From Clostridia bacterium (GTDB taxonomy: Bacteria > Bacillota > Clostridia > Oscillospirales > Acutalibacteraceae): a stretch of 64,000 bases of DNA. The position numbers were made by a program, and so were the translations under genes. The notes below the pieces were generated by a model. The model did no database searches. It had not been told where the DNA came from and saw nothing but the letters and a program-made list of their open reading frames with translations. The stretch lies in assembly GCA_017431035.1 (NCBI GenBank), contig JAFRLW010000012.1, positions 1 to 64,000 of the forward strand. The letters are read 5' to 3'. Positions 1 through 64,000 of this stretch are shown one piece after another (position 1 is the stretch's first letter; every line of letters begins with the position of its first letter).

Positions 1-23
1 ATATATATTTATTATATAATATA

Positions 24-60
24 TAGCAGCCATTGTTTCACGTGAAACATCCGGCTGCTA
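24..60. repeat. 8-bp-arm inverted repeat enclosing parS
   Basis: TAGCAGCC at 24-31 is exactly mirrored by GGCTGCTA at 53-60. The parS palindrome lies between the arms, so the whole element could fold as one cruciform or RNA hairpin. It lies just beyond the 3' end of spoVAE and may double as its transcription terminator, although no clear T-run follows on the minus strand. Confidence 0.6.
34..49. promoter_or_regulatory. parS: parS site (ParB/Spo0J binding)
   Basis: TGTTTCACGTGAAACA is a perfect 16-bp palindrome identical to the Firmicutes parS consensus. ParB (Spo0J) loads here to organise and segregate the origin. It lies about 9.8 kb from the dnaA-dnaN intergenic origin. The parA/parB genes are not in the window. 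Confidence 0.93.
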
Positions 61-101
61 ATTTATTATATCAAATGGGTATTATATTGTAAATAGTAAA
101 A

Positions 102-455
102 TTATTTTTCTTTCGATTTGAAGAAAATCGCCATTAAAAGTCCCGAAAAGAGCGCCGTTGATATACCTGCGGCAGTGGCGGTCAGTCCTCCGGTTATTAT
201 ACCGATAAAGCCTTTTTCATCAACCGCCTGACGTACGCCTTTTGCGAGGGTGTGTCCAAACCCCGTGAGCGGAACGGTGGCGCCGGTACCGGCAAAATCA
301 ACAAGATGCCCGTAAACGCCTATTGCCGATAGGATAACTCCGGCAACAACGTATCCCGTGAGTATTCTCGCCGGCGTAAGTTTTGTATAATCTATCAAGA
401 CCTGACCTATTAAACAAAACAATCCTCCAACAAGAAAAGCATAAAGATAATCCAT
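102..455 (-). CDS. spoVAE: Stage V sporulation protein AE (SpoVAE)
   Basis: This 117-residue integral membrane protein has about three to four hydrophobic segments. It matches the SpoVAC/SpoVAEb family in length and in the motifs IGQVLID, LTPARIL and GATVPLTGFG. SpoVA proteins form the inner-membrane channel that moves Ca-dipicolinate into and out of spores. A GGGTGATAA ribosome site precedes the ATG. The usual spoVAC-spoVAD partners are not upstream; the next upstream gene is a PH-domain protein, so this copy stands alone. Both flanks carry a parS site. Expression in the forespore under sigma-G is expected from the family but was not seen in the sequence. Confidence 0.9.
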   Translation of the reverse strand: MDYLYAFLVGGLFCLIGQVLIDYTKLTPARILTGYVVAGVILSAIGVYGHLVDFAGTGATVPLTGFGHTLAKGVRQAVDEKGFIGIITGGLTATAAGISTALFSGLLMAIFFKSKEK

Positions 456-509
456 TTTATCACCCGTATTCTTAAAGTAAACTTAGTGTCGGTAACGACA
501 ACAAGTATA

Positions 510-525
510 TGTTTCACGTGAAACA
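510..525. promoter_or_regulatory. parS: parS site (ParB/Spo0J binding)
   Basis: A second exact TGTTTCACGTGAAACA lies in the gap between spoVAE and the upstream PH-domain gene, 476 bp from the first copy. Two identical sites this close imply a strong ParB loading centre on the left side of the origin. Confidence 0.93.
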
Positions 526-547
526 TTTATAAGAATATTCTTTGCGT

Positions 548-1984
548 TTAATGTGATTTTATACCATAAACCTTTTCAATTTTATTTTTCAGTTTTTCAT
601 AAGGCAACACAAGGACCTTTACCTTGTCGGCACTCTCAGAACGGACGGCAACCGAAACTCTGCAGGTGTTTTGGATAACATCTACGGGATATCTTTTAAC
701 GGTAATTTTGCCTATATTGTTCTTTTTTGTGTACATTTCGTAGTAGGTGTAGCCCGAAATACCTTTGGCGACAACCTCTTCACCAAAGGATATACCGCCT
801 GTGTTTTGCTTTTTGACCGAAATAAAGCCAAAATAAAGGTCAAAGCCAAGCGAAACAAGACCACCGAAAAGGAAAAGTCGCTCAAAAGAGGGAAGAAGAA
901 TTATTAAACCGGCGGTAATTCCGAAAATGAGAAGGGCGTAAATGTTAGGTAAAAGAAGAAATCTTCTGCGGGAAAAGGAGTCTTTTTTGGGGTTGATAAA
1001 CTCAGTCTTACAATTCAAAACGGGAAAGAGGGAGGAAAAGCCCGATTTTAAGTCTTTTTTTGTCATAGCGGGGACAACGGTCGATTTTTCACCGTTTTCG
1101 CCGCCGTATCCGCCTATACCCACCCTCATTGTATATATACGAAATGCCCTCATAAGAGGGGTTTGGGCAATACAAACATCTTTGACCGAGGAAACGAGGA
1201 AAGTTCTTTGCCTTTTATAGTAAAGCCCAGATTTTATTTCAACCCTTTTTCCGCCTACGCTGATTCTGAAAAACATATTTCTTGCAAGGGCAACCAGGAA
1301 AGACACTCCGTAAACGGCAATAAAGGCTATAGTTATGGCGTTTACTATCGGAGGGAAATATGATTTTATACTTTTTGATAGTTCGGTAATGTCGTTCAAA
1401 ACAGCCAAAACTCCGATATTAAGGAGTTTTCCGAGCCTGTATATAATAGGGCCGCCGACAATCAGTCCCGTCAGCGCCGAAGAGGCGGTTGCCGAAAGGA
1501 GAGCAATTTTCTCGGCGGTAAAGCGCACTTCTATTTGCGGTTTTTTTCCATATACCATATCAAGCAGTCGGTCTACGTCGGTTTTATAAAGTTTGAAACT
1601 GAAATCTTTTTTGCCGTATATTCCCGATTCGGTATTTATGCTGACGTTTTTTGCTTTCAAAAGGTCTAAAATAAAGTCGGCGGTGACGGTTATTGTCGAT
1701 ATTTCGGCAATAGGCAGCGCCGCCCTCTTTTTAATTATTACGCCGTCGGTTATATAAAGATAGTCGTCTTTTATTACTATTCTAAAAGAAACAAGGCGCC
1801 AAACGGACAAAAAGAGGATAAAAACGAGCGCCACACTCTCAAGGAGGATTACTCCCGAAATGCGGCGGTATAGGACGTACTGCACCGCTCCCTTTAATAC
1901 GGGGAGAATCAGTACAAACACAAATCTTTTAAGCATATTATAGATAAAAACAGGGTGCGCTTTGAAAAGAGTGTTATCGTTCAT
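548..1984 (-). CDS. PH domain-containing membrane protein (YdbT-like)
   Basis: This 478-residue protein is built like YdbT: membrane hairpins near residues 15-60, 165-230 and 345-385 alternate with bacterial PH (bPH2, DUF304) modules. Module signatures are visible as YLYITDGVIIKKRAALPIAEI (around 75-97), EIKSGLYYKRQRTFLVSSV (around 250-270) and a third around 400-440. The biochemical role of the family is not settled; in Bacillus YdbS/YdbT are linked to cell-envelope and antimicrobial resistance. Its start overlaps the end of the smaller partner gene at 1974-2420 by 11 bp, so the two are translationally coupled. Confidence 0.8.
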   Translation of the reverse strand: MNDNTLFKAHPVFIYNMLKRFVFVLILPVLKGAVQYVLYRRISGVILLESVALVFILFLSVWRLVSFRIVIKDDYLYITDGVIIKKRAALPIAEISTITVTADFILDLLKAKNVSINTESGIYGKKDFSFKLYKTDVDRLLDMVYGKKPQIEVRFTAEKIALLSATASSALTGLIVGGPIIYRLGKLLNIGVLAVLNDITELSKSIKSYFPPIVNAITIAFIAVYGVSFLVALARNMFFRISVGGKRVEIKSGLYYKRQRTFLVSSVKDVCIAQTPLMRAFRIYTMRVGIGGYGGENGEKSTVVPAMTKKDLKSGFSSLFPVLNCKTEFINPKKDSFSRRRFLLLPNIYALLIFGITAGLIILLPSFERLFLFGGLVSLGFDLYFGFISVKKQNTGGISFGEEVVAKGISGYTYYEMYTKKNNIGKITVKRYPVDVIQNTCRVSVAVRSESADKVKVLVLPYEKLKNKIEKVYGIKSH

Positions 1985-2420
1985 AGCCTTTTGCCTTTTC
2001 GTTTTCTATATATTTTGTTATCTTCATAGCGTCTGCTATCAGTATCTCAGGTGTTTTGACCTTTGCTTTTACTCCCGAAAAAGAAACTGAGCAAACGCCA
2101 AAAGCACGAGATAGCGGTGTGACGGTTGTTTCGGTGAAAACAAGCCTTAAAACAGGCAAAATATGCTCGGTTTTTATAAATACGCCGTAGGTCACGGTTA
2201 CGCCTTCGCTTGAAACATAAACAGAGGTGGACGAAATAAAGCGGGGAATATAAAAAAATGAAATAAACAGATAAAGGGCGAAAAGCGGTATCAAAGCATA
2301 AAGCAGGGCAAAGGAAAACAAGAAAGACAAATAAACAATAATCCCCGATAGCAACAAAAAGATTATACCAAGCCTTATTTTCAAAAGCGTACCTGTTTTT
2401 TTAGGTGGCGTGACTGTCAT
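1974..2420 (-). CDS. PH domain-containing membrane protein (YdbS-like)
   Basis: This 148-residue protein has an N-terminal pair of membrane helices (about residues 14-58). A single bPH2 module follows, with the strand pattern VSSEGVTVTYGVFIKTEHILP. This is the YdbS half of the YdbS/YdbT pair, and the gene order with the larger partner downstream matches that arrangement. It follows rarA by 12 bp on the same strand, so rarA and the two PH genes probably form one transcript. Function is inferred from family only. Confidence 0.75.
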   Translation of the reverse strand: MTVTPPKKTGTLLKIRLGIIFLLLSGIIVYLSFLFSFALLYALIPLFALYLFISFFYIPRFISSTSVYVSSEGVTVTYGVFIKTEHILPVLRLVFTETTVTPLSRAFGVCSVSFSGVKAKVKTPEILIADAMKITKYIENEKAKGYER

Positions 2421-2432
2421 AATGTTTTCCTC

Positions 2433-3686
2433 TTACTTCTTTATAGAGTTTAGATAATCGGCGAACTTTTGCTCGTTTTTATTATCGCCCGGCTTATAAT
2501 AGCGGCGGTCTTTTATCTCGTCCGGCAAGTATTGTTGGTTTACATAATGCCGACTGTAGTCGTGGGGATAAAGATAGTTTTGACCGGGGTTGTCATTATC
2601 TGCCCCGTCAAAATGTTTGTTTTGAAGTTGGCGTGGGATAGGATAGGTGGCGCCTTTCTCAATATCCGCCATAGCGTTATTTATCGCCATATAAACGCTG
2701 TTGGATTTTGGGGCGGTAGCAACTAACACGACCGCATTGGCAAGAGGTATTCTCGCCTCCGGCAAACCTACATCCCGTGCCGTATCAACAGCGGCTTTGA
2801 CTATCGGAATTATCTGCGGATAGGCAAGGCCGACATCCTCATTGGCGCAAACCATAAGTCGCCGGCAGGCGCTTGCCAAATCGCCTGCGGCAAGTAGCCT
2901 TGCAAGATAGTAAACGGCGGCATCGGGGTCGGAGCCTCGCATAGATTTTTGATATGCCGAAACTATATCATAGTGTTCGTCGCCCTCACGGTCATATCTG
3001 ACAGCGTTGGTGGAGAGTATTTGTTCTATTGTTTCGGATTTCATCTCGCCCGATTTATCGGTTAACATAAAACATAGTTCAAACATATTGAGCGCACGTC
3101 TTACGTCGCCTGCGGCGGCTCTTGAAATCTTTCTTATATCTTCGTCCTTTACGGTTATATTTTTACCGCTCTCGTCACTTAAAATACCTGCCGTTCTTTT
3201 GAGCACTTCGGCAATATCTTCGGCGCTAAGCGCTTTGAACTCTAAAACGGTTGAGCGGCTGAGTATCGCATTATATACATAAAAATACGGATTTTCGGTG
3301 GTGGAAGCAATCAGCGTAATATCGCCGTTCTCAATATACGACAGAAGGATTTGTTGTTGTTTTTTATTAAAATACTGTATCTCATCAAGATAAAGTAATA
3401 TTCCGTTTTGAGCCGAAATAGAACCTATCTCGCCTATTATTTCTTTTATATCGGCGGTGGAGGCTGTGGTGGCGTTAAGATAGGATAGTTTTTTGCCGCA
3501 AATACCCGCAAAAATACTTGCAACGGTGGTTTTTCCTACGCCTGACGGGCCGTAGAATATGAGATTTGGGATGTTTCCCGATTCAATTATTCTTTTTAGT
3601 ATTTTTCCTTCGCCTAAAAGGTGCTTTTGTCCGGCGACATCCTCTATTCTTTTAGGCCTTACTCTATCTGCAAGGGGTGAACTCAT
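2433..3686 (-). CDS. rarA: Replication-associated recombination protein A (AAA+ ATPase)
   Basis: This 417-residue clamp-loader-like AAA+ ATPase has normal length for RarA/MgsA. Walker A GPSGVGKTT is at about residues 46-54, Walker B LLYLDEIQYF at about 97-106, and sensor-1 STTEN at about 128-132. The C-terminal half carries the MgsA tetramerisation region with the conserved block AIPLANAVVLVATAPKSNS-like around residue 315. The family acts at stalled replication forks with SSB and recombination proteins. An AGGAGGG ribosome site precedes the ATG. It is the first gene of the minus-strand group that continues into the PH-domain genes. Confidence 0.93.
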   Translation of the reverse strand: MSSPLADRVRPKRIEDVAGQKHLLGEGKILKRIIESGNIPNLIFYGPSGVGKTTVASIFAGICGKKLSYLNATTASTADIKEIIGEIGSISAQNGILLYLDEIQYFNKKQQQILLSYIENGDITLIASTTENPYFYVYNAILSRSTVLEFKALSAEDIAEVLKRTAGILSDESGKNITVKDEDIRKISRAAAGDVRRALNMFELCFMLTDKSGEMKSETIEQILSTNAVRYDREGDEHYDIVSAYQKSMRGSDPDAAVYYLARLLAAGDLASACRRLMVCANEDVGLAYPQIIPIVKAAVDTARDVGLPEARIPLANAVVLVATAPKSNSVYMAINNAMADIEKGATYPIPRQLQNKHFDGADNDNPGQNYLYPHDYSRHYVNQQYLPDEIKDRRYYKPGDNKNEQKFADYLNSIKK

Positions 3687-3718
3687 ATTTAGCCCTCCTA
3701 AACTTCTTTAACTATGTT

Positions 3719-3815
3719 GTAGGGGCCGGCGGTTTCGACAGCCCGTATTATGTAGACGGCAGAAGCAGAGCGCCTGCCCTTATGTAGACGGCAGGAGCAG
3801 AGCGCCTGCCCTACT
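3719..3815. repeat. Dispersed palindromic repeats (units B, A, A)
   Basis: A unit B copy (GTAGGGGCCGGCGGTTTCGA, then CAGCCCGTA) at 3719-3747 is followed by two unit A copies at 3750-3779 and 3781-3814. Each unit A copy reads TAGACGGCAGRAGCAGAGCG then CCTGCCC. The same units in the opposite orientation occur near 35.5 kb, and unit B near 44.4 kb. The repeat lies between the divergent rarA and flippase genes. Confidence 0.75.
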
Positions 3816-3884
3816 ATATTTTACTCTTTTTAGGTCATTTTTTCAATATTTATTATCATATATTGATTTAAGCAAAGTATAACA

Positions 3885-3905
3885 TGGCTTATCATTGATA
3901 AGCCA
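3885..3905 (+). promoter_or_regulatory. 9-bp perfect inverted repeat in leader of flippase gene
   Basis: TGGCTTATC and GATAAGCCA are separated by ATT and end three bases before the AAGGAG ribosome site. The element may be a 5' stabilising hairpin or an operator; no T-run follows, so it is not a terminator. Confidence 0.5.
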
Positions 3906-3922
3906 TATAAGGAGAATAAACA

Positions 3923-5416
3923 TTGAAAAAACCGCTTTTTATTAAAAACGCCGTTATACTCACCGCTTCTTCGGTGGTACTCAGACTTTTAGGCGTCATC
4001 TTCAAAGTATGGGTGGCTGCAAAGGTCGGCGGAGAGGGTATGGGCGTTTATCAACTTGTTCTCTCGGTCTATTGGTTTTTTTGCGCCTTTTCGGGTACGG
4101 GGGTCAGCGTTGCGGTGACAAGGCTTTGCGCCGACTGCATCGCCATAAAAAGAGATTTTCGCCCCGTTATAAAAAAAGCCGTTATAATAACGGCTTTTAC
4201 CGCTGTTTTTTCGGCGGCGATTATGTTCTTTTTCTCCTCTTTTATAAGCAAAACCGCCGTCGGCAGCGAGGATTATTCGCTGTGTTTTAAGGTGCTGAGC
4301 CTATCAATTTTTCCCGTAGGAATAACCTCAGTAATAAGAGGATTTTTCTTCTCGGTCCGCCGTGCCGGAGTTTCCGCCGCTTCGGGTGTTTTTGAACAAA
4401 CGGCAAGGATTATAATAGCATATATTCTTGTGCGTATTTTTTCGCCCTACGGTATTGTAGCCGTATGTACTGCGCTGACGGTAGGCGATACGGCAAGTGA
4501 AATACTCTGTATGCTTTGGCTTTTGATAAACTATAAAATAAAGGTCAAAAAATACATAGGCGAAATGCCGCCTTTTATTTGCGGTTGGCACAAAGTTCTT
4601 CGCATTTCTTTTCCGCTGACTGCCGGAAGGTATCTCAGTATGGCGCTTAGAACTGCCGAAAATATAACGGTTCCGAGAGGTCTTAAAAAGAGCGGAATAA
4701 ATTATAGCAGCGCCCTTGAAACTTTCGGAAACATAAAGGCTATGGCGCTGCCCGTTTTGCTTTTTCCGTCCTCTTTTTTCAGCGCCGTTTCATCTCTTGT
4801 TGTGCCGGAAATATCCTCTGCGGCGGCTGCGCGTCATACCCTTGTTGTAAAAGGGATTACCGAAAATATAATAAAACTGACTTCTATAGTTTCGGTTATT
4901 TTTGCCGCTACTTTTGCCTTTTGCGGAAAAGAAATCGGCGAACTGCTCTATAAAAGCACCGGTGTCGGAATACTGCTTTGCGTTTTGGCTCCGCTTGTTC
5001 CGCTTATGTTTATAGACGTTGTAAGCGACGGGCTTATAAAGGGACTTGATTGCCAAAGATTTTCCTTTTGGTGTAGTGTGAGTGACAGCGCAATAAGGCT
5101 TTTAGCCGTTATTTTTTTACTTCCCGCCTACGGTATTTTCGGCTATCTTCTTATTATGTATTTTTCAAACTTTTATACCGCCTCGCTGAGTCTCTTTATG
5201 CTGATTAAAAAAAGCAAGGGCAGTATAGACACGATAAAATCGGTCTTTTTGCCCCTTGTTTTTGCTCTTATAATTTCAAAAAGCACACAAGTCTTGCTTA
5301 GTTGCATCGGTCTTTCCGGCGCTATATTTGTTTCCGCTTATTATATTATCACATTTGCGCTTTATTTTGCTCTTGTGTTTTTGTTCCGTCTTGTGACTGT
5401 AGAAGACCTACGCTGA
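3923..5416 (+). CDS. Polysaccharide biosynthesis/lipid flippase (SpoVB/MurJ superfamily)
   Basis: This 497-residue polytopic protein has about 14 hydrophobic helices and the MOP-superfamily N-terminus, with the pattern RLLGVIFKVWVAAKVGGEG and then GVYQLVLSVYW. The length and repeat of two six-helix halves fit SpoVB/YtgP-like flippases. Family members move undecaprenyl-linked sugars or lipid II across the membrane, and SpoVB acts in spore cortex synthesis. The start codon is TTG, with AAGGAG eight bases upstream. The last 68 bp overlap the 3' end of birA on the opposite strand. Substrate is unknown; SpoVB and a capsule flippase are both possible. Confidence 0.82.
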   Translation: MKKPLFIKNAVILTASSVVLRLLGVIFKVWVAAKVGGEGMGVYQLVLSVYWFFCAFSGTGVSVAVTRLCADCIAIKRDFRPVIKKAVIITAFTAVFSAAIMFFFSSFISKTAVGSEDYSLCFKVLSLSIFPVGITSVIRGFFFSVRRAGVSAASGVFEQTARIIIAYILVRIFSPYGIVAVCTALTVGDTASEILCMLWLLINYKIKVKKYIGEMPPFICGWHKVLRISFPLTAGRYLSMALRTAENITVPRGLKKSGINYSSALETFGNIKAMALPVLLFPSSFFSAVSSLVVPEISSAAAARHTLVVKGITENIIKLTSIVSVIFAATFAFCGKEIGELLYKSTGVGILLCVLAPLVPLMFIDVVSDGLIKGLDCQRFSFWCSVSDSAIRLLAVIFLLPAYGIFGYLLIMYFSNFYTASLSLFMLIKKSKGSIDTIKSVFLPLVFALIISKSTQVLLSCIGLSGAIFVSAYYIITFALYFALVFLFRLVTVEDLR

Positions 5417-6125
5417 CTTCTCCCGTAAAAAGAGAAAATGTTTTTTCTTTTGTTTTTACAAGAAGATTTATATCCTTGTCAAAGCCTATTGCCTTTCCCG
5501 TTTGTTCTTTTTTATCTTTAATAAAGGTGATTTCTTTACCTAAAAGATAATCTCTTTTTGTATAACTTTTGAAAATATACTCTTTGTCAAAACTATCATA
5601 CAACTCATAAAATCTTGACAAAAAAGAGTTTATAAACCTTTCTCTTAATGTTTCAAAATCCCCTTTTTCAAAGAGATATCCCGCCTTTTGTTTAAGGGTG
5701 TCGTCAAAATCGGTATATTTTACGAGATTAAGTCCCACGCCTACCGCCGCTTTTTCGGTTTTGCCCTCTATAGTATTTGCGCCGACTAATATTCCGCATA
5801 TTTTTTTGTCGTTAAAATACAGGTCGTTTACCCATTTTATTTTAACGCCGCTAACCCCTAAATCCTCTACCGCTTCCGCTGCGCAAACGGCGGCGGCGGT
5901 AGTTAAAAAAGAGGGCGGTTTGTTTGCTTCTACCGACAAACTCATATAAACGCCGCCCTTGTTTGAAACAAAAGTTCTGCCCCGTCGCCCTTTTCCGCCT
6001 GTTTGCTTGTCGGCGACTATCAGGGTGTCGGCGGCGGTGTTTGTAGCGTCAGTATTTGTAGATACCGTGACCTCTTTATGAATCAGGGTCACGGTATGAT
6101 TTTTATATTTTTTCTTTATATTCAT
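5349..6125 (-). CDS. birA: Biotin--[acetyl-CoA-carboxylase] ligase (no DNA-binding domain)
   Basis: This 258-residue ligase attaches biotin to carboxylase carrier proteins through biotinyl-AMP. The biotin/ATP loop GGKGRRGR is at about residues 43-50 and the catalytic KWVNDLY at about 97-103; a C-terminal SH3-like domain follows. The N-terminal HTH of bifunctional BirA is missing, so it should not act as a repressor. The final 17 or so residues (a Gln/Lys-rich tail) are encoded antisense to the flippase C-terminus. The start overlaps the end of trmO by 23 bp, which indicates translational coupling. Confidence 0.93.
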   Translation of the reverse strand: MNIKKKYKNHTVTLIHKEVTVSTNTDATNTAADTLIVADKQTGGKGRRGRTFVSNKGGVYMSLSVEANKPPSFLTTAAAVCAAEAVEDLGVSGVKIKWVNDLYFNDKKICGILVGANTIEGKTEKAAVGVGLNLVKYTDFDDTLKQKAGYLFEKGDFETLRERFINSFLSRFYELYDSFDKEYIFKSYTKRDYLLGKEITFIKDKKEQTGKAIGFDKDINLLVKTKEKTFSLFTGEVSVGLLQSQDGTKTQEQNKAQM

Positions 6126-6783
6126 CTATTTTTACTACCCTTGCTGTTTTTTTCATTACGGTAAATGAAACGTCATATTTTCCGTAGCGCATTTTGTATA
6201 TATTTTCGTTATCCTCTTTGTACTGCGGCCTCGGGTCCTCTTTTATTATTTGTTCTATCTCGGTTTTATAGTCCTCGCTTATACCCTTTATCCCCTCGTC
6301 AAAGGTGACCTCAAGCAGATAATCGGCGTTTTCGCTTGTAAATCCGCTTGTTGCGTCTTTTATACTGTCGGCATAGGGAATATATGGTTTTATATCATAT
6401 ATCGGCGTTCCGTTTAATAAATCGGCGCCCTCAACTATAAGCGAGAGTTTTCCGTTTTCCGCTTTTATTTTACAAAGTTTCACCGCCGACAGCCCTATAC
6501 TGTTTGGTCTAAAGGGTGAACGTGAGGCAAAAACGCCTATTCTTTTATTTCCGCCAAGCCTTGGCGGTCTGACGGTAAGCGAGGGCTTTTCCCTGTGCGA
6601 CATAGAAAAATCAAAAATAAGCCAAATATGAGAAAATCCCTCAAGTCCTCTGACGGCGTCGAGTTTTGCGTATTCTTTTTCAAAAACAATTTCGGAAAAA
6701 TTATTCACCTTTAGCGGTTGACGGGGTATGCCGAACTTTTCGCTAAATCTGTTTTTTATGTATGCAATAGGTTTTATTTCCAT
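6103..6783 (-). CDS. trmO: tRNA (t6A37) N6-methyltransferase TrmO
   Basis: This 226-residue member of the TsaA/YaeB family methylates N6-threonylcarbamoyladenosine 37 of ACY-decoding tRNAs using S-adenosylmethionine. The family signature is intact: RPPRLGGNKRIGVFASRSPF followed by RPNSIGLSAVKL at about residues 76-107. The region LEGFSHIWLIFDF lies at about 45-57, and the C-terminal DPRPQY block is present. The length is normal. It is the first gene of the trmO-birA pair on the minus strand. Confidence 0.93.
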   Translation of the reverse strand: MEIKPIAYIKNRFSEKFGIPRQPLKVNNFSEIVFEKEYAKLDAVRGLEGFSHIWLIFDFSMSHREKPSLTVRPPRLGGNKRIGVFASRSPFRPNSIGLSAVKLCKIKAENGKLSLIVEGADLLNGTPIYDIKPYIPYADSIKDATSGFTSENADYLLEVTFDEGIKGISEDYKTEIEQIIKEDPRPQYKEDNENIYKMRYGKYDVSFTVMKKTARVVKIDEYKEKI

Positions 6784-6854
6784 TTTTATTCCCCTGTACT
6801 TTTATAGGTCAATTATACGGAAATTATTTTGTGTTGTCAATTAAAGGAATAATA

Positions 6855-6888
6855 AAAACAAGATACCGAAATAGGTATCTTGTTTTTT
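6855..6888. terminator. Bidirectional hairpin terminator
   Basis: AACAAGATACC and GGTATCTTGTT form an 11-bp stem with a GAAATA-type loop, flanked by A-run and T-run. It would stop minus-strand transcripts coming from the tRNA-Pro locus before trmO. Confidence 0.8.
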
Positions 6889-7008
6889 GGTCGGAGTGTT
6901 CATAATGCAAGTTAAAAACGCGAGGTACAGACTATAGAAAACGAGAGTCTCAATTACGCGAATTGCGTGTCGAGGCTCTCGACTGGTCGGGGTGTTCATA
7001 GCGCAAGT
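6882..7008 (-). repeat. Duplicated tRNA-Pro 3' end plus terminator (copy A)
   Basis: Reading the minus strand, CACCCCGACCA followed by GTCGAGAGCCTCGACACG, the hairpin partner GAGACTCTCG and a T-run repeats the last bases of tRNA-Pro and its terminator (7988-8090). A second stub, GAACACTCCGACCA, lies at 6884-6903. Copy A and copy B match over roughly 95 bp with few differences, and one hairpin change is a conservative G-U swap. No tRNA body is present at either extra copy. Confidence 0.8.
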
Positions 7009-7015
7009 GACTTCT

Positions 7016-7097
7016 TTATTCTTTGCTCATTTCTTCAGCCCGGTTTTCAAGTGCGCGGTAGTCAATTTTGCCAACAGATGTTAAAGGCAATGACTGC
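7016..7097 (-). pseudogene. C-terminal remnant of an AMP-dependent acyl-CoA synthetase
   Basis: Minus-strand translation ends in QSLPLTSVGKIDYRALENRA plus EEMSKE and a stop. LPLTSVGKIDYRALE is the C-terminal A10-type motif of the acyl-CoA synthetase/NRPS adenylation superfamily, containing the catalytic lysine. Only about 26 residues remain, and homology stops abruptly near 7097 where a plus-strand remnant begins. This is a broken gene. Confidence 0.7.
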
Positions 7098-7103
7098 GTA
7101 AAA

Positions 7104-7211
7104 ATGCTTTACATTTCAAAAAACGCCGGCCACGCCGAATCGGTGCTTAAAAATTATGACGAATATTCAAAAAAGGTGGATGAATTTTTAGAAAAAGCTG
7201 GGATAGAATAA
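7104..7211 (+). pseudogene. C-terminal remnant, probably an alpha/beta hydrolase
   Basis: A 35-codon open stretch reads MLYISKNAGHAESVLKNYDE and then YSKKVDEFLEKAGIE before TAA. The GHAES block followed by an amphipathic C-terminal helix resembles the end of alpha/beta hydrolases, where the catalytic histidine sits in G-A-G-H-A. No ribosome site or upstream coding portion exists. It abuts the acyl-CoA synthetase remnant of the opposite strand, consistent with deletion or recombination. Confidence 0.5.
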
Positions 7212-7214
7212 AAA

Positions 7215-7252
7215 GCGCAGGAGCATCTTCCAAAACGGAATTTGTTCCTGCG
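7215..7252. terminator. Hairpin terminator after lipoprotein gene
   Basis: CGCAGGA (7216-7222) pairs with TCCTGCG (7246-7252). On the minus strand the hairpin is followed by CTTTTT, and on the plus strand by TTGTTTTT. It can serve the lipoprotein gene and the plus-strand remnant. Confidence 0.75.
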
Positions 7253-7272
7253 TTGTTTTTATGCAATAATCT

Positions 7273-7782
7273 TTATTTATCCCCGCTTAAAGTCATGGTT
7301 TCGGTCAAATAATCCCCCGTGTCCTCTAAAGTCAGGTCTCCGAAAATTTTCATATCTATATGAGGATTGCCGTCGTTAAAAGAGAATGTTACGGTAACGT
7401 CATATCCCTTTACATCGGTATATTTGACCGTGGGCGATTCAAGACTTACGTTACCGTTGCCCCGATAATCTCCTTCGAGGTCAATTTGAACTTCTTTCTC
7501 GCCCCCCGCTTCCACCACGTGTACGGCAAGATTGGTAAATGTCGTTTTGGAACTTCCCGTATCGTCATAGGTTGCTCCGCCGGTCATAACGCCGGTGCCG
7601 GAAACTAAATATGTTCCGCAAATCGTTTCTATGAACTCGATCTCTTTCGGGTCGGCATTTTTCCTTTTTTCTTCCGCATTGTCTTTATATTCCTTGGAAG
7701 ATTCATAACATCCTGAAAGGCATTGAAAACAAATCGCACAGATCATAACACATATTATTGTTCGGATAATTCTGCTTTTCAT
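7273..7782 (-). CDS. Hypothetical secreted lipoprotein
   Basis: This 169-residue protein has an N-terminal signal of about 20 hydrophobic residues ending in the lipobox LSGC, with the acylated cysteine near residue 25. A charged linker follows. The rest is a beta-rich domain (GTYLVSGTGVMTGG at about 58-71) that looks like a small lipocalin/beta-barrel fold. I recognise no family. A good minus-strand promoter and an own terminator flank it, so it is a single-gene unit. It sits within the rearranged tRNA-Pro locus between the two repeat copies, suggesting it came with an insertion. Confidence 0.65.
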   Translation of the reverse strand: MKSRIIRTIICVMICAICFQCLSGCYESSKEYKDNAEEKRKNADPKEIEFIETICGTYLVSGTGVMTGGATYDDTGSSKTTFTNLAVHVVEAGGEKEVQIDLEGDYRGNGNVSLESPTVKYTDVKGYDVTVTFSFNDGNPHIDMKIFGDLTLEDTGDYLTETMTLSGDK

Positions 7783-7827
7783 TTCGGGGCCTCCTCAAAT
7801 ATTATTTGATGTTTCTATTGTAAAATG

Positions 7828-7856
7828 AGTATAGCATATATAGAGAGGGATTTCAA
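7828..7856 (-). promoter_or_regulatory. Sigma-A-type promoter of lipoprotein gene
   Basis: On the minus strand TTGAAA (7856-7851) and TATACT (7833-7828) are separated by 17 bp. The predicted start lies about 40 nt upstream of the lipoprotein ATG. Confidence 0.65.
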
Positions 7857-7894
7857 GAAAAAAGAAAACCCCGCCCTTCGGCGTTTAATGAAGC

Positions 7895-7909
7895 GTTTGC
7901 TTTGCAAAC
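7895..7909. repeat. Small hairpin with AATGAAG linker
   Basis: GTTTGC-TTT-GCAAAC is preceded by AATGAAGC. The same linker plus three-base-loop design recurs in the hairpin array at 18651-18847, which also lies beside a tRNA gene. Confidence 0.5.
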
Positions 7910-7951
7910 ATGAAACACTCGCCTACGCTACAGCACGGCTGAAAAGAAAAC

Positions 7952-7973
7952 GAGCAGACCGAAAATTCTGCTC
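7952..7973 (-). terminator. Second hairpin terminator downstream of tRNA-Pro
   Basis: On the minus strand GAGCAGA and TCTGCTC flank an eight-base loop and are followed by GTTTTCTTTT. It is a back-up stop for transcripts leaving tRNA-Pro. Confidence 0.6.
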
Positions 7974-7987
7974 AATCGAAAAAAATA

Positions 7988-8077
7988 GAGTGTTCATAAC
8001 GCAAGTTAAAAACGCGAGGTACAGACTATAAAAAACGAGAACCTCAATTACGCGAATTGCGTGTCGAGGCTCTCGAC
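7988..8077 (-). terminator. tRNA-Pro terminator within repeat copy B
   Basis: Directly after the encoded CCA, the minus strand reads GTCGAGAGCCTC, a loop with an inner AATTCGCGTAATT palindrome, then GAGGTTCTCG and TTTTTT. This is a Rho-independent terminator. The whole block, continuing to about 7988, is duplicated at 6890-6996. Confidence 0.8.
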
Positions 8078-8154
8078 TGGTCGAGGTGACAGGACTTGAA
8101 CCTGCGGCCTCTGCGTCCCGAACGCAGCGCTCTACCAAACTGAGCCACACCTCG
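8078..8154 (-). tRNA. tRNA-Pro (anticodon CGG), CCA encoded
   Basis: The 77-nt sequence folds as a full cloverleaf: acceptor CGAGGTG/CACCTCG, D-arm GGCTCAGTTTGGTAGAGC, anticodon stem CTGCG/CGCAG with loop TTCGGGA (anticodon CGG), and T-arm CGCAGGTTCAAGTCCTGTC-like with the TTCAA core. A and CCA are encoded at the 3' end. The terminator follows at once. Confidence 0.95.
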
Positions 8155-8264
8155 TTTTATGCCATATCATTATATAAAAGTCTTTTGTAAAAGTCAACTG
8201 ATATTTGTAAAATCTTTTTATTTTATCCCCATATATATAAATATATATTAGATAAAATATACTA

Positions 8265-8293
8265 TTTACATTTATATTTTTATATGTTATACT
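8265..8293 (+). promoter_or_regulatory. dnaA promoter
   Basis: TTTACA (8265-8270) and TATACT (8288-8293) are spaced 17 bp apart in a very AT-rich stretch, leaving a leader of about 45 nt before dnaA. A DnaA box (TGTGGATAA, 8321-8329) lies in the leader and could allow autoregulation. Confidence 0.75.
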
Positions 8294-8345
8294 TAATTAT
8301 ACAATATTTCAATTAAAAATTGTGGATAAAAAAGGATGTGAAAAA

Positions 8346-9680
8346 ATGCCGGTTAATTCTATTAACGATCTTTGGGCAAAAGTTTGTGACGAGTGCAAAA
8401 AACAGGTTACGGAACTTGCCTTTAATACTTTTTTTAAGTTTTTAACCCCTGAATATATCGACGCCGATAAGTTTGTTTTATCTTGTGAGAACGAATACCT
8501 TAGAACCACGCTTGAAAGTTTATATAAAGATATAATCAAAAATTCAATAACGGCAGTTACGGGACTTGAGATTTCTCCTGAGTTTATTGTGGCAAATAAT
8601 GAAGAAAAGATAAAACTTGCCGAAACAAAAAGCGAGGGGTTATCTTTTGAAAACTTTTTTACCTTTGATAATTTTATAGTCGGCTCTTCTAACAAGTTTG
8701 CATATACCGCTTCTATGGCGGTGGCGGAAAAAGACAGTATAGTTTATAACCCGCTTATAATTTACGGTCCTTCGGGTATTGGTAAAACTCATTTGCTTCT
8801 TGCTATAAAAAATTATATTTTGAATAAATATCCTTTCAAAAAGGTTGTTTATACAAGGGGCGAGGATTTTACCAACCAACTTATAGAAGCGCTTCAAAAA
8901 GGTAAAGCCGGAATGAATATGCTTGAAGATTTTCGTGAAAAATACCGCAAGGCTGACGTTTTGCTTATAGATGATATTCACTTCATTGCAGGCAAAGAAC
9001 AAACGCAGGAAGAGTTTTTTAACACATTTAACACCCTTTATCAGTCCAACAAACAAATCGTTGTTACAATAGATAGACCATTAAAGGATATAAAAACTCT
9101 TGACGACAGGATACGTTCCCGTTTTTCAGCCGGTCTTTTTGCCGATATTACTCCGCCTGATTTTGAAACAAGGGTAGGAATAATAAAGAAAAAAGCCGAA
9201 CAGTCGGGAATAACCATAAATGACAATATTGTTTATTATATTGCCGAACATATAAAGAAAAATATACGTCAAATAGAGGGCGTTGTAAAAAAACTCGGGG
9301 CATATATAAAACTTCAAGGAAAAACACCTAATCTGACCGTTGTTCAAGAGTTTATAAAAGACGTTATTGAAGATACTTCAAAAGAGCCTATCAAGGTTGA
9401 AAAGATTATATCGGAAGTTGCGAGAACATACAACGTTTCGGAGAATGATATTTTATCAAACAGAAAAACCGCCGATTTAGTTCTTGCAAGGCAGGTTGCT
9501 ATGTATATTTCAAGAGAAACCACCGACCTTTCATACAAGGCAATAGGCGAGAGTTTCGGAAAAGACCATACAACCGTTCTATATAACGTTAACCGTGTTG
9601 AAGAGTTTTTGAAAACAAGACCTTATGAAAAAGAACTTATTGACGATATTATAAAAAATCTTTTAGGCGACGAATCTTAA
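8346..9680 (+). CDS. dnaA: Chromosomal replication initiator protein DnaA
   Basis: This 444-residue AAA+ initiator binds DnaA boxes and opens the origin. The N-terminal domain I is followed by Walker A GPSGIGKTH (about 141-149), Walker B LLIDDIHFI and the sensor region. The C-terminal HTH carries the DnaA signature AIGESFGKDHTTVLY. I chose ATG 8346 because AAGGATGTG sits at proper spacing; an in-frame GTG at 8322 would add eight residues but coincides with the TGTGGATAA box and has no ribosome site. The linker (domain II) is short. Confidence 0.98.
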   Translation: MPVNSINDLWAKVCDECKKQVTELAFNTFFKFLTPEYIDADKFVLSCENEYLRTTLESLYKDIIKNSITAVTGLEISPEFIVANNEEKIKLAETKSEGLSFENFFTFDNFIVGSSNKFAYTASMAVAEKDSIVYNPLIIYGPSGIGKTHLLLAIKNYILNKYPFKKVVYTRGEDFTNQLIEALQKGKAGMNMLEDFREKYRKADVLLIDDIHFIAGKEQTQEEFFNTFNTLYQSNKQIVVTIDRPLKDIKTLDDRIRSRFSAGLFADITPPDFETRVGIIKKKAEQSGITINDNIVYYIAEHIKKNIRQIEGVVKKLGAYIKLQGKTPNLTVVQEFIKDVIEDTSKEPIKVEKIISEVARTYNVSENDILSNRKTADLVLARQVAMYISRETTDLSYKAIGESFGKDHTTVLYNVNRVEEFLKTRPYEKELIDDIIKNLLGDES

Positions 9681-9682
9681 AA

Positions 9683-9860
9683 TTATCCACTTTATTAACC
9701 TTAATTAACCGATTACTTATCCACCATAATAATTTTTGGTAAAGTTGTTATAATTATCCACAAATTATTAACAAGTTCAGGTTTATAAAATAATAGCTTA
9801 TTTTAGCCGTAAAGAATACTTTTCCACAATTTCCACCGCATATATTACTACTGTTATTTT
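9683..9860. other. oriC: Chromosome origin (oriC) between dnaA and dnaN
   Basis: Three DnaA boxes lie in this gap: TTATCCACT (9683-9691), TTATCCACC (9717-9725) and TTATCCACA (9754-9762). Weaker boxes TTTTCCACA (9820-9828) and ATTTCCACC (9829-9837) follow. Immediately downstream the sequence TATTACTACTGTTATTTTAA (9843-9862) resembles the DnaA-trio element of Bacillus (repeats of a three-base unit read on one strand), then an AT-rich stretch. This box-trio-AT order is the basal unwinding layout. Confidence 0.85.
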
Positions 9861-9894
9861 AATATTATTTTTATAGAGAAAGGAAACCGAAAAA

Positions 9895-11001
9895 ATGAAA
9901 ATTAAAGTTGAACGCAGTTTACTTAGCGAAGTAGTTTCCCGTTTACAAAAAGTTGTAGGCAACAAAACCTCAATGCCGGTTCTTGAAGGAATACTCATTT
10001 CAGCAGAAACCGATAAAGTCACCCTTATTTCATATAATCTTGAAATGGGTATGAGAAAAGAGATTTATGCCGACGTAGAAGAAGAGGGAGATATTGTAAT
10101 CAATGCAAAAATCCTCTCTGATATTGTAAGAAAACTTCGTGGCGATTATGTTGTTATAGAAACAAATGAACGTCTTACCTGCACTATCAGTTGTAAAGAT
10201 ACAGTATTTGAGATTATGGGTATGGCGGCGAGTGATTATCCCGAAATGCCCGTTGTTTCAGAGGGTAATAGAATATCGGTATCGGGCGAACAATTTTCAG
10301 ATATGGTTAGAGGAACACTTTTTGCCGTTTCTCAAATAGAGGGAACAAAACCGATACTCACAGGACTTAATATTTCTCTAAAAGGCGGAGTTTTACAATT
10401 TGTAGGAATTGACGGATTTCGTCTTGCTATAAGAAGAGAACAAACCGAAATGACAGAAGATATCAATTTTGTTGTTTCAGGCAGAGCGGTTAACGAAATT
10501 GTAAAACTTATAGATGAAAAATGTGAAAATATTGAAATTATAGTAGGAAAAAGACTTATATCCTTTAATATTGACGGATATTTGTTTATTTCTAGGCTTC
10601 TTGACGGCGAGTTTGTAAACTTTGAAAAAATTATTCCGCAGGATAATAAAGAAAAAATAATTATTGACCGTGCTGATTTTATAGAAACGGTTGAACGTGT
10701 TTCTCTTCTTATAAACGATAGTTTTACAACACCTGTAAGATGTGCCTTTGAAAATGATTTTGTAAATATTTCCTGCGCTACCGCAGCAGGCAGAGTAAAT
10801 GAGAAATTTGTTTTGTCATTAGAGGGAGAGCCTTTTGAAATAGGACTTAACAGCAGATATTTGCTTGAGGCTTTGCGTGCTACCGACGCCGAAAAGGTTA
10901 CTATTAAGTTCAACGGACCAAATACAGGCGTTTTAATTCTTCCCGAAAATGAAAATGATATAGACTTTACCTATATAATAATGCCTATGAGGATAAAATA
11001 A
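9895..11001 (+). CDS. dnaN: DNA polymerase III subunit beta (sliding clamp)
   Basis: This 368-residue protein is of normal length for the three-domain beta clamp that tethers replicative and repair polymerases to DNA. Family-typical segments include MKIKVERSLL, LEGILISAET, DGFRLAIRR and the C-terminal IIMPMRI. AGAAAGGAAACCG precedes the ATG. It is the second gene of the origin operon and is followed directly, without a gap, by the S4-domain gene. Confidence 0.97.
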   Translation: MKIKVERSLLSEVVSRLQKVVGNKTSMPVLEGILISAETDKVTLISYNLEMGMRKEIYADVEEEGDIVINAKILSDIVRKLRGDYVVIETNERLTCTISCKDTVFEIMGMAASDYPEMPVVSEGNRISVSGEQFSDMVRGTLFAVSQIEGTKPILTGLNISLKGGVLQFVGIDGFRLAIRREQTEMTEDINFVVSGRAVNEIVKLIDEKCENIEIIVGKRLISFNIDGYLFISRLLDGEFVNFEKIIPQDNKEKIIIDRADFIETVERVSLLINDSFTTPVRCAFENDFVNISCATAAGRVNEKFVLSLEGEPFEIGLNSRYLLEALRATDAEKVTIKFNGPNTGVLILPENENDIDFTYIIMPMRIK

Positions 11002-11214
11002 ATGCGAGAAATAACCATAAAAACTCCGTTTATCAAACTTGACAGTCTGCTGAAATTCGCCGGTCTTTGTGACAGCGGCGGAATTGCCAAAGCGATTATT
11101 CAGTCGGGTGAGGTTACAGTAAACGGCGAGGTTTGCCTTATGAGAGGGAAAAAAATTAAAAACGGCGACACCGTGACTTTTAACGGTCAGACACTGAAAA
11201 TAAATGCAAATTAA
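11002..11214 (+). CDS. yaaA: S4-domain RNA-binding protein YaaA
   Basis: The 70-residue protein is a single S4 RNA-binding fold, with the pattern LDSLLKFAGLCDSGGIAKAI, QSGEVTVNGE and RGKKIKNGDTV. The conserved position between dnaN and recF identifies it as YaaA, thought to act with the 50S ribosome. The ATG begins at the base after the dnaN stop, and its end overlaps recF by 11 bp. Confidence 0.9.
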   Translation: MREITIKTPFIKLDSLLKFAGLCDSGGIAKAIIQSGEVTVNGEVCLMRGKKIKNGDTVTFNGQTLKINAN

Positions 11215-12268
11215 AAGTTTATATTCAAAAAACTTCCGCAATTTAGACGTAAATATTGATAATTTCAGTGATGAGATGAACATTATTTGCGGAGAAAATG
11301 CGCAGGGAAAAACAAATCTGCTCGAGGCTCTTTGGCTTTTTACTGGTGCAAAAAGTTTCAGAAGCGGAAATGAAAGCAATTTTATAAAGTTCGGCGAGAA
11401 TAAAGGAATTATAAAAACCGAGTTTATTTCAGGCGGCGTAAAAAACACCGCCAAAATGGAGTTTTCGGAAAAAAGAACGGCATATTTTAATGATAAAGCC
11501 CTTCAAAATCCTTCTAAACTTGCCGGAAAGTTTAATGCGGTTATTTTCACGCCCGACGATATAAGTATTGTGCGTGACGGACCCGAAAAAAGACGACGTT
11601 TTTTAGACCTTAATATAGGACAAATATTTCCGCAATATATAGAAATACTCAGAGATTATCTTCGTGCCGTAAAACAAAGAAACGAGATAATAAAAAATCT
11701 TCGTTATGATTCCACCGCCGGCATTATGCTTGATTCTTTTGAAGAAACAATAGCCGAAAAGGGCGAAATAATTAAAGATTACAGAAGAAAATACGTTTTA
11801 CTGTTAAACGATAACCTTTTTAGTATTTATAACGGTTTATCAAGCGGCAGAGAGGAAATATATTTAAGTTATTTTGAAAAAAACGGAGAAAAGCCTCTTA
11901 TTGACACCTTAATTGAAAAAAGAAAAGAGGATGTTTTCACCGGAAAAACCTCTGTAGGACCGCATAGAGATGACCTTGATATAAGAATAAACGGTATAAG
12001 CGCCAGGTCTTTTGGATCTCAGGGTCAAAAGCGAAGCGTTGCTCTGTCTCTAAAACTTGCTTCGGCTGAGGTTATCAGGGGAAAAACGGGTGAATACCCC
12101 GTGTGTTTGCTTGATGACGTTATGAGCGAACTTGACGAAAAGCGCCAAAATTATATTCTTAATCACATAAGCGGTTGGCAGTCCTTTATCACCTGTTGTG
12201 ACGAGGCAACTGTTTCAAGGCTTAAAAGAGGAAAAATAATAGAAATAAAAAACGGAGAAACTGTGTAA
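11204..12268 (+). CDS. recF: DNA replication/repair protein RecF
   Basis: This 354-residue SMC-like ATPase helps load RecA at gaps. Walker A GENAQGKT is at about residues 30-37, the ABC signature SFGSQGQKRSVALSLKLA at about 271-288, and Walker B VCLLDDVMSELD follows. The length is normal. It overlaps yaaA by 11 bp at its start, and its TAA shares a base with the next ATG. Confidence 0.96.
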   Translation: MQIKSLYSKNFRNLDVNIDNFSDEMNIICGENAQGKTNLLEALWLFTGAKSFRSGNESNFIKFGENKGIIKTEFISGGVKNTAKMEFSEKRTAYFNDKALQNPSKLAGKFNAVIFTPDDISIVRDGPEKRRRFLDLNIGQIFPQYIEILRDYLRAVKQRNEIIKNLRYDSTAGIMLDSFEETIAEKGEIIKDYRRKYVLLLNDNLFSIYNGLSSGREEIYLSYFEKNGEKPLIDTLIEKRKEDVFTGKTSVGPHRDDLDIRINGISARSFGSQGQKRSVALSLKLASAEVIRGKTGEYPVCLLDDVMSELDEKRQNYILNHISGWQSFITCCDEATVSRLKRGKIIEIKNGETV

Positions 12269-12531
12269 TGTATTTACACCTCGGCAACAACAAAATGATA
12301 AAGACCGACAGCGTTATCGGTATTTTTGACCTTGATAATGCCTCGGTTTCAAAAAGAACAAGAGATTTTCTTAATACCGCTCAAAAAAAAGGCGAGGTTA
12401 TAACGGTGGGAAACGAACTGCCTAAATCTTTTGTTGTTTGTTCAAAAAAAAGGGGAGAAAACAAGGTTTTTCTCTCGGTATTATCAAGCAAAGCGCTTAA
12501 GACACGAAGCGGATATATTGATTCGCTCTAA
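12268..12531 (+). CDS. remB: Extracellular matrix regulator RemB (DUF370)
   Basis: This 87-residue DUF370 protein begins MYLHLGNNKMIKTDSVIGIF, as in RemB/YaaB. The position between recF and gyrB is the conserved one. RemA/RemB in Bacillus activate matrix and osmoprotection genes; the exact role in Clostridia is not known. The start overlaps the recF stop by one base (TAATG). Confidence 0.88.
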   Translation: MYLHLGNNKMIKTDSVIGIFDLDNASVSKRTRDFLNTAQKKGEVITVGNELPKSFVVCSKKRGENKVFLSVLSSKALKTRSGYIDSL

Positions 12532-12570
12532 AATAAAAGATTTTATTCTGAAAAGGAGAAACAAATATAT

Positions 12571-14514
12571 ATGAGTGAGGAGAAAATAACCCAAGTTACC
12601 GGGAAATATGATGAAAACTCAATTCAGGTACTTGAAGGGTTAGAGGCTGTAAGAAAACGACCGGGAATGTATATAGGTTCCACCGGCGAAAGAGGACTTC
12701 ACCACCTGGTTTATGAAATTGTTGATAACTCCATAGACGAGGCGCTTGCGGGATATTGCGATAAAATAGTGGTTGAACTTCTTGATGACGGTATCGTAAA
12801 GGTAACCGATAACGGACGTGGTATACCTGTAGGTATTCATCCGCAAAAAGGAATACCGACAGTAAGCGTTGTTTTCACAATTCTTCACGCCGGAGGTAAG
12901 TTCGGAGGAAACGGATACAAAGTATCAGGCGGTTTGCACGGCGTTGGCGCTTCGGTTGTAAACGCTTTGTCTTCCTGGCTTGAGGTTGAGGTTAAAGACG
13001 GCAAACACATCTACACCCAAAGGTATGAAAAGGGAAATATTGTTGAGGACCTTAAAATTGCAGGAGATACAAAAGAATCGGGAACTACCGTAATCTTTAA
13101 GCCCGACCCCACAATATTCACCGACACTACCACATTTGATTATGATACCTTGGTTTTAAGACTGAGAGAACAGGCGTTTCTTAACGCCGGTGTTCGCATT
13201 GTGCTTAAAGACAGCCGAGAAGATTCCGACAACTATGAAAAAGAAGAAGACTTTTGTTTTGAGGGCGGAATAAAATCTTACGTTGAGTTTTTGCTTGAAA
13301 AGGTGAAGAAAGAACCCTTAAACGAAAACGTTATCTATCTTTCGGGCAGCAAAAATAATGAAACTGCCGAGATAGCGCTTTTGTGGTCAACCGCTTATGA
13401 TAATAAAATAATGTCTTTTGCCAATACGTTACATACTATAGACGGCGGTACTCACGAAACAGCGTTTAAGCAGACTATAACAAGGGTGCTTAACAAATAT
13501 GCACACGATTTCAACAAAATAAAAGACTCCGCCGATAATCTTAAAGGCGACGACGTATTAGAGGGTCTTATCGCCGTTGTTTCGGTAAAACTTCCCGACG
13601 CTCAGTTTGAGAGCCAGACAAAAGCGAAACTCGGCAACACTTCAATAGGACAACTTGTAAGAGAGATAGTAAACGACCAGCTTTATCATTTCTTTGAGGA
13701 AAATCCCGCTGAGGCAAAAATAGTTATAGAAAAGGCTATTGCGGCTTCAAATGCACGTGAAGCGGCACAAAAAGCGAGAGACGCTTCAAGAAACAAAGCG
13801 GGTATCAGCGGAAAAACGAGAATGCCCGAAAAACTCAAAGACTGTATCTCAAACGACGCCACAAAAACCGAGTTGTTTATCGTCGAGGGAGATAGCGCCG
13901 GAGGCAGTGCCGTAGAGGGTAGAAACTCCACTTATCAGGCAATACTTCCTCTTTGGGGTAAAATGCTGAACGTTGAAAAAGCAAGAGAGGATAAAGTTTA
14001 CGGAAACGATAAACTCACCCCGGTTGTTATAGCGCTCGGCACCGGTATCGGCGAGCATTTCGATATAGAAAAACTCCGCTATGACAAAATAGTTATTATG
14101 GCGGATGCCGACGTCGACGGAAGCCACATCAGAACCCTTCTTTTAACCTTTTTCTTCCGCTATATGCCCGAGCTTATAGAAACCGGACATATATACCTCG
14201 CCCAGCCGCCGCTTTTCAGAGTAGCAAAGGGCAAAAAGTATTATGACGCTTTCACCGAGGAAGAGAGAGATAAATATATTGAAGAACTCGGCGGAAACGT
14301 TGACGTTCAGAGATATAAGGGTCTTGGTGAGATGGACCACGATCAACTTTGGGAAACAACCCTTGACCCCGAGCATAGAACAATGCTCAAAGTAACCATG
14401 GCGGACGCCGCTTTGGCTGACGAAGTTTTCACTATGTTAATGGGTGAAGAGGTTGAGCCGAGAAGAAAGTTTATTGAAGAAAACGCAGTCTTTGCTACTG
14501 ATCTTGATATATAA
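12571..14514 (+). CDS. gyrB: DNA gyrase subunit B
   Basis: This 647-residue type IIA topoisomerase subunit supplies the ATPase and TOPRIM parts. GHKL ATP-binding motifs are visible: YEIVDNSIDEAL around residues 48-59, DNGRGIP and GGLHGVGASVVNAL. TOPRIM EGDSAGGSA and metal-binding ADADVDGSHI are intact. The sequence ends with the conserved RRKFIEENA. AAAAGGAG lies nine bases before the ATG. gyrA follows after 14 bp. Confidence 0.98.
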   Translation: MSEEKITQVTGKYDENSIQVLEGLEAVRKRPGMYIGSTGERGLHHLVYEIVDNSIDEALAGYCDKIVVELLDDGIVKVTDNGRGIPVGIHPQKGIPTVSVVFTILHAGGKFGGNGYKVSGGLHGVGASVVNALSSWLEVEVKDGKHIYTQRYEKGNIVEDLKIAGDTKESGTTVIFKPDPTIFTDTTTFDYDTLVLRLREQAFLNAGVRIVLKDSREDSDNYEKEEDFCFEGGIKSYVEFLLEKVKKEPLNENVIYLSGSKNNETAEIALLWSTAYDNKIMSFANTLHTIDGGTHETAFKQTITRVLNKYAHDFNKIKDSADNLKGDDVLEGLIAVVSVKLPDAQFESQTKAKLGNTSIGQLVREIVNDQLYHFFEENPAEAKIVIEKAIAASNAREAAQKARDASRNKAGISGKTRMPEKLKDCISNDATKTELFIVEGDSAGGSAVEGRNSTYQAILPLWGKMLNVEKAREDKVYGNDKLTPVVIALGTGIGEHFDIEKLRYDKIVIMADADVDGSHIRTLLLTFFFRYMPELIETGHIYLAQPPLFRVAKGKKYYDAFTEEERDKYIEELGGNVDVQRYKGLGEMDHDQLWETTLDPEHRTMLKVTMADAALADEVFTMLMGEEVEPRRKFIEENAVFATDLDI

Positions 14515-14528
14515 GGAGGGAATAGAAA

Positions 14529-17051
14529 ATGCCAAAGCAAGAGAATATTTACTGGCCGGATGATGCTTCAACAAATATTGTTCCGGTAGAAATAGTAGAT
14601 GAAGTTAAAACAAGTATGCTTCAGTATTCTATGTCGGTACTTGTAGGACGTGCTATTCCCGACGTGAGAGACGGATTAAAGCCTGTTCACAGAAGAATAC
14701 TTTATACAATGTACGAAAACGGATTAACCCCCGATAAAGCGTACAGAAAATGCGCCGACACCGTGGGTGCGGTGCTTGGTAGATATCATCCACACGGTGA
14801 TACTTCGGTTTATGACGCCATGGTGCGTATGGCGCAGGACTTCTCACTTCGTTATCCGCTGATAGACGGACACGGAAACTTCGGTAATATCGACGGATAT
14901 GCCCCTGCTGCATACCGTTATACCGAGTCGAGAATGAACCGACTTTCCTATAGTATGCTTGATGATATTGATAAGGAAACGGTTGATTTTGTACCTAACT
15001 ACGATAACCGTTTGCAAGAACCGAGCGTTTTGCCGGTACGTTTTCCGCAACTGCTTGTTAACGGCTCTTCGGGTATTGCGGTTGGTATGGCGACCGAAAT
15101 ACCGCCTCATAATCTCGGTGAGATTATTGACGGTATGTGCTGCCTAATTGATAATCCCGACGCCGAACTTCAGGATATTTGCCAGTATATCAAAGGACCC
15201 GATTTCCCGACCGGCGGTATAATTATGGGCAGAAGCGGTATCAGAGCCGCCTACGCTACCGGACGTGGAAAAATCGTTATAAGAGGTAAAGCGGAAATTG
15301 AAGAAACCAAAAACGGCAGATTCAGAATTATTATTTCCGAAATACCCTATAAAGTTAAGAAACAGGAACTTGTAAAAGCGATTTATGACCTTGCCGCCGA
15401 TAAGAGAATAGAGGGAATAGATGACGTTGTCGACTATTCTTCCAAGAGAGACGGCGGTATCAGAATTATAGTAGATTTGAAAAAGGATGCAAATCCGCAG
15501 GTGGTGCTTAACAAACTTTATAAAAACACCTCTCTTCAAAGCACAATAGGCGTTATTTTACTTGCTATCGTAAACGGAAAACCGCAGGTATTAACCCTTA
15601 AAGAGATGCTTCAAAACTCTATTGACTTCCAGTGCGATATTATCCGCCGCCGCACCGTTTTCGACCGCAAAAAAGCGGCTGAAAGAGCCCATATTCTAGA
15701 GGGTCTTAAGGTTGCGCTTGATTTTATCGACGAGGTTATCTCTATTATCAGAAACAGCAAAACCATACCCGACAGTAAACAGGCGCTCACCGATAGATTC
15801 GGTCTTGACGATATTCAGACCACCGCTATCGTTCAGATGCAACTAGGCAAACTCGCCGGTATGGAAAAACAAAAGATTTTAGACGAACTAAAAGAGAAAC
15901 TCGACTTTATCAAAGAGTGTGACGAGATCCTCGCAAGCGAGCAAAGAATACTTGATATTGTTAAAACCGAGTCGCTTAATCTTCGTGATAAATATTCTGA
16001 CTGCCGCCGTACCGAAATAAGCGACGTTGCCGGTGAGGTTGATATTGAAGACCTTATCCCCGAAGAAGAGTGTGTCATCACCAAGACCGAAAACGGATAT
16101 ATTAAACGTCTTGCCGCCGATACCTATAACGTTCAGCATAGGGGCGGACGTGGTATCACCGGTATGACAACACGTGAAGAGGATACGGTAGAGAATATGT
16201 TTGTCTGCTCTTCACACGACCGCATAATGCTGTTTAGTAACCTCGGACGAGTTTACAGAATTAAAGCATACGAGATACCGGAGGGCAGCCGAACTGCCAA
16301 AGGTATGAGCCTTGTAAACGTTGTTCCTCTTATGCCGGGTGAAAAGATAAATGTTATCATACCCGTAACGCCTACCGATGAGGATGAGCGATATATTTGT
16401 ATGATAACCAAAAAAGGCGTTATAAAGCGTACCAGACTTACCGAGTTCAAGAACACAAGAAAGAGCGGTATTATCGCCATTTCCATTGATGAGGATGATG
16501 AACTCGCCCACGTTCGTATGACCGACGGCAACGATAATCTCCTTGTCGCAACAAGAAAAGGTAAGGCTATCAAGTTCAACGAGAGCCAGGTACGTTCTAT
16601 GGGAAGAACGGCGAGAGGCGTTCGTGCGATAGAGATACAAAACGACGATAACGTTGTTGATATGGCGCTTTGTAAAGACGACACGAGAATACTTACCGTC
16701 ACCGAAACGGGATACGGAAGAATAAGCCATATATCGAACTATCGTTTGCAGTCACGTGGCGGTAAAGGACTTACCAACTATCGCACCGCTAAATACGGCG
16801 ACGTTGCGGCGGTTCTCCCCGTTGAAGAAAATGAGGATATTATAATGATAGCCTCTAACGGTATTATCATCAGAATATTTGCCGGAGATATTTCGGAGTT
16901 TGCCCGTCCTGCTAAGGGCGTTCGTGTAATGCGTGTCGCCGAGGGCGAAAAGATACTCTCGGTTGCCAAAGCCGAACACGACGAAGCGGAAGTCACCGAT
17001 ACGCCTGAAGAGGCGGAAGCCGACGCAGGTGATACCGGCGAAGATAACTAA
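14529..17051 (+). CDS. gyrA: DNA gyrase subunit A
   Basis: This 840-residue breakage-reunion subunit has the active-site tyrosine at Y131, in the block AAYRYTESRM. The quinolone-determining region reads HPHGDTSVYD (about 88-97), with Thr at the E. coli Ser83 position and Asp at Asp87. The C-terminal beta-pinwheel holds the GyrA-box QHRGGRG, confirming gyrase rather than topo IV. The last 30 residues are acidic (Glu/Asp/Ala-rich). GGAGG precedes the ATG, and the gene is co-transcribed with gyrB. Confidence 0.98.
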   Translation: MPKQENIYWPDDASTNIVPVEIVDEVKTSMLQYSMSVLVGRAIPDVRDGLKPVHRRILYTMYENGLTPDKAYRKCADTVGAVLGRYHPHGDTSVYDAMVRMAQDFSLRYPLIDGHGNFGNIDGYAPAAYRYTESRMNRLSYSMLDDIDKETVDFVPNYDNRLQEPSVLPVRFPQLLVNGSSGIAVGMATEIPPHNLGEIIDGMCCLIDNPDAELQDICQYIKGPDFPTGGIIMGRSGIRAAYATGRGKIVIRGKAEIEETKNGRFRIIISEIPYKVKKQELVKAIYDLAADKRIEGIDDVVDYSSKRDGGIRIIVDLKKDANPQVVLNKLYKNTSLQSTIGVILLAIVNGKPQVLTLKEMLQNSIDFQCDIIRRRTVFDRKKAAERAHILEGLKVALDFIDEVISIIRNSKTIPDSKQALTDRFGLDDIQTTAIVQMQLGKLAGMEKQKILDELKEKLDFIKECDEILASEQRILDIVKTESLNLRDKYSDCRRTEISDVAGEVDIEDLIPEEECVITKTENGYIKRLAADTYNVQHRGGRGITGMTTREEDTVENMFVCSSHDRIMLFSNLGRVYRIKAYEIPEGSRTAKGMSLVNVVPLMPGEKINVIIPVTPTDEDERYICMITKKGVIKRTRLTEFKNTRKSGIIAISIDEDDELAHVRMTDGNDNLLVATRKGKAIKFNESQVRSMGRTARGVRAIEIQNDDNVVDMALCKDDTRILTVTETGYGRISHISNYRLQSRGGKGLTNYRTAKYGDVAAVLPVEENEDIIMIASNGIIIRIFAGDISEFARPAKGVRVMRVAEGEKILSVAKAEHDEAEVTDTPEEAEADAGDTGEDN

Positions 17052-17071
17052 CACACCAAAGGGGCGTTGTT

Positions 17072-18070
17072 ATGACGCAAGAAAACTATAATTATACACC
17101 TGCCGTCTTTTATGAAACAAAGGCGGCAGGCGAAAAGAGATATATAAAACGCGCAGGAAACACAATAGGAACAATTTGCTTTTTTGCCTCGCTTGTATCT
17201 GTCTTTTGGTCCGTTGCGGCGGTTTATATATCGGCGCTTTTCGGCGTTTCAAAAGATAGTGTGATGAAAGCGCTGACTAATCCCGGATTTATGCAGTTTG
17301 TTCAGGTGCTTTTCTCTACCGTTGTTTTTATTTTCCCCTTTGTTATAGCGGCGAAAATAATGAAAACGCCCATATCGGAAAGCCTGTCTTTCAAAAAGGT
17401 CAGCGGGAAAGAAATGAGGTCCTATTTGTATATAGGCATTGCTTTTTGCGCCCTTGCTAACCTGGTTGTAAACTTTGCCGGCTCGGTTTTTGAGAATATG
17501 GGCTTTCACTATAACCTGTCTGACTCGGAAAACCCCACGGGCGTTGTCGGATTTATACTTGTTTGTATTTCTTCGGCGGTAGTTCCGGCGCTGGCGGAAG
17601 AGTTTGGCACAAGAGGAGTGCTGATAGGCATTTTACGTCCTATGGGCGACGGCTTTGCCGTGCTTATTTCGGCTATTGTTTTCGGACTTGTTCACGGAAA
17701 CTTTGCTCAAATACCCTTTGCCTTTTTAGTCGGGTTGGCGCTCGGCTATATCAGGGTAAAAAGCGGCTCTATGGTGGTTTGTATTATAGTTCATTTTATA
17801 AACAACTTTATTTCGGTTTGCGTTTCATACCTTACCGATATTATGGGAACTGCTGCCGTGAACGCTCTCTATACCGTTTTCCTTGCCGTTTGCGTTTTGC
17901 TTGGAATTATCGGGGTAAAAAACCTCTCAAAAATCGGCAGTCTTGATTTTGAAAAAGCCGATACCGAAACCAAAGAGAGTGTAAAGGTCAAGTGGTTTTT
18001 GACAAGTCCTATGATGATTGTTTTTACGGTAACGGTAGTTATTCTATCTTGCCTATATTTCTTCGTATAG
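17072..18070 (+). CDS. CPBP family intramembrane metalloprotease
   Basis: This 332-residue protein has about eight hydrophobic helices. The CPBP/Abi signature is complete: EEFGTRGVL (EExxxR) at about residues 177-185, FGLVHGN at about 211-217 and HFINNFI around 248. These glutamates and histidines form the metal site. Family members process prenyl proteins or act in signalling and bacteriocin immunity; the substrate here is unknown. It follows gyrA by 20 bp with its own GGGGCG site and precedes tadA by 3 bp. Confidence 0.85.
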   Translation: MTQENYNYTPAVFYETKAAGEKRYIKRAGNTIGTICFFASLVSVFWSVAAVYISALFGVSKDSVMKALTNPGFMQFVQVLFSTVVFIFPFVIAAKIMKTPISESLSFKKVSGKEMRSYLYIGIAFCALANLVVNFAGSVFENMGFHYNLSDSENPTGVVGFILVCISSAVVPALAEEFGTRGVLIGILRPMGDGFAVLISAIVFGLVHGNFAQIPFAFLVGLALGYIRVKSGSMVVCIIVHFINNFISVCVSYLTDIMGTAAVNALYTVFLAVCVLLGIIGVKNLSKIGSLDFEKADTETKESVKVKWFLTSPMMIVFTVTVVILSCLYFFV

Positions 18071-18073
18071 TTT

Positions 18074-18532
18074 TTGGAGGTGGCGGGTATAAAGGCTGCG
18101 TTTATGGAAATGGCGCTTCTTGAAGCAAAAAAAGCGCTTGACGCCGGCGAAATGCCCGTCGGCGCCATTATAGTAAAAGATAATATGGTTATTGCCCGTG
18201 CTCACAATATGAGAGAGGCGAAAAAAAGCACCCTCTCTCACGCCGAGTGCGAGGCTATTCGTATTGCAAACGAGGTTTTAGGCGACTGGCGACTTGACGG
18301 TTGCACTATGTATGTCACATTAGAGCCTTGTATGATGTGTATGGGCGCCATTATAAATGCGAGAATATCGGAACTTGTTTTCGGAGCGTTCGACCAAAAC
18401 AAAGGCGCAGTCGAGAGCAAACTGAACCCGACCGCCATAGCCGATAAAATGCCCGAAATATATGCAGGAATAAAAGAAGATAAATGCAAAAGGCTTATAA
18501 ACAGATTTTTCAAAGAGGTCAGAAACAAATAA
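18074..18532 (+). CDS. tadA: tRNA adenosine(34) deaminase TadA
   Basis: This zinc deaminase converts A34 to inosine in tRNA-Arg(ACG). HAECEAIRIA gives the zinc histidine and catalytic glutamate, and PCMMCMGAI the two zinc cysteines. The start is uncertain. Homologues begin where this frame reads IKAAFMEMAL, at codon ATA 18089, which is correctly spaced from the strong GGAGGTG (18076-18082). The in-frame TTG 18074 and GTG 18080 lie on or before that site, and ATG 18104 is 21 bases past it. The coordinates given use the longest form; the product is otherwise a normal length of about 150 residues. Confidence 0.92.
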   Translation: MEVAGIKAAFMEMALLEAKKALDAGEMPVGAIIVKDNMVIARAHNMREAKKSTLSHAECEAIRIANEVLGDWRLDGCTMYVTLEPCMMCMGAIINARISELVFGAFDQNKGAVESKLNPTAIADKMPEIYAGIKEDKCKRLINRFFKEVRNK

Positions 18533-18537
18533 TTTTT

Positions 18538-18611
18538 GCGGATATAGTTTAATGGTAAAACCCCAGCTTCCCAAGCTGGCCATGCGGGTTCGATTCCCGT
18601 TGTCCGCTCCA
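18538..18611 (+). tRNA. tRNA-Gly (anticodon CCC), CCA encoded
   Basis: The 74-nt cloverleaf has acceptor GCGGATA/TGTCCGC, D-arm TAGTTTAATGGTAAAA, anticodon stem CCAGC/GCTGG with loop TTCCCAA (anticodon CCC), T-loop TTCGATT and encoded CCA. It starts five bases after the tadA stop, so it is probably transcribed with tadA. Confidence 0.95.
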
Positions 18612-18612
18612 C

Positions 18613-18646
18613 AAAAAACCTTGTTCAAAAGAACAAGGTTTTTTGT
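18613..18646 (+). terminator. Rho-independent terminator after tRNA-Gly
   Basis: AAAAAACCTTGTTC and GAACAAGGTTTTTT enclose a four-base AAAA loop, and the stem ends in a T-run. Confidence 0.88.
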
Positions 18647-18650
18647 GTTT

Positions 18651-18847
18651 GTGTCCGAAAGGACACAATATCGTTTTGCGACTGTGTCGCAAATATCATT
18701 TGACAGGGCAAAGCCCTGACAACACCGTTTGTTTATTTTTATAATAAATCGGACACAAAACGAAGTTATGCAATAGCATAAATGAAGTGATGCTACGCAT
18801 CATCAGTGTTACGGCATTTGCCGTAAACGATGTTGCACTTCGTGCAA
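18651..18847 (+). repeat. Array of seven tandem small hairpins
   Basis: Seven stem-loops with 5-8 bp stems and two- to four-base loops follow one another: 18651-18666, 18675-18693, 18704-18718, 18766-18781, 18788-18802, 18809-18826 and 18833-18847. Stem sequences are unrelated to each other, and the last four are joined by six- to eight-base linkers such as AATGAAG and ACGATG. No open reading frame covers the array and none of the last hairpins has a terminator T-run. The array ends about 40 bp before a truncated reading frame. Confidence 0.8.
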
Positions 18848-18880
18848 AAGTGTGATAACATATGTTTGGCTTAAGAAAGG

Positions 18881-18977
18881 GTGATCGGTTTGAAAAACGA
18901 TAAATTGTCAGATCTTTCTATTTGATAGCTTCTATAAAAACAGCAAAGAAAAACACTCAAAAGCAGGCGGGAAAATG
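18881..18977 (+). pseudogene. Internally deleted remnant, possibly four-helix-bundle (23S rRNA IVP-like) gene
   Basis: After a GAAAGGGTGAT site the frame opens as (V)IGLKNDKLSDLSI and stops. A different frame directly after it reads LIASIKTAKKNTQKQAGK and stops within the next gene's start. N-termini of the KLSDLS type and C-termini of the SIIKTAKKN type belong to the small four-helix-bundle S23/IVP family, so an internal deletion seems likely. The family match is from memory of typical ends and is tentative. Confidence 0.4.
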
Positions 18978-19928
18978 AAATTATATATATCCGAGCACGA
19001 AAAATCGGGCGGAATACACGTATTTGATTTATCTGATAAAAGAGTCGACGAAATACAATTTATAAAACTTGACCGACCGACCTATTTTACAATAGAGGGC
19101 GACAAACTCTATGCCGTATTGCGTGACCCGTTTGGAACTATGGAGAGCGGAATGGTCACTTTTGATATAGCAAAAGACGGAACGCTTTATAATATGAGCA
19201 AAACAGTTGCCACAAACGGCAAAAGCGGATGTCATATCTCGGTAAATAAATGGGGTATTTATATCGCAAACTACCGCTCGGCAAACATTTGCAAAATGCC
19301 GGACAGAGTAGTAGTACATACCGGCGGCGGACCGAACACAGAACGTCAGGAAGAGGCGCACCCTCATTTTGCAAAAATCACCCCTGACGGCAAATATATA
19401 ATAGCGACCGACCTCGGCACTGACGAGGTGTATCTTTACGACAAAAACCTAAAAGAGATTTCACGTTGCAAATTGCCTTGCGGAGTGGGATCCCGACATA
19501 TCGCATTTAATAAAGACAAAAAGACCGTTTATATATCCCTTGAACTTTCAAGCGAGGTGGCAACCCTTTCGCTTTCAGGCGACAAACTTGAATATATCGG
19601 CTCACAAAAGACCATACCAAACGGCTATAACATAGAGAACTTCCCTGCGGCAATAAGGGTGAAAGACGATTTTTTGTACGTATCTAACAGAGGACACGAC
19701 AGTATAGCCGTTTTTGATATAAAGGAAAAAGCGCCAAAACTTTTAGAAAACGTTTCTTCCTTTGGCGAAAACCCGAGAGATTTTTATATAAAGGGAAAAG
19801 GACTTGTCTGCGTAAACAGAATAAGCGGAGATATTGTTTTTTATAAACTGATAAACGGAATGCCAAAACGTGAAGATATAAAACTAAAAGTTAATTCCCC
19901 TACCTGCGTTATATTAGATGATAGATAA
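18975..19928 (+). CDS. Lactonase-like beta-propeller protein
   Basis: This 317-residue protein fits the seven-bladed lactonase/6-phosphogluconolactonase (Pgl, YbhE) family. It contains HPHFAKITPDGKYIIATDLG at about residues 126-145, GSRHIAFN and the FPAAIRVKDDFLYVSNRGHD block. Typical members are about 340 residues, so the N-terminus is slightly short. No signal peptide is seen, so it is cytosolic. Either lactone hydrolysis in the pentose phosphate pathway or another propeller function is possible. AGGCGGGAAAATG supplies the start. Confidence 0.78.
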   Translation: MKLYISEHEKSGGIHVFDLSDKRVDEIQFIKLDRPTYFTIEGDKLYAVLRDPFGTMESGMVTFDIAKDGTLYNMSKTVATNGKSGCHISVNKWGIYIANYRSANICKMPDRVVVHTGGGPNTERQEEAHPHFAKITPDGKYIIATDLGTDEVYLYDKNLKEISRCKLPCGVGSRHIAFNKDKKTVYISLELSSEVATLSLSGDKLEYIGSQKTIPNGYNIENFPAAIRVKDDFLYVSNRGHDSIAVFDIKEKAPKLLENVSSFGENPRDFYIKGKGLVCVNRISGDIVFYKLINGMPKREDIKLKVNSPTCVILDDR

Positions 19929-19931
19929 TAG

Positions 19932-19963
19932 AAAAAACCGAACGGTTTAACCGTTCGGTTTTC
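19932..19963. terminator. Bidirectional terminator
   Basis: AAAAAACCGAACGG and CCGTTCGGTTTTCT pair around TTTAA. It lies between the convergent lactonase-like and glycosylase genes. Confidence 0.85.
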
Positions 19964-20437
19964 TTATAATATTATTTTCCACGCATTTTTAAGTTTTTCA
20001 AGAGAAAAAGCGGCGTTGGCGGGGCTTGTAGAGGGAAGTTTTATATCCTTAATACCCGTCTTTTCAAAAATGTATTTATTATAAAGGGTATGAGCGAGGT
20101 TTCCGTTTGTAAAAATGCGGTTTATTTTTGAGTTATTAAGTATCTTTGTAAAATCGTTTGGCACCACGTTTTTGATAGACGAATCGGCGGAGCCTACAAT
20201 ATCGCAAGACTTTATAACGTCAAAAACGGCAATTCCGTGTTTTAGCAAAAACTCTTTCTTGTTTTGTATTGTGTTTGGCAACTCTTCGCCGTACAGAAAA
20301 GACAACACTTTCCAAAATCTGTTTTGGGGGTTGCCGTAGAAAAATCCCTCTTCCCTCGATTTTACCGAAGGGAAAGAGCCTAAAATAAGGATTTTTGAGT
20401 TTTCGTTAAACACGGGTTTTATCGGATGAGTTATCAT
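19964..20437 (-). CDS. DNA-deoxyinosine glycosylase (UDG superfamily, family 6)
   Basis: The 157-residue protein belongs to the small uracil-glycosylase superfamily group that removes hypoxanthine from DNA. Motif 1 reads ILGSFPSVKSREEGFFYGNP (about 18-37), with NRFWKVL after it. Motif 2 reads LPSTSPANA (about 136-144). The asparagine in GNPQN is the conserved catalytic one. It starts six bases after the obgE stop, so it is the last gene of a minus-strand group. Confidence 0.85.
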   Translation of the reverse strand: MITHPIKPVFNENSKILILGSFPSVKSREEGFFYGNPQNRFWKVLSFLYGEELPNTIQNKKEFLLKHGIAVFDVIKSCDIVGSADSSIKNVVPNDFTKILNNSKINRIFTNGNLAHTLYNKYIFEKTGIKDIKLPSTSPANAAFSLEKLKNAWKIIL

Positions 20438-20442
20438 AATTT

Positions 20443-21711
20443 TTACGGGATGTACTCAAACTCAAAATCATAAATACTAACGGTGTCGCCCTCTGAAACG
20501 CCCTCGTTTACAAGCGCATCAATAATACCGTACTTAAGCAGCACACGCTCAAAATACTGCAACGCTTCGCTATCGGTCGGGTCAATGCCGTTCATAATAT
20601 TAAGCAGCCACGGTGCGTCTTCAACATAGTAAATACCGTCACGCTTAGATATTTTGAACTCGCCTTTGGCGATTTTCTTTTCCTCGATAACGGGGTCGCT
20701 CTCATATACCTTTATCGGCGGTAGTTTTGAGAGTTCCTCGGCGATACAGTCAAGGAGTTCCCCCACGCCCTCTTTAATAGGCGCCATAATCTCGAAAAAG
20801 CGGAAACCTTTTTGAAGAAAATACTCACGAACTTTCTTTATTTGCTCCTCGTCACAAAGGTCGCACTTGTTTGCAACAACGATTTGTTTAACCTTTGACA
20901 GTTCCTCGTTAAAGGAAGAAAGTTCTTCGTTTATTTTATTGAAATCGTCAATAGGGTCTCTGCCCTCGCTGCCGGCAACGTCTAAAACGTGGACTAAAAG
21001 TCTGCAACGTTCAACGTGACGTAAAAAGGCGTGGCCGAGACCTATTCCCTCATGCGCTCCCTCAATAAGACCCGGAATATCCGCCATAACAAAAGAAGTT
21101 CCCTCGTTATAGCGCACAACACCGAGCACGGGCGTTAGTGTTGTAAAGTGATAATCGGCAATTTTCGGTTTTGCCTCGCTTACAACAGATAAAAGGGTTG
21201 ATTTTCCGACGTTTGGAAAACCTATCAGTCCGACGTCGGCAAGAAGTTTGAGTTCCAAAACAACGTCAAGTTCCTCGCCGGGCGCACCCGGTCTTGCAAA
21301 ACGGGGAACCTGTCTTGTCGGGGTGGCAAAATGGGTGTTTCCCCAACCGCCGTTACCGCCTTTTGCGATTATGAAGTTTTCATCGGTGGAAACGTCGGCA
21401 ATTATCCTGCCGGTAGACTCCTCTTTAACAAGGGTGCCCCTAGGGACCGAAACGATAAGGTCCGGCGCCGATTTTCCCGACTGGCGTTCACCCCTGCCGT
21501 TTTCACCGTTTTCGGCTGCGTATTTTCTCTTATAACGGAAATCGGCAAGGGTAGAGAGGTTGTCATCCGCTTTGAAGATGATATTTCCGCCCTTTCCGCC
21601 GTCTCCGCCGTCAGGACCGCCGGCGGCAACATACTTTTCCCTATGAAAAGCAACTGCGCCGTCTCCGCCTTTTCCGGCTTTCAAATGTATTTTAGCAACG
21701 TCTATAAACAT
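20443..21711 (-). CDS. obgE: GTPase ObgE/CgtA
   Basis: This 422-residue ribosome-associated GTPase acts in 50S assembly, stress response and sporulation control. The glycine-rich Obg fold (GGDGGKGGN at about 36-44) precedes G1 GFPNVGKST (about 168-176), the DIPGLIEGAHEGIGLG block and NKCD. The C-terminal OCT domain ends in the YDFEFEY motif. AAAAGGTAA lies before the ATG. It follows rpmA, but a terminator hairpin sits between the two. Confidence 0.96.
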   Translation of the reverse strand: MFIDVAKIHLKAGKGGDGAVAFHREKYVAAGGPDGGDGGKGGNIIFKADDNLSTLADFRYKRKYAAENGENGRGERQSGKSAPDLIVSVPRGTLVKEESTGRIIADVSTDENFIIAKGGNGGWGNTHFATPTRQVPRFARPGAPGEELDVVLELKLLADVGLIGFPNVGKSTLLSVVSEAKPKIADYHFTTLTPVLGVVRYNEGTSFVMADIPGLIEGAHEGIGLGHAFLRHVERCRLLVHVLDVAGSEGRDPIDDFNKINEELSSFNEELSKVKQIVVANKCDLCDEEQIKKVREYFLQKGFRFFEIMAPIKEGVGELLDCIAEELSKLPPIKVYESDPVIEEKKIAKGEFKISKRDGIYYVEDAPWLLNIMNGIDPTDSEALQYFERVLLKYGIIDALVNEGVSEGDTVSIYDFEFEYIP

Positions 21712-21731
21712 ATAAGTTACCTTTTCCCATC

Positions 21732-21766
21732 AAAAAAATATCCGAGCGTCAAACGGCGCCCGGATA
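21732..21766 (-). terminator. Terminator between rpmA and obgE
   Basis: On the minus strand ATCCGGGCG and CGCTCGGAT form a nine-bp stem with one G-U pair, followed by ATTTTTTT. It may attenuate readthrough from the L21-L27 genes into obgE. Confidence 0.8.
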
Positions 21767-21776
21767 AGCATTTTTA

Positions 21777-22061
21777 TTATTGTTCAACCGCGTAGATACT
21801 TACCTGTTTACGATCTCTGCCTACACGCTCAAACTTAACCTTACCGTCTATCAAAGCAAATAAGGTATCATCCGAACCACGACCGACATTGTTTCCGGCG
21901 TGAATATGTGTTCCACGCTGACGAACGAGGATGTTTCCGGCTAGTACGAACTGGCCGTCGCCTCTTTTAACGCCCAAACGTTTGCTTTCGCTGTCACGTC
22001 CGTTTTTGGTAGAACCCATACCTTTTTTATGAGCAAACAACTGAATGTTAATCTTTAACAT
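21777..22061 (-). CDS. rpmA: 50S ribosomal protein L27
   Basis: The 94-residue protein begins [20 protein letters not shown]. The first nine residues form the cleavable extension found in Firmicutes L27, removed by Prp before AHKKG to expose the tail that reaches the peptidyl transferase centre. [16 protein letters not shown] and [19 protein letters not shown] are typical. The prp gene lies four bases upstream. Confidence 0.97.
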
Positions 22062-22065
22062 TTAT

Positions 22066-22383
22066 CTACACCTCCGTAGTAATTCTAATTCTTTTTGGAT
22101 ACTGTTTACAAAGTTCGGTTATATGAAGTTCAAAACTTTTAAGGATTAAGTCCGTCTTATCGGTAGTTTTGTTTAGCATAATCGTCATTTTAGCATCCGA
22201 CACGTCTGCAGTAATATCCGCCTTTACAATTTCTATAAGGGCGTTTGCCGCAAGGTATGCGGCGGAGGAAACGGCGGAGCAAACAATTTTGCCCTCTAAA
22301 TCACTATCCGAAGCGGTACTGTGGCCTGAAAGAGTGAAACCTACAATATCCTCGTTTTTGTAAACAAAAGTTACATTTGTCAT
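22066..22383 (-). CDS. prp: Ribosomal-processing cysteine protease Prp
   Basis: The 105-residue protease cleaves the N-terminal extension of L27. The catalytic pair is visible as H21 in SGHSTASD and C35 in IVCSAVSSAA, at the spacing seen in Staphylococcus Prp. Gene order rplU-prp-rpmA is the conserved one. The start follows rplU by five bases, indicating coupling. Confidence 0.95.
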   Translation of the reverse strand: MTNVTFVYKNEDIVGFTLSGHSTASDSDLEGKIVCSAVSSAAYLAANALIEIVKADITADVSDAKMTIMLNKTTDKTDLILKSFELHITELCKQYPKRIRITTEV

Positions 22384-22388
22384 AAGGT

Positions 22389-22694
22389 TTAGCCTATTTC
22401 GGTAATCTGTACCTTAGTATAGGGCTGTCTATGACCCATTTTACGTGAACTGCTCTTTTTCGGTTTGTAAGTAAATACAGTGATTTTCTTACCCTTGCCG
22501 TTTTTGAGAACTGTTCCCTTTACGAAGGCATCTTTAACATAAGGTTTGCCGACTTTGAGAGTGCGGTTGCTAAGGGCCACAACCTTGTCAAAGGTAACTT
22601 CTTCGTCAACGTTAGCGTCCAACTTCTCTACATAAATAACGTCACCGTTCTTTACGCAGTACTGTTTTCCGCCGGTCTCGATAATTGCGTACAT
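22389..22694 (-). CDS. rplU: 50S ribosomal protein L21
   Basis: This 101-residue protein begins [20 protein letters not shown] and ends with the L21 signature [19 protein letters not shown]. It binds 23S rRNA with L20. It is the first gene of rplU-prp-rpmA and is preceded by a leader of about 80 nt that probably carries its autoregulatory RNA. Confidence 0.97.
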
Positions 22695-22775
22695 TTTTTA
22701 CACCTGCCATATTTTCAGTCTCGCTACAAGAAGGCGTGCGACAAAGCGCAACTTAATAAGCCCACAGTATGCGGC
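22695..22775 (-). ncRNA. Ribosomal protein L21 leader (cis-regulatory RNA)
   Basis: Between the promoter and the rplU ATG is an 80-nt leader with pairing segments and a sequence that reads GTAGCGAGACTG then GGCAGGTG on the minus strand. L21 leaders are known upstream of rplU-prp-rpmA in Firmicutes. I assign it from position and general layout; no covariance search was possible. Confidence 0.5.
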
Positions 22776-22781
22776 TAGGCT

Positions 22782-22810
22782 ATTCTATCACAAAAGAAAT
22801 ACAATGTCAA
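22782..22810 (-). promoter_or_regulatory. rplU promoter
   Basis: On the minus strand TTGACA (22810-22805) and TAGAAT (22787-22782) are 17 bp apart. It lies back to back with the promoter of the short-chain dehydrogenase gene. Confidence 0.8.
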
Positions 22811-22819
22811 GTTTTAATC

Positions 22820-22848
22820 TTGAAATTATTTTATATATTATATATAAT
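22820..22848 (+). promoter_or_regulatory. Promoter of SDR gene
   Basis: TTGAAA (22820-22825), a 17-bp spacer and TATAAT (22843-22848) lie 29 bp before the ATG at 22878. Confidence 0.7.
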
Positions 22849-22877
22849 AATAGCAAATAACACAAAGGGGAAAAGAT

Positions 22878-23636
22878 ATGAATATTGCCGTTATTACCGG
22901 GGCGTCGTCCGGACTGGGAAGAGAATATGTAAAAGCGGTTTTCCGAATGTATCCTGCGCTTGAGGAAATTTGGATTATCGCAAGGCGGGAAAACAAACTT
23001 TTTGAACTGAAAGTAGAACTCGGCGACAAGATACGCATTTTTCCGATAGATATAACCGATAATTTTGCCGTTAATCAGTATTCCGAAATGTTAAAGGAAA
23101 CAAACGCCAACGTCAGACTTCTTATAAACAATGCCGGTTTCGGCAAACACGGTAATTTTTATGAAATACCAACGGAAGAAAACTGCGGAATGGTGCGGCT
23201 CAACTGCGAGGCGCTGACCCTTATGACCTCAGTGACCTTGCCCTTTATGAGTGCGGGAGCGGAGATAATAAACACCTGCTCTATCGCCGCTTTTGCGCCT
23301 AATATTCGTATGGCGGTTTATTGTTCGACAAAGGCATACGTTATGTCCTTTTCAAGAGCGCTCAGGGGAGAACTCAAAAAAAGGCAGATAAACGTTTTGG
23401 CGGTTTGTCCCGGTCCTATGAACACCGAGTTTTTGCCGGTGGCAAATATAGGCAAAGGCACGTCAAAAGCCTTTGACACCCTGCCCAGAGTAAAGGTCAG
23501 AGAAATGGCGGAAAAGTCGCTTTTGGCTTCAAAACGCAAAAAGGCGGTCTACACAAACAAAGGCTTTTACAAGTTCTATCGCTTTATTGCAAAAATACTG
23601 CCAACCTCATTTGTTATGAAAATGGCAAAAACCTGA
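22878..23636 (+). CDS. SDR family NAD(P)-dependent oxidoreductase
   Basis: This 252-residue classical short-chain dehydrogenase has a Rossmann cofactor loop TGASSGLGREY at about residues 7-17, NNAGFGKHG at about 88-96, the catalytic serine in NTCSIAA, and YCSTK with Tyr and Lys at about 152-156. The substrate cannot be told. It resembles the DltE/YqjQ type of general SDR. AAAGGGGAAAAG precedes the ATG. It is a single-gene unit with its own promoter and terminator. Confidence 0.88.
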   Translation: MNIAVITGASSGLGREYVKAVFRMYPALEEIWIIARRENKLFELKVELGDKIRIFPIDITDNFAVNQYSEMLKETNANVRLLINNAGFGKHGNFYEIPTEENCGMVRLNCEALTLMTSVTLPFMSAGAEIINTCSIAAFAPNIRMAVYCSTKAYVMSFSRALRGELKKRQINVLAVCPGPMNTEFLPVANIGKGTSKAFDTLPRVKVREMAEKSLLASKRKKAVYTNKGFYKFYRFIAKILPTSFVMKMAKT

Positions 23637-23646
23637 TTTTGCTTAC

Positions 23647-23681
23647 AAAAAAGAGGACGGATATTATCCGTCCTCTTTTTA
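23647..23681. terminator. Terminator after SDR gene
   Basis: AAAAAAGAGGACGGAT and ATCCGTCCTCTTTTT pair with a very small loop; the hairpin is usable in both directions. Confidence 0.88.
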
Positions 23682-23748
23682 TATTGTTTACCTTTTTTGA
23701 TTTACATAATTTTTTATTCATTTTATTATGCATATAAAGATTTTCAAC

Positions 23749-23845
23749 TTATCCACCGACTTATCCACCGTTTTTGGCAAAAAAAGGGCAAAAAGTGGAC
23801 ATTTTCACCCTTGTCGGTTAATTACTCGGTGGAAAACGTGGATAA
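23749..23845. promoter_or_regulatory. DnaA-box cluster outside oriC
   Basis: TTATCCACC occurs at 23749-23757 and again at 23761-23769, 12 bp apart, and an inverted GTGGATAA lies at 23838-23845. All three fall in the 277-bp gap between convergent genes, 14 kb from dnaA. No open reading frame covers the gap. A similar cluster in Bacillus titrates DnaA. Confidence 0.65.
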
Positions 23846-23913
23846 CTTAAAACGGTTGTCCCGGTTTACATAAACCAAAAAAATGCATTATTCGACATTT
23901 TTTTACAACATAT

Positions 23914-24258
23914 TCAAAGAAGTATGTAAATAAGGGCATATAGGAGCAATTTATCCCCGCCGTCACCTAAAAGAAGTAACATAAGCGCAAGTAAAACACT
24001 TGTATCTCCTGTGTTATTATCGCTTAAAAAAGGCAGGTTAAAACCCTTTAGAATATCGCCTAAAAAGTTATCTTTTTTGTTATCACGGTTATCCTTTGGC
24101 GGACAGCGGTCATCTGTTTGTCTCCGCTTTTCATTTCTCGTTTCATTTCTTTGCCTTGCAAAGTGGGGCGCCGGCACGCCGAAATCCTTTGACCTTTTTG
24201 CCGTTTCCCGCATACGCTCAATGGCTTTTTGCCGTTCGAGAAAAAAATCGTTGTCCAC
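23914..24258 (-). CDS. Hypothetical protein with hydrophobic C-terminus
   Basis: This 114-residue protein is unrecognised. The N-terminal two-thirds is highly charged (Arg/Lys/Asp/Asn-rich, including RQRNETRNEKRRQ). The last 30 residues are hydrophobic, with VLLALMLLLLGDGGDKLLLY followed by ALIYILL, and look like a membrane tail or hairpin. It is the third of three short same-strand genes (24834 to 23914) and is probably co-expressed with them. A role in sporulation or the cell surface is possible but not shown. Confidence 0.6.
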   Translation of the reverse strand: MDNDFFLERQKAIERMRETAKRSKDFGVPAPHFARQRNETRNEKRRQTDDRCPPKDNRDNKKDNFLGDILKGFNLPFLSDNNTGDTSVLLALMLLLLGDGGDKLLLYALIYILL

Positions 24259-24272
24259 TAATATCCACCGCC

Positions 24273-24611
24273 TTAAAAACCTATTTCATTTAGTATTCCG
24301 CTTTCCTTAAGATAGGGCAAAATGTCAATAAGGCGCAAAAGTTTTATTGCCGTGTCCACCTTTTTTTGCCGTTCTTCGCTCAAAAGCGGACGAAGCGACG
24401 AAAGAAGCGCCGTTCTGTTATCGCCGCCGCTGTTCAGTCTTTTCATAACCCCTGCAATTTTAGAAAGGGTCATAGGGTCAAGACCTATATCGTTTGAGTT
24501 TCCATTGTCGTTTGTGTCTTCGCCCAAAATACTCTCCGCCATAAGTCTTACCTTTTCCATACTGTCGGGGTCGTCTAAAAGGCTTTTTAGTTTTTCGTTT
24601 ATATCATCCAT
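24273..24611 (-). CDS. Hypothetical helical protein
   Basis: This 112-residue, mostly alpha-helical acidic protein begins MDDINEKLKSLLDDPDSM. A central Asn/Asp-rich linker (DTNDNGNSND) is followed by a helical part rich in Leu and Lys. There is no signal peptide or membrane segment. It ends 14 bp before the next gene and begins one base from the end of the upstream gene, so it is the middle gene of an operon of three. I recognise no family. Confidence 0.6.
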   Translation of the reverse strand: MDDINEKLKSLLDDPDSMEKVRLMAESILGEDTNDNGNSNDIGLDPMTLSKIAGVMKRLNSGGDNRTALLSSLRPLLSEERQKKVDTAIKLLRLIDILPYLKESGILNEIGF

Positions 24612-24612
24612 A

Positions 24613-24834
24613 TTACTTACCGAAAAGATTTCTTATTTTAGGGTCGTTTAATATCTTTTTTGCTGCGTTTTTATCGTTTATCAGTTTTAATAGCATTTGT
24701 TTTTCCGCAGGGGAAAGCGCCTTGCTTGCGGCGTTTATGTTTCCGTGCTTTATCGCTTCAACGTCACGCTCGTTTAGTTTTCCGCCTGAAGCCTTTATTA
24801 TGTTTCTTTTGATATTTTCAAACTTATCTGCCAT
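24613..24834 (-). CDS. Hypothetical small basic protein
   Basis: This 73-residue helical, lysine-rich protein begins MADKFENIKRNIIKASGGKL and ends NDPKIRNLFGK. It is the first gene of a three-gene group on the minus strand, with GGTGG before the ATG. It carries no catalytic motif, signal peptide or membrane segment. The clean codon structure and coupling to 24273-24611 support it as a real gene; its function is unknown. Confidence 0.6.
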   Translation of the reverse strand: MADKFENIKRNIIKASGGKLNERDVEAIKHGNINAASKALSPAEKQMLLKLINDKNAAKKILNDPKIRNLFGK

Positions 24835-24929
24835 AATATCCCACCTTAAAATAATTCTATTCTAAAATATGCCAAGAAAAGGCTTATGTTACAAAAAGTT
24901 TTTAATTGCCATTTTTTGTTATTTATCTC

Positions 24930-24958
24930 TTGTAATAATCTTCTTTTGATGTTATACT
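24930..24958 (+). promoter_or_regulatory. Promoter of pduL
   Basis: TTGTAA (24930-24935) and TATACT (24953-24958) are 17 bp apart, about 58 nt upstream of the pduL ATG. Confidence 0.7.
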
Positions 24959-25016
24959 TATAAGTAATAAAATTATATTAAATATTTCATTTTAATATGA
25001 AAAAGGAGTCTTTATA

Positions 25017-25589
25017 ATGAAAAAAGAATTTATTGTTGAAGTTTCTGCAAGACACGTTCACGTAACTAAAGAAACTTTGGAAAAACTTTTCGGAAAAGGT
25101 CACGAACTTACCCCCAAAAAAGACCTTTCACAACCCGGACAGTTTGCTTGTGAAGAAAAGGTTACCATAGTAGGCGAAAAGGGCAGCCTTAAAGCCTCTA
25201 TTTTAGGACCTTGCCGTCCTGAAGATCAGGTTGAGGTTTCTCTCACCGATGCAAGAAGTCTCGGCGTTACGGCTCCTATTCGTGAGTCGGGCGACGTTAA
25301 AGGTAGCGGAAAATGCAAACTTGTAGGTCCTTGCGGTGAGGTTGAACTCGCTGAGGGTGTTATCGCCGCTAAACGTCATATTCATATGACCGTTGCCGAC
25401 GGTGAGCGTTTTGGCATAACCGATAAACAAATCGTAAAGGTTAAAATCCCCACGGAGGGACGTGCCCTCATTTTTGATGACGTTGTTGCAAGAGTAAGCG
25501 ATAAATATGCTCTCGCTATGCATATTGATACAGACGAGGCGAACGCCGCCGCTCTTAGCGGCAGCATTATGGGTGAAATAGTTGAATAA
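25017..25589 (+). CDS. pduL: Phosphate propanoyl/acetyltransferase (PduL family)
   Basis: The 190-residue enzyme interconverts acyl-CoA and acyl phosphate. The two zinc-binding HxH motifs are present: ARHVHVT at about residues 12-18 and KRHIHMT at about 122-128, with GPCRPEDQVEVS between. The protein starts directly at the catalytic fold, without the N-terminal encapsulation peptide of microcompartment PduL, and no shell genes are nearby. It is therefore probably the cytosolic phosphotransacetylase of acetate or propionate metabolism. The GGAGTC site precedes the ATG. The 3' end overlaps hemW by 8 bp. Confidence 0.92.
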   Translation: MKKEFIVEVSARHVHVTKETLEKLFGKGHELTPKKDLSQPGQFACEEKVTIVGEKGSLKASILGPCRPEDQVEVSLTDARSLGVTAPIRESGDVKGSGKCKLVGPCGEVELAEGVIAAKRHIHMTVADGERFGITDKQIVKVKIPTEGRALIFDDVVARVSDKYALAMHIDTDEANAAALSGSIMGEIVE

Positions 25590-26676
25590 AGCGATAGGGC
25601 TTTATATCCACATCCCTTTTTGCAAACAAAAATGTTCTTATTGCGACTTTTATTCGCTAAAGCTCAAAAAAGGACAAATAGAAACTTATACAAGGTCGCT
25701 TATAAAGGTTGTGAGCGACCTTTGTAAGTATTACGGTATAAATGCGTTTTCCACCGTATATATCGGCGGCGGCACCCCCTCTCTTTTAGGGGAAAATATA
25801 ATTTTCCTTTTGGACTATATAAAGGATAATTTTAAGATTTCAAAAGGCGCTGAGATAACGGCGGAGGTAAACCCCGAAAGCGCAGGAGAGTTTTTGCCCT
25901 TTGCTGCTGCGGCAGGTGTAAACCGAATATCGTTTGGTATTCAGTCGTCAAGCGACGAAATGCTTAAAAAACTCGGCAGACTGCATACGGCAGAAGATGT
26001 TAAACAGGCGGTAAAACTTGCAAAAAGTCTTGGTTTTTCCAACATATCGGGCGATATTATGATAGGCCTGCCGGGCGAAGATATAACTGCGCTTAATAAG
26101 GATATTGATTTTTTGTTATCCCTTGATATAGAACATATTTCCTCTTACATATTAAAAAAAGAGGAGGGAACCCCTCTTTACATCAAAAACACACCTTTGC
26201 CGGACGACGATACCGTTGCAGACCTTTATCTTCATATGTCAAAAAGACTGACTTTGGCCGGATATTCTCACTACGAAATCTCGAACTTTGCAAGGGCGGG
26301 ATTTGAGGGACGACACAACCTCTCATATTGGCAGGATAAAGAATATTTAGGAGTAGGTCCTGCCGCTCATTCCTTTATAAACGGCAAAAGATTTTATTTT
26401 GAAAGGGATTTATCCTCTTTTCTTCAAAACCCCGTCACCGTGTTTGAGGATATAGGCGGAACAAAAACCGAAAAGTTTATGCTCTCCCTCAGGCTAAGCG
26501 AGGGCGTGAGAATAAAAGATTTTCCTTTTTTGCAAAATGATAAGGCAAAAGAAAAGATAGCGAGGTTCAAAGCCGCCTCTTGTCTTGAAACAAACAACGG
26601 CAAAATACATCTCACCGATAAGGGCTTTTTGATTTCAAACTATATTATTTCGGAGTTAATAGATGAAAACTTATAA
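25582..26676 (+). CDS. hemW: Radical SAM heme chaperone HemW
   Basis: This 364-residue radical SAM protein is homologous to oxygen-independent coproporphyrinogen oxidase. The cluster motif CKQKCSYCDFYS (about 14-25) is CxxxCxxC followed by F, not the fourth cysteine of HemN; this marks HemW, which inserts heme. GGGTPS and the C-terminal HemN domain (LSYWQDKEYLGVGPAAHS) are present. The TTG start lies inside the end of pduL. It begins a group with the phosphatase and ung genes. Confidence 0.9.
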   Translation: MNKAIGLYIHIPFCKQKCSYCDFYSLKLKKGQIETYTRSLIKVVSDLCKYYGINAFSTVYIGGGTPSLLGENIIFLLDYIKDNFKISKGAEITAEVNPESAGEFLPFAAAAGVNRISFGIQSSSDEMLKKLGRLHTAEDVKQAVKLAKSLGFSNISGDIMIGLPGEDITALNKDIDFLLSLDIEHISSYILKKEEGTPLYIKNTPLPDDDTVADLYLHMSKRLTLAGYSHYEISNFARAGFEGRHNLSYWQDKEYLGVGPAAHSFINGKRFYFERDLSSFLQNPVTVFEDIGGTKTEKFMLSLRLSEGVRIKDFPFLQNDKAKEKIARFKAASCLETNNGKIHLTDKGFLISNYIISELIDENL

Positions 26677-27268
26677 ATTGTATCTTTTAAGGCACGGGCT
26701 GACTGAGGCAAACCTAAAAGGATATTATGCCGGAAACCGCACCGACCTGCCTTTGTGTCCGGAGGGTAAAAAAATGCTATCGGACATAAAAAATGAGGGC
26801 GAACTGCCCGACATACAAAAACTTTATACCTCTCCGCTTTTAAGAGCAAGGCAGAGCGCAGAGATACTCTATCCCGGCTTTGAAGCCGAAAATATAGAAG
26901 AACTGACCGAGTATGATTTCGGAGATTTTGAGGGAAAGACCGCAGAGCAGCTTGAAAAAAACCCTGATTATAAAGACTGGACAAGCGGAAAAAATCCCGC
27001 AACTCCCGGCGGCGAGGACTATACCGATTTTGTAAAAAGGCTGGCGCTGGGGCTAAATCATATTGTTCGGGATATGATGAACGAGGGCATAACTACCGGT
27101 GCGGTGGTAATGCACGGCGGGGCTATTATGATGTTGTTATCCGCTTGCGCCGTTCCACGCAAGGCGCCGGTTGAGTGGACCTGCGACCCCGGTCGTGGTT
27201 TTGCCGTTAGAATTACACCGTCGCTTTATTACTCAAGCGGCGTTATAGAAGTTTTTGAGGCTATATAA
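26663..27268 (+). CDS. Histidine phosphatase family protein
   Basis: The 201-residue enzyme carries the branch-1 signature LLRHGLTEANLKG (about 8-20) with the phosphorylated histidine, LLRARQSAEIL and a second catalytic histidine in VVMHGGAIMM (around 148-157). It may be an alpha-ribazole-type phosphatase or a general phosphatase; the substrate is not determined. It overlaps the hemW end by 14 bp. Confidence 0.85.
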   Translation: MKTYKLYLLRHGLTEANLKGYYAGNRTDLPLCPEGKKMLSDIKNEGELPDIQKLYTSPLLRARQSAEILYPGFEAENIEELTEYDFGDFEGKTAEQLEKNPDYKDWTSGKNPATPGGEDYTDFVKRLALGLNHIVRDMMNEGITTGAVVMHGGAIMMLLSACAVPRKAPVEWTCDPGRGFAVRITPSLYYSSGVIEVFEAI

Positions 27269-27269
27269 T

Positions 27270-27932
27270 ATGGTTAATATAGGAAACGACTGGGACGAAA
27301 TACTAAAAGACGAGTGGCAAAAACCCTATTATAAAAATCTCCGCTCATTTTTAAAAGAGGAATACCGCACAAAAAAGATATACCCTAAAGCCGAAGATAT
27401 TTTTGCATCTCTTAAAAACTCTTCCTTTGCTGATACGAGGGTGGTTATAATCGGGCAAGACCCCTATCACGGCGAAAATCAGGCTATGGGACTTTGCTTT
27501 TCGGTAAAAAAAGGCGTTCCGCTTCCGCCAAGCCTTAAAAACATCTATAAAGAGATGAAGGAGGATGTCGGCGTAGATAATTTTTCAAGCGGCGACCTCA
27601 CCCCCATAGCAAAACAGGGTGTACTTCTTCTCAACACAACTCTCACCGTCAGAGAGGGGGCGCCCAAAAGCCACGCCGGAAAAGGTTGGGAAATCTTCAC
27701 CGACCGTGTTATAAGCGAAATCAACAAAAAAGAGACGCCCGTTGTCTTTCTTCTTTGGGGAAACGACGCTAAGAAAAAAGCAAAAATTATCGATAACCCC
27801 ATACATTTTAAGTATGAAGCGGCGCACCCGAGTCCGCTCTCTGTAAGAGGTTTTTTAGGGTGTAAACATTTTTCACTTTGCAATGAAACGCTAATTGCAA
27901 CAGGACAAAAACCGATAAATTGGGAGGTATAA
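27270..27932 (+). CDS. ung: Uracil-DNA glycosylase (family 1)
   Basis: The 220-residue base-excision enzyme removes uracil from DNA. Motif GQDPYHGENQAMGLCFSV supplies the catalytic Asp and the uracil-binding histidine. LLLNTTLTVREG and HPSPLSVRG (minor-groove loop) are intact. I chose ATG 27270 over the in-frame 27255, because MVNIGNDWDEIL is the usual start. It follows the phosphatase by one base. Confidence 0.95.
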   Translation: MVNIGNDWDEILKDEWQKPYYKNLRSFLKEEYRTKKIYPKAEDIFASLKNSSFADTRVVIIGQDPYHGENQAMGLCFSVKKGVPLPPSLKNIYKEMKEDVGVDNFSSGDLTPIAKQGVLLLNTTLTVREGAPKSHAGKGWEIFTDRVISEINKKETPVVFLLWGNDAKKKAKIIDNPIHFKYEAAHPSPLSVRGFLGCKHFSLCNETLIATGQKPINWEV

Positions 27933-27936
27933 AACA

Positions 27937-28209
27937 ATGGAATATATGTCAACAGGTATGATAAGACCCATAGACAAAATGGGCAGAGTGGTAATACCGA
28001 AAGAAATGCGTGAGTACCTCGGTATCACCGACGACGGCGATAGATTTGAAATAACTCTAAAAGGAAACGCCATAATTCTTCGCAAGTTTCAACCGACCTG
28101 CATATTTTGCGGCCGCCTTGCCGACAGCATTGAATATAACAATATAATTGTTTGCAAAGACTGCGTTGATAAACTGCGTGAAGTTAAAGAACAAAATCCC
28201 GGAGTATAA
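27937..28209 (+). CDS. AbrB/SpoVT-type regulator with C-terminal zinc ribbon
   Basis: The 90-residue protein has an N-terminal SpoVT_AbrB swapped-hairpin domain, GMIRPIDKMGRVVIPKEMRE at about residues 7-26. A CxxC-x17-CxxC zinc ribbon follows (CIFCGRL at about 58-64 and CKDCVDK at about 78-84). Such fusions are transition-state-like DNA-binding regulators. Target genes are unknown. The gene starts four bases after the ung stop with GGAGG, so it is part of that transcript. Confidence 0.85.
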   Translation: MEYMSTGMIRPIDKMGRVVIPKEMREYLGITDDGDRFEITLKGNAIILRKFQPTCIFCGRLADSIEYNNIIVCKDCVDKLREVKEQNPGV

Positions 28210-28224
28210 AAAGTCCCGGAATAT

Positions 28225-28254
28225 AAAAAAAGCACCCTTTCGGGTGCTTTTTTT
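28225..28254. terminator. Bidirectional terminator
   Basis: AAAAAAAGCACCC and GGGTGCTTTTTTT pair across a four-base loop. It separates the AbrB-like gene from the convergent transporter gene. Confidence 0.9.
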
Positions 28255-28265
28255 ATATTGTTTTT

Positions 28266-29465
28266 TTATAATGCCATAATAATTATTTTTGCCGCAAGTA
28301 CAACGCATACAAGCGCTATCGGATAGGTTGCAGCGTAGGAAGAAGATATTTCGTCGGTTTCGGCAACCGAGATTAAAGTGCCGAGCGCCGGAGTACTTGT
28401 CATACCGCCGGTAATTGAGGCAAGGTTATTAAGTATTCCGAACTTGAAGACGAACTTAGAAACGAAATATCCTATAAGCATCGGGACAAGCGTTATGAGT
28501 GCGCCGTAGAAGAAGTAGATCGCTTTGAAGTGGGTTACAAAGTTTACACCGCCCGGAACGCCTGCGCCTATAAGGAAGAGGCAAAGGCCTAACTCTCTCA
28601 TAAAGTTTAATGTGTTTTTGTTGACCGAGAGGCTGATTTTGCCTATACGTCCGAAGTGACCTACAATAAGTCCCATTATAAGCGTTCCGCCCGAAGTGCC
28701 GAGTGAGAAGTTGATACCGGGGATTTTGAAAGCTCCGAGTACCATACCAAGCGCCACGGTCATAACAAACGGGAATATATCAAAAGTATCGATGCGAACG
28801 AGTTTGCCGTTTACTTTTTTGATATTAACCTCGCCGGCGGAAACGATTTTTTCTCTTTCTTTTGCCATATCCACCTTTTCAAATCGGGGCATAAGCTGAA
28901 CAAAGAATACAACGCCCAGCACTCCGAAAAGATAGGCTATTCCGTAGCCCGACGTAACGGCGCTTTCTCCGACTTCGCCTGCAACCTCTTTTGCGGCGGA
29001 AAGACCGGGGGTAGAGGTTAAAGCGCCGGTCATAAGACCTACCGCCATATTTTTATCTACATTGCCGAACTTTATTATAAGCATAGTAATCAGTGCGCCT
29101 GATGCTATAACGATAAGTCCGTTAAAGATATATCCTATTGCTTTTTTATTAAAATTGCGAAAGAACTTAGGTCCTGCAATCAGTCCGACGGCGGTTACAA
29201 AGAGCGCCGTTCCAAGACTTGAAACAAAGGAATAATTTGCTTTTATTGAGTCGCTGAAAAGCGCTATTTCGGTACCGCCTAAAGTAAAAGACGGAACTTT
29301 GTTTGCGAGAACACCGAAAAGCAGCGCTACAACAAGCACGCCTGCCGTGCCGAGCGAAATGCCTTTTATTTTTATTCCGCCAAGCAGATAGCCGAGTGCG
29401 GCAATAACGAAAACGCAAAAGAGAGGAGTTATCATTTTAGCGATAACGCTTGATATATATACCAT
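28266..29465 (-). CDS. AspT/YidE-family transporter (possible succinate exchanger)
   Basis: The 399-residue membrane protein has about ten helices and two copies of the AspT/YidE/YbjL motif, TGALTSTPGLSAA and TGGMTSTPALGTL. The TrkA-C regulatory insert of larger members is absent, and a hydrophilic loop (about 190-220) replaces it. Family members include the aspartate:alanine exchanger AspT and the succinate exporter SucE. Being the last gene of kor-suc suggests a dicarboxylate, likely succinate, but the substrate is inferred. Confidence 0.8.
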   Translation of the reverse strand: MVYISSVIAKMITPLFCVFVIAALGYLLGGIKIKGISLGTAGVLVVALLFGVLANKVPSFTLGGTEIALFSDSIKANYSFVSSLGTALFVTAVGLIAGPKFFRNFNKKAIGYIFNGLIVIASGALITMLIIKFGNVDKNMAVGLMTGALTSTPGLSAAKEVAGEVGESAVTSGYGIAYLFGVLGVVFFVQLMPRFEKVDMAKEREKIVSAGEVNIKKVNGKLVRIDTFDIFPFVMTVALGMVLGAFKIPGINFSLGTSGGTLIMGLIVGHFGRIGKISLSVNKNTLNFMRELGLCLFLIGAGVPGGVNFVTHFKAIYFFYGALITLVPMLIGYFVSKFVFKFGILNNLASITGGMTSTPALGTLISVAETDEISSSYAATYPIALVCVVLAAKIIIMAL

Positions 29466-29477
29466 TATTATTTCCCC

Positions 29478-30377
29478 TTATCCTAACAGTTTTTCATATA
29501 CACCGGCACGCTTTGCGGCGGTGACAAGAGCCTCACCGATTTTATCGGGTGTTGGGGCAACAACCACTCCGCAAGACTCGAGCGCCTCGATTTTTCCTGC
29601 GGCGGTACCCTTTCCGCCGGAGATAATAGCGCCGGCGTGTCCCATACGTTTGCCCTTAGGTGCGGTTTGACCTGAAATAAAGGAGGCAACAGGTTTGGTC
29701 ATATGGTCACGGATGAATTCAGCCGCTTCCTCCTCACCGCTTCCGCCTATTTCACCTATCATAACAACGGCGTAGGTATCTTCATCGTTTTCAAACATTT
29801 TAAGCACGTCGACAAAGCCGAGACCTCTTATCGGGTCGCCGCCTATACCAACGGCGGTGGACTGACCGATACCACGAACGGACAACTGATTTACCGCCTC
29901 ATAGGTTAAGGTTCCGCTTCTTGAAATAACGCCTACGTGACCGGGTTTATGAATATATCCCGGCAAAATACCTGCTTTTGCCTTTCCGGGAGAAATAAGT
30001 CCCGGACAGTTGGGTCCTACAAGTTTTGTCTTTTTACCGATAAGATAATTCTTTACTCTTGCCATATCGAGTACGGGAATGCCCTCGGTTATACAAACAA
30101 CAAGGTCAAGTTCCGCATCAATGGCCTCAAAAATAGAGTCGGCGGCAAAACGGGGAGGAACGTATATAATAGAAGCGTTGGCGTTTGTGGCGGCTTTTGC
30201 CTCTTTTACGGTGTCAAAAACCGGAACGCCGAGAACCTCTTCTCCTCCTTTACCGGGTGTTACGCCGGCAACAACCTTTGTGCCGTATTCTAACATTTGT
30301 TCGGTGTGGAAACGTCCCTGTCCGCCGGTAATTCCCTGAACAATAAGTCTTGTGCGATTATCTATTAAAATACTCAT
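29478..30377 (-). CDS. sucD: Succinate--CoA ligase subunit alpha
   Basis: The 299-residue alpha subunit binds CoA and carries the phosphohistidine. The CoA site is near [14 protein letters not shown], and the active histidine lies in [13 protein letters not shown] (about residue 245). With SucC it converts succinyl-CoA to succinate and ATP. The start is ATG 30377, with GGAGGT at correct spacing; it shares one base with the sucC stop. Confidence 0.95.
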
Positions 30378-31543
30378 CACTCATTACCTCCGTTAGCGGC
30401 GTTTACAGCCTTTCTTGCCGCATCAGCCATATCTTCAGCGGCGATTATATTAAGACCTGATTTTTGTAATATCTCTTTTCCTTTTTCAACGTTAGTTCCC
30501 TCAAGGCGAACTATAAGCGGTACGCTGATACCAAGTTTGTTTGCGGCGGCAACTATACCTTCGGCTATAATATCGCAACGCATAATTCCACCGAATATAT
30601 TAACCATTATTGCTTTAACATTCGGGTCGGAAAGCAAAATCTCAAATGCGGCGGTGACCTTTTCGGTGGTAGCCGAGCCGCCAACATCAAGGAAGTTTGC
30701 GGGGCTTCCGCCGAACTTACTGATAATATCCATAGTAGCCATAGCAAGACCGGCACCGTTTACAAGGCAACCGATACTGCCCGAAAGGCTGATATAGTTA
30801 AGGTCAAACTCACTTGCTTTTACCTCTTTCGGATCCTCTTCGAGAACGTCACGAAGTTCAACAATCTCCGGGTGGCGCATAAGAGCGTTATCGTCAAAGG
30901 TGATTTTGGCGTCAAGCGCAAAGAGTTTATCGTTTCCGTCGATTATAAGGGGGTTGATTTCAACAAGCGAGCAGTTTTTCTCTACAAAAAGTTTTATCAT
31001 AGCACGAAGCATATTTACAAAATCTTTTGTCAGTTCTGCCGGAATACCCATACGGCGAGCAACCTCTAAACCGTTGTAGTTGTGATATCCCTCATAAACC
31101 GAGACGTTTTCTTTTATTATCATCTCAGGGCTGTTAGCCGCCATTTCCTCAATTTCGGTGCCGCCTGCCGCCGAAGCGATTATTACAAGTCCGGCGTTCT
31201 CATTATCAACGGTAATTGAGAGGTAATACTCTTTTTTTATCTCGTTTGCGGGGGTTACAAGAACTTTATGTACGGTTTTTCCCTCAGGACCGGTTTGTTT
31301 GGTAACAAGGCACATACCGAGCATATTATCGGCTATCTCTCTGGCTTCGAGCGGAGTATTGGCGAGTTTTACACCGCCGCCTTTTCCACGTCCGCCTGAG
31401 TGGATTTGTGCTTTAACAACACATTTGCCGAGTTTTTCAGCGGCTTCGTACACCTCTTCGGCAGTTTCGCAAAGATAACCTGTATCGGTGTTTATACCGT
31501 AGTCCGCCATTATCTTTTTGGCTTGATATTCGTGTATTTTCAT
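30377..31543 (-). CDS. sucC: Succinate--CoA ligase (ADP-forming) subunit beta
   Basis: The 388-residue beta subunit has an N-terminal ATP-grasp fold ([33 protein letters not shown] at about 46-61). The CoA-ligase domain contains [18 protein letters not shown] and [15 protein letters not shown]. The length is normal. It overlaps korC by four bases and sucD by one, so it belongs to the same operon. Confidence 0.95.
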
Positions 31544-32085
31544 ATGTTCTCTCCTTTTTTAATAAGGGATAGACCTTCTTCCAAAGCTTTTTGGTTGAGC
31601 GCCTCAGTGCCTTTCGGTATATGCATAAATACCGCCGTTTTAAGACTTTCGTCATCAACGATATTTAAGAGTCCGTTAATAGCGGCAACCGCAACTATGT
31701 TAGCGGTCATCAGTTTTCCTACCTTTTCCGCCGCAGTGTGCAGAATAGGAAGTTTAACAACCTTATTATTTTTAATGCTGTCGGGCGCTGTCAAGGTATC
31801 GTCTATAAGAACAAGACAGTCGGCAGGAAGATTAGCGCTGTATTTATCAAGTGATTTTTGAGTGAGCGCCATAAGGAAAGACGGAGTTCTGACCTTTGTG
31901 AAACCGATTTCTTCGTCTGAAACGATAACTTCGGCTTTGCAAGCGCCTCCACGTGCCTCAGGTCCGTAGGACTGGCTTTGAGCCGTATGTTTTCCGGCGA
32001 TTACCGCCGCCTCTGCCAAAATAACGGTGGCAAGTATAATTCCCTGACCGCCTGAACCGGCAAGTCTGATTTCCATTTGACTCAT
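31540..32085 (-). CDS. korC: 2-oxoacid:ferredoxin oxidoreductase subunit gamma
   Basis: The 181-residue gamma domain starts EIRLAGSGGQGIILATVILA. The conserved SQSYGPEARGGACKAEVIVS is at about residues 36-55. It works with KorA, KorB and KorD to decarboxylate 2-oxoglutarate (or another 2-oxoacid) with CoA and ferredoxin. It overlaps korB by one base and sucC by four. Confidence 0.92.
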   Translation of the reverse strand: MSQMEIRLAGSGGQGIILATVILAEAAVIAGKHTAQSQSYGPEARGGACKAEVIVSDEEIGFTKVRTPSFLMALTQKSLDKYSANLPADCLVLIDDTLTAPDSIKNNKVVKLPILHTAAEKVGKLMTANIVAVAAINGLLNIVDDESLKTAVFMHIPKGTEALNQKALEEGLSLIKKGENI

Positions 32086-32945
32086 TATTTATTGCCTCCT
32101 TTAACCTTTTCGACAAGTTTTGCATACTCTTCAGAATACTCGGGGGCTTCTTTATCACGCAAAACACCGATAACAATTTTGCCGTTTAGTTCTTCCTCGG
32201 TCATTGTTTTTGCTTTTTCAACCATAACGGTATTATCTTTTTGGTATCTCATCATATCAACGGCGCTGCCTTTTTTGTTCTTTCTGCCGTAATAGGTCGG
32301 GCAAAGAGAAGCAACGTCGATAATTGAAAAGCCTTTGTGGCGAATACCTTTTTCAATGGTCTTTGCGAGTAATGCCGAATGATAAACGGCACCTCTTGCG
32401 GCAAAAGTTGCACCGGCGCCCATAGCAAGTTCGGCTATATCAAAGGGCTGGTCAATGTTGCCGTAGGGGGCGGTTGTGCCGTATTCAAGGTGAGGTGTTG
32501 TCGGCGAATACTGACCGCCGGTCATACCGTAGATGTTGTTGTTCATAACAACAACGGTAAGTCCTATATTACGGCGAGCGGCGTGGATGAGGTGGTTTCC
32601 GCCTATTGCAGAAGAGTCGCCGTCACCGGTGATAACAATAACTTCAAGTTCGGGATGAGCCATTTTGATACCGGTGGCAAAGGCTATTGCTCTGCCGTGG
32701 GTGGTGTGCAGCGAGTTGCAGTCTATGTATCCTGCCGCACGGCTTGAACAACCGATACCCGATACAAGAACGGTTTTGTTTCGGTCAATTTTTGCGTTTT
32801 CCATAGCCTGCGCTATAGCACGGAGAATAATTCCGTTTCCGCATCCGGGGCACCAAATATGAGGCAGATGCTCAGGGCGCATATACTTATATATGATGTC
32901 TGCGGTGTTCATTGTGTTTTTGCTGACATTTGTCATATCTACCAT
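32085..32945 (-). CDS. korB: 2-oxoacid:ferredoxin oxidoreductase subunit beta (TPP)
   Basis: The 286-residue subunit binds thiamine pyrophosphate: GDGDSSAIGGNHLIHAARRN with the NNNIYGMTGGQYSPTTP block is typical. HIWCPGCGNGIILRAIAQA near residue 23 carries the conserved CPGCG. Neighbouring sucCD favours 2-oxoglutarate. It is spaced five bases from korA. Confidence 0.93.
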   Translation of the reverse strand: MVDMTNVSKNTMNTADIIYKYMRPEHLPHIWCPGCGNGIILRAIAQAMENAKIDRNKTVLVSGIGCSSRAAGYIDCNSLHTTHGRAIAFATGIKMAHPELEVIVITGDGDSSAIGGNHLIHAARRNIGLTVVVMNNNIYGMTGGQYSPTTPHLEYGTTAPYGNIDQPFDIAELAMGAGATFAARGAVYHSALLAKTIEKGIRHKGFSIIDVASLCPTYYGRKNKKGSAVDMMRYQKDNTVMVEKAKTMTEEELNGKIVIGVLRDKEAPEYSEEYAKLVEKVKGGNK

Positions 32946-32950
32946 AGTAT

Positions 32951-34075
32951 TCAGTCCTCCTTCTCAATTTTGGCAAGTATTTCGTCCGGTGTGATAACGG
33001 TACCGTCTATCTTGCCTACAAACTCTATTATTTTATCGTTGCCGACAACACGTCTTACCTCGTTTACAAGTTGACCCCAGTTGTGCTCGGCAACAACTAT
33101 CTTTTTAACATTTTTCATAGCCTCTTTGAGTTCTTTGTCTGCAAAGGGCCAAATGGTTATCGGGCGGAACATTCCGCACTTGATACCCTTTTTCCTGGCG
33201 GTTTCCACTGCGGAAGAAGCGGCTCTTGCCGTACCGCCAAAGCAGAAGACTGCAACCTCGGCGTCTTCCATATGGGTTTCTTCAACCTCAACTATATCGT
33301 CGTAGTTGTTCTCTATCTTTTTCATAAGACGGGTTACAAGGTCGCCGGCTATCTTTGTATCGTTGGTGGGGAAACCGCTTTCGTCGTGCAAGAGACCGGT
33401 TATATTGTATCTTTGTCCCTCGCCAAACGGCGCCATAGCCGGAATAAGATTATCGGTCGGCGCATAGGCGGGACGTTTCGGATGGGGGTTTTCTACCGTC
33501 GGACGATTTATCACCTCAACGTTTTCGGGTATTTCAATTCCCTCACGCAAATGACCTATAATTTCATCCATAAGGAAGATAACGGGCGTTCTGTATTTTT
33601 CGGCAAGGTTAAAGCAACGAACCGCCAAGGTGTAGCACTCTTTAACCGAGGAGGGAGCAATAGCGATAATCGGGTGGTCGCCGTGGGTGCCCCATTTTGC
33701 CATCATAACGTCGCCTTGCGAGGGCGAAGTCGGAAGACCGGTTGAGGGTCCCGAACGCTGAACGTCAACAACAACGAGCGGAACTTCCGCAAGGCAGGCG
33801 TAACCGAGGTTTTCCTGTTTGAGTGAAAAGCCCGGTCCGCTTGTTGCGGTCATAGATTTAACTCCCGCAACTGAAGCGCCTATCGCACAGGCGATAGAGG
33901 CGATTTCGTCTTCCATTTGAATAAACTTGCCGCCTACTTTCGGCAGGCGAACGGCGGAAACTTCCGCTATTTCGGTGGAGGGTGTTATCGGATAACCGGC
34001 ATAAAAACGCATTCCGGCGGCTATAGCGCCCTCAACGCAAGCCTCATTACCCTGCATTAAAACGGTTTTTGCCAT
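32951..34075 (-). CDS. korA: 2-oxoacid:ferredoxin oxidoreductase subunit alpha
   Basis: The 374-residue alpha subunit contains GNEACVEGAIAAGMRFYAGY, PITPSTEIAE, the MEDEIASIACAIGAS segment and ATSGPGFSLKQENLGYA. Domain order fits the KorA/VorB type without a fused gamma domain, which is encoded by korC. It overlaps korD by one base. Substrate is assigned as 2-oxoglutarate from the adjacent sucCD. Confidence 0.93.
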   Translation of the reverse strand: MAKTVLMQGNEACVEGAIAAGMRFYAGYPITPSTEIAEVSAVRLPKVGGKFIQMEDEIASIACAIGASVAGVKSMTATSGPGFSLKQENLGYACLAEVPLVVVDVQRSGPSTGLPTSPSQGDVMMAKWGTHGDHPIIAIAPSSVKECYTLAVRCFNLAEKYRTPVIFLMDEIIGHLREGIEIPENVEVINRPTVENPHPKRPAYAPTDNLIPAMAPFGEGQRYNITGLLHDESGFPTNDTKIAGDLVTRLMKKIENNYDDIVEVEETHMEDAEVAVFCFGGTARAASSAVETARKKGIKCGMFRPITIWPFADKELKEAMKNVKKIVVAEHNWGQLVNEVRRVVGNDKIIEFVGKIDGTVITPDEILAKIEKED

Positions 34076-34269
34076 TATTCTTCACTCTCCTTTATGTAGA
34101 TTGCGTAATCGGGGCAACGCTGTTCGCACATTCCGCAAAGCACACAGCCGGCGCCCTCTACTTTTTGTACCTTTTCTTCAACAACCTTGAGTGCGCCTTT
34201 AGGGCAAAAAGCGGCGCATATGCCGCACCCTTTACACCACTCGGTGTTGATGATCAAATCTCTTTTCAT
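34075..34269 (-). CDS. korD: 2-oxoacid:ferredoxin oxidoreductase subunit delta (ferredoxin)
   Basis: The 64-residue protein has two 4Fe-4S motifs: CKGCGICAAFCPKGAL (about 13-28) and CVLCGMCEQRCPDYAI (about 42-57). It passes electrons from the TPP site to ferredoxin. It is the first gene of the korDABC-sucCD-transporter operon. Confidence 0.93.
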   Translation of the reverse strand: MKRDLIINTEWCKGCGICAAFCPKGALKVVEEKVQKVEGAGCVLCGMCEQRCPDYAIYIKESEE

Positions 34270-34349
34270 AACATCATCCCTTCAAGTTATAGGTTTTATA
34301 ACTTTAATAATTTTAGCATTATAATATCACAGTTACAAGCAGTTATTAA

Positions 34350-34366
34350 CTTGTGAAATCCACAAG
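34350..34366. promoter_or_regulatory. Putative LysR-box operator
   Basis: CTTGTG and CACAAG flank AAATC, a T-N11-A type palindrome. A further ACAAG/CTTGT pair (34335-34355) overlaps it. It lies between the divergent lysR-type gene and korD and is a likely binding site for that regulator. Confidence 0.55.
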
Positions 34367-34373
34367 AAAAATG

Positions 34374-34402
34374 TTGTAATCTAAGGCGAAATGAGTTATA
34401 AT
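34374..34402 (+). promoter_or_regulatory. Promoter of LysR-type gene
   Basis: TTGTAA (34374-34379) and TATAAT (34397-34402) are 17 bp apart. The ribosome site GGAGGG begins about seven bases downstream of the -10, so the leader is very short. Confidence 0.65.
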
Positions 34403-34422
34403 AAAAACGGAGGGTGGATATT

Positions 34423-35388
34423 ATGAACTTTCAAAACTTAGAATACTTTATTGCCACCGCAAAAGAGGGCAATATCACGAGGGCGGCGGAGCAACTGAAC
34501 ATCTCTCAACAAGCGCTTTCGGGCAGTATTGCAAGACTTGAAGAAGAACTCGGTTGCGTTCTCTTTGAGCGGCGTCCGATTTTCCGCCTTACATACAGCG
34601 GAAAATGTTTTTACGAAAAAGCGAGAGAAATGCTTGATATAAAAGAGCAAAGCCGTGTTATGATAGACGACATAAATGGCAACGTGAGAGGGGAACTGAA
34701 AATAGGTGTTTCCCATACGAGAGGTCAGGTAATACTGCCGGCTCTTTTGCCGACCTTTGCAAAAAAATATCCAAAAGCCGACCTTTCAATTACCGAGGCT
34801 TCGACAAAAGACCTTGAAGAAGCGCTTATAAAGGGAAAAATCGACGTTATGATAGGTTTTATGCCGACCGCAACAAACACGGCAAAAATGGAACCTCTTT
34901 TCACCGACCGACTGGTTATAATAATACCTAAAAACATATTAAAAGAGACCTTTGGGGACAAGGGTGACGAGGTTTGTGAAGAATATAAAAAAAGCAGGGA
35001 TTTTTCACTTTTTTCAAACATACCGTTTATTTTGCTTCGTGAAAACGAGAGGATAAGAACGATAGTAAACCGCAGATTTTTTGAAAGCAAAATAAGTCCC
35101 GTAATAAAAACCGAAACACAGAATATCCAAACGGCTTTTTCCCTTTCAATAGAGGGGCTCGGCGCCACTATAATACCCGAAATGTATCTTAAAAGCCGAT
35201 ATGCTCTGCCCGGCGTTTATCAAAAGGAAACAAAAGAAAAAGCGGTTGTTCTCCCCTTTAGCGCCGATAATAAAAAAGATATAATCGGTATAGGGTATAA
35301 CAAGGAAAGATATTTAAGTCGGATAGCAAGAGAGTTTATAAAAATGAGTTTAGACCGATATAAAAACGGAATAGAAAAAGACGTATAA
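34423..35388 (+). CDS. LysR family transcriptional regulator
   Basis: This protein of about 321 residues has an N-terminal winged HTH (MNFQNLEYFIATAKEGNITR, then AAEQLNISQQALSGSI) and a periplasmic-binding-protein-like effector domain from about 90 to 300. I use ATG 34423, nine bases after GGAGGG. It is divergent from kor-suc, so it most likely controls that operon in response to a pathway metabolite, and may repress itself. Confidence 0.88.
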   Translation: MNFQNLEYFIATAKEGNITRAAEQLNISQQALSGSIARLEEELGCVLFERRPIFRLTYSGKCFYEKAREMLDIKEQSRVMIDDINGNVRGELKIGVSHTRGQVILPALLPTFAKKYPKADLSITEASTKDLEEALIKGKIDVMIGFMPTATNTAKMEPLFTDRLVIIIPKNILKETFGDKGDEVCEEYKKSRDFSLFSNIPFILLRENERIRTIVNRRFFESKISPVIKTETQNIQTAFSLSIEGLGATIIPEMYLKSRYALPGVYQKETKEKAVVLPFSADNKKDIIGIGYNKERYLSRIAREFIKMSLDRYKNGIEKDV

Positions 35389-35416
35389 AAAAGCACCCGA
35401 CAGGGTGCTTTTTTAA
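35387..35416 (+). terminator. Terminator after LysR-type gene
   Basis: AAAAAAGCACCC and GGGTGCTTTTTT pair across a GACA loop. Confidence 0.88.
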
Positions 35417-35430
35417 TGGATAACGAGTAG

Positions 35431-35640
35431 TAGTGCAGGCGCTCTGCTCCTGCCGTCTGCATAAAACGGGCATTATTGATATTCTGTAGGGGCAGGCGTC
35501 CTCGACTGCCCGCTTATTTTATACAAAAACGTTTATAAATCGTAGTGCAGGCGCTCTGCTCCTGCCGTTTACACAATACGGGCTGTCGGAAACCGCCAGC
35601 CCCTACAACAATGAAAAACGGGCGGAAACCCGCCCGTTAT
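35431..35640. repeat. Dispersed palindromic repeats (A, B, A, B) plus hairpin
   Basis: Unit A (AGTGCAGGCGCTCTGCTCCT, then GCCGT) occurs at 35431-35463 and 35543-35573. Unit B occurs inverted at 35486-35513 and direct at 35579-35606. A hairpin AACGGGCGGAAACCCGCCCGTT follows at about 35617-35639. The same units are found at 3719-3815 and 44352-44581. No gene is present in 35417-35678. Confidence 0.78.
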
Positions 35641-35678
35641 CTATTGTTTGTTATCAATTATCTACCGTCTATTAAAAA

Positions 35679-35716
35679 CAAAAAGCACCTTTTTTTGTAA
35701 AAAGGTGCTTTTTTAT
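35679..35716 (-). terminator. Terminator of the secreted-protein operon
   Basis: AAAAAGCACCTTTTT and AAAAAGGTGCTTTTT pair around TTGT, just downstream (minus strand) of the gene ending at 35726. Confidence 0.85.
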
Positions 35717-35725
35717 AAAGTTTTT

Positions 35726-37267
35726 TTATTTATTCCGTGTTAACACAAAAGTGCCCGATGAAGTAATCTCTAAACTATCTTTGCTTATCAGGCGTAGTTT
35801 CATATCGTTATGCCACCTGCTGTTTGAAATAACCAATACATTCCCGTCAAAAGTGTATTCACAGGTAAATGTGACCGGATTGGATGTTGTTCCGTCTGCT
35901 TTTGAAGCAGTCATAACAACGGTGACGGTATCATTCGCATGGCTGAACGTATAATTTTCCGTTATGTCTCCACTTGTATAAGACCATGAACCCATAATAT
36001 CATTAATCGTTACGCCTGCCGCACCTGTACCGCCTTGTTGCGTGGTTTTACTGCTTGATGAATTGTTTTTTCCCGCATTGCTGTTTTTAGAAGCGCTTTT
36101 ATCAGACTTATTTTTGCCGTTTCCGGAATTTTTATCGTCTATCCACTTCCCGTCCTTCTTGAGCGGCTCGCCGTCCTTGGTGATGTTTCCTTTGCCGTCA
36201 GATTCATATTTTGTACCGTCGGGCAGGGTAAATGTGGTTGTTCCGTCTGCATTCTTTATCATTTTTGCGCCGTCGGAATAGGTAATATCTGCCGAAGTAA
36301 CATTTCCGTTCTCATCATAGGTGACATTCCAGTCATTTTTACCGTCCTTATATTCGGTCAGATTGCCGTTTTCATCAACAACCATAACCGTTCCGTCCTT
36401 GCCGCTGAAATTCATCGCCTTTGAGTTATTGTCCATCCAAAGATTTGAACCGTCTGCGCCGGTCCATTGAACAACGTTATTATTTACATATTTTGGCTCA
36501 CCGTTTGCGTCAAAACTTGTGTTGATATTGGAATTCCACTGCTCGCCGTTTGCATCCGTCAAAGAGAAATCGGTGTTTTCGGTTTTTTCTTCACCGTTCC
36601 ACGATATATTTGTTTCCGATTTTGCGTGCGAACCGTCTTTCCAATCGATTGTTGTTGTCTGCTTATTTCCGAGATCGGTATGATTGTACGAGGTGCCTTC
36701 CGAGTTGACAAACTGCAACCCGTTGTCCGTTATCGTCAGCTTTGAGCCGCCCGGTCCTGTAATCTCGCCGTTTTTGTAACATCCGTTTTCATCCGTTTCA
36801 ATGCGTTTGTCACTTCCGGTGATACCTATGCCGGTCAGTCCGCCGTCTGCATTATAATCAAGGGTCAGCCCTACACCGTAACTTTCGGAGAAAGAGCCGT
36901 CCGTATTGACCGTTGTTGTTTTGCCGTTCGGTTCGGTAAGAGATTGCCGTCCGTCTTTGTATTCCGTGGCGACATAACCGTCGGTTGTGCGTACCGTGGA
37001 GTTTCCGTCTTTATCTTCGGAATACTGATTGCCCTTGTAATCCACGGCGGTCACAGACCCGTCTTTATTTTTTGTGCTGACACTGCCGTTATCAAACACG
37101 CGGGTGACCGAGCCGTCACTACCTTTGAACTCGGTATAATCGCCTTCAAATGCGTCATCCGGCGTGCTTATATTTTCGTTTTCCGCAAAAACGGAAACGG
37201 GAGATATTGCCGTGAGCGCAGAAAACACCATAAGGAAAGCAAGAAATATCGCTAAATACTTTTTCAT
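35726..37267 (-). CDS. Secreted DG-repeat protein with C-terminal lipocalin-like domain
   Basis: This 513-residue exported protein has a signal peptide (MKKYLAIFLAFLMVF, cut near AVSVFA-type residues about 28). Residues 40-365 are short beta repeats with a recurring DG turn (KDGSVT, YKGN, KDGN, TDGY, KDGR). A Ser/Lys/Asn-rich linker follows (about 375-410). The end (about 420-513, IMGSWSYTSGDITENYTF) looks like a small lipocalin-type barrel. There is no sorting signal. It is the last gene of a four-gene minus operon. I recognise no family; the repeat resembles RHS/MORN-like beta repeats only in style. Confidence 0.7.
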   Translation of the reverse strand: MKKYLAIFLAFLMVFSALTAISPVSVFAENENISTPDDAFEGDYTEFKGSDGSVTRVFDNGSVSTKNKDGSVTAVDYKGNQYSEDKDGNSTVRTTDGYVATEYKDGRQSLTEPNGKTTTVNTDGSFSESYGVGLTLDYNADGGLTGIGITGSDKRIETDENGCYKNGEITGPGGSKLTITDNGLQFVNSEGTSYNHTDLGNKQTTTIDWKDGSHAKSETNISWNGEEKTENTDFSLTDANGEQWNSNINTSFDANGEPKYVNNNVVQWTGADGSNLWMDNNSKAMNFSGKDGTVMVVDENGNLTEYKDGKNDWNVTYDENGNVTSADITYSDGAKMIKNADGTTTFTLPDGTKYESDGKGNITKDGEPLKKDGKWIDDKNSGNGKNKSDKSASKNSNAGKNNSSSSKTTQQGGTGAAGVTINDIMGSWSYTSGDITENYTFSHANDTVTVVMTASKADGTTSNPVTFTCEYTFDGNVLVISNSRWHNDMKLRLISKDSLEITSSGTFVLTRNK

Positions 37268-37563
37268 TTTCCGTCGCCGCCTTTCAGATGGTCGAATACT
37301 TCTTCGACCTGTTCGATCTCATCGGCGTCTTTGACTGCGGGGAACTCCTCGTGCGCCTTTTCGATCAGTTCGGCGCCGCCACCCTGTGCGATCAGTTCAT
37401 AGACTGCCGCAGCGGCTTCACTGTTGCCCGCTTTTTCGAGCTGCTCTGCGTATTTTATAAGCGATTGCATATTCTGTGAATCGTTTGTTTTACCGCTGTT
37501 TCCGCAGGCGCAAAGTGCAAAAAGCATCAATACCGCAAGAATAATTGCAACTGCCTTTTTCAT
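37264..37563 (-). CDS. Hypothetical small lipoprotein
   Basis: The protein of about 99 residues has a signal peptide ending in a lipobox-like ALCAC, with the cysteine near residue 20. A short helical domain with Glu/Ala-rich helices follows (SLIKYAEQLEKAGNSEAAAA), resembling a single TPR-like hairpin. I use the third codon ATG (37563), because AAAGGAG lies seven bases before it. It overlaps the start of the secreted-protein gene by four bases. Confidence 0.62.
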   Translation of the reverse strand: MKKAVAIILAVLMLFALCACGNSGKTNDSQNMQSLIKYAEQLEKAGNSEAAAAVYELIAQGGGAELIEKAHEEFPAVKDADEIEQVEEVFDHLKGGDGK

Positions 37564-37582
37564 AATCATTCTCCTTTATCGA

Positions 37583-38200
37583 CTATTGTTTTATGTTGAC
37601 ACAACGGGAAGCAATGTAGTTCTTGACAAACTCAAAGTCCTCTTTTGCCGCATAGACCTGATTATGTCCGAAGCGTTCGTTCACCTTTATAAGATCACGG
37701 CGGGGATAGGCTTTAATTTTTCGGACTTTTGAAAAATCGGAATACATCTCTGTACGCTGGGCGTTCATTCCGGCGCCGACGATGCCGATCCTGCCCGACG
37801 CCGCGCCGGCGATCATTGTCGCACGACCGAGTTTCTTCGCCTTTCTTGCCTGTGATGCGGTCTGTTTGTGGGTTATGCCTTTTTCGTCCATTTCAAACTC
37901 GACAATATATTTTCCGCCCATTATTGCGGCGTATATAAGATACCCCAAACCTACAACGGCGGTAATTCCTAAAAGTAAATATCCCAAAATCGGCAGGTTT
38001 TGGGGCACTTTTTCAGCGCCCCATTTGATAAAGTCTGAAATATTCACAACGGCAAAAACACCAAGGAATATAAAGAAAAATATCTTCAAAATGAGCAAGA
38101 ATATTGTTGGGTTCTTGAATAGGCTCATTTCATACGTCCAGCGGTATTTTCCGTCGTCGCCAAGCATCACACGGGTGTTTAACGTTTCGCTTTCTTTCAT
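37583..38200 (-). CDS. Hypothetical membrane protein with PH-like cytoplasmic domain
   Basis: The 205-residue protein has two transmembrane helices (about 28-50 and 63-86). The soluble part (KYIVEFEMDEKGITHKQTAS at about 92 on) has the strand pattern of YcxB/bPH-type domains. The ATG at 38200 is preceded by GAGGGTGA; longer in-frame starts would overlap the next gene. Second gene of the operon. Function unknown. Confidence 0.6.
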   Translation of the reverse strand: MKESETLNTRVMLGDDGKYRWTYEMSLFKNPTIFLLILKIFFFIFLGVFAVVNISDFIKWGAEKVPQNLPILGYLLLGITAVVGLGYLIYAAIMGGKYIVEFEMDEKGITHKQTASQARKAKKLGRATMIAGAASGRIGIVGAGMNAQRTEMYSDFSKVRKIKAYPRRDLIKVNERFGHNQVYAAKEDFEFVKNYIASRCVNIKQ

Positions 38201-38211
38201 GTGTCTCACCC

Positions 38212-38943
38212 TCACTTTAACAGGGGAAGATTGCATTTTTGGCACCTGTCGGCTTCTACGGGATTTTTTGTACCGCAGTTTACGCAAGCGATATACGGCG
38301 CTTTGGATTTATCGTATAATTCATACGGGAAATGAAACTGCGGATGATATTTGAAGCGGTCGCCCACTTGCAGATAGTCCCACGCCACGATCCGGGAGCC
38401 TTCCCGCTCGACAATCCTTTTTTTCTTGCCGTCTGATGTTCTCACCACGGTGATGTATTCGGTATAGTAACTGTTGTCGTCGGAGTTATTATGGCGATAG
38501 TTACGGCGTGATTTTTTGTCGATTACCGTCGCCTCGTAAGTGTTCTTGGTGCGTTCTTTTACAAAACCGTAAAGTGCGAATAATAAAAATATCACAGAGA
38601 TGACAGCGCCGTATTTCAGTGCGTCCGTAGTCTCCATTTTATCACTCACGATACTGTAAATGACAAAGCCTAATAGCGGCAACGGTACGAAAAACAACGA
38701 AGAGATACCTGCCACCTTGCGGTTTTTCTTGACCGCCGCAAGAATTTCGGGATGGTTTACCCTGTCGGAAAAGCCAGGTGTCGGTATGCCGTTTTGAACT
38801 GTGCCACTTTCTGCGTATGCAGGTGCGGTATATTGTGTTTCATTTTGCTGTGCCTGTGCGGGTGCGGCGTTTTGTGCCGCTTTGCAGTTCGGGCAAAACT
38901 TGGTGTTGCTTTCTATCTGTGCGCCGCAGTTTGAACAAAACAT
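38212..38943 (-). CDS. Membrane protein with zinc ribbons at both ends
   Basis: The 243-residue protein starts with a zinc ribbon MFCSNCGAQIESNTKFCPNC (CxxC, then CxxC at 16-19) and ends with a second one (CVNCGTKN, then CQKCNLP). Two membrane helices lie between (about 78-125). A linker is rich in Gln/Ala/Pro. This architecture is common in Firmicute membrane regulators of unknown function. It is the first gene of a four-gene operon divergent from the double-HTH regulator. Confidence 0.68.
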   Translation of the reverse strand: MFCSNCGAQIESNTKFCPNCKAAQNAAPAQAQQNETQYTAPAYAESGTVQNGIPTPGFSDRVNHPEILAAVKKNRKVAGISSLFFVPLPLLGFVIYSIVSDKMETTDALKYGAVISVIFLLFALYGFVKERTKNTYEATVIDKKSRRNYRHNNSDDNSYYTEYITVVRTSDGKKKRIVEREGSRIVAWDYLQVGDRFKYHPQFHFPYELYDKSKAPYIACVNCGTKNPVEADRCQKCNLPLLK

Positions 38944-38983
38944 AAAGATGCCTCCTTGCGAATTTTAATTTATTTCAAAATAT

Positions 38984-39013
38984 ATTATACTACTATAATA
39001 AGAACCTCCTCAA
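38984..39013 (-). promoter_or_regulatory. Promoter of the zinc-ribbon operon
   Basis: On the minus strand TTGAGG (39013-39008) and TATAAT (38989-38984) are separated by 18 bp, about 40 nt before the ATG at 38943. Confidence 0.6.
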
Positions 39014-39015
39014 GA

Positions 39016-39054
39016 GTTGACAGCGGTTTGTCATTGACAAAATTTTTGGTCAAC
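39016..39054. promoter_or_regulatory. Nested palindromes, putative operator
   Basis: GTTGAC (39016-39021) and GTCAAC (39049-39054) are an inverted pair. Between them lies the palindrome TGTCATTGACA (39029-39039). The block sits between the two divergent promoters, so it could bind the double-HTH regulator encoded at 39117. Confidence 0.55.
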
Positions 39055-39057
39055 TTA

Positions 39058-39086
39058 TTGATTCCCGGCCTGCTTTATGCTAAAAT
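39058..39086 (+). promoter_or_regulatory. Promoter of double-HTH regulator
   Basis: TTGATT (39058-39063) and TAAAAT (39081-39086) are 17 bp apart, with about 30 nt to the ATG. AGGAGA precedes the start. Confidence 0.6.
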
Positions 39087-39116
39087 GATTGTGAAATCAT
39101 AGCAGGAGACAAGCCT

Positions 39117-40925
39117 ATGTTCAGCGAGAAACTCAATAGAATACTTACTTTGCTCGACGTGACTTCGGGGGATTTTGCGCGCTTTGCCGGATGCGATAAA
39201 TCCTATATCAGCCGTATGACAAGCGGCGCGAGAGTTCCGAAAAACGGCGGAGCGGGCGCTTGGCGTATCGTCGACGGCATATACGCCTCTGCCGATGAAA
39301 AAGGCAAAACCGCCGGAATTTGCGAGTTGATTTCCTGCAAAGAGCAAAACTCCGCAGACGCCATCAAGGCGCAGATCATGGCTTGGCTCTACGACGGAGA
39401 ATACGCTGCACCTAAGAAACCCAAACCTCCGAAGGATAAAGTGCCCTACCGCGTGTTCGGGGAAAAGCTGGACGCCGTTATGGAACTTGCGGAGATCTCC
39501 AACATTCGCCTTGGAAATCTTGTAAATATCGATACTTCTTACATAAGTCGATTCCGAAACGGTCTGCGATCCCCGAAATCCAATCCCTGCACGATGGACG
39601 CCATATGCACCGCTTTACTGCGCAGACTGGGCGATCAAAATAAAATACAACAACTCGCGGCTCTTATGAAAGTCAATACAGACGCTCTAACAGACGAAGA
39701 AGAGACGTTTTCGCTGTTTCACGACTGGCTGTACGATACCGAAAAGACCGACAGCAGTTCGGTAATTGAAAAACTGCTTGAAAATATCGACACTTTTTCC
39801 ATAGACGCAAAAACGCCGCTGCCTTCTTTTGAGGAAGTAGCGGCAACAGTCAAATGTGAAGACACTGTATATTTCGGCTCGACCGGCTTACAAAACGCGG
39901 TGATACGGTTTCTCGGGGGCGTGATTTCGGACAAAGGCAAAGAACTGTATTTATATTCCGACCAGAATATGAACTGGCTGACCGACCCCGAGTTTCGTTT
40001 GAAATGGGCGGCGTTGATGCTTTGCTGTGTGCAAAAAGGCGTTAAGATCCACGTCATTCATAACGTAGACAGGGACGTTTCCGAAATGATCGAGGCGATC
40101 ATCAGCTGGCTGCCGCTCTATATGTCCGGAATGATCCGTTCTTATTACTGCAAAAAACAGAAGAATCTAAGGTTTTCCAATACGTTCTTTTTATGCCCGG
40201 GCGTCGCCTGCATTAAGGGCAGTAATGTGATCGGAACAGAAGACCAAAACGGCGAATATCGTTACGATACTGATACTAAAATACTGGAAAAGCACCAAGC
40301 TGCTTTTCACGGTCTGCTCGCCGACGCAAAGCAACTTGTAAGGATATACGGCAATCTCGAAAGCGAAGGGGTTATTCACACGGGCCATTCCGGAATGACT
40401 GTGCTCGGAACAGCGCTGTCATTTGCCACGATGCCAAAAGAGACTCTCGTTTCGATCCTTGAACGCTGCGGTGCTGACGAAACCGTGAAGAACAGGGCGT
40501 TTTCCGTTTGGGAAAGTCGAAAGAGATTACTTAACGTAACACTTAACGAATCTTTTGTCCACGAGTGCATTCCCGTGGCGGATGAAGAAAGTCTGTTTGG
40601 AAATAAAGTCTTAACGGATATTCCAGGTCCCAGTGTCGCATATACACCGAAGGAATATGCTGAACATATACGGAACATAATCGCACTGTCGGATGAAAGC
40701 CCAAAATACCGTTTCTGCGCTTTGCCGGACGCGCCCTTTGCCAATACGCAAATCGTCCTTTCCGACGACATTGTAACGGTAAGTAGGCTGAACGCCCCGC
40801 AGGTCACGTTTTTGATTTCCCATCCGGCTATGTACGAAGCCTTTGTCGCTTATGCCGACCGCATAACAGCCCGCTACAAACAGGATAAACTCACGACCAA
40901 AAGACTGCTGGAACGGTATTTGTAA
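39117..40925 (+). CDS. Putative regulator with two duplicated HTH modules and unknown C-terminal domain
   Basis: This 602-residue protein is built of two similar modules (about 2-96 and 113-210). Each has an HTH core (CDKSYISRMTSGARVPKN and IDTSYISRFRNGLRSPKS) and ends in WLYD. Residues about 235-470 form an alpha/beta domain (TVYFGSTGLQNAVIRFL; KIHVIHNVDRDVSEMIEAI; WLPLYMSGMI) of no family I can name. A C-terminal part follows to 602. It has no membrane segment. The base composition looks higher in GC than in neighbouring genes. It likely senses a signal and controls the divergent secreted-protein operon; that is inference. Confidence 0.65.
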   Translation: MFSEKLNRILTLLDVTSGDFARFAGCDKSYISRMTSGARVPKNGGAGAWRIVDGIYASADEKGKTAGICELISCKEQNSADAIKAQIMAWLYDGEYAAPKKPKPPKDKVPYRVFGEKLDAVMELAEISNIRLGNLVNIDTSYISRFRNGLRSPKSNPCTMDAICTALLRRLGDQNKIQQLAALMKVNTDALTDEEETFSLFHDWLYDTEKTDSSSVIEKLLENIDTFSIDAKTPLPSFEEVAATVKCEDTVYFGSTGLQNAVIRFLGGVISDKGKELYLYSDQNMNWLTDPEFRLKWAALMLCCVQKGVKIHVIHNVDRDVSEMIEAIISWLPLYMSGMIRSYYCKKQKNLRFSNTFFLCPGVACIKGSNVIGTEDQNGEYRYDTDTKILEKHQAAFHGLLADAKQLVRIYGNLESEGVIHTGHSGMTVLGTALSFATMPKETLVSILERCGADETVKNRAFSVWESRKRLLNVTLNESFVHECIPVADEESLFGNKVLTDIPGPSVAYTPKEYAEHIRNIIALSDESPKYRFCALPDAPFANTQIVLSDDIVTVSRLNAPQVTFLISHPAMYEAFVAYADRITARYKQDKLTTKRLLERYL

Positions 40926-41073
40926 TAGTTTAAGAATGTGCAGAAACACCCGTAAGAAAAGCAAAAAAATATTTCTAATGGGGCATTTTAAAGAGTTTTA
41001 TTTTGTAACTGCTTATGTTAAAATTAAGCCATAAGACACATAACTCGATTTAAGCGCCTGACAACTGTATAGC

Positions 41074-41113
41074 AAAAGAAAGACAGCCCGCAAAAACGGA
41101 CTGTCTTTCTTTG
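41074..41113. terminator. Bidirectional terminator
   Basis: AAAGAAAGACAGCCCG and CGGACTGTCTTTCTTT pair across CAAAAA. It ends minus-strand transcripts from tRNA-Ala. Nothing else is seen between 40926 and 41074. Confidence 0.8.
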
Positions 41114-41210
41114 GTGGAGCAAGATGTCTTAAAGACAAACACCCGGTCGGGGAATAAAACTTGCGGTCTGCATAAACTTTATTCTCGAATTGGGTGCGGC
41201 ACCTTGCCGC

Positions 41211-41286
41211 TGGTGGAGACGATCGGGATCGAACCGACTACCTTCTGAATGCCATTCAGACGCTCTCCCAGGTGAGCTACGCCCCC
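41211..41286 (-). tRNA. tRNA-Ala (anticodon GGC), CCA encoded
   Basis: The 76-nt cloverleaf reads GGGGGCG TAGCTC at its 5' end, with anticodon stem TCTGA/TCAGA and loop ATGGCAT (anticodon GGC). It has a GGTTCGATC T-loop and encoded CCA. The acceptor stem contains two G-U pairs. It lies on the minus strand. Confidence 0.95.
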
Positions 41287-41345
41287 GTGCGATAATTATA
41301 TTATCATAAAAGGCTATTTATTGCAAGAGAAATATTTATTTTTCA

Positions 41346-41374
41346 TTGACAATTATGGCCGTTTGCGGTATAAT
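41346..41374 (+). promoter_or_regulatory. rpmH promoter
   Basis: TTGACA (41346-41351) and TATAAT (41369-41374), 17 bp apart, match the sigma-A consensus exactly. A leader of about 83 nt follows, containing the palindrome CGCCATATGGCG. Confidence 0.88.
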
Positions 41375-41463
41375 CGACGATATATAAGGGAGTTTATCGC
41401 CATATGGCGTGTCTCTTTTAATAAAAAAAGAAAAAAACAAATATTGTAAGGGAGGCGTAAGTA

Positions 41464-41598
41464 ATGAAAAGAACCTATCAGCCCAAGAAACTTCATCGCA
41501 AAAAGGAACACGGTTTCAGGAAGAGAATGGCTACCGCTAATGGTCGCAAGGTGCTTGCCCGCAGAAGAGCAAAAGGCAGAAAACAGTTGACCTACTAA
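41464..41598 (+). CDS. rpmH: 50S ribosomal protein L34
   Basis: This 44-residue, highly basic protein begins [20 protein letters not shown] and ends GRKQLTY. GGGAGGCG lies before the ATG. It opens the rpmH-rnpA-yidD-yidC-khpB operon, here about 33 kb from dnaA, on the same strand. Confidence 0.97.
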
Positions 41599-41648
41599 GC
41601 CACGACAATTTAGTGGCTTTTCCTTTTTATTAAGGACTGTGTGAAAAA

Positions 41649-41984
41649 ATGAGAAGCTTTGAAAAACTAAAGCAGAACTACGAGTTTCACCGTGCATATA
41701 ATCGTGGTGATTCGTACGTCGCCCCGGAGTTTGTCCTTTATATTGTTAAAGGGCGTCGGGAGAAAATACGCCTCGGTATAACAGTCAGCCGAAAACTCGG
41801 AACGGCGGTTGCTCGTAACAGGGCTAAACGGGTGCTCACCGCCGCTTTTGATATGGCGAAAGAATATACTGTACCGGGCTATGATTACGTTATTGTGGCA
41901 AGGAGTCGAGTGCTTGCAAAAAAGAGCACGGCAATAGCCGAAAAACTTTGCCGCATACTGTCTGATGCGGGGATAAAGAGATGA
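41649..41984 (+). CDS. rnpA: Ribonuclease P protein component
   Basis: The 111-residue protein assists RNase P RNA in 5' tRNA processing. [20 protein letters not shown] and the RNR motif [18 protein letters not shown] (about 56-73) are typical. It is 50 bp downstream of rpmH, and its end overlaps yidD by four bases. Confidence 0.93.
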
Positions 41985-42220
41985 ATATTGCACAAAAGGC
42001 CGTAATCGGCGCAATAAATGTTTACAGAAAACATATTTCCCCTGCAAAAATACCATGTTGTAGATTTACACCTACTTGCAGCGCCTACGCCATTGAGGCG
42101 GTGATGACACACGGCGCCCTAAAAGGCGGCGCTTTGGCTATTATGAGAATACTGCGCTGCAACCCGTTATGTAAAGGCGGATATGATCCCGTTCCGCCGA
42201 AGAAAGAGAAGAAAGTTTGA
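41981..42220 (+). CDS. yidD: Membrane protein insertion efficiency factor YidD
   Basis: The 79-residue protein contains the family block [20 protein letters not shown] (about 24-43) and [16 protein letters not shown] (about 56-71). It supports YidC-dependent membrane insertion and binds the inner face of the membrane by its N-terminal helix. It overlaps rnpA by four bases. Confidence 0.95.
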
Positions 42221-42239
42221 AAATTAAGGTGCAATCAGT

Positions 42240-43274
42240 ATGAGTCGTATATTTGATATTATTAACATACCGCTCGGCTACGTTATGCGTTTTTTGGCGC
42301 AGCTTTTCGGCGGAAACTTTGCTTTGTCGGTTTTTGTATTCACACTTCTTATAGACGTTATACTAATACCGCTCAGCATTAAAAGTCAAAAATCAACCGT
42401 TGCGCAACTTCGTATCAAGCCTAAACTTGACGAACTAAAGAAACGCTACGGCGATGATAAACAAAAATTTGCACAAGCCCAGCAGGAACTCTATCAAAAA
42501 GAGAACGTTTCAATGGCGGGCGGATGTCTGCCTATGCTTGTAAGGCTTTTACTCCTTTTTGCCATTTATTCACTTATTTTGTCACCGCTTACCTATATGT
42601 CGGGCGCAAGCAAGACTAAGGTCAACAATGTATCTTCTGCGATAAGCAGCGGACTTGAAACTCTCAAAGAAGAGGATGAGGACAGATATAACGAGATTAT
42701 AAAAGAATACAACTGGACCTCTACAAAGGGTACCGTTTCAAATCAACTCGGCCTTATCAAGTTTGTTCGTGACGATACAGGTATAGTTAAAGAGATTTTA
42801 GGCGAAAAGAAGTATGCCAAAATAGAAGATGATTATGAGTATCTTCGCAAAAAGGACAAAGAGTCCAATATAAATTATACCCTTTTCACCGATAAGATAA
42901 ATCTTATTGAAAAGCCCAACTTCAGTATGGATATTTTCCATAATTTTGAACTCAACTGGCTGCTTCCGATAGGCGCATTTTTGTCGCAAATGCTTATGAG
43001 CCTTATACAAAGCCGTATCACAAAAATAAACACACCCGAAGCCCCCTCTATGATGGGACTTACCCTCTTTATGCCGCTTATATCTCTATTTATCGGCTTC
43101 ACATTCCCGGGCGGTGTTTGTTTCTACTGGATATGCTCGTCGCTGATAGGCGGTGCGATACAGGTCTTTGTACAACTATTTTACGGACCGCAAAGATTAC
43201 TTGCTCGTGAGAGGGCTAAAGAAATCGAAAAAGAATATGATTTTGAGAAAAAACAACTTGAAAAGTATAATTAG
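42240..43274 (+). CDS. yidC: Membrane protein insertase YidC/Oxa1
   Basis: The 344-residue insertase has five expected membrane segments, the first pair around 25-50 and 95-120. The hydrophilic groove region KPKLDELKKRYGDDKQKFAQ (about 61-80) is typical. It lacks a lipobox, so it is the non-lipoprotein Gram-positive type. An unusually long external loop (about 125-240) separates helices 2 and 3. It is followed after 23 bp by khpB. Confidence 0.92.
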   Translation: MSRIFDIINIPLGYVMRFLAQLFGGNFALSVFVFTLLIDVILIPLSIKSQKSTVAQLRIKPKLDELKKRYGDDKQKFAQAQQELYQKENVSMAGGCLPMLVRLLLLFAIYSLILSPLTYMSGASKTKVNNVSSAISSGLETLKEEDEDRYNEIIKEYNWTSTKGTVSNQLGLIKFVRDDTGIVKEILGEKKYAKIEDDYEYLRKKDKESNINYTLFTDKINLIEKPNFSMDIFHNFELNWLLPIGAFLSQMLMSLIQSRITKINTPEAPSMMGLTLFMPLISLFIGFTFPGGVCFYWICSSLIGGAIQVFVQLFYGPQRLLARERAKEIEKEYDFEKKQLEKYN

Positions 43275-43297
43275 TTGCTTTTAGGGAGGAATAACCT

Positions 43298-44254
43298 TTG
43301 ATTATAGAGGAAATCGGACGAGGTTCTACTCTTGACGAGGCTAAGGAAGACGCTATCCTTAAACTCGGTATAAGTGAAGATGAGGACTTTGAGTTTGATA
43401 TAATTTCAATGCCCAAGAAAAAGATTATGGGTATTTTCGGCGGCTCGGACGCCGAGGTTAAGGTTTGGATAACACGTCCTGATAAACCGGGCGAAAAAAA
43501 GAGCAAACCGAAAAAAGAAAACAAAAAAGAAAAAAAAAAAGAAAAGAACCAAACAAAGCCGGAAACAAAAAAAGAAACCAAAAAAGAAACCAAAAAGGAA
43601 ATAAAAAACGAGGAGATAAATGCGGTTGACGCCGAAACTTTAACTCCCGATAACCGTTCATATAAAGCGGTTAATTACCTTAAAACCGTTTTACCGCTTC
43701 TCGGTTGTGAAAACCTTAAAATCAAGGTTGCCGAGAAAGAAGACAGTGCGGTAGTTTTCCTTGAGGGTGACGGACTCGGTATTGTTATAGGCCGTCGTGG
43801 TGAAACGCTTGACGCTTTTCAGCACCTCGCTTCCCTTGCGGCAAGAACAAAAGCCGGTTATTACAAAATCACCCTTAATATCGGGGATTACCGTGAGCGC
43901 AGGGAAGATGCTCTCGTTTCCCTTGCAAAGCGAATAGCCGCCGGAGTGCTTAAAACCGGCAGAGGTAAAGCGCTTGAGCCTATGAACCCTTATGAGAGAA
44001 GAATAATCCACACCACAATTCAGGAAATAGAGGGTGTAACCAGCGCCTCGCTCGGTGAGGGAGAAAACCGCAGGGTTGTAGTTGTTCTTGAGGGTGAGGA
44101 TGTAAAAAGCGTTCGTTTCGGACGTAGAAATGACAGAGATCACAGAGGCAGAAACGATAGAAGACAAAGAAGACCTGCCGCACCAAAGATCACCACACCT
44201 ACAAGAGAGCCGAAATCGGATAGCGACGTTCCGCTATACGGAAAGATAAAATAA
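43298..44254 (+). CDS. khpB: RNA-binding protein KhpB (Jag/EloR)
   Basis: The 318-residue protein has a Jag-N domain (1-50, IEEIGRGSTLDEAKEDAILK), a long Lys/Glu-rich linker (about 65-110) with repeated KKETKKE, a KH domain (GDGLGIVIGRRGETLDAFQH at about 152-171) and an R3H domain (MNPYERRIIHTTIQEIEG). It ends in a basic Arg-rich tail. Jag/EloR regulates cell elongation and division in Gram-positives. The start is TTG, with GGAGG eight bases upstream. The mnmE-mnmG-rsmG and parAB genes that often follow it are not here. Confidence 0.92.
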   Translation: MIIEEIGRGSTLDEAKEDAILKLGISEDEDFEFDIISMPKKKIMGIFGGSDAEVKVWITRPDKPGEKKSKPKKENKKEKKKEKNQTKPETKKETKKETKKEIKNEEINAVDAETLTPDNRSYKAVNYLKTVLPLLGCENLKIKVAEKEDSAVVFLEGDGLGIVIGRRGETLDAFQHLASLAARTKAGYYKITLNIGDYRERREDALVSLAKRIAAGVLKTGRGKALEPMNPYERRIIHTTIQEIEGVTSASLGEGENRRVVVVLEGEDVKSVRFGRRNDRDHRGRNDRRQRRPAAPKITTPTREPKSDSDVPLYGKIK

Positions 44255-44283
44255 AAAAAGCACCCTGCGGGGTGCTTTTTTGT
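44252..44283 (+). terminator. Terminator after khpB
   Basis: AAAAAAAGCACCCTGC and GGGGTGCTTTTTTG form a strong stem with a T-run. Confidence 0.88.
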
Positions 44284-44286
44284 TAG

Positions 44287-44345
44287 ATGTCAGATTAGAG
44301 ATATCAGATATCAGACGGCAGGTGTCAGGCGGAGAATGACGGGAT
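44287..44345. repeat. Degenerate short tandem repeat tract
   Basis: Irregular copies of GAT(G/A)TCAGA run into AGACGGCAGGTGTCAGGCGG. A related tract lies at 56680-56762. It is non-coding. Confidence 0.55.
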
Positions 44346-44351
44346 ATAAAC

Positions 44352-44581
44352 CGGGCTGTCGAGGACGCCAGCCCCTACGGTAAGGAAAAAGAAAACAATC
44401 CTCCCGTCACGGTTACACCGTGCCACCCTCCTTTAGGGCAAGGAGGGTTACAAGGAAAAACGGGCTGTCGGAAACCGCCAGCCCCTACAAATAGGAATAA
44501 CGGGCTGTCGAGGATGCCAGCCCCTACAAAAATGGAATTACAAAAAGGGAAAACGGGCTGTCGGAAACCGCCAGCCCCTAC
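44352..44581. repeat. Dispersed palindromic repeat cluster (four unit B copies)
   Basis: Unit B (CGGGCTGTCGGAAACCGCCA, then GCCCCTAC, or the GAGGACGCC variant) occurs at 44352-44378, 44461-44488, 44501-44527 and 44554-44581, all in the same direction. A stretch at 44396-44455 carries other small palindromes (CCCTCCTTTAGGGCAAGGAG). No gene is present between 44284 and 44635. Confidence 0.8.
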
Positions 44582-44589
44582 AAAAATGG

Positions 44590-44619
44590 AAAACGGGCGG
44601 AAAACCGCCCGTTTTATAT
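44590..44619 (-). terminator. Terminator of proS-dapA-ddh-lysA operon
   Basis: On the minus strand AAAACGGGCGG and CCGCCCGTTTT pair around TTTT. It lies just downstream of lysA. Confidence 0.75.
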
Positions 44620-44635
44620 TATTTATTTAACAATA

Positions 44636-45952
44636 TTATTCGTCAAGCGCTATGAGGTCGTCGAGGGTTTCTCCTTTAACGGCGACATAAGGTTTTTTAT
44701 CCTTTATCATAACTACCGGCGGGCGAGGTATACGGTTGTAGTTAGACGCCATAGAGTAGTTATAAGCGCCGGTGGTGCAAACGGCGATAATATCGCCACG
44801 CTTTATACCTGAGGGGAGGAGAACTCCCGGTTGAATTATATCTCCGCTCTCGCAACAGCGACCGACAACGGTTGAACGCATATCGCCTCTTTCGTTCATA
44901 CGGTTAGCAGGGAGAACGGTATAGGGCGCCTCATACATAGCATAGCGAACGTTATCCGCCATACCGCCGTCAACCGACACGTAGTTTATAAAACCGGGTA
45001 TCTTTTTGACCATACCGACGGTATAAAGGGTGAGACCGGCGTCGGCGACGATACTTCTGCCCGGCTCAAAGGAAACCGACGGCATAGGATAATTGTTTTC
45101 TTTTGATAATTTTTTTAGATAATTAGCCACCGCCTCGATATTTTCGGCAATATCGATAACAGGGTCGTTTTCAAGGTATCTTACGCCATATCCTCCGCCG
45201 AGGTCGAGCATACGTGCTATGTAGCCGTACTTCTCACGGATATAGGTCATATAAGAAAACATAATTTTTGCCGAACGGATATAAACGTCCGAATCAAAAA
45301 GCTGCGACCCTACGTGACAATGAAAACCGATAAGTTCTACGTTTTTAGACACAAGCGCCTTTTCGGTTATTTTCTCGGCGGCGCCTGTTTCAATGGCGAA
45401 ACCGAACTTTGAGTCAACCTTGCCGGTGTCAACCGCTTCAAAAGTGTGGGTATCAATACCGGGGGTGAGGCGTAAAAGTATTTTTTGTTTTATGCCCTTT
45501 TTACCTGCCGCTTTATTAAGGGAAAGTAGTTCCTCTTTGTTATCGACAACAAAGTAGCCGACGCCCATACGGAGTGCATATTTTATATCATTATCGGTCT
45601 TGTTGTTTGAGTGAAAAAAGGCTTTTTCAAGCGGAAAACCTGCCTTGTGGGCGGTATAAATCTCGCCGCAGGAAACAACGTCGCAATACATACCCTCCTC
45701 TTTCATAATAGTGTACATACGCTTAAAAGAGGCGGCTTTTGAGGCATAAATTGCCCTGCCCTCACTACCTAAGTTTTTGCTTATGGCGTTTTTGTAGATA
45801 CGGCATTTTTCCCTGATTTTATCCTCATCCATAAGGTAAACGGGGGTGCCGTATTCTTTGGCGAGAAGGGTTGTATCAAGTCCTGCAAACAGAAGGTGAC
45901 CCTCATCATTTACAGAGAGGTTATCGCAAATTAGTTTGTTTTCGTATGGCAT
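44636..45952 (-). CDS. lysA: Diaminopimelate decarboxylase
   Basis: The 438-residue PLP enzyme makes L-lysine from meso-diaminopimelate. The PLP lysine lies in IYASKAASFK (about 48-57). GFHCHVGSQL, LDLGGGYGVRY and SFEPGRSIVADAG are the phosphate- and substrate-binding blocks. The active-site cysteine region is RCCESGDII. It is the last gene of proS-dapA-ddh-lysA. Confidence 0.95.
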   Translation of the reverse strand: MPYENKLICDNLSVNDEGHLLFAGLDTTLLAKEYGTPVYLMDEDKIREKCRIYKNAISKNLGSEGRAIYASKAASFKRMYTIMKEEGMYCDVVSCGEIYTAHKAGFPLEKAFFHSNNKTDNDIKYALRMGVGYFVVDNKEELLSLNKAAGKKGIKQKILLRLTPGIDTHTFEAVDTGKVDSKFGFAIETGAAEKITEKALVSKNVELIGFHCHVGSQLFDSDVYIRSAKIMFSYMTYIREKYGYIARMLDLGGGYGVRYLENDPVIDIAENIEAVANYLKKLSKENNYPMPSVSFEPGRSIVADAGLTLYTVGMVKKIPGFINYVSVDGGMADNVRYAMYEAPYTVLPANRMNERGDMRSTVVGRCCESGDIIQPGVLLPSGIKRGDIIAVCTTGAYNYSMASNYNRIPRPPVVMIKDKKPYVAVKGETLDDLIALDE

Positions 45953-45964
45953 ATATTTTTTTCC

Positions 45965-46939
45965 TTATAACATTGTGTGACGAAGTTCGTCGGCGGTGAG
46001 GGGCGACAGTTCCGCAGGCGCTATATCAAAAGCGGTTTTGCAACCTGCCTCACCTTTATTGTTAAGCTTTACCGCCGCTCTTGCAAAAGCAACAAGCACG
46101 CTTCCCGTGAACTCGGGGTTTGAGTCGAGTTTGAGGCTGTATTCTATAGTATGGCGGTTATCGCCGTTTCCGGTAGAGCCGGTCCTGATAACAAAACCGC
46201 CGTGGGGAAGTGAAGCGTGATTTTTCTTCATCTCTTCCTCGCTTATAAAGGTAACAGAGGTATCATAATCGGCAAAATAGTTGGGCATTTCCTTGATTTC
46301 TTTTGCGATTTTATCTTTATCGGCGCCCTCTTTAGCCACAACGTAGCATTCTCTTTTGTGCATTTGTCTTGCGGTGAAATCGGTGGTGTCTCCGTTTCTG
46401 ACTTTGTTTAGCGTTTCCTCTATCGGAACGGTGTACTGTCTTGCGTCCAAAACGCCGTCAATACGGCGGATAGCGTCGGAATGTCCCTGGCTTACGCCCC
46501 TGCCCCAAAAGGTGTTGCTTTTACCGTTTGGCATAATGCAGTAGGAATATATTCTTGCAATAGAGAACATACCGGGGTCCCAGCCGACCGAGATAACGGC
46601 AACTTTTTTGCCCTCTTTGGCGGCGGCGTCAACCTTTTCAAAGTGTTCGCCTATTCTTGCGTGGGTGTCAAAACTGTCAACAACGTTGAAGTTTTTGGCG
46701 AGAGCCGGCGTCATAGTCGGCAAATCGGTGGCACTGCCTCCGCAAATGATGAGAACGTCAACTTTATCCTTGAAGTTCAGTATATCATCAGCACTGAAAA
46801 CCTTTGTGCCGAGAACGCTTTTAACCGTTTCGGGCGCACGGCGGGTAAATATTCCGACAAGTTCCATATCGTCGGCGCAGTTTACTGCCGCCTCAACGCC
46901 ACGGCCCAAATTGCCGTATCCGTAAATTGCTACTTTCAT
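45965..46939 (-). CDS. ddh: meso-Diaminopimelate D-dehydrogenase
   Basis: The 324-residue NADPH enzyme makes meso-DAP in one step from tetrahydrodipicolinate. The Rossmann start IYGYGNLGRGVEAAV, GGSATDLP, SVGWDPGMFSIARI, WGRGVSQGHSDAIRRIDGV and HGGFVIRTG are family hallmarks. Its presence means the succinylase/acetylase branch may be bypassed. It lies between dapA and lysA; dapB is not in the window. Confidence 0.95.
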   Translation of the reverse strand: MKVAIYGYGNLGRGVEAAVNCADDMELVGIFTRRAPETVKSVLGTKVFSADDILNFKDKVDVLIICGGSATDLPTMTPALAKNFNVVDSFDTHARIGEHFEKVDAAAKEGKKVAVISVGWDPGMFSIARIYSYCIMPNGKSNTFWGRGVSQGHSDAIRRIDGVLDARQYTVPIEETLNKVRNGDTTDFTARQMHKRECYVVAKEGADKDKIAKEIKEMPNYFADYDTSVTFISEEEMKKNHASLPHGGFVIRTGSTGNGDNRHTIEYSLKLDSNPEFTGSVLVAFARAAVKLNNKGEAGCKTAFDIAPAELSPLTADELRHTML

Positions 46940-46979
46940 AAATCTGTCATCCTTTCATATATATTTGGTTTTTATTTAC

Positions 46980-47864
46980 TTATATAATTCCCTTTTCCCT
47001 CATAAGTTTAAGGAGGGTTTCTTCGTGCGCCTTTTCCATTTTTGTAAGCGGCAAGCGAAGACTGTTTTCGCCATAACCCATATGCGCCATAGCGCACTTA
47101 ACAGGGATAGGATTGACCTCGCAAAACAGGGAGTTTATTATCGGCAGGTAATCGAGTTGCGCTTTAAGGCTCTCTTTTATATTGCCGCTAAAGAAATCGC
47201 TGCACATTTTTGCCGTTTCATAGGGGAAAAGGTTTGAAAGTACGGAAATAACACCCTTTCCGCCGAGCGATAAAATAGGCACGATTTGGTCATCGTTACC
47301 CGAATAAATATCAATTTTATCTCCTGCCGCAGCGGCTATTTCAGCCACCTGAGAGATATCGCCCGAAGCCTCTTTTATACCGGTTATGTTTTCGTGCAAA
47401 ATGAGTTTTGCAACCGTTTCTGGCGCTATGTTACAACCTGTTCTTGACGGAACGTTGTATAAAATGCAAGGCACGTCAACCTTATCGGCAACCGCAAGGA
47501 AAGAGTCAATAAGACCCTGTTGAGTGGCTTTGTTGTAATAAGGGGTGACAAGAAGCAGTCCGTCGGCGCCGGATTTTTCGGCGTGTTTTGAAAGACTTAT
47601 GGCATAGGCGGTATCGTTGGATCCCGTACCGGCTATAACCGGAACACGACCGTTTACCTTTTCTATACAAAAGTCGATAACCGCTTTGTGTTCGCTGTCA
47701 GTAAGAGTTGAGCCTTCACCCGTAGTTCCGGCAACAACAATAGCGTTAATTCCGCTATTTATCTGCCACTCGATAAGTCGCTCAAAAGCGGCATAGTCTA
47801 TTTGTTCATCCTTAAAGGGCGTGATAATCGCCGTAGCGGCGCCCGTAAAAACTGTCTTTTTCAT
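46980..47864 (-). CDS. dapA: 4-hydroxy-tetrahydrodipicolinate synthase
   Basis: The 294-residue aldolase condenses pyruvate and aspartate semialdehyde. VVAGTTGEGSTLTDSEH (about 42-58), the tyrosine in PYYNKATQQG, ILYNVPSRTGCN and the Schiff-base lysine in GIKEASGDIS (about 162) are all present. It starts 15 bp after proS and is followed by ddh. Confidence 0.95.
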   Translation of the reverse strand: MKKTVFTGAATAIITPFKDEQIDYAAFERLIEWQINSGINAIVVAGTTGEGSTLTDSEHKAVIDFCIEKVNGRVPVIAGTGSNDTAYAISLSKHAEKSGADGLLLVTPYYNKATQQGLIDSFLAVADKVDVPCILYNVPSRTGCNIAPETVAKLILHENITGIKEASGDISQVAEIAAAAGDKIDIYSGNDDQIVPILSLGGKGVISVLSNLFPYETAKMCSDFFSGNIKESLKAQLDYLPIINSLFCEVNPIPVKCAMAHMGYGENSLRLPLTKMEKAHEETLLKLMREKGII

Positions 47865-47879
47865 TTATATCATCCTTTA

Positions 47880-49319
47880 TTAGTACGCTTTGCCCCAGTA
47901 GAGCATGTGTTTTGCCTCTTTGCCGCAGCAAACGCATTTATCCGAGAGGTGTTCTTCATTTTCAAGCGGAATACAACGTGAAGTCACGCCGAGTTCCTCT
48001 TTGAGTTTATCTTCACACTCTCTGTCACCGCACCACATAGCCCTGATAAATCCGGGCTTGTTGTCGGCGATATCTTTCATTTCTTCAAAGGTCTTTGCGT
48101 CATAGGTCATAGCGTTTCTTCTGGCAAGTGCCTTTTCGTACATACCGTCACGAACGGCGGTAAGAAGTTTCGGTATTTCATTGGCGAGGTCATCCATTTT
48201 GACAAGGGTTTTTTCTCCGTTATCACGGCGAACAACCACAACCTGTCCGTTTTCTATATCACGAGGACCTATCTCAACACGAAGCGGAACGCCTTTCATT
48301 TCATATTCGGCAAACTTCCAGCCGGGTGTCTGGTCGGAAGTATCGCATTTTACACGGGCAACTTTTCCTATAACCTTTGTTATTTCGTTTGCCTTTTCTA
48401 TAACGCCCTCTTTATGAGAGGCGATAGGAACAACAACAACCTGAACAGGCGCAACCGCAGGGGGCAGGCAAAGTCCGTTGTTGTCGCCGTGGGTCATAAT
48501 TATAGCGCCGATAAGGCGGGTGGTGGAGCCCCAAGAGGTCTGATACGGATAGCGGAGTTTATTCTCTTTATCGGTATACTGGACGCCGAAAGCACGGGAA
48601 AAACCGTCGCCGAAATAGTGGGAAGTACCGCTTTGCAGAGCCTTTCCGTCGTGCATAAGCGCCTCTATCGTATAGGTGGCTTCAGCACCGGCAAAACGCT
48701 CTTTCTCGGTTTTAATACCTTTTATAACCGGCATTGCGAGATACTCTTTTGCAAAATGAGCATAGACATTTAGTTGCTGCTCGGTTTCTTTTCTCGCCTC
48801 TTCTTCGGTTTCGTGTATGGTGTGACCCTCTTGCCACAAGAACTCTCTTGAACGCAGGAAAGGACGGGTCGTCTTTTCCCAGCGCACAACCGAACACCAC
48901 TGATTATACAGTTTCGGCAAATCACGATAAGAGTGAACAATATTTTTGAAATGGTCGCAGAAAAGGGTCTCGGAAGTCGGGCGAACACAAAGCCTTTCCT
49001 CTAATTTTTCTTCACCGCCCATTGTCACCCAGGCAACCTCAGGCGCAAAACCTTCTACATGGTCCTTTTCCTTTTGCAAAAGGCTCTCCGGAATAAAGAG
49101 GGGCATATAAACGTTTTCGTGTCCTTTCTCTTTGAAGAGAGAGTCCATAATCTTTTGTATATTTTCCCAAACGGCATAGCCGTACGGGCGAATTATCATA
49201 CATCCCTTTACCGAAGAATAGTCAATGAGTTCCGCTTTTATGCATACGTCGGTATACCATTTCGCAAAATCTTCTTCCATAGAGGTAATCTCTTTTATAA
49301 CCTTGTCGTTTTTTGCCAT
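47880..49319 (-). CDS. proS: Proline--tRNA ligase (archaeal/eukaryotic-like type)
   Basis: The 479-residue class II synthetase has the eukaryote/archaeon-like form without the bacterial editing insert. Motif 2 is [20 protein letters not shown] (about 142-161), followed by QEGHTIH. The C-terminal zinc-like tail contains [10 protein letters not shown] and CVCCGKEA. It is the first gene of an operon with dapA, ddh and lysA. A promoter lies at 49370-49398. Confidence 0.95.
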
Positions 49320-49369
49320 TTTTGTTTTCTCCTTTGCGGTTATGATAAATAATAATAACCTAAGTCTAT

Positions 49370-49398
49370 ATTATATAGCACCATATCGCTTTTTTCAA
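49370..49398 (-). promoter_or_regulatory. Promoter of proS operon
   Basis: On the minus strand TTGAAA (49398-49393) and TATAAT (49375-49370) are 17 bp apart, about 50 nt before the proS ATG. I see no T-box or lysine riboswitch in the leader. Confidence 0.75.
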
Positions 49399-49400
49399 GA

Positions 49401-49429
49401 AAAAATCCCGATTTTATCGGGATTTTTTG
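49401..49429 (-). terminator. Terminator of XRE regulator gene
   Basis: AAAAATCCCGAT and ATCGGGATTTTTT pair across TTT. It stops transcripts before the proS promoter. Confidence 0.85.
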
Positions 49430-49433
49430 TGTT

Positions 49434-50054
49434 TTATTTTACTTTTTTGCCCTTGACCTTTATCCTTGACCAAAAGAATACTATTATTTGACCGGGAATA
49501 CCGAGCAGCAGCAACTCCCACGCTTTAGCGGAAACGGGCATAAGGGTGATAAAAAGGGATATAAGAACGGTCCAGATAAGAATTGAAACAATAAGGAAGT
49601 TTCTTCGTCTGTTAAACCAAATGCTGTTAAAAACAAGCCAAACTATAGAGGAAATCGGAACGGCATATATAAACGCCAGCCACAAATGTATTTTTCCGTT
49701 TGTCGCCATAGAGGCGGTGACGTAAACGGTAAGCGCCACAAGCCACACAACCGCCACGGAAATAAGGGTGATTTCGGTGCGGTTTCTTGTTTTGACACGA
49801 ATGGTCTCGGCGCTCTCTCTTTCCCTCGCTTTATGTTCCGACTCAATAAGATAGTCAACGTCCACGCCAAATGTATCGGCTATGTATTTAAGCACACCGA
49901 CGTCAGGCACAGACTCGCCCCTCTCCCATTTGGAAATGGCTTTGTCCGAGTATTTAAGTCTCTCCGCAAGTTCAAGCTGGGTCATACCGCTTTGTCTGCG
50001 TAAAGACGATAAGTTGTTTGCAAAGTTTTGCCTTATAGACTCTAAACTTTCCAA
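49434..50054 (-). CDS. XRE family regulator with membrane domain
   Basis: The protein of about 206 residues has an N-terminal HTH (FANNLSSLRRQSGMTQLELA, then ERLKYSDKAISKWERGES) and four hydrophobic helices in the C-terminal half. I choose TTG 50054 with AGAGGTG upstream. An ATG at 50084 lies only two bases beyond the -10 box and cannot be in the transcript. Membrane-anchored XRE regulators of this kind sense envelope stress in other Firmicutes; the target here is unknown. A palindrome upstream is a probable operator. Confidence 0.75.
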   Translation of the reverse strand: MESLESIRQNFANNLSSLRRQSGMTQLELAERLKYSDKAISKWERGESVPDVGVLKYIADTFGVDVDYLIESEHKARERESAETIRVKTRNRTEITLISVAVVWLVALTVYVTASMATNGKIHLWLAFIYAVPISSIVWLVFNSIWFNRRRNFLIVSILIWTVLISLFITLMPVSAKAWELLLLGIPGQIIVFFWSRIKVKGKKVK

Positions 50055-50086
50055 AAAATACACCTCTAATCTTGTTTGTTGCATTT

Positions 50087-50115
50087 ATTATACCATACAT
50101 TTTATGCGGTTTCAA
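50087..50115 (-). promoter_or_regulatory. Promoter of XRE regulator
   Basis: On the minus strand TTGAAA (50115-50110) and TATAAT (50092-50087) are separated by 17 bp. This makes ATG 50084 too close to be translated. Confidence 0.75.
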
Positions 50116-50121
50116 GCACTA

Positions 50122-50140
50122 ATTCTACTGTCGGTAGAAT
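50122..50140. promoter_or_regulatory. Putative operator palindrome
   Basis: ATTCTAC and GTAGAAT flank TGTCG. It sits just upstream of the -35 of the XRE gene and may be its autoregulatory site. Confidence 0.5.
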
Positions 50141-50200
50141 AGCATAAAATTAACTCTACCGCCAAAAACCTAACTGTATACCCTGTAAATCAACTGTTTA

Positions 50201-50229
50201 TTGATTTATATGAGCCTCGTATATAAAAT
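50201..50229 (+). promoter_or_regulatory. Promoter of degV-family gene
   Basis: TTGATT (50201-50206) and TAAAAT (50224-50229) are 17 bp apart. The ATG is at 50275. Confidence 0.5.
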
Positions 50230-50274
50230 ATTAAACGTAGCAAAAAACACATAGAAATGAAAGGCGGAAAAACA

Positions 50275-51156
50275 ATGAGCGAAAATTATATTCTTTCTTG
50301 TGAGTCGACCGTTGATTTGCCGTTTGATTACGTCACAGGCAGAAACATACCCGTTTTGTTTTATACCTATACGGTAGACGGTAACGAATATGAGGACCAT
50401 ATGGTCAGGACCAAAGAAAAATACGATCAGTTTTATAAGTTTATTGAGGACGGATTTTTCCCGAGAACTTCTCAAATAAATGAATATAGATATGTAGAAT
50501 ATTTAGAGCCGCTAATTCAAAAAGGCGACGTTATACACGTTGTACTCGGTACGGGTATGACCAAATCATATATAAGCGCCCTTTCTGCCGCAGAGCAGTT
50601 AAAGGAAAAATATCCCGATAGAAAAATTGCCGTTATCGACTCAACCTGTTCCTGCACGGGATACGGTTTGCTTGTTGATATTGCCGCAGATATGAGGGAT
50701 GCAGGCGCAGGCTTTGATGAGGTTGTATCGTGGCTTGAAAACAACAAACATAAAATCGGTCACCAGTTCTTCTCCACCGATATGAAATATTTCCGCAGAA
50801 GCGGTCGTGTTTCGGGCGTTGCCGCAACGGTTGCGTCGGTGCTTGGCATTTGCCCGCTTATGCGCCTTGACTATAACGGCAAAATTGTTGCCTATCAAAA
50901 GGTGAGAGGAGTAAAAAACACAATAAAAAAGACCGTAGATGAAGTTGTTGCTCATATTGAAAAAGAGCCAAACCATAAGATGTACATCTCAAACTCAAAT
51001 TGTAACGAACTTGCAAAAGAGGTAAGAAAGGAAGTAGAAAAGGCGCTTCCGCAGTATAAAAATAAGATTACCGAGTGCCAAATCGGCTCGATTATCGCCT
51101 CCCACTGCGGACCGGGTACGGTTGCCGTATTCTTTGTAGGCGACGACCGACCGTAA
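50275..51156 (+). CDS. DegV family fatty acid-binding protein
   Basis: The 293-residue protein binds fatty acids (FakB-like) in its family. The N-terminal ILSCESTVDLPF, the conserved TSQINEYRY segment and the C-terminal GSIIASHCGPGTVAVFFVG are typical. I use ATG 50275, after AAAGGCGG. Such proteins partner a FakA kinase to activate exogenous fatty acids; no fakA is nearby. Confidence 0.85.
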   Translation: MSENYILSCESTVDLPFDYVTGRNIPVLFYTYTVDGNEYEDHMVRTKEKYDQFYKFIEDGFFPRTSQINEYRYVEYLEPLIQKGDVIHVVLGTGMTKSYISALSAAEQLKEKYPDRKIAVIDSTCSCTGYGLLVDIAADMRDAGAGFDEVVSWLENNKHKIGHQFFSTDMKYFRRSGRVSGVAATVASVLGICPLMRLDYNGKIVAYQKVRGVKNTIKKTVDEVVAHIEKEPNHKMYISNSNCNELAKEVRKEVEKALPQYKNKITECQIGSIIASHCGPGTVAVFFVGDDRP

Positions 51157-51183
51157 TAAAAATAAATCCTTGTCTTCATACAT

Positions 51184-51231
51184 TTATAAGCAATACCGCC
51201 GGGGTTTAGACCTCGGCGGTATTGCTTATAA
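51184..51231. terminator. Long convergent terminator hairpin overlapping spoVT stop
   Basis: TATAAGCAATACCGCCG and its exact complement CGGCGGTATTGCTTATA (17 bp each) flank a loop. The spoVT stop codon is within the right arm. It lies between degV and spoVT, which converge. Confidence 0.75.
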
Positions 51232-51750
51232 TTCATCTGCAAGAATCTCGGAAGAGAGGTCAAGCAGTTTTATATCGGTGTCGCCGGCTTTTTCCGCTGT
51301 TTCGTTAGAAAGCAGCACCACACAACCCGCAACGTCGCCCCCTGTGACTATCGGCGAGGCCGCCGCTATGGGAGAGCGGTAATCGTGAAGAGCGTTGGCG
51401 TTTTGGCGGTCTCTCACGGTGTTTCGCCCCTCCATAATATATTCAAGTTCTTTTGTGACGGTGCGGTCTATCACCTCTCGTTTTGAGATATTTGCCGCCG
51501 CTATGCAGGTGTCACGGTCGCAAATTAAGACCGATAGTTTTGTCATTTTACCGAGCGCCGCCGCACAGGAAACCGCCGCTTCCTTGACCTCGCCCACCAT
51601 AGAATACTTTTTGAAAATAACCTCTCCGCCCGAAGTGGTAAATATTTCAAGCGGGTCACCCTCTCGGATTTTCATAGTGCGCCTGATTTCTTTTGGTATA
51701 ACCACACGACCGAGATCGTCAATTCTTCTTACTATCCCCGTTGCTTTCAT
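51226..51750 (-). CDS. spoVT: Stage V sporulation protein T
   Basis: The 174-residue regulator has the SpoVT_AbrB domain MKATGIVRRIDDLGRVVIPK at its N-terminus and a GAF-like C-terminal domain (about 55-174). It controls forespore sigma-G genes in spore formers. GGAGAT is upstream of the ATG. This, with spoVAE, supports a spore-forming host. Confidence 0.93.
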   Translation of the reverse strand: MKATGIVRRIDDLGRVVIPKEIRRTMKIREGDPLEIFTTSGGEVIFKKYSMVGEVKEAAVSCAAALGKMTKLSVLICDRDTCIAAANISKREVIDRTVTKELEYIMEGRNTVRDRQNANALHDYRSPIAAASPIVTGGDVAGCVVLLSNETAEKAGDTDIKLLDLSSEILADEL

Positions 51751-51816
51751 ATAAAAAATCTCCTTACCTTACAATTCTTTTCTTTAGTATTTGTAAGATA
51801 GGGAGATTTATGCAAG

Positions 51817-52188
51817 TTATGGTTTTGATGTAATGTAATAATCTATCGCCTTTTTTACAAAGAGTGCGGTGCCGGCACCTGCGGCATTATCAATATTTTC
51901 TTTGAACCGTTTGTCCTCTACGTACATATTACCAAGGTTAACAAGCATTTCATCAGAGCAAGAGTAGTAATTTTCTGTGATGTATGCTTTTAGTTTTTCG
52001 ATTTTTGATATGACCTCGCCACTAAAAGGGTCTTTATCTCTAAGGGTTCCTATTTCTCTTATGATGTTCATAAGACCTTTTGAAAGTTCGGCTTCCTTTT
52101 CATTTGTTCGAGAGAGGGATTTTTTCTCGTATTCCTTATATTCGGCTGTGTTGCCGAAACGGTTTTTCACCTCATTTTTATAATCCAT
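51817..52188 (-). CDS. Stand-alone TipAS antibiotic-recognition domain protein
   Basis: The 123-residue helical protein is a full TipAS domain (FGNTAEYKEYEKKS; EKLKAYITENYYSCSDEMLV; LGNMYVEDKRFKENID) without the MerR HTH of TipA. TipAS domains bind thiopeptide or albicidin-like antibiotics, so it may sequester such a drug. GGAGGTG precedes the ATG. It is 19 bp downstream of the glycosyltransferase gene on the same strand and may share its transcript. Confidence 0.78.
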   Translation of the reverse strand: MDYKNEVKNRFGNTAEYKEYEKKSLSRTNEKEAELSKGLMNIIREIGTLRDKDPFSGEVISKIEKLKAYITENYYSCSDEMLVNLGNMYVEDKRFKENIDNAAGAGTALFVKKAIDYYITSKP

Positions 52189-52207
52189 AGCGGCACCTCC
52201 GGACTAA

Positions 52208-54346
52208 CTATATATCAAGTAAAAACCAGTATTTTAAGGTAAAATTGGGGTTATAAAACGGATCGTGCTTTATATATTTGTCCCACTTTTTATACATATA
52301 CTCTTGTTCGGACTGAAATCTTTTGAACTTACTGGAAGTTGTATCATATCCTCTTGATTTTGACTCATAGTGGAGAAGTTCTGCCATAGGAACAAAAACA
52401 TTATAGTACCCTTTATCAAGCAGTTTCATATTAAAATCAACATCATTGTATGCAACTTTTAAATCCTCTTCTAAGCCGCCGACACTCTCAAACTTTTCTT
52501 TAGAAACAACAAGGCAGGCGGCCGTGTTTGCAGCATAATTATATGGCACACAAAGTCTGCCATATAATCCGGTGTCGTTTTTAGAACTTCCCAGATAGGC
52601 GTGAGATGCAACTCCGCCAAGACCCATTATAGTACCTGCGTGCTGCACGGTCATATCCGGATAAAAAAGTTTTGCGCCTACTGTTCCGATATGAGGTTGC
52701 ATAGCATAACCCAGCATAATTGAGAGCCAGTTCCCGTTGAGAATCTCGGTGTCGTTATTAAGTAAACAGATGTATTCTCCTGCCGCTTCGTTGATAGCGA
52801 GATTGTTTATTTTTGAATAGTTAAACTCACAAAGTGCATCAATGACACGAAAATTAGAATATTTGGATTTATATTTTTCGAATAATTTGAAGGTTTCCGG
52901 CTTTTCGCTATTGTTGTTAACAAGAATAACCTCGTAATTCTTATACGTGGTTTTTGAGAAAAGAGAAGAAAGGCATTTTTCGGTGACATCTGCAAGGTCT
53001 TTTGTCGGGATTATAATTGACACAAGAGGATCGCCGGGGGTTTCATAAAACACCTTATAATAAGTTGTTTTTTCATCAATTTCAACATGCGCAGAAATGT
53101 TGTTACGTGCAAAGTGGTCTTCAAGCGCAGTTTTTCCACGTTCGAGAGCATAATTTTTACTGCTTAAAACTTTGGCTGTTGAACCCTCGACCATTCGCCA
53201 GTGGTATAAAATACGGGGGATATGATGAATGTGTTTGGCCTTTTCGGTTGCACGCAAAAACAGATCGTAATCTTGCGCACCTTCATATCCTTTTCTAAAA
53301 CCGCCCGCTTCTCTAAACAAACTCTTTTTTATTACGGTTAAGTGACAAATATAATTCATTGATAAGATGGTGTCGGGAGACCAGTCGGGCTTGAAATGAG
53401 GATAGCATCTTCTACCGTAATCATCGATTTTATCTTCATCGCTGTATAGAAAGTCAATATCAGGATTATCGTTTATTGCTTTTGCAACAAGGTAAAGGGC
53501 ATCCTCGGTTATTTCGTCGTCATCATCCATAAGGGCGACATACTCTCCCGAAGCCATTTCGAAACAATCGTTTGTAGCTACGGATATATGCCCGTTTTCT
53601 TTTCTGTATTTTACTTTTATACGGCTGTCTTTATTTTCATACTTTGATAAAGTCTCCTTTGTTTCGTTGTTTGTTGAACAGTCATCCACGAGGCAAACTT
53701 CAAAATTGTCATATTTTTGAGAAAGAATGGAATCAAGACATTTGCTTAAATAAGAACTGCCAATATTATAAACGGGTATTAAAAAACTTATTAGGGGCTT
53801 ATAATTAAGTTCTTTATATTCGGTTTTTCCCTCGTGTTTTTCAATCCATTTAGAATACTCGAAAACGTTGTTTGGGTCATAGAAAGGCGAAAGAGCGTTT
53901 CGTTTGATTTTGCGTATCATTTCCATGAAATATTGCTTTAGCATAACCGGAGGAACCAAAAAGTGATGTCTTTTCCAAAGAATACGTATTCCACCGAAAA
54001 AAAGATGAACACAAATATTCAGCTTGTTAAAGACTCTTAAAATCTTTTTTAATCCCGACGCTAAATACAATCTAAAAAGACTGTTCTTAAAATGTACTTG
54101 ACATAATGCTTTGCCGTTATCGTCACATAGCAAAACATTTATTGATTTTGATTCTTTTGGAACAAATGCGTTCATAAAAAACTTTTTGTCATTACCAAAA
54201 TGCACCTGATTAAACGAAAAGTTTTTTCCGTCACATATAAGGACGGGCTGAACACTATTGTTTTCGAATTCTCCCTCTATACTTAAAAGAGGCTTTTTTA
54301 TTCCCAAAAGGGATTTACGTTTAATAACAATTTTGTTGTCGTCCAT
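52208..54346 (-). CDS. Two-domain family 2 glycosyltransferase
   Basis: The 712-residue protein has an N-terminal region (1-180) of unknown fold with a hydrophobic stretch. A first GT2 domain begins at about 185 (LISFLIPVYNIGSS; ALMDDDDEIT), and a second at about 440 (SIIIPTKDLADVTE; YICLLNNDTEIL). The end carries AYNDVDFNMKLLDKGYYNVF, typical of rhamnosyltransferase-like enzymes (RfbF type). It builds a surface polysaccharide. It is divergent from the Wzm/Wzt genes. Confidence 0.88.
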   Translation of the reverse strand: MDDNKIVIKRKSLLGIKKPLLSIEGEFENNSVQPVLICDGKNFSFNQVHFGNDKKFFMNAFVPKESKSINVLLCDDNGKALCQVHFKNSLFRLYLASGLKKILRVFNKLNICVHLFFGGIRILWKRHHFLVPPVMLKQYFMEMIRKIKRNALSPFYDPNNVFEYSKWIEKHEGKTEYKELNYKPLISFLIPVYNIGSSYLSKCLDSILSQKYDNFEVCLVDDCSTNNETKETLSKYENKDSRIKVKYRKENGHISVATNDCFEMASGEYVALMDDDDEITEDALYLVAKAINDNPDIDFLYSDEDKIDDYGRRCYPHFKPDWSPDTILSMNYICHLTVIKKSLFREAGGFRKGYEGAQDYDLFLRATEKAKHIHHIPRILYHWRMVEGSTAKVLSSKNYALERGKTALEDHFARNNISAHVEIDEKTTYYKVFYETPGDPLVSIIIPTKDLADVTEKCLSSLFSKTTYKNYEVILVNNNSEKPETFKLFEKYKSKYSNFRVIDALCEFNYSKINNLAINEAAGEYICLLNNDTEILNGNWLSIMLGYAMQPHIGTVGAKLFYPDMTVQHAGTIMGLGGVASHAYLGSSKNDTGLYGRLCVPYNYAANTAACLVVSKEKFESVGGLEEDLKVAYNDVDFNMKLLDKGYYNVFVPMAELLHYESKSRGYDTTSSKFKRFQSEQEYMYKKWDKYIKHDPFYNPNFTLKYWFLLDI

Positions 54347-54391
54347 AATAAAAATCCTTTCTTTTATAATGTTTTATAAAAGATTTTAATT

Positions 54392-54420
54392 ATTATAGCT
54401 TTACCTTCCGAAAAAGTCAA
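54392..54420 (-). promoter_or_regulatory. Promoter of glycosyltransferase gene
   Basis: On the minus strand TTGACT (54420-54415) and TATAAT (54397-54392) are 17 bp apart. Confidence 0.78.
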
Positions 54421-54441
54421 CAACGCTTGGCCTTGTGCTAC

Positions 54442-54470
54442 TTGTAAAAAACAATCAAATAAGATATAAT
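54442..54470 (+). promoter_or_regulatory. Promoter of polysaccharide exporter genes
   Basis: TTGTAA (54442-54447) and TATAAT (54465-54470) are 17 bp apart. The -35 lies 22 bp from the -35 of the divergent glycosyltransferase promoter. Confidence 0.75.
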
Positions 54471-54499
54471 AAAACTAATAAAACAACGGAGGGGAAGAA

Positions 54500-55369
54500 A
54501 TGATAGACAAAAACGAGTTTGACACCGTGATAACGGCGAAGCCCCGTTTTTTTGACCTGCACTTAAAAGAAACTTTTCGCTACAAAGACCTTTGTCTTTT
54601 ATTTGTAAAGCGGGATTTCAAAGCCGGATACAAGCAGACTATACTGGGTCCCGTGTGGGCTATAATACAACCGCTTCTTACAACTGTTATGTTCTTTTTT
54701 GTTTTCGGAAAACTCGCCCGACTTGACACTTCTGACATAACGGGTAATTTTGTCGTGCCGAGATTTTTGTTCTACTTCGGCTCAAGTATATGCTGGAGTT
54801 ATTTTGCTTCAACTTTACAGGCGACCTCCAACACCTTTTTGCAAAACCGAGCCGTAATGGGCAAGGTTTATTACCCACGCTTTGTGTCGCCTTTGTCTAC
54901 CGCCGTTTCTCACCTTATTTCGTTTTTTATTCAGTTTGCGCTGCTTGCGGCGGCATATATATACTATTTGTCACGTGACCTCGGCGATATGAAAATAACG
55001 CCCTATCTGCTTCTTTTTCCTCTTTGCATAATACAGTTAATGATGCTAAGCCTCGGGCTTGGAATAATAATTTCTTCGGTGACGACAAAATACCGTGATC
55101 TTGCGATGCTTGTATCTTTCGGGCTTCAGATTTTGCATTATCTTTGCCCTGTTGCATACGGGCTTAGCATTGTTCCCGAAAAATATATGCGTATATATAT
55201 GTTAAACCCCGTGACGCCTATACTCACAACTTTCAGGTTCTCGCTTTTCGGCGGTGGATATTTTAATATGTTCTATTTTGTCGTAAGCCTTGCCGTTACG
55301 TTAGTGATATTCTTTGCGGGACTCTTCCTTTTCGGCAGAGTTGAGCGCACCTTTATGGATACGATTTAA
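54500..55369 (+). CDS. Polysaccharide ABC transporter permease (Wzm/TagG-like)
   Basis: The 289-residue membrane protein has six helices and the ABC-2 family start DLCLLFVKRDFKAGYKQTIL followed by GPVWAIIQPLLTTVMF. It pairs with the ATPase gene 11 bp downstream to export an undecaprenyl-linked polysaccharide or teichoic acid. GGAGGGG precedes the ATG. Confidence 0.9.
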   Translation: MIDKNEFDTVITAKPRFFDLHLKETFRYKDLCLLFVKRDFKAGYKQTILGPVWAIIQPLLTTVMFFFVFGKLARLDTSDITGNFVVPRFLFYFGSSICWSYFASTLQATSNTFLQNRAVMGKVYYPRFVSPLSTAVSHLISFFIQFALLAAAYIYYLSRDLGDMKITPYLLLFPLCIIQLMMLSLGLGIIISSVTTKYRDLAMLVSFGLQILHYLCPVAYGLSIVPEKYMRIYMLNPVTPILTTFRFSLFGGGYFNMFYFVVSLAVTLVIFFAGLFLFGRVERTFMDTI

Positions 55370-55380
55370 GGGGGCGGAAT

Positions 55381-56649
55381 ATGAATATTGCTATAAAAGT
55401 TGAAAATATCAGCAAAAAATACAAACTCGGACAAATAGGGGTCACAACTCTAAGAGAGGAACTTTCCCGCCTTGGCGCAAAAATAAAAAGAAAAGAAGAC
55501 CCGCTACTTAAAATCGGACAGAAGCCCGGCAAAAACTTTTATGCGCTAAACGATATATCCTTTAGCGTTAATAAGGGTGAGAGAATAGGAATAATCGGCA
55601 AAAACGGAGCCGGAAAATCAACCCTCTTAAAAATTATCTCCCGCATTACAGCGCCTACATCAGGCAGTATCGGCATAAACGGAAAAATTGCTTCTATGCT
55701 GGAGGTCGGAACGGGTTTTCACCCCGAACTCACCGGTAGAGAGAATATTTATATGAACGGCGCAATACTCGGTATGACAAGGAAAGAAATTGACGAAAAA
55801 TGCGAAAAAATTATTGATTTTTCCGAGTGCCGAGAGTTTATTGATACACCGGTAAAGCGTTATTCAAGCGGTATGTACGTAAAACTCGCCTTTTCGGTTG
55901 CGGCTCATCTTGACAGCGATATACTCATTATGGATGAGGTTTTGGCGGTGGGCGATATGGCGTTCCAGCAAAAATGTTTGGAAAAAATGGACGAGATTTC
56001 AAGAAATGACGGCAAAACGATACTCTACGTTTCGCACAATATGAATACTATAAGAAGTCTTTGTGACAGGTGTATCGTGCTGGATAAAGGAAAGATAATT
56101 TTTGACGGAAAAACCGAAAAAGCCATAGAGGTTTATCTCGGCACATTAAAGGTTGCGTCAAGGATAAATAAAGTAAAGACTGAAAGCAGAATAAAAGAAC
56201 GTTTGCTTGACGGCTTCGCTTTTGAAACGCTCACTCTTGCCGACAGAGAAAAAGCAAGATACAAAACAGGCGAAAAAATGCGATTTTTCACCACCGAAAA
56301 TGTAAATAAAGATTTAAGTGGAGTGCGTTTTCGTGCGGCGATAAGCCGTCCTGACGGCACGGCGGTTACAAGTTTTGTGACATATGACGGCATAAATATT
56401 AAAAAAGGCGAAAACCAAAAAACCGAGTTTACGCTGGATATTTCCGCCCTTGCCCCCGGACGATATAATATGATACTCGGCGCATACAAAGGAACAAAAC
56501 CGGGCAACCCCCTTTATTTTGACATAATAGTCAGAGGAACAATCAATTTTGAGGTTACAGCCGACGAAGATTTCAAAGCCGGCAACTACTGGAACCATAC
56601 GAAATGGGGAAGTATTGTAGGCGGTCCGATAGAGGCAAAACAAATATAA
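55381..56649 (+). CDS. Polysaccharide ABC transporter ATPase (Wzt-like)
   Basis: The 422-residue ATPase has Walker A GKNGAGKST (about 73-81), signature YSSGMYVKLAF, Walker B ILIMDEVLAVGD and the H-loop SHN. Residues after about 260 form a Wzt-type C-terminal beta-sandwich (SGVRFRAAISRPDG; GRYNMILGAYKG), the module that recognises the O-antigen end sugar in Wzt. TagH lacks such a domain. Confidence 0.9.
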   Translation: MNIAIKVENISKKYKLGQIGVTTLREELSRLGAKIKRKEDPLLKIGQKPGKNFYALNDISFSVNKGERIGIIGKNGAGKSTLLKIISRITAPTSGSIGINGKIASMLEVGTGFHPELTGRENIYMNGAILGMTRKEIDEKCEKIIDFSECREFIDTPVKRYSSGMYVKLAFSVAAHLDSDILIMDEVLAVGDMAFQQKCLEKMDEISRNDGKTILYVSHNMNTIRSLCDRCIVLDKGKIIFDGKTEKAIEVYLGTLKVASRINKVKTESRIKERLLDGFAFETLTLADREKARYKTGEKMRFFTTENVNKDLSGVRFRAAISRPDGTAVTSFVTYDGINIKKGENQKTEFTLDISALAPGRYNMILGAYKGTKPGNPLYFDIIVRGTINFEVTADEDFKAGNYWNHTKWGSIVGGPIEAKQI

Positions 56650-56677
56650 AAAATCGCCCCTCGGGGCGATTTTTTTA
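56647..56677 (+). terminator. Terminator after Wzt-like gene
   Basis: AAAAAATCGCCCC and GGGGCGATTTTTTT pair with a short TC loop. Confidence 0.9.
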
Positions 56678-56679
56678 TC

Positions 56680-56762
56680 AGATGACAGATGTCAGATGTC
56701 AAATGTCAGACGGTAGACGGCAGACGGCAGACGGCAGGTGTCAGGCGGAGCCTGACGGAATA
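56680..56762. repeat. Degenerate tandem tract (CAGATGT, AGACGGC units)
   Basis: Tandem CAGATGT copies are followed by four AGACGGC/AGACGGT heptamers, then CAGGTGTCAGGCGGAGCCTG. Related to the tract at 44287-44345. Confidence 0.6.
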
Positions 56763-56782
56763 AAGAAGCCGCCGCCTTACAA

Positions 56783-57328
56783 TTATTTAATGCAGTATGT
56801 TCTATAGGTTTCGCCGTCAAGGGTTTTGAAAAAGAAAGTGCCGTTATCATAGAGGATAAAACCTCGCTCGCTTCCGCCACGTGGAAGAGAAACCGAGCCC
56901 GGATTCATATAGATATAATCTCCTCTCATTTCAAGCGCCGGGATATGACTGTGACCGCAAAGCAGAATATCCCCCTTGTTCAAAACGGGCGGTGAATAAG
57001 GTCCGTATATATGACCATGGGTAGCAAAAATACCGACGCCGTCAAAGTTAAGCCTAATAAAATCATCGGTAACCGAAAAATTAAGCACAACGTCATCAAC
57101 CTCGGCGTCACAGTTTCCACGCACGGAAATCACCTTATCGCTTATCTCGTTCAGTTGCTCTATTACGCTTTTTGGTCCCCAGCCGTTTGGCAGGTCGTTT
57201 CGTGGTCCGTGATACAAAATATCGCCGAGAAGAAGCAGTTTATCCGCCTTTTCATTTTTCATATGCCAAAGCAGTTTTTGACAACACTCAGCCGAGCCGT
57301 GTATATCGGAGGCTATTATCCATTTCAT
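56783..57328 (-). CDS. yfcE: Phosphodiesterase YfcE
   Basis: The 181-residue calcineurin-fold metallophosphoesterase begins MKWIIASDIHGSAECCQKLL. GDILYHGPRN, GNCD and GHSHIP supply the metal ligands. Start ATG 57328 follows AAGGTGAT. It is a general phosphodiesterase; its in vivo substrate is unknown. Confidence 0.9.
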   Translation of the reverse strand: MKWIIASDIHGSAECCQKLLWHMKNEKADKLLLLGDILYHGPRNDLPNGWGPKSVIEQLNEISDKVISVRGNCDAEVDDVVLNFSVTDDFIRLNFDGVGIFATHGHIYGPYSPPVLNKGDILLCGHSHIPALEMRGDYIYMNPGSVSLPRGGSERGFILYDNGTFFFKTLDGETYRTYCIK

Positions 57329-57406
57329 AATTATCACCTTAAGTAAGTTGTTTGTATTATTCTATCACAAAAACCGCAGTTTTTCACTAGAAAAATGATT
57401 TTTTTG

Positions 57407-57435
57407 TTGACATAAAGGGTATGCGGTGATATACT
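57407..57435 (+). promoter_or_regulatory. Promoter upstream of glycine riboswitch
   Basis: TTGACA (57407-57412) and TATACT (57430-57435) are 17 bp apart, a near-consensus sigma-A promoter. Confidence 0.82.
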
Positions 57436-57483
57436 AACGAAAAATAAATATTCTGTGAAGTATGCGGGATAGATAGACCGTAT

Positions 57484-57568
57484 ATGGAGAATACTCCGGA
57501 GAATTTCTTAAATGAAATGCCGAAGGTGCAAGGCGAAAGCCGAATCTCTCAGGCAAAAGGATGGAGCA
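57484..57568 (+). ncRNA. Glycine riboswitch (single aptamer)
   Basis: ACTCCGGAGAATTTC, GAAATGCCGAAGGTGCAAGG and AATCTCTCAGGCAAAAGGAT then GGAGC match the glycine aptamer core: CCGAAG, CTCTCAGG and GCAAAAGGA. Only one full aptamer is evident. The segment before it (57463-57490, TAGACCGTATATGG) may be a ghost or linker partner. The downstream gene is a likely glycine/alanine symporter, consistent with glycine control. Confidence 0.88.
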
Positions 57569-57597
57569 AAATCTGTTTTGGGTTTTTCCTTTTCTTT

Positions 57598-57620
57598 TGT
57601 CGCAAAAATGCGGCTTTTTT
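57598..57620 (+). terminator. Riboswitch expression platform/terminator
   Basis: GTCGCA-AAAA-TGCGGC followed by TTTTTTT, between aptamer and symporter, is a likely glycine-controlled intrinsic terminator. Confidence 0.6.
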
Positions 57621-57659
57621 TATTTTTATGAGAGTATATTATGTTAGGAGATGTTTTGG

Positions 57660-59060
57660 TTGGAGAAGTTTTTAGAGTACATTGAACTTGTAAACGGTAA
57701 AATCAATGATTTTGCCTGGGGTCCTGTTATGCTGGTGCTTCTTGTTGGAACGGGCATATTTTTAAGCGCGAGAACCGGATTTGTTCAGGTTAGAAAATTC
57801 GGCTACATTATGAAAAACACGATAGGTTCTCTATTTAAGAAAAAGGACAAAAAGGACCACGGCAACAACCTTTCGCCTTTCCAGGCGGTATCTACCGCAC
57901 TTGCGGGTACGGTTGGTACGGGTAATATTGCCGGTGTTACGGGCGCTATATTTACAGGCGGCGTCGGCGCTGTTTTCTGGATGTGGGTTTCGGCGTTTTT
58001 CGGTATGTGCACAAAATACGCCGAGATTACTTTGGCAATTCGCTATCGTGAAACCGACGAAAAGGGTCAAAATCACGGCGGTCCTATGTATTACATAACA
58101 AAGGGACTCGGCAAAAACTGGAAATGGCTTGCGGTTATATTTGCCGTTTTCGGCGGACTCGCTTCCTTTGGTATAGGCAATATTGCTCAAAGCAGCGAGA
58201 TTTCGGGAGCTCTCGGCTCTCTGTTTGGTCTAAAACCGCTGGTTGCCGGTATAATTCTTGCCGTATTAGTTGCCATAGTTATTATAGGTAACGTTAAACG
58301 TGTCGGTCAGGTAACAAGTTTGCTTGTTCCGTTTATGTCGGTTTTCTATATCATTTGCGGTATAGTGGTTATAGCAATGCGTATAACCGAAATACCCGGT
58401 GTTTTCGGTATGATATTCAAAGAGGCTTTCTCTTTCCGTGCGATAGGCGGCGGTATTTTCGGCTACGTTATCACTCAGGCTATGCGTCAAGGATTTGCCC
58501 GTGGTGTTTTCTCTAACGAGGCAGGTTTAGGCTCTGCGCCTATAGCCCATGCGGCTTCTTCCACCGACGAGCCTTGCGAACAGGCTATGTGGGGCGTGTT
58601 TGAGGTGTTTATTGATACAATAATCATCTGCACGATAACCGCTTTTGCCGTTATTCTTTCAGGTCTTTATACAGGCAGCCTTGATGATTATACTTCAAAG
58701 GGCGCTGCGGCGGCTAAAGCGTTTAACAGTATTTTGCCGGGAACTGTAGGCGGTATCGTTATTGAGATAAGCCTTTTGTTCTTTGCGCTTTCTACAATAC
58801 TCGGTTGGTTCTACTACGGTCAAACCTGCTTTGCATACCTTACAAAGCGCAATCGTGTTGTTGACTATATATACAAGATTGTTTTTGTTGCGGTTTGCGT
58901 TATAGGCGCCGTAGGCTCAGGCAAACTGATGTGGGATATTTCGGATACCCTTAACGGACTTATGGCTATTCCTAACCTTATAGCGCTGTTGCTGCTAAGC
59001 TCGGTTGTCGCAAAGGAAACAAAAAATTATTTTTCTAAAAACACTCACAAATTAAAGTAA
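57660..59060 (+). CDS. Sodium:alanine/glycine symporter (AGCS family)
   Basis: The protein of about 466 residues has 11 or so helices. Family patterns include GTGNIAGVTGAIFTGGVGAV, GGPMYYITKGLGKNW and GVFSNEAGLGSAPIAHAAS. I choose TTG 57660 (AGGAG nine bases before), giving MEKFLEYIELVNGKINDF, the usual start; ATG 57651 sits directly on the ribosome site. Riboswitch control by glycine supports glycine or alanine transport. With excess glycine, uptake or efflux would be tuned; direction is not shown. Confidence 0.92.
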   Translation: MEKFLEYIELVNGKINDFAWGPVMLVLLVGTGIFLSARTGFVQVRKFGYIMKNTIGSLFKKKDKKDHGNNLSPFQAVSTALAGTVGTGNIAGVTGAIFTGGVGAVFWMWVSAFFGMCTKYAEITLAIRYRETDEKGQNHGGPMYYITKGLGKNWKWLAVIFAVFGGLASFGIGNIAQSSEISGALGSLFGLKPLVAGIILAVLVAIVIIGNVKRVGQVTSLLVPFMSVFYIICGIVVIAMRITEIPGVFGMIFKEAFSFRAIGGGIFGYVITQAMRQGFARGVFSNEAGLGSAPIAHAASSTDEPCEQAMWGVFEVFIDTIIICTITAFAVILSGLYTGSLDDYTSKGAAAAKAFNSILPGTVGGIVIEISLLFFALSTILGWFYYGQTCFAYLTKRNRVVDYIYKIVFVAVCVIGAVGSGKLMWDISDTLNGLMAIPNLIALLLLSSVVAKETKNYFSKNTHKLK

Positions 59061-59126
59061 AAAGCAATTTGTATTTCGGGCGGTAAGACAAAAATCTTAC
59101 CGCCCGTATTTTTTATCTTTTTTCGG

Positions 59127-59155
59127 TTGTAAAATAAAACTTATTATGGTACACT
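59127..59155 (+). promoter_or_regulatory. Promoter of lepA
   Basis: TTGTAA (59127-59132) and TACACT (59150-59155) are 17 bp apart. A leader of about 45 nt precedes the ATG. Confidence 0.6.
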
Positions 59156-59205
59156 ATACTATGTATAAATATATATAGATAAAATCATATAAAAGAGGAG
59201 AAAAA

Positions 59206-61011
59206 ATGGCTTTCCCGCTTAAAAATATCAGAAACTTTTGTATAGTGGCGCATATAGACCACGGAAAATCCACCCTCGCCGACCGACTTCTTGAACTGAC
59301 GAGTTCGGTTGCCGAGCGTGATATGGAAGAACAAATACTCGACAGTATGGACCTTGAGCGTGAGAGAGGTATCACCATAAAGGCGCACGCCGTCACCCTT
59401 TACTATAAAGCAAAGGACGGCGAGGAGTATGAACTGAACCTTATCGACACGCCGGGACACGTTGACTTTAACTATGAGGTTTCAAGAAGCCTTGCCGCTT
59501 GTGAGGGGGCGGTGCTTGTTGTTGACGCTTCGCAGGGTATTGAGGCGCAAACCCTTGCAAACACCTATCTTGCCGCCGACCACGGACTTGAAATACTGCC
59601 GGTTATAAACAAAATAGACCTGCCTAGTGCCGACCCCGAAAGAGTGAAACAGGAGATAGAGGATATCATAGGCATACCGGCGGATAACGCACCGCTTATC
59701 TCGGCTAAAACGGGACTCAACACCGAACAGGTTTTAGAGCGAATAGTAAACGATATACCGGCGCCTACGGGCGACCGTGACGCTCCGCTTAAATGCCTTA
59801 TATTTGACTCTTATTATGATGCATATAAAGGGGTTATCGTTTATTTCCGTGTTATGTCGGGAAAAATACGTGTGGGCGACAAGGTTAAAATGATGGCGAC
59901 CTCTTCTACATTTGACGTTATAGAACTCGGCAGGAAGAGGGCGACCGCTATGGAGCCTTGCAATGAACTTCTTGCCGGCGAGGTTGGATATTTTGCCGCC
60001 TCTATAAAATCGGTTACTGAGGCACGTGTCGGTGACACCATTACCGGCGCAGATAATCCCGCCAAAGAGGCGCTGCCCGGTTATAAAAATGTTAAACCGG
60101 TGGTCTTTTGCGGTATTTACCCTGCCGACGGGGCAAAGTACCCGGATCTCAGGGAAGCGCTTGAACGTTTGCAGTTAAACGACGCCTCTCTCCTTTTTGA
60201 GCCCGAAACATCAAAGGCGCTCGGTTTTGGTTTCCGTTGCGGATTTTTGGGACTTCTTCATATGGAGATAATAGAGGAACGTCTTGAGAGAGAATATAAT
60301 CTTGAAATAATTGTTACGGCGCCCTCGGTTAAGTACCTTTTTGAACTGACCGACGGCAGCGAGATTTTTGTCGATAACCCGACCAACTACCCCGACCAGT
60401 CGGTAGTGGCTCGTTCTCTTGAGCCGATATCGGAGGTGCACATATACTCCCCGAGTTCTTTTGTAGGAACCATAATGGGACTTTGTGAGGAACACAGAGG
60501 CGAGTATAAGGATATGAAATATATGGGCGACAGGGTGGATATTCACTACGTTATGCCGACGGGTGAAATAGTTTATGACTTTTTTGACGCACTGAAATCC
60601 TGCACTAAAGGATATGCAAGTTTTGATTATGAGCCTATGGGATACAAGCCGAGTGAACTTGTGAAACTTGACGTTATGCTCGCAGGGGAAACGGTAGACG
60701 CATTGTCCTTTATCGTTCACGCTTCAAACGCTTATGCAAGGGCGAGAAGAATAGCCGAAAAACTCAAAGAGTTTATCCCCAGACAGATGTTTGAGGTGCC
60801 GGTGCAGGTTGCGGTCGGCGGAAAGATAATCGCAAGAGAAACGGTCAAGGCGTTTAGAAAAGACGTTTTGGCAAAATGTTACGGCGGCGATATAACGAGA
60901 AAGAAAAAGTTGCTTGAAAAACAAAAAGAGGGCAAAAAGAAAATGCGTAAGCTCGGCTCGGTAGAGGTGCCGAAAGACGCCTTTATGGCGGTGCTTAAAC
61001 TTGACGATTAA
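59206..61011 (+). CDS. lepA: Elongation factor 4 (LepA)
   Basis: The 601-residue translational GTPase has G1 [16 protein letters not shown] (about 15-30), the G2 threonine in ERGITIKA, G3 DTPGHVDF and G4 NKIDLP. The C-terminal LepA domain ends [20 protein letters not shown]. The length is normal. It acts on stalled or mistranslocated ribosomes. Confidence 0.97.
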
Positions 61012-61067
61012 AAAAAGACTTATTGTCCTTAATGGTAATAAGTCAACAATCACAAAAGGAGAAGATT

Positions 61068-62447
61068 ATGGATTTCAAACAGTTTTTCAGTATTATAAAG
61101 GGCAAAAAAATTGCCATGCTCGGACTTGGTGTCAGCCATACTCAACTTATATTTGATTTTTTAAGACAGGGCGCAAAGGTTTATGCTTGTGACCGAAGAG
61201 AACGTGAGCAAATAGGACCTATTGCCGACAAGTTAGAGGCCGCCGGCGCTAAACTGAGGCTTGGCGAGGGGTATCTTGATAATTTGGAGGTTGACGTTAT
61301 TTTCCGCACCCCCGGTATGAACTATCATCTGCCCGAACTTGAAGCGGCAAGAAAAAGAGGTATTGCCGTTACAAGCGAGATGGAGGTTTTCTTTGACCTT
61401 TGTCCTGCAACAGTTTTCGGCGTTACCGGGTCGGACGGAAAAACCACCACAACAACCCTTATCGCCAAAATGCTTGAGGCGGAGGGCAAAAGAGTTTTTA
61501 TCGGCGGCAACATAGGCACACCGCTTCTTCCTGAAATAGAAAAGATAACCGCCGACGATTTTGTCGTTGTGGAACTTTCCTCTTTCCAGCTTATATCAAT
61601 GCGTAAAAGTCCCGACGTTGCGGTTATTACGAATATTGCGCCTAATCATCTTGATGTTCATAAAGATATGGATGAATATATCGAGGCTAAAAAGAATATT
61701 TTGCTTCACCAAAACGCATTTTCACGCACGGTGCTTAACCGTGATAACGAGATTACCGAAGAACTGCGCCCTAACGCCAGAGGACAACTGCTCGGCTTTT
61801 CTATGACCAAGAAGTTAAACAACGGCGCTTGGCTTAATAAAGACGGGGTACTCCATATGGCATACAGAGGAATAGACGTTCCCGTAATCGACCGAAAAGA
61901 GATAGCCGTTGTAGGCGACCATAACGTTGAGAACTACCTTGCAGCGATAACTGCCGTTTGGGGATATGTAAGCATAAAGAGTATCAAAAAAGTGGCGCAC
62001 GAGTTCCGTGGCGTTGAACACCGTATAGAACACGTGAGAACATTAGATGGCGTTGATTATTATAACGACTCTATCGCTTCAAGTCCCACAAGAACTCTTG
62101 CGGCGCTAAAAGCCTTTGACCGTCCGCTTATTCTTCTTGCAGGCGGATATGACAAACATATTCCCTTTGAGCCTATGGTAGAGGAACTAATCAAAAAGGT
62201 AAAAGTTTTATACCTTTCGGGCGATACTGCCGACAGAATAGAGGCTTCGGTTAAAGCTTCGCCCGACTACAAAGGCAAACCCGAAATTATAAAAACCGAG
62301 AACCTTGCACAGTCGGTCGACCTTGCTCACAAGGCGGCAAAAGAGGGCGACGCCGTGCTGCTTAGTCCTGCTTCAGCAAGTTTTGACGCTTTCAAAAACT
62401 TTGCCGAGCGTGGAAGATACTTTAAAGAGTTGGTAAATAAACTATGA
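61068..62447 (+). CDS. murD: UDP-N-acetylmuramoylalanine--D-glutamate ligase
   Basis: The 459-residue cytosolic ligase adds D-Glu to UDP-MurNAc-Ala. The P-loop GVTGSDGKTTTTTLI is at about 117-131, GNIGTP follows, and the C-terminal YYNDSIASSPTRTLAALKAF is typical. Start ATG 61068, eight bases after AAAGGAG. The next gene starts four bases before its stop. Confidence 0.95.
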   Translation: MDFKQFFSIIKGKKIAMLGLGVSHTQLIFDFLRQGAKVYACDRREREQIGPIADKLEAAGAKLRLGEGYLDNLEVDVIFRTPGMNYHLPELEAARKRGIAVTSEMEVFFDLCPATVFGVTGSDGKTTTTTLIAKMLEAEGKRVFIGGNIGTPLLPEIEKITADDFVVVELSSFQLISMRKSPDVAVITNIAPNHLDVHKDMDEYIEAKKNILLHQNAFSRTVLNRDNEITEELRPNARGQLLGFSMTKKLNNGAWLNKDGVLHMAYRGIDVPVIDRKEIAVVGDHNVENYLAAITAVWGYVSIKSIKKVAHEFRGVEHRIEHVRTLDGVDYYNDSIASSPTRTLAALKAFDRPLILLAGGYDKHIPFEPMVEELIKKVKVLYLSGDTADRIEASVKASPDYKGKPEIIKTENLAQSVDLAHKAAKEGDAVLLSPASASFDAFKNFAERGRYFKELVNKL

Positions 62448-63460
62448 TAGATTACCTTAATAATATTTTGCCCGAGTTATCAAACACCTGCTCGATAGGT
62501 GATGTCAAAGAGACCGATAAAAAGGTTTTAGCGGAACTTTCAAAGTATGCCGATACAAAGGTCATAAACGGCGGAATAGTGGGCACCGTAGGAGAGGGCG
62601 ATTATACCCTTATGCTTGCCGCTCATATCGATGAGGTCGGTTTTGTTGTGACCGATATTGACACTAGAGGCTTTTTGACGGTGCAAAAGGTGGGCGGTAT
62701 AGATTTAAGACATCTGCCCTCCCGCCGTGTTGTTATTCACGGAAAAGAAGATGTTTTCGGTGTGTTTTGTTCAATACCCCCTCACATAAAAAGCGGGGAT
62801 GAAACGAAGTTTGACGATATAGAGAGCCTGAAAATAGACACCCTGCTCGGTAAAAGGGCAAAAGAGGTTATAAGTGTCGGCGACTTTGTAACCTATAAGG
62901 AAACAGCCGCCCCGCTTACAGACGGACGTATCACCGGCAAAGCGCTTGATAACCGTGTGGGCGTTAGTGTGTTGCTTTGCCTTGTGCGAGAGTTAAAAGA
63001 AAAAGAACTGCCCATTAAGGTTGCTTTTACCTTTACCGGCGAGGAAGAACTCGGTTGCAGGGGCGCCGGTATTTCGGCGTTTAGCATAAAACCTGACGAG
63101 GCCATAGCCATAGACGTGACCTTTGGCGACGGACCCGATGTAAACGCCAAAGACTGCGGTAAACTCTGCGGCGGCGCTATGATAGGCGCAGCACCCGTTT
63201 TGTGCAGAGAAATAACGGATAAATTGACCGCTGTAGCAAAAGACAAAGATATTCCTTATACTCTTGAGATTATGTCCGAGCGCACCGGTACCGACGCCGA
63301 CAAAATATCACTGACAGCCTCGGGGATTAAAACGGGACTTTTATCCGTGCCGATAAGGAATATGCATACCCCTGTCGAAGTGGTTGATATAAACGATATT
63401 GTTTCTGCGGTAAAGATACTGAAAGAATATATTTTGAGCGGAGGTATAAAAAATGTTTGA
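62444..63460 (+). CDS. M42 family metallopeptidase (first of pair)
   Basis: The 338-residue aminopeptidase of the M42 (TET-like) family has metal and catalytic residues in AAHIDEVGFVVT (about 64-75), KALDNRVGV (about 166-174) and TGEEELGCRGAG (about 202-213). It overlaps murD by four bases at the start and a second M42 gene by eight bases at the end. Confidence 0.88.
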   Translation: MIDYLNNILPELSNTCSIGDVKETDKKVLAELSKYADTKVINGGIVGTVGEGDYTLMLAAHIDEVGFVVTDIDTRGFLTVQKVGGIDLRHLPSRRVVIHGKEDVFGVFCSIPPHIKSGDETKFDDIESLKIDTLLGKRAKEVISVGDFVTYKETAAPLTDGRITGKALDNRVGVSVLLCLVRELKEKELPIKVAFTFTGEEELGCRGAGISAFSIKPDEAIAIDVTFGDGPDVNAKDCGKLCGGAMIGAAPVLCREITDKLTAVAKDKDIPYTLEIMSERTGTDADKISLTASGIKTGLLSVPIRNMHTPVEVVDINDIVSAVKILKEYILSGGIKNV

Positions 63461-64000
63461 TACGCTTCGCACCCTTTGTACCCTATCTTCCGTTTCGGGA
63501 GATGAGAAGACGGTAAGGGACTGTATTATAGAAGAGATAAAAGATTACTGCGAATATAAAGTTGACGCACTCGGCAATATACTTTTTGAGAAAAAAGGTA
63601 AAAAAAGGACCGCTAACCGAGTTATGCTTGACGCCCATATGGATGAGGTCGGCATAATAATAACCGATATAGAGGAAAACGGATTTTTGCGTTTTAACAC
63701 GGTCGGCGGCATTGAAAAAGAGTGTTTGCTGTTCTCCCGTGTAATTTTCAAAAACAAAACGACAGGCGTTATAGGCAATAGACCTATACATCTGCTCTCC
63801 GCCGAGGAGGCAAAAAAACTACCCTTAGTAGATAATATGTATATCGATATAGGCGCAAAGGATAAAGAAAGCGCACTAAAAAGAGTGGCACCGGGCGACA
63901 CCGCCGTTCTTTGCGGAGACTATATCGAGAGCGGCGATTTGATACTTTCAAAAGCCCTTGACGACAGGGTTGGCTGCGCCGTGCTTATAAATCTTATCAA
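63453..64000 (+). CDS. M42 family metallopeptidase (second of pair, partial)
   Basis: The start is ATG 63453, within the end of the previous gene. The visible 182 residues contain LCTLSSVSGDEKTVRD, LDAHMDEVGIIITDI (metal site) and SKALDDRVGCAVLINL; the window ends before the catalytic Glu block. This is a different paralogue of the same family and probably forms a mixed complex with the first. Confidence 0.9.
   Translation, partial: MFDTLRTLCTLSSVSGDEKTVRDCIIEEIKDYCEYKVDALGNILFEKKGKKRTANRVMLDAHMDEVGIIITDIEENGFLRFNTVGGIEKECLLFSRVIFKNKTTGVIGNRPIHLLSAEEAKKLPLVDNMYIDIGAKDKESALKRVAPGDTAVLCGDYIESGDLILSKALDDRVGCAVLINLI

Follow-up and report, generated by a model that had tools for sequence, protein, structure and literature searches.

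A mirrored hairpin array behind a tRNA-Gly terminator in a Clostridia genome: possible front end of a mobile cassette for an IVP-family four-helix protein

In the window, by which we mean the whole 64-kb stretch of DNA analysed, a tRNA-Gly gene and its terminator are directly followed by eight perfect hairpins at 18649-18847, with stems of 6–8 bp and loops of 2–5 nt (Table 1). The initial annotation had described a series of seven hairpins behind this tRNA; the series is real but numbers eight, the fourth member (18732-18748) consisting of A and T only. Scanning the window for perfect stems of at least 6 bp with loops of 2–5 nt revealed that the array, together with the adjoining tRNA arm and the terminator, is the sole region in which at least four such hairpins start within 160 nt; under a stricter hairpin-cluster rule the array goes unreported at five hairpins and is split in two at four. 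The array matches no Rfam family at gathering score, in line with the earlier view that no known riboswitch fits, and CRISPR and simple tandem repeats fit no better: the direct repeats of the region are two-copy and 72–90% alike, and identical repeats are absent. Rfam did identify a glycine riboswitch aptamer (RF00504) at 57486-57574 (+), unrelated to the array.

Table 1. Coordinates of the tRNA-Gly locus, the hairpin array and the genes behind it
Feature	Position	Strand	Basis or remark
tRNA-Gly (anticodon CCC), anchoring gene	18538..18611	+	ARAGORN, Rfam RF00005
tRNA intrinsic terminator hairpin, 17-bp perfect stem; left edge of array	18610..18647	+	inverted-repeat and hairpin scans
Hairpin 1, TTGTGTCC-GAAA-GGACACAA, 8-bp stem	18649..18668	+	hairpin scan
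Left linker 1, ATATCGTT	18668..18675	+	partner in consensus fold is the last right linker
Hairpin 2, TTTGCGAC-TGT-GTCGCAAA	18675..18693	+	hairpin scan
Left linker 2, ATATCATT	18693..18700	+	linker parse
Hairpin 3, TTGACAGGGC-AAA-GCCCTGACAA; one mismatch, inner 6 bp perfect	18700..18722	+	inverted repeat, hairpin scan
Left linker 3, ACACCGTT	18722..18729	+	linker parse
Hairpin 4, central, A/T only	18732..18748	+	hairpin scan
CGGACACAAA, third copy of hairpin-1 arm, mid-array, alternative partner	18750..18759	+	full 11-nt match 18749-18759, 100%
Right linker 1, AACGAAGT	18759..18766	+	linker parse
Hairpin 5, TTATGC-AATA-GCATAA	18766..18781	+	hairpin scan
Right linker 2, AATGAAGT	18781..18788	+	linker parse
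Hairpin 6, TGATGC-TAC-GCATCA	18788..18802	+	hairpin scan
Hairpin 7, TTACGGCA-TT-TGCCGTAA	18809..18826	+	hairpin scan
Right linker 3, AACGATGT	18826..18833	+	linker parse
Hairpin 8, TTGCAC-TTC-GTGCAA	18833..18847	+	hairpin scan; counterpart in intact relatives holds the cassette promoter -35 box
Remnant of four-helix gene, start	18890..18922	+	residues 1-11 of a relative, 8/11 identical
Remnant of four-helix gene, end	18922..18948	+	residues 105-113, 9/9 identical
Presumed cargo gene, Lactonase / 6-phosphogluconolactonase-like	18975..19928	+	PF10282, E 6.7e-69

The linkers between the hairpins form two mirrored sets: the left linkers ATATCGTT, ATATCATT and ACACCGTT are the reverse complements of the right-type linkers AACGAAGT, AATGAAGT and AACGATGT, in degenerate form. 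The words AATGAAG and ACGATG, previously taken to recur, each occur exactly once in the array; what recurs is the degenerate linker, mirrored between left and right. The mid-array copy of the hairpin-1 arm is a further complementary repeat. Folding of 18610-18880, which includes the 17-bp terminator hairpin, gave z-scores of -8.6 and -9.2 for the two strands relative to dinucleotide shuffles. Long-range complementary 8-mers in 18613-18897 numbered 6 as compared to 1.15 in shuffles, but at least 5 were also present in 8 of 222 other window stretches.

A DNA search matched 13 of 99 genomes of the same genus and order, the window's own included. Not all matches are arrays: L019 (L numbers denote loci, G numbers genomes) was judged to lie in coding-like sequence and L021 to be without an array, and the layout of the window is found at, for example, L012, L013, L015, L017, L018, L025, L026 and L028. 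The motif of the left end of the array occurred in 89 stretches (90 matches) of named genomes; the titles of 80 of these stretches are nearly all of uncultured Clostridia, Oscillospiraceae or Ruminococcus, mostly with ruminant-gut sample names. A strict cluster detector, which found an array in 28 of the 89 motif loci and missed the window, was dropped. The initial annotation had named a single origin of the pattern as grounds for rejecting it; the same pattern is present in many related genomes. Among 80 type-A arrays (of the 90, 9 were dropped for short upstream sequence and one as a duplicate), 51 start 31–43 nt behind a same-strand tRNA gene, with 13 kinds of tRNA represented (ARAGORN), a placement whose chance we estimate at roughly 2 in 10,000; for the remaining 29, ARAGORN found no tRNA within 70 nt upstream. 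Single cases have other anchors: a 5S rRNA-like stretch, read by eye, precedes L156, and a tmRNA precedes L219.

That structure rather than sequence is kept in these arrays had been proposed from the window alone, and the relatives bear it out. For alignment, arrays having three left linkers and four right ones were chosen and the window was added, 18 in all; their consensus fold comprises 41 pairs, with 97.5% of cells in standard pairs and double compensatory changes at 18 of the 41, although this structure was derived from the same alignment and so favours itself. Covariation was 0.314 in the 18 arrays, as compared to 0.107 when shuffled and at most 0.059 when slid, and the 'further pair types' measure was reached by 20 of 500 shuffles. 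The arm-swap test of hairpin segments, which is independent of the alignment, agrees: among 247 distinct segments from 67 parsed arrays (out of 91 given, with duplicates and unparsed arrays dropped), a strong stem is formed by 75% on the left and 71% on the right, as compared to 14–15% when arms were swapped between hairpins and 6% when shuffled. All four Watson-Crick pairs are seen at stem positions 3–5 (left) and 2–5 (right), and the stem of hairpin 1 is invariant across the 18 aligned arrays. The first left linker and the last right one form the outermost, closing helix, which has a single covarying column and in which 3 of 18 sequences do not pair. Nested pairing of linkers inside elements is favoured only weakly (p 0.043). 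A covariance model of similar arrays, suggested in the initial annotation as a check, was built from these 18 (the window among them); at E ≤0.001 it identified arrays in 12 of the 61 genomes of the genus, the window copy being the only one in its own genome.

In the relatives, the array is part of a cassette with a regular order: terminator, array, promoter (its -35 box in the last hairpin), a four-helix gene in some, and a variable gene. Among the type-A arrays, 80 distinct ones have 650 nt or more of downstream sequence; a full four-helix gene comes next in 28 of these, a partial one in 1 and none in 51. The four-helix protein of the relatives belongs to PF05635, 23S_rRNA_IVP (E 3.7e-27), and also matches TIGR02436; all 16 of 16 four-helix proteins across the subfamilies match PF05635. 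The protein is basic (pI 8.8); among solved structures, 2rld is a relative, and a profile adds 2gsc. Its gene is present in 49 of 61 genus genomes, with up to 7 matches each, and across the class in 32 of 148 genomes and 28 of 113 genera; 39 plasmid records match the protein, all at less than 60% identity. At least four hairpins lie in the 310 nt upstream of 17 of 30 four-helix loci of the genus, as compared to 2 of 204 window stretches (mostly coding). A tRNA within 450 nt upstream was found for 19 of these 30 loci and, across the class, for 13 of 27. Of 33 cassettes headed by a four-helix gene, 29 have a promoter of the form TTGnnn-16..18-TAnnnT before the gene, with a 17-nt spacer in 28, and at least 19 have the -35 box inside a hairpin. 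Because this promoter stands at the far end of the array, the array lies outside that promoter's transcript.

In the window, the S23/IVP reading frame, complete in relatives, is represented by its two ends only, with about 93 codons between them missing, and the window's genome contains no match to the four-helix protein at E ≤1e-5. The remnant frame ends in a stop at 18976-18978 that runs into the start codon of the lactonase gene (18975) as ATGA, and the same overlap of four-helix stop and next start is found in 5 of the 28 full-length cases (L032, L061, L073, L079 and L095). The window copy is a worn cassette whose four-helix gene has lost its middle. An earlier suggestion that the locus might be a hot spot for insertions of the intervening-sequence (IVS) type came close, in that the relatives encode a member of the 23S-rRNA-intervening-sequence protein family and the window retains a remnant of its gene. 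Homologues of the lactonase occur in 5 of 61 genus genomes including its own, the other four being 36–40% identical. More widely, 44 Pfam families were matched by a set of 43 downstream proteins, made up of the window's own and 42 of relatives that were selected by eye among 69 candidates; each of the 25 families listed was matched by one member only, and some of these proteins are surely host genes. Reading or scanning of cassette genes revealed neither a recombinase nor a transposase nor a reverse transcriptase.

Grouping by eye and motif distinguished at least eight linker types upstream of four-helix genes, each of them mirrored. Long-range complementarity is significant in 46 of 54 such upstream regions (mean 12.6 versus 0.86 shuffled), and in the other 8 the mirroring is not significant; at least five complementary 8-mers occur in 43 of the 54, as compared to the 8 of 222 window stretches. 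Type F arrays consist of a long mirrored linker stem alone, without small hairpins, which fits a pairing of left with right linkers. In 26 of 29 cases, the array type is that of the nearest four-helix relative (mean of 0.14 after shuffling), a count from which 21 of 56 loci without a label were left out and in which a crude motif rule labelled the type-A arrays L149 and L214 as B.

One of the sister types has been met before under another name. Type-H (TGAAAT/ATTTCA) arrays precede four-helix genes at 5 loci, and the Rfam model of Gut-1 (RF01706, 77 nt) matches the first hairpins and TGAAAT linkers of a sister-type array at L012 2146-2219 (-). A tRNA precedes the start of this match by no more than 40 nt. 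The array stands at the front of a cassette whose ORF, read by eye, is ADP-ribosylglycohydrolase-like, and a type-A array comes next. Gut-1 RNA corresponds to the opening 77 nt of a sister array type. The window array differs from Gut-1 in both linkers and stems, and has no gathering-score match to it, nor any at E ≤1 over 18500-19100. The available text of the 2010 description presents Gut-1 as most likely an independent non-coding RNA, found in human gut only, and is without mention of a mirrored half, tRNA anchoring, a four-helix gene or cargo (PMC2864571).

The Gut-1 precedent favours a reading in which the array is an expressed structured RNA, either a non-coding RNA or a leader arising by read-through from the strong promoter of the tRNA, that regulates or protects RNA, with the spread of cassettes being secondary. 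The strong compensatory changes also fit this reading, as do the mismatches of the array stems: across all subfamilies, G-T exceeds A-C by 12 to 3 (two-sided p 0.035), as expected if the coding strand folds, and terminator stems lean alike (11 to 3, p 0.057). This lean hints that it is the coding strand that folds. Against an expressed RNA, the bias is not significant in type A alone (16 versus 9, p 0.23), the mirrored layout is foldable on both strands, and the covariance model matches both strands of several arrays. The array also has the cassette promoter at its far end (in 29 of 33 four-helix-headed cassettes) and a terminator ahead of it, and inspection of the coding strand revealed no promoter for an array RNA. 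We regard this reading as rather unlikely.

Several pairs of related loci bear on whether the cassettes move. Two MAGs carry L073 and L079, respectively, after the same tRNA-Tyr. Their host upstream DNA is 84.1% identical and their terminators differ; identity rises to 99.5% across the array and four-helix gene, and past the stop codon of that gene the sequences are unrelated (45.5%). These data suggest that the module of array, promoter and, often, four-helix gene is likely to move or be exchanged as a unit. They give no support to a terminator travelling with the cassette, as the two loci share the module and differ in terminators. Common descent of a linked module could also account for the co-segregation of array type and protein, and ordinary recombination between tRNA-flanking regions could produce the L073/L079 picture. 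At L116, three cassettes stand in tandem behind tRNA-Cys; the orthologous L089 and L109 differ in one 39-nt stretch of the array. At L059 and L104, a 40-nt terminator is repeated exactly on either side of the cassette, a flanking direct repeat that is absent from most other arrays screened. These two loci, used here for the flanking repeat only, share 1711 nt at 100% identity, one of their MAGs being labelled Lentisphaeria and the other Clostridia, and diverge at -111 before the array; the identity may reflect horizontal transfer or a binning error. The right boundary of the cassettes varies from case to case. The idea that type-A cassettes end in a copy of the tRNA 3'-end failed, with a mean of 7.4 mismatches versus 7.8 in the control (35 cases). 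A phage element was likewise rejected: a slightly shorter left-end motif had 0 matches in viral contigs, and the four-helix protein had two distant phage matches and no PHROG.

A single insertion site, behind tRNA-Gln, allows comparison across the genus. Thirty loci were fetched, the tRNA end was recognised in 27, and downstream sequence was available for 26; of these, 7 carry a hairpin array, of five types as judged by eye and with one degenerate, and two of the 7 arrays come after a repeated tRNA end. In the other 19, no hairpin array was seen in the up to 330 nt examined, and at least three of them (G001, G013 and G029) have type-F-like mirrored linker runs. This site also bears on the possibility that the array is a host-selected insulator, whose weak terminator-like hairpins shield the downstream gene from tRNA read-through and which is copied by ordinary recombination. 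The arrays do stand between tRNA transcription units and their own promoter, as an insulator would. However, apart from the tRNA's own terminator, the stems lack the T-run of an intrinsic terminator; array types vary among relatives at this one site and are unseen in others; and the array type co-segregates with the four-helix gene. An insulator is, in our judgement, very improbable.

Other inserts were observed behind tRNA genes. A short insert lies behind the terminators of tRNA-Gln loci L189, L194, L195, L199, L200 and L212, and the same type is found at tRNA-Gly and tRNA-His loci L015, L026, L127, L130, L142 and L146; several copies have a reverse-complement tRNA T-arm near their start and close with a directly oriented copy of the tRNA 3'-end, behind which stands a second terminator. 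The tRNA 3'-end copies located 134–184 nt behind the tRNA at the tRNA-Gln site belong to such other inserts. In the window at 41110-41210 (-), a near copy of the tRNA-Ala end (CTCCACCA) occurs about 97 nt downstream, before a terminator, and may be the same kind of tRNA-end echo insert. The region behind tRNA-Pro at 7830-7915 (-) of the window has TTTCATGTTTGCAAAGCAAACGCTTCATTAAAC and, ahead of an ORF start, a TATACT box; it resembles the right end of a decayed array with another linker type. At L111, about 3600–3800 nt past the array start, a second, interrupted tRNA-Cys copy stands behind a four-helix gene start; a terminator comes next, and then a further hairpin array begins.

Two known kinds of element suggest an enzyme that might act on the arrays from elsewhere. 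REP/BIME elements are clustered short palindromes in mirrored orientation, associated with RAYT Y1 transposases, and their palindrome is conserved and has a GTAG or CGTC foot; diversity-generating retroelements encode Avd, which is a four-helix protein. On this reading, the array is a site used as single-stranded DNA or for target priming by a Y1 transposase (REP/BIME-like) or a reverse transcriptase (diversity-generating retroelement-like). The BPP-1 retroelement is reported to need, at its homing site, an 8-bp stem capped by a GAAA loop, as hairpin or cruciform, of which the stem sequence is flexible and the loop fixed (PMC3240598). Hairpin 1 of the window has both, yet among the 18 aligned arrays the GAAA loop in hairpin 1 is unique to the window, the others having GCA, GTA, GCAA and so on. 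Diversity-generating retroelements resemble the cassettes in combining a four-helix protein with a hairpin of variable stem sequence, but have one hairpin and a reverse transcriptase with template and variable repeats, whereas the cassettes have many hairpins and 45 of 61 genus genomes had no reverse transcriptase match. A profile of the four-helix protein searched against the PDB matched only 2rld and 2gsc and no Avd entry. The reverse transcriptase family PF00078 had matches in 16 of the 61 genomes of the genus, among them 14 of the 49 that carry a four-helix gene and 2 of the 12 that lack one; it is absent from the window's genome (95% complete) and was not found in G009, G028 or G034 (94–98% complete, with 7, 3 and 6 four-helix matches). 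Y1 matches are present in most genus genomes (42 of 61 at E ≤0.001, 41 of them over the cut-off), but are absent from the module carriers G001, G050 and G051. Neither enzyme, then, is found everywhere the module occurs, a comparison that gaps in MAGs limit. Unlike REP/BIME palindromes, the array stems differ in sequence, the linkers are the conserved words, and a cassette with a promoter and four-helix gene follows. We consider an enzyme site of this kind unlikely.

Taken together, the reading we prefer, and to which we give about an even chance, is that the window array is the front end of a cassette behind a tRNA terminator that is likely mobile, and that it serves as a folded end for the cassette's own four-helix protein. 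The mirrored linkers would pair and fold the array into a branched rod; the basic four-helix protein would bind this fold, as a DNA single strand, a cruciform or a read-through RNA, and bring the cassette to the next terminator; and host enzymes would do the cutting and joining. In the window, the cassette would have lost its mobility, the lactonase gene being its cargo. Counted against this reading are the 51 of 80 type-A arrays without an adjacent four-helix gene, the absence of a recombinase, transposase or reverse transcriptase from the cassettes as seen, the variable right boundary, the mostly missing flanking direct repeat, and tRNA 3'-end copies no better than control.

Integron cassettes, too, carry small variable genes, sometimes in tandem; their attC site follows the gene, keeps its fold over its sequence and is recognised by the IntI integrase. 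By layout, the array cassettes differ: the array stands in front of the gene, brings a promoter and is anchored at tRNA terminators. Another related system is the IVS of 23S rRNA, a small self-complementary element linked to stable RNA and associated with the S23/IVP protein (PMC4990558). IVS and cassettes share the protein family PF05635, and both are small, self-complementary and tied to stable RNA genes. However, an IVS lies inside a 23S rRNA helix and is cut out by RNase III, whereas the cassettes lie behind terminators, mostly of tRNA genes, and have hairpin arrays, their own promoter and variable following genes; Rfam found no rRNA in the 64-kb window, and the array is not an insertion in a 23S helix.

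More broadly, the cassettes might represent a new kind of mobile element, in which IVP-family four-helix proteins move small genes between the terminators of tRNA and other stable-RNA genes by means of mirrored arrays that act as folded recognition ends, and IVS, Gut-1 and the cassettes might form one superfamily without a recombinase, transposase or reverse transcriptase of its own; we offer this tentatively, as a possibility short of an even chance. The cassette system is provisionally new, in that the open-licence papers searched (subscription papers and preprints lay outside the search) contained no description of such cassettes. It would provide a home for two loose ends, Gut-1 RNA, so far unexplained, and the IVP/S23 four-helix family, which has no known function. 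Among the gut Clostridia of this genus, it would be a small and frequent cassette system that places diverse genes behind tRNA units, and its four-helix protein and array would constitute a named, directly testable pair.
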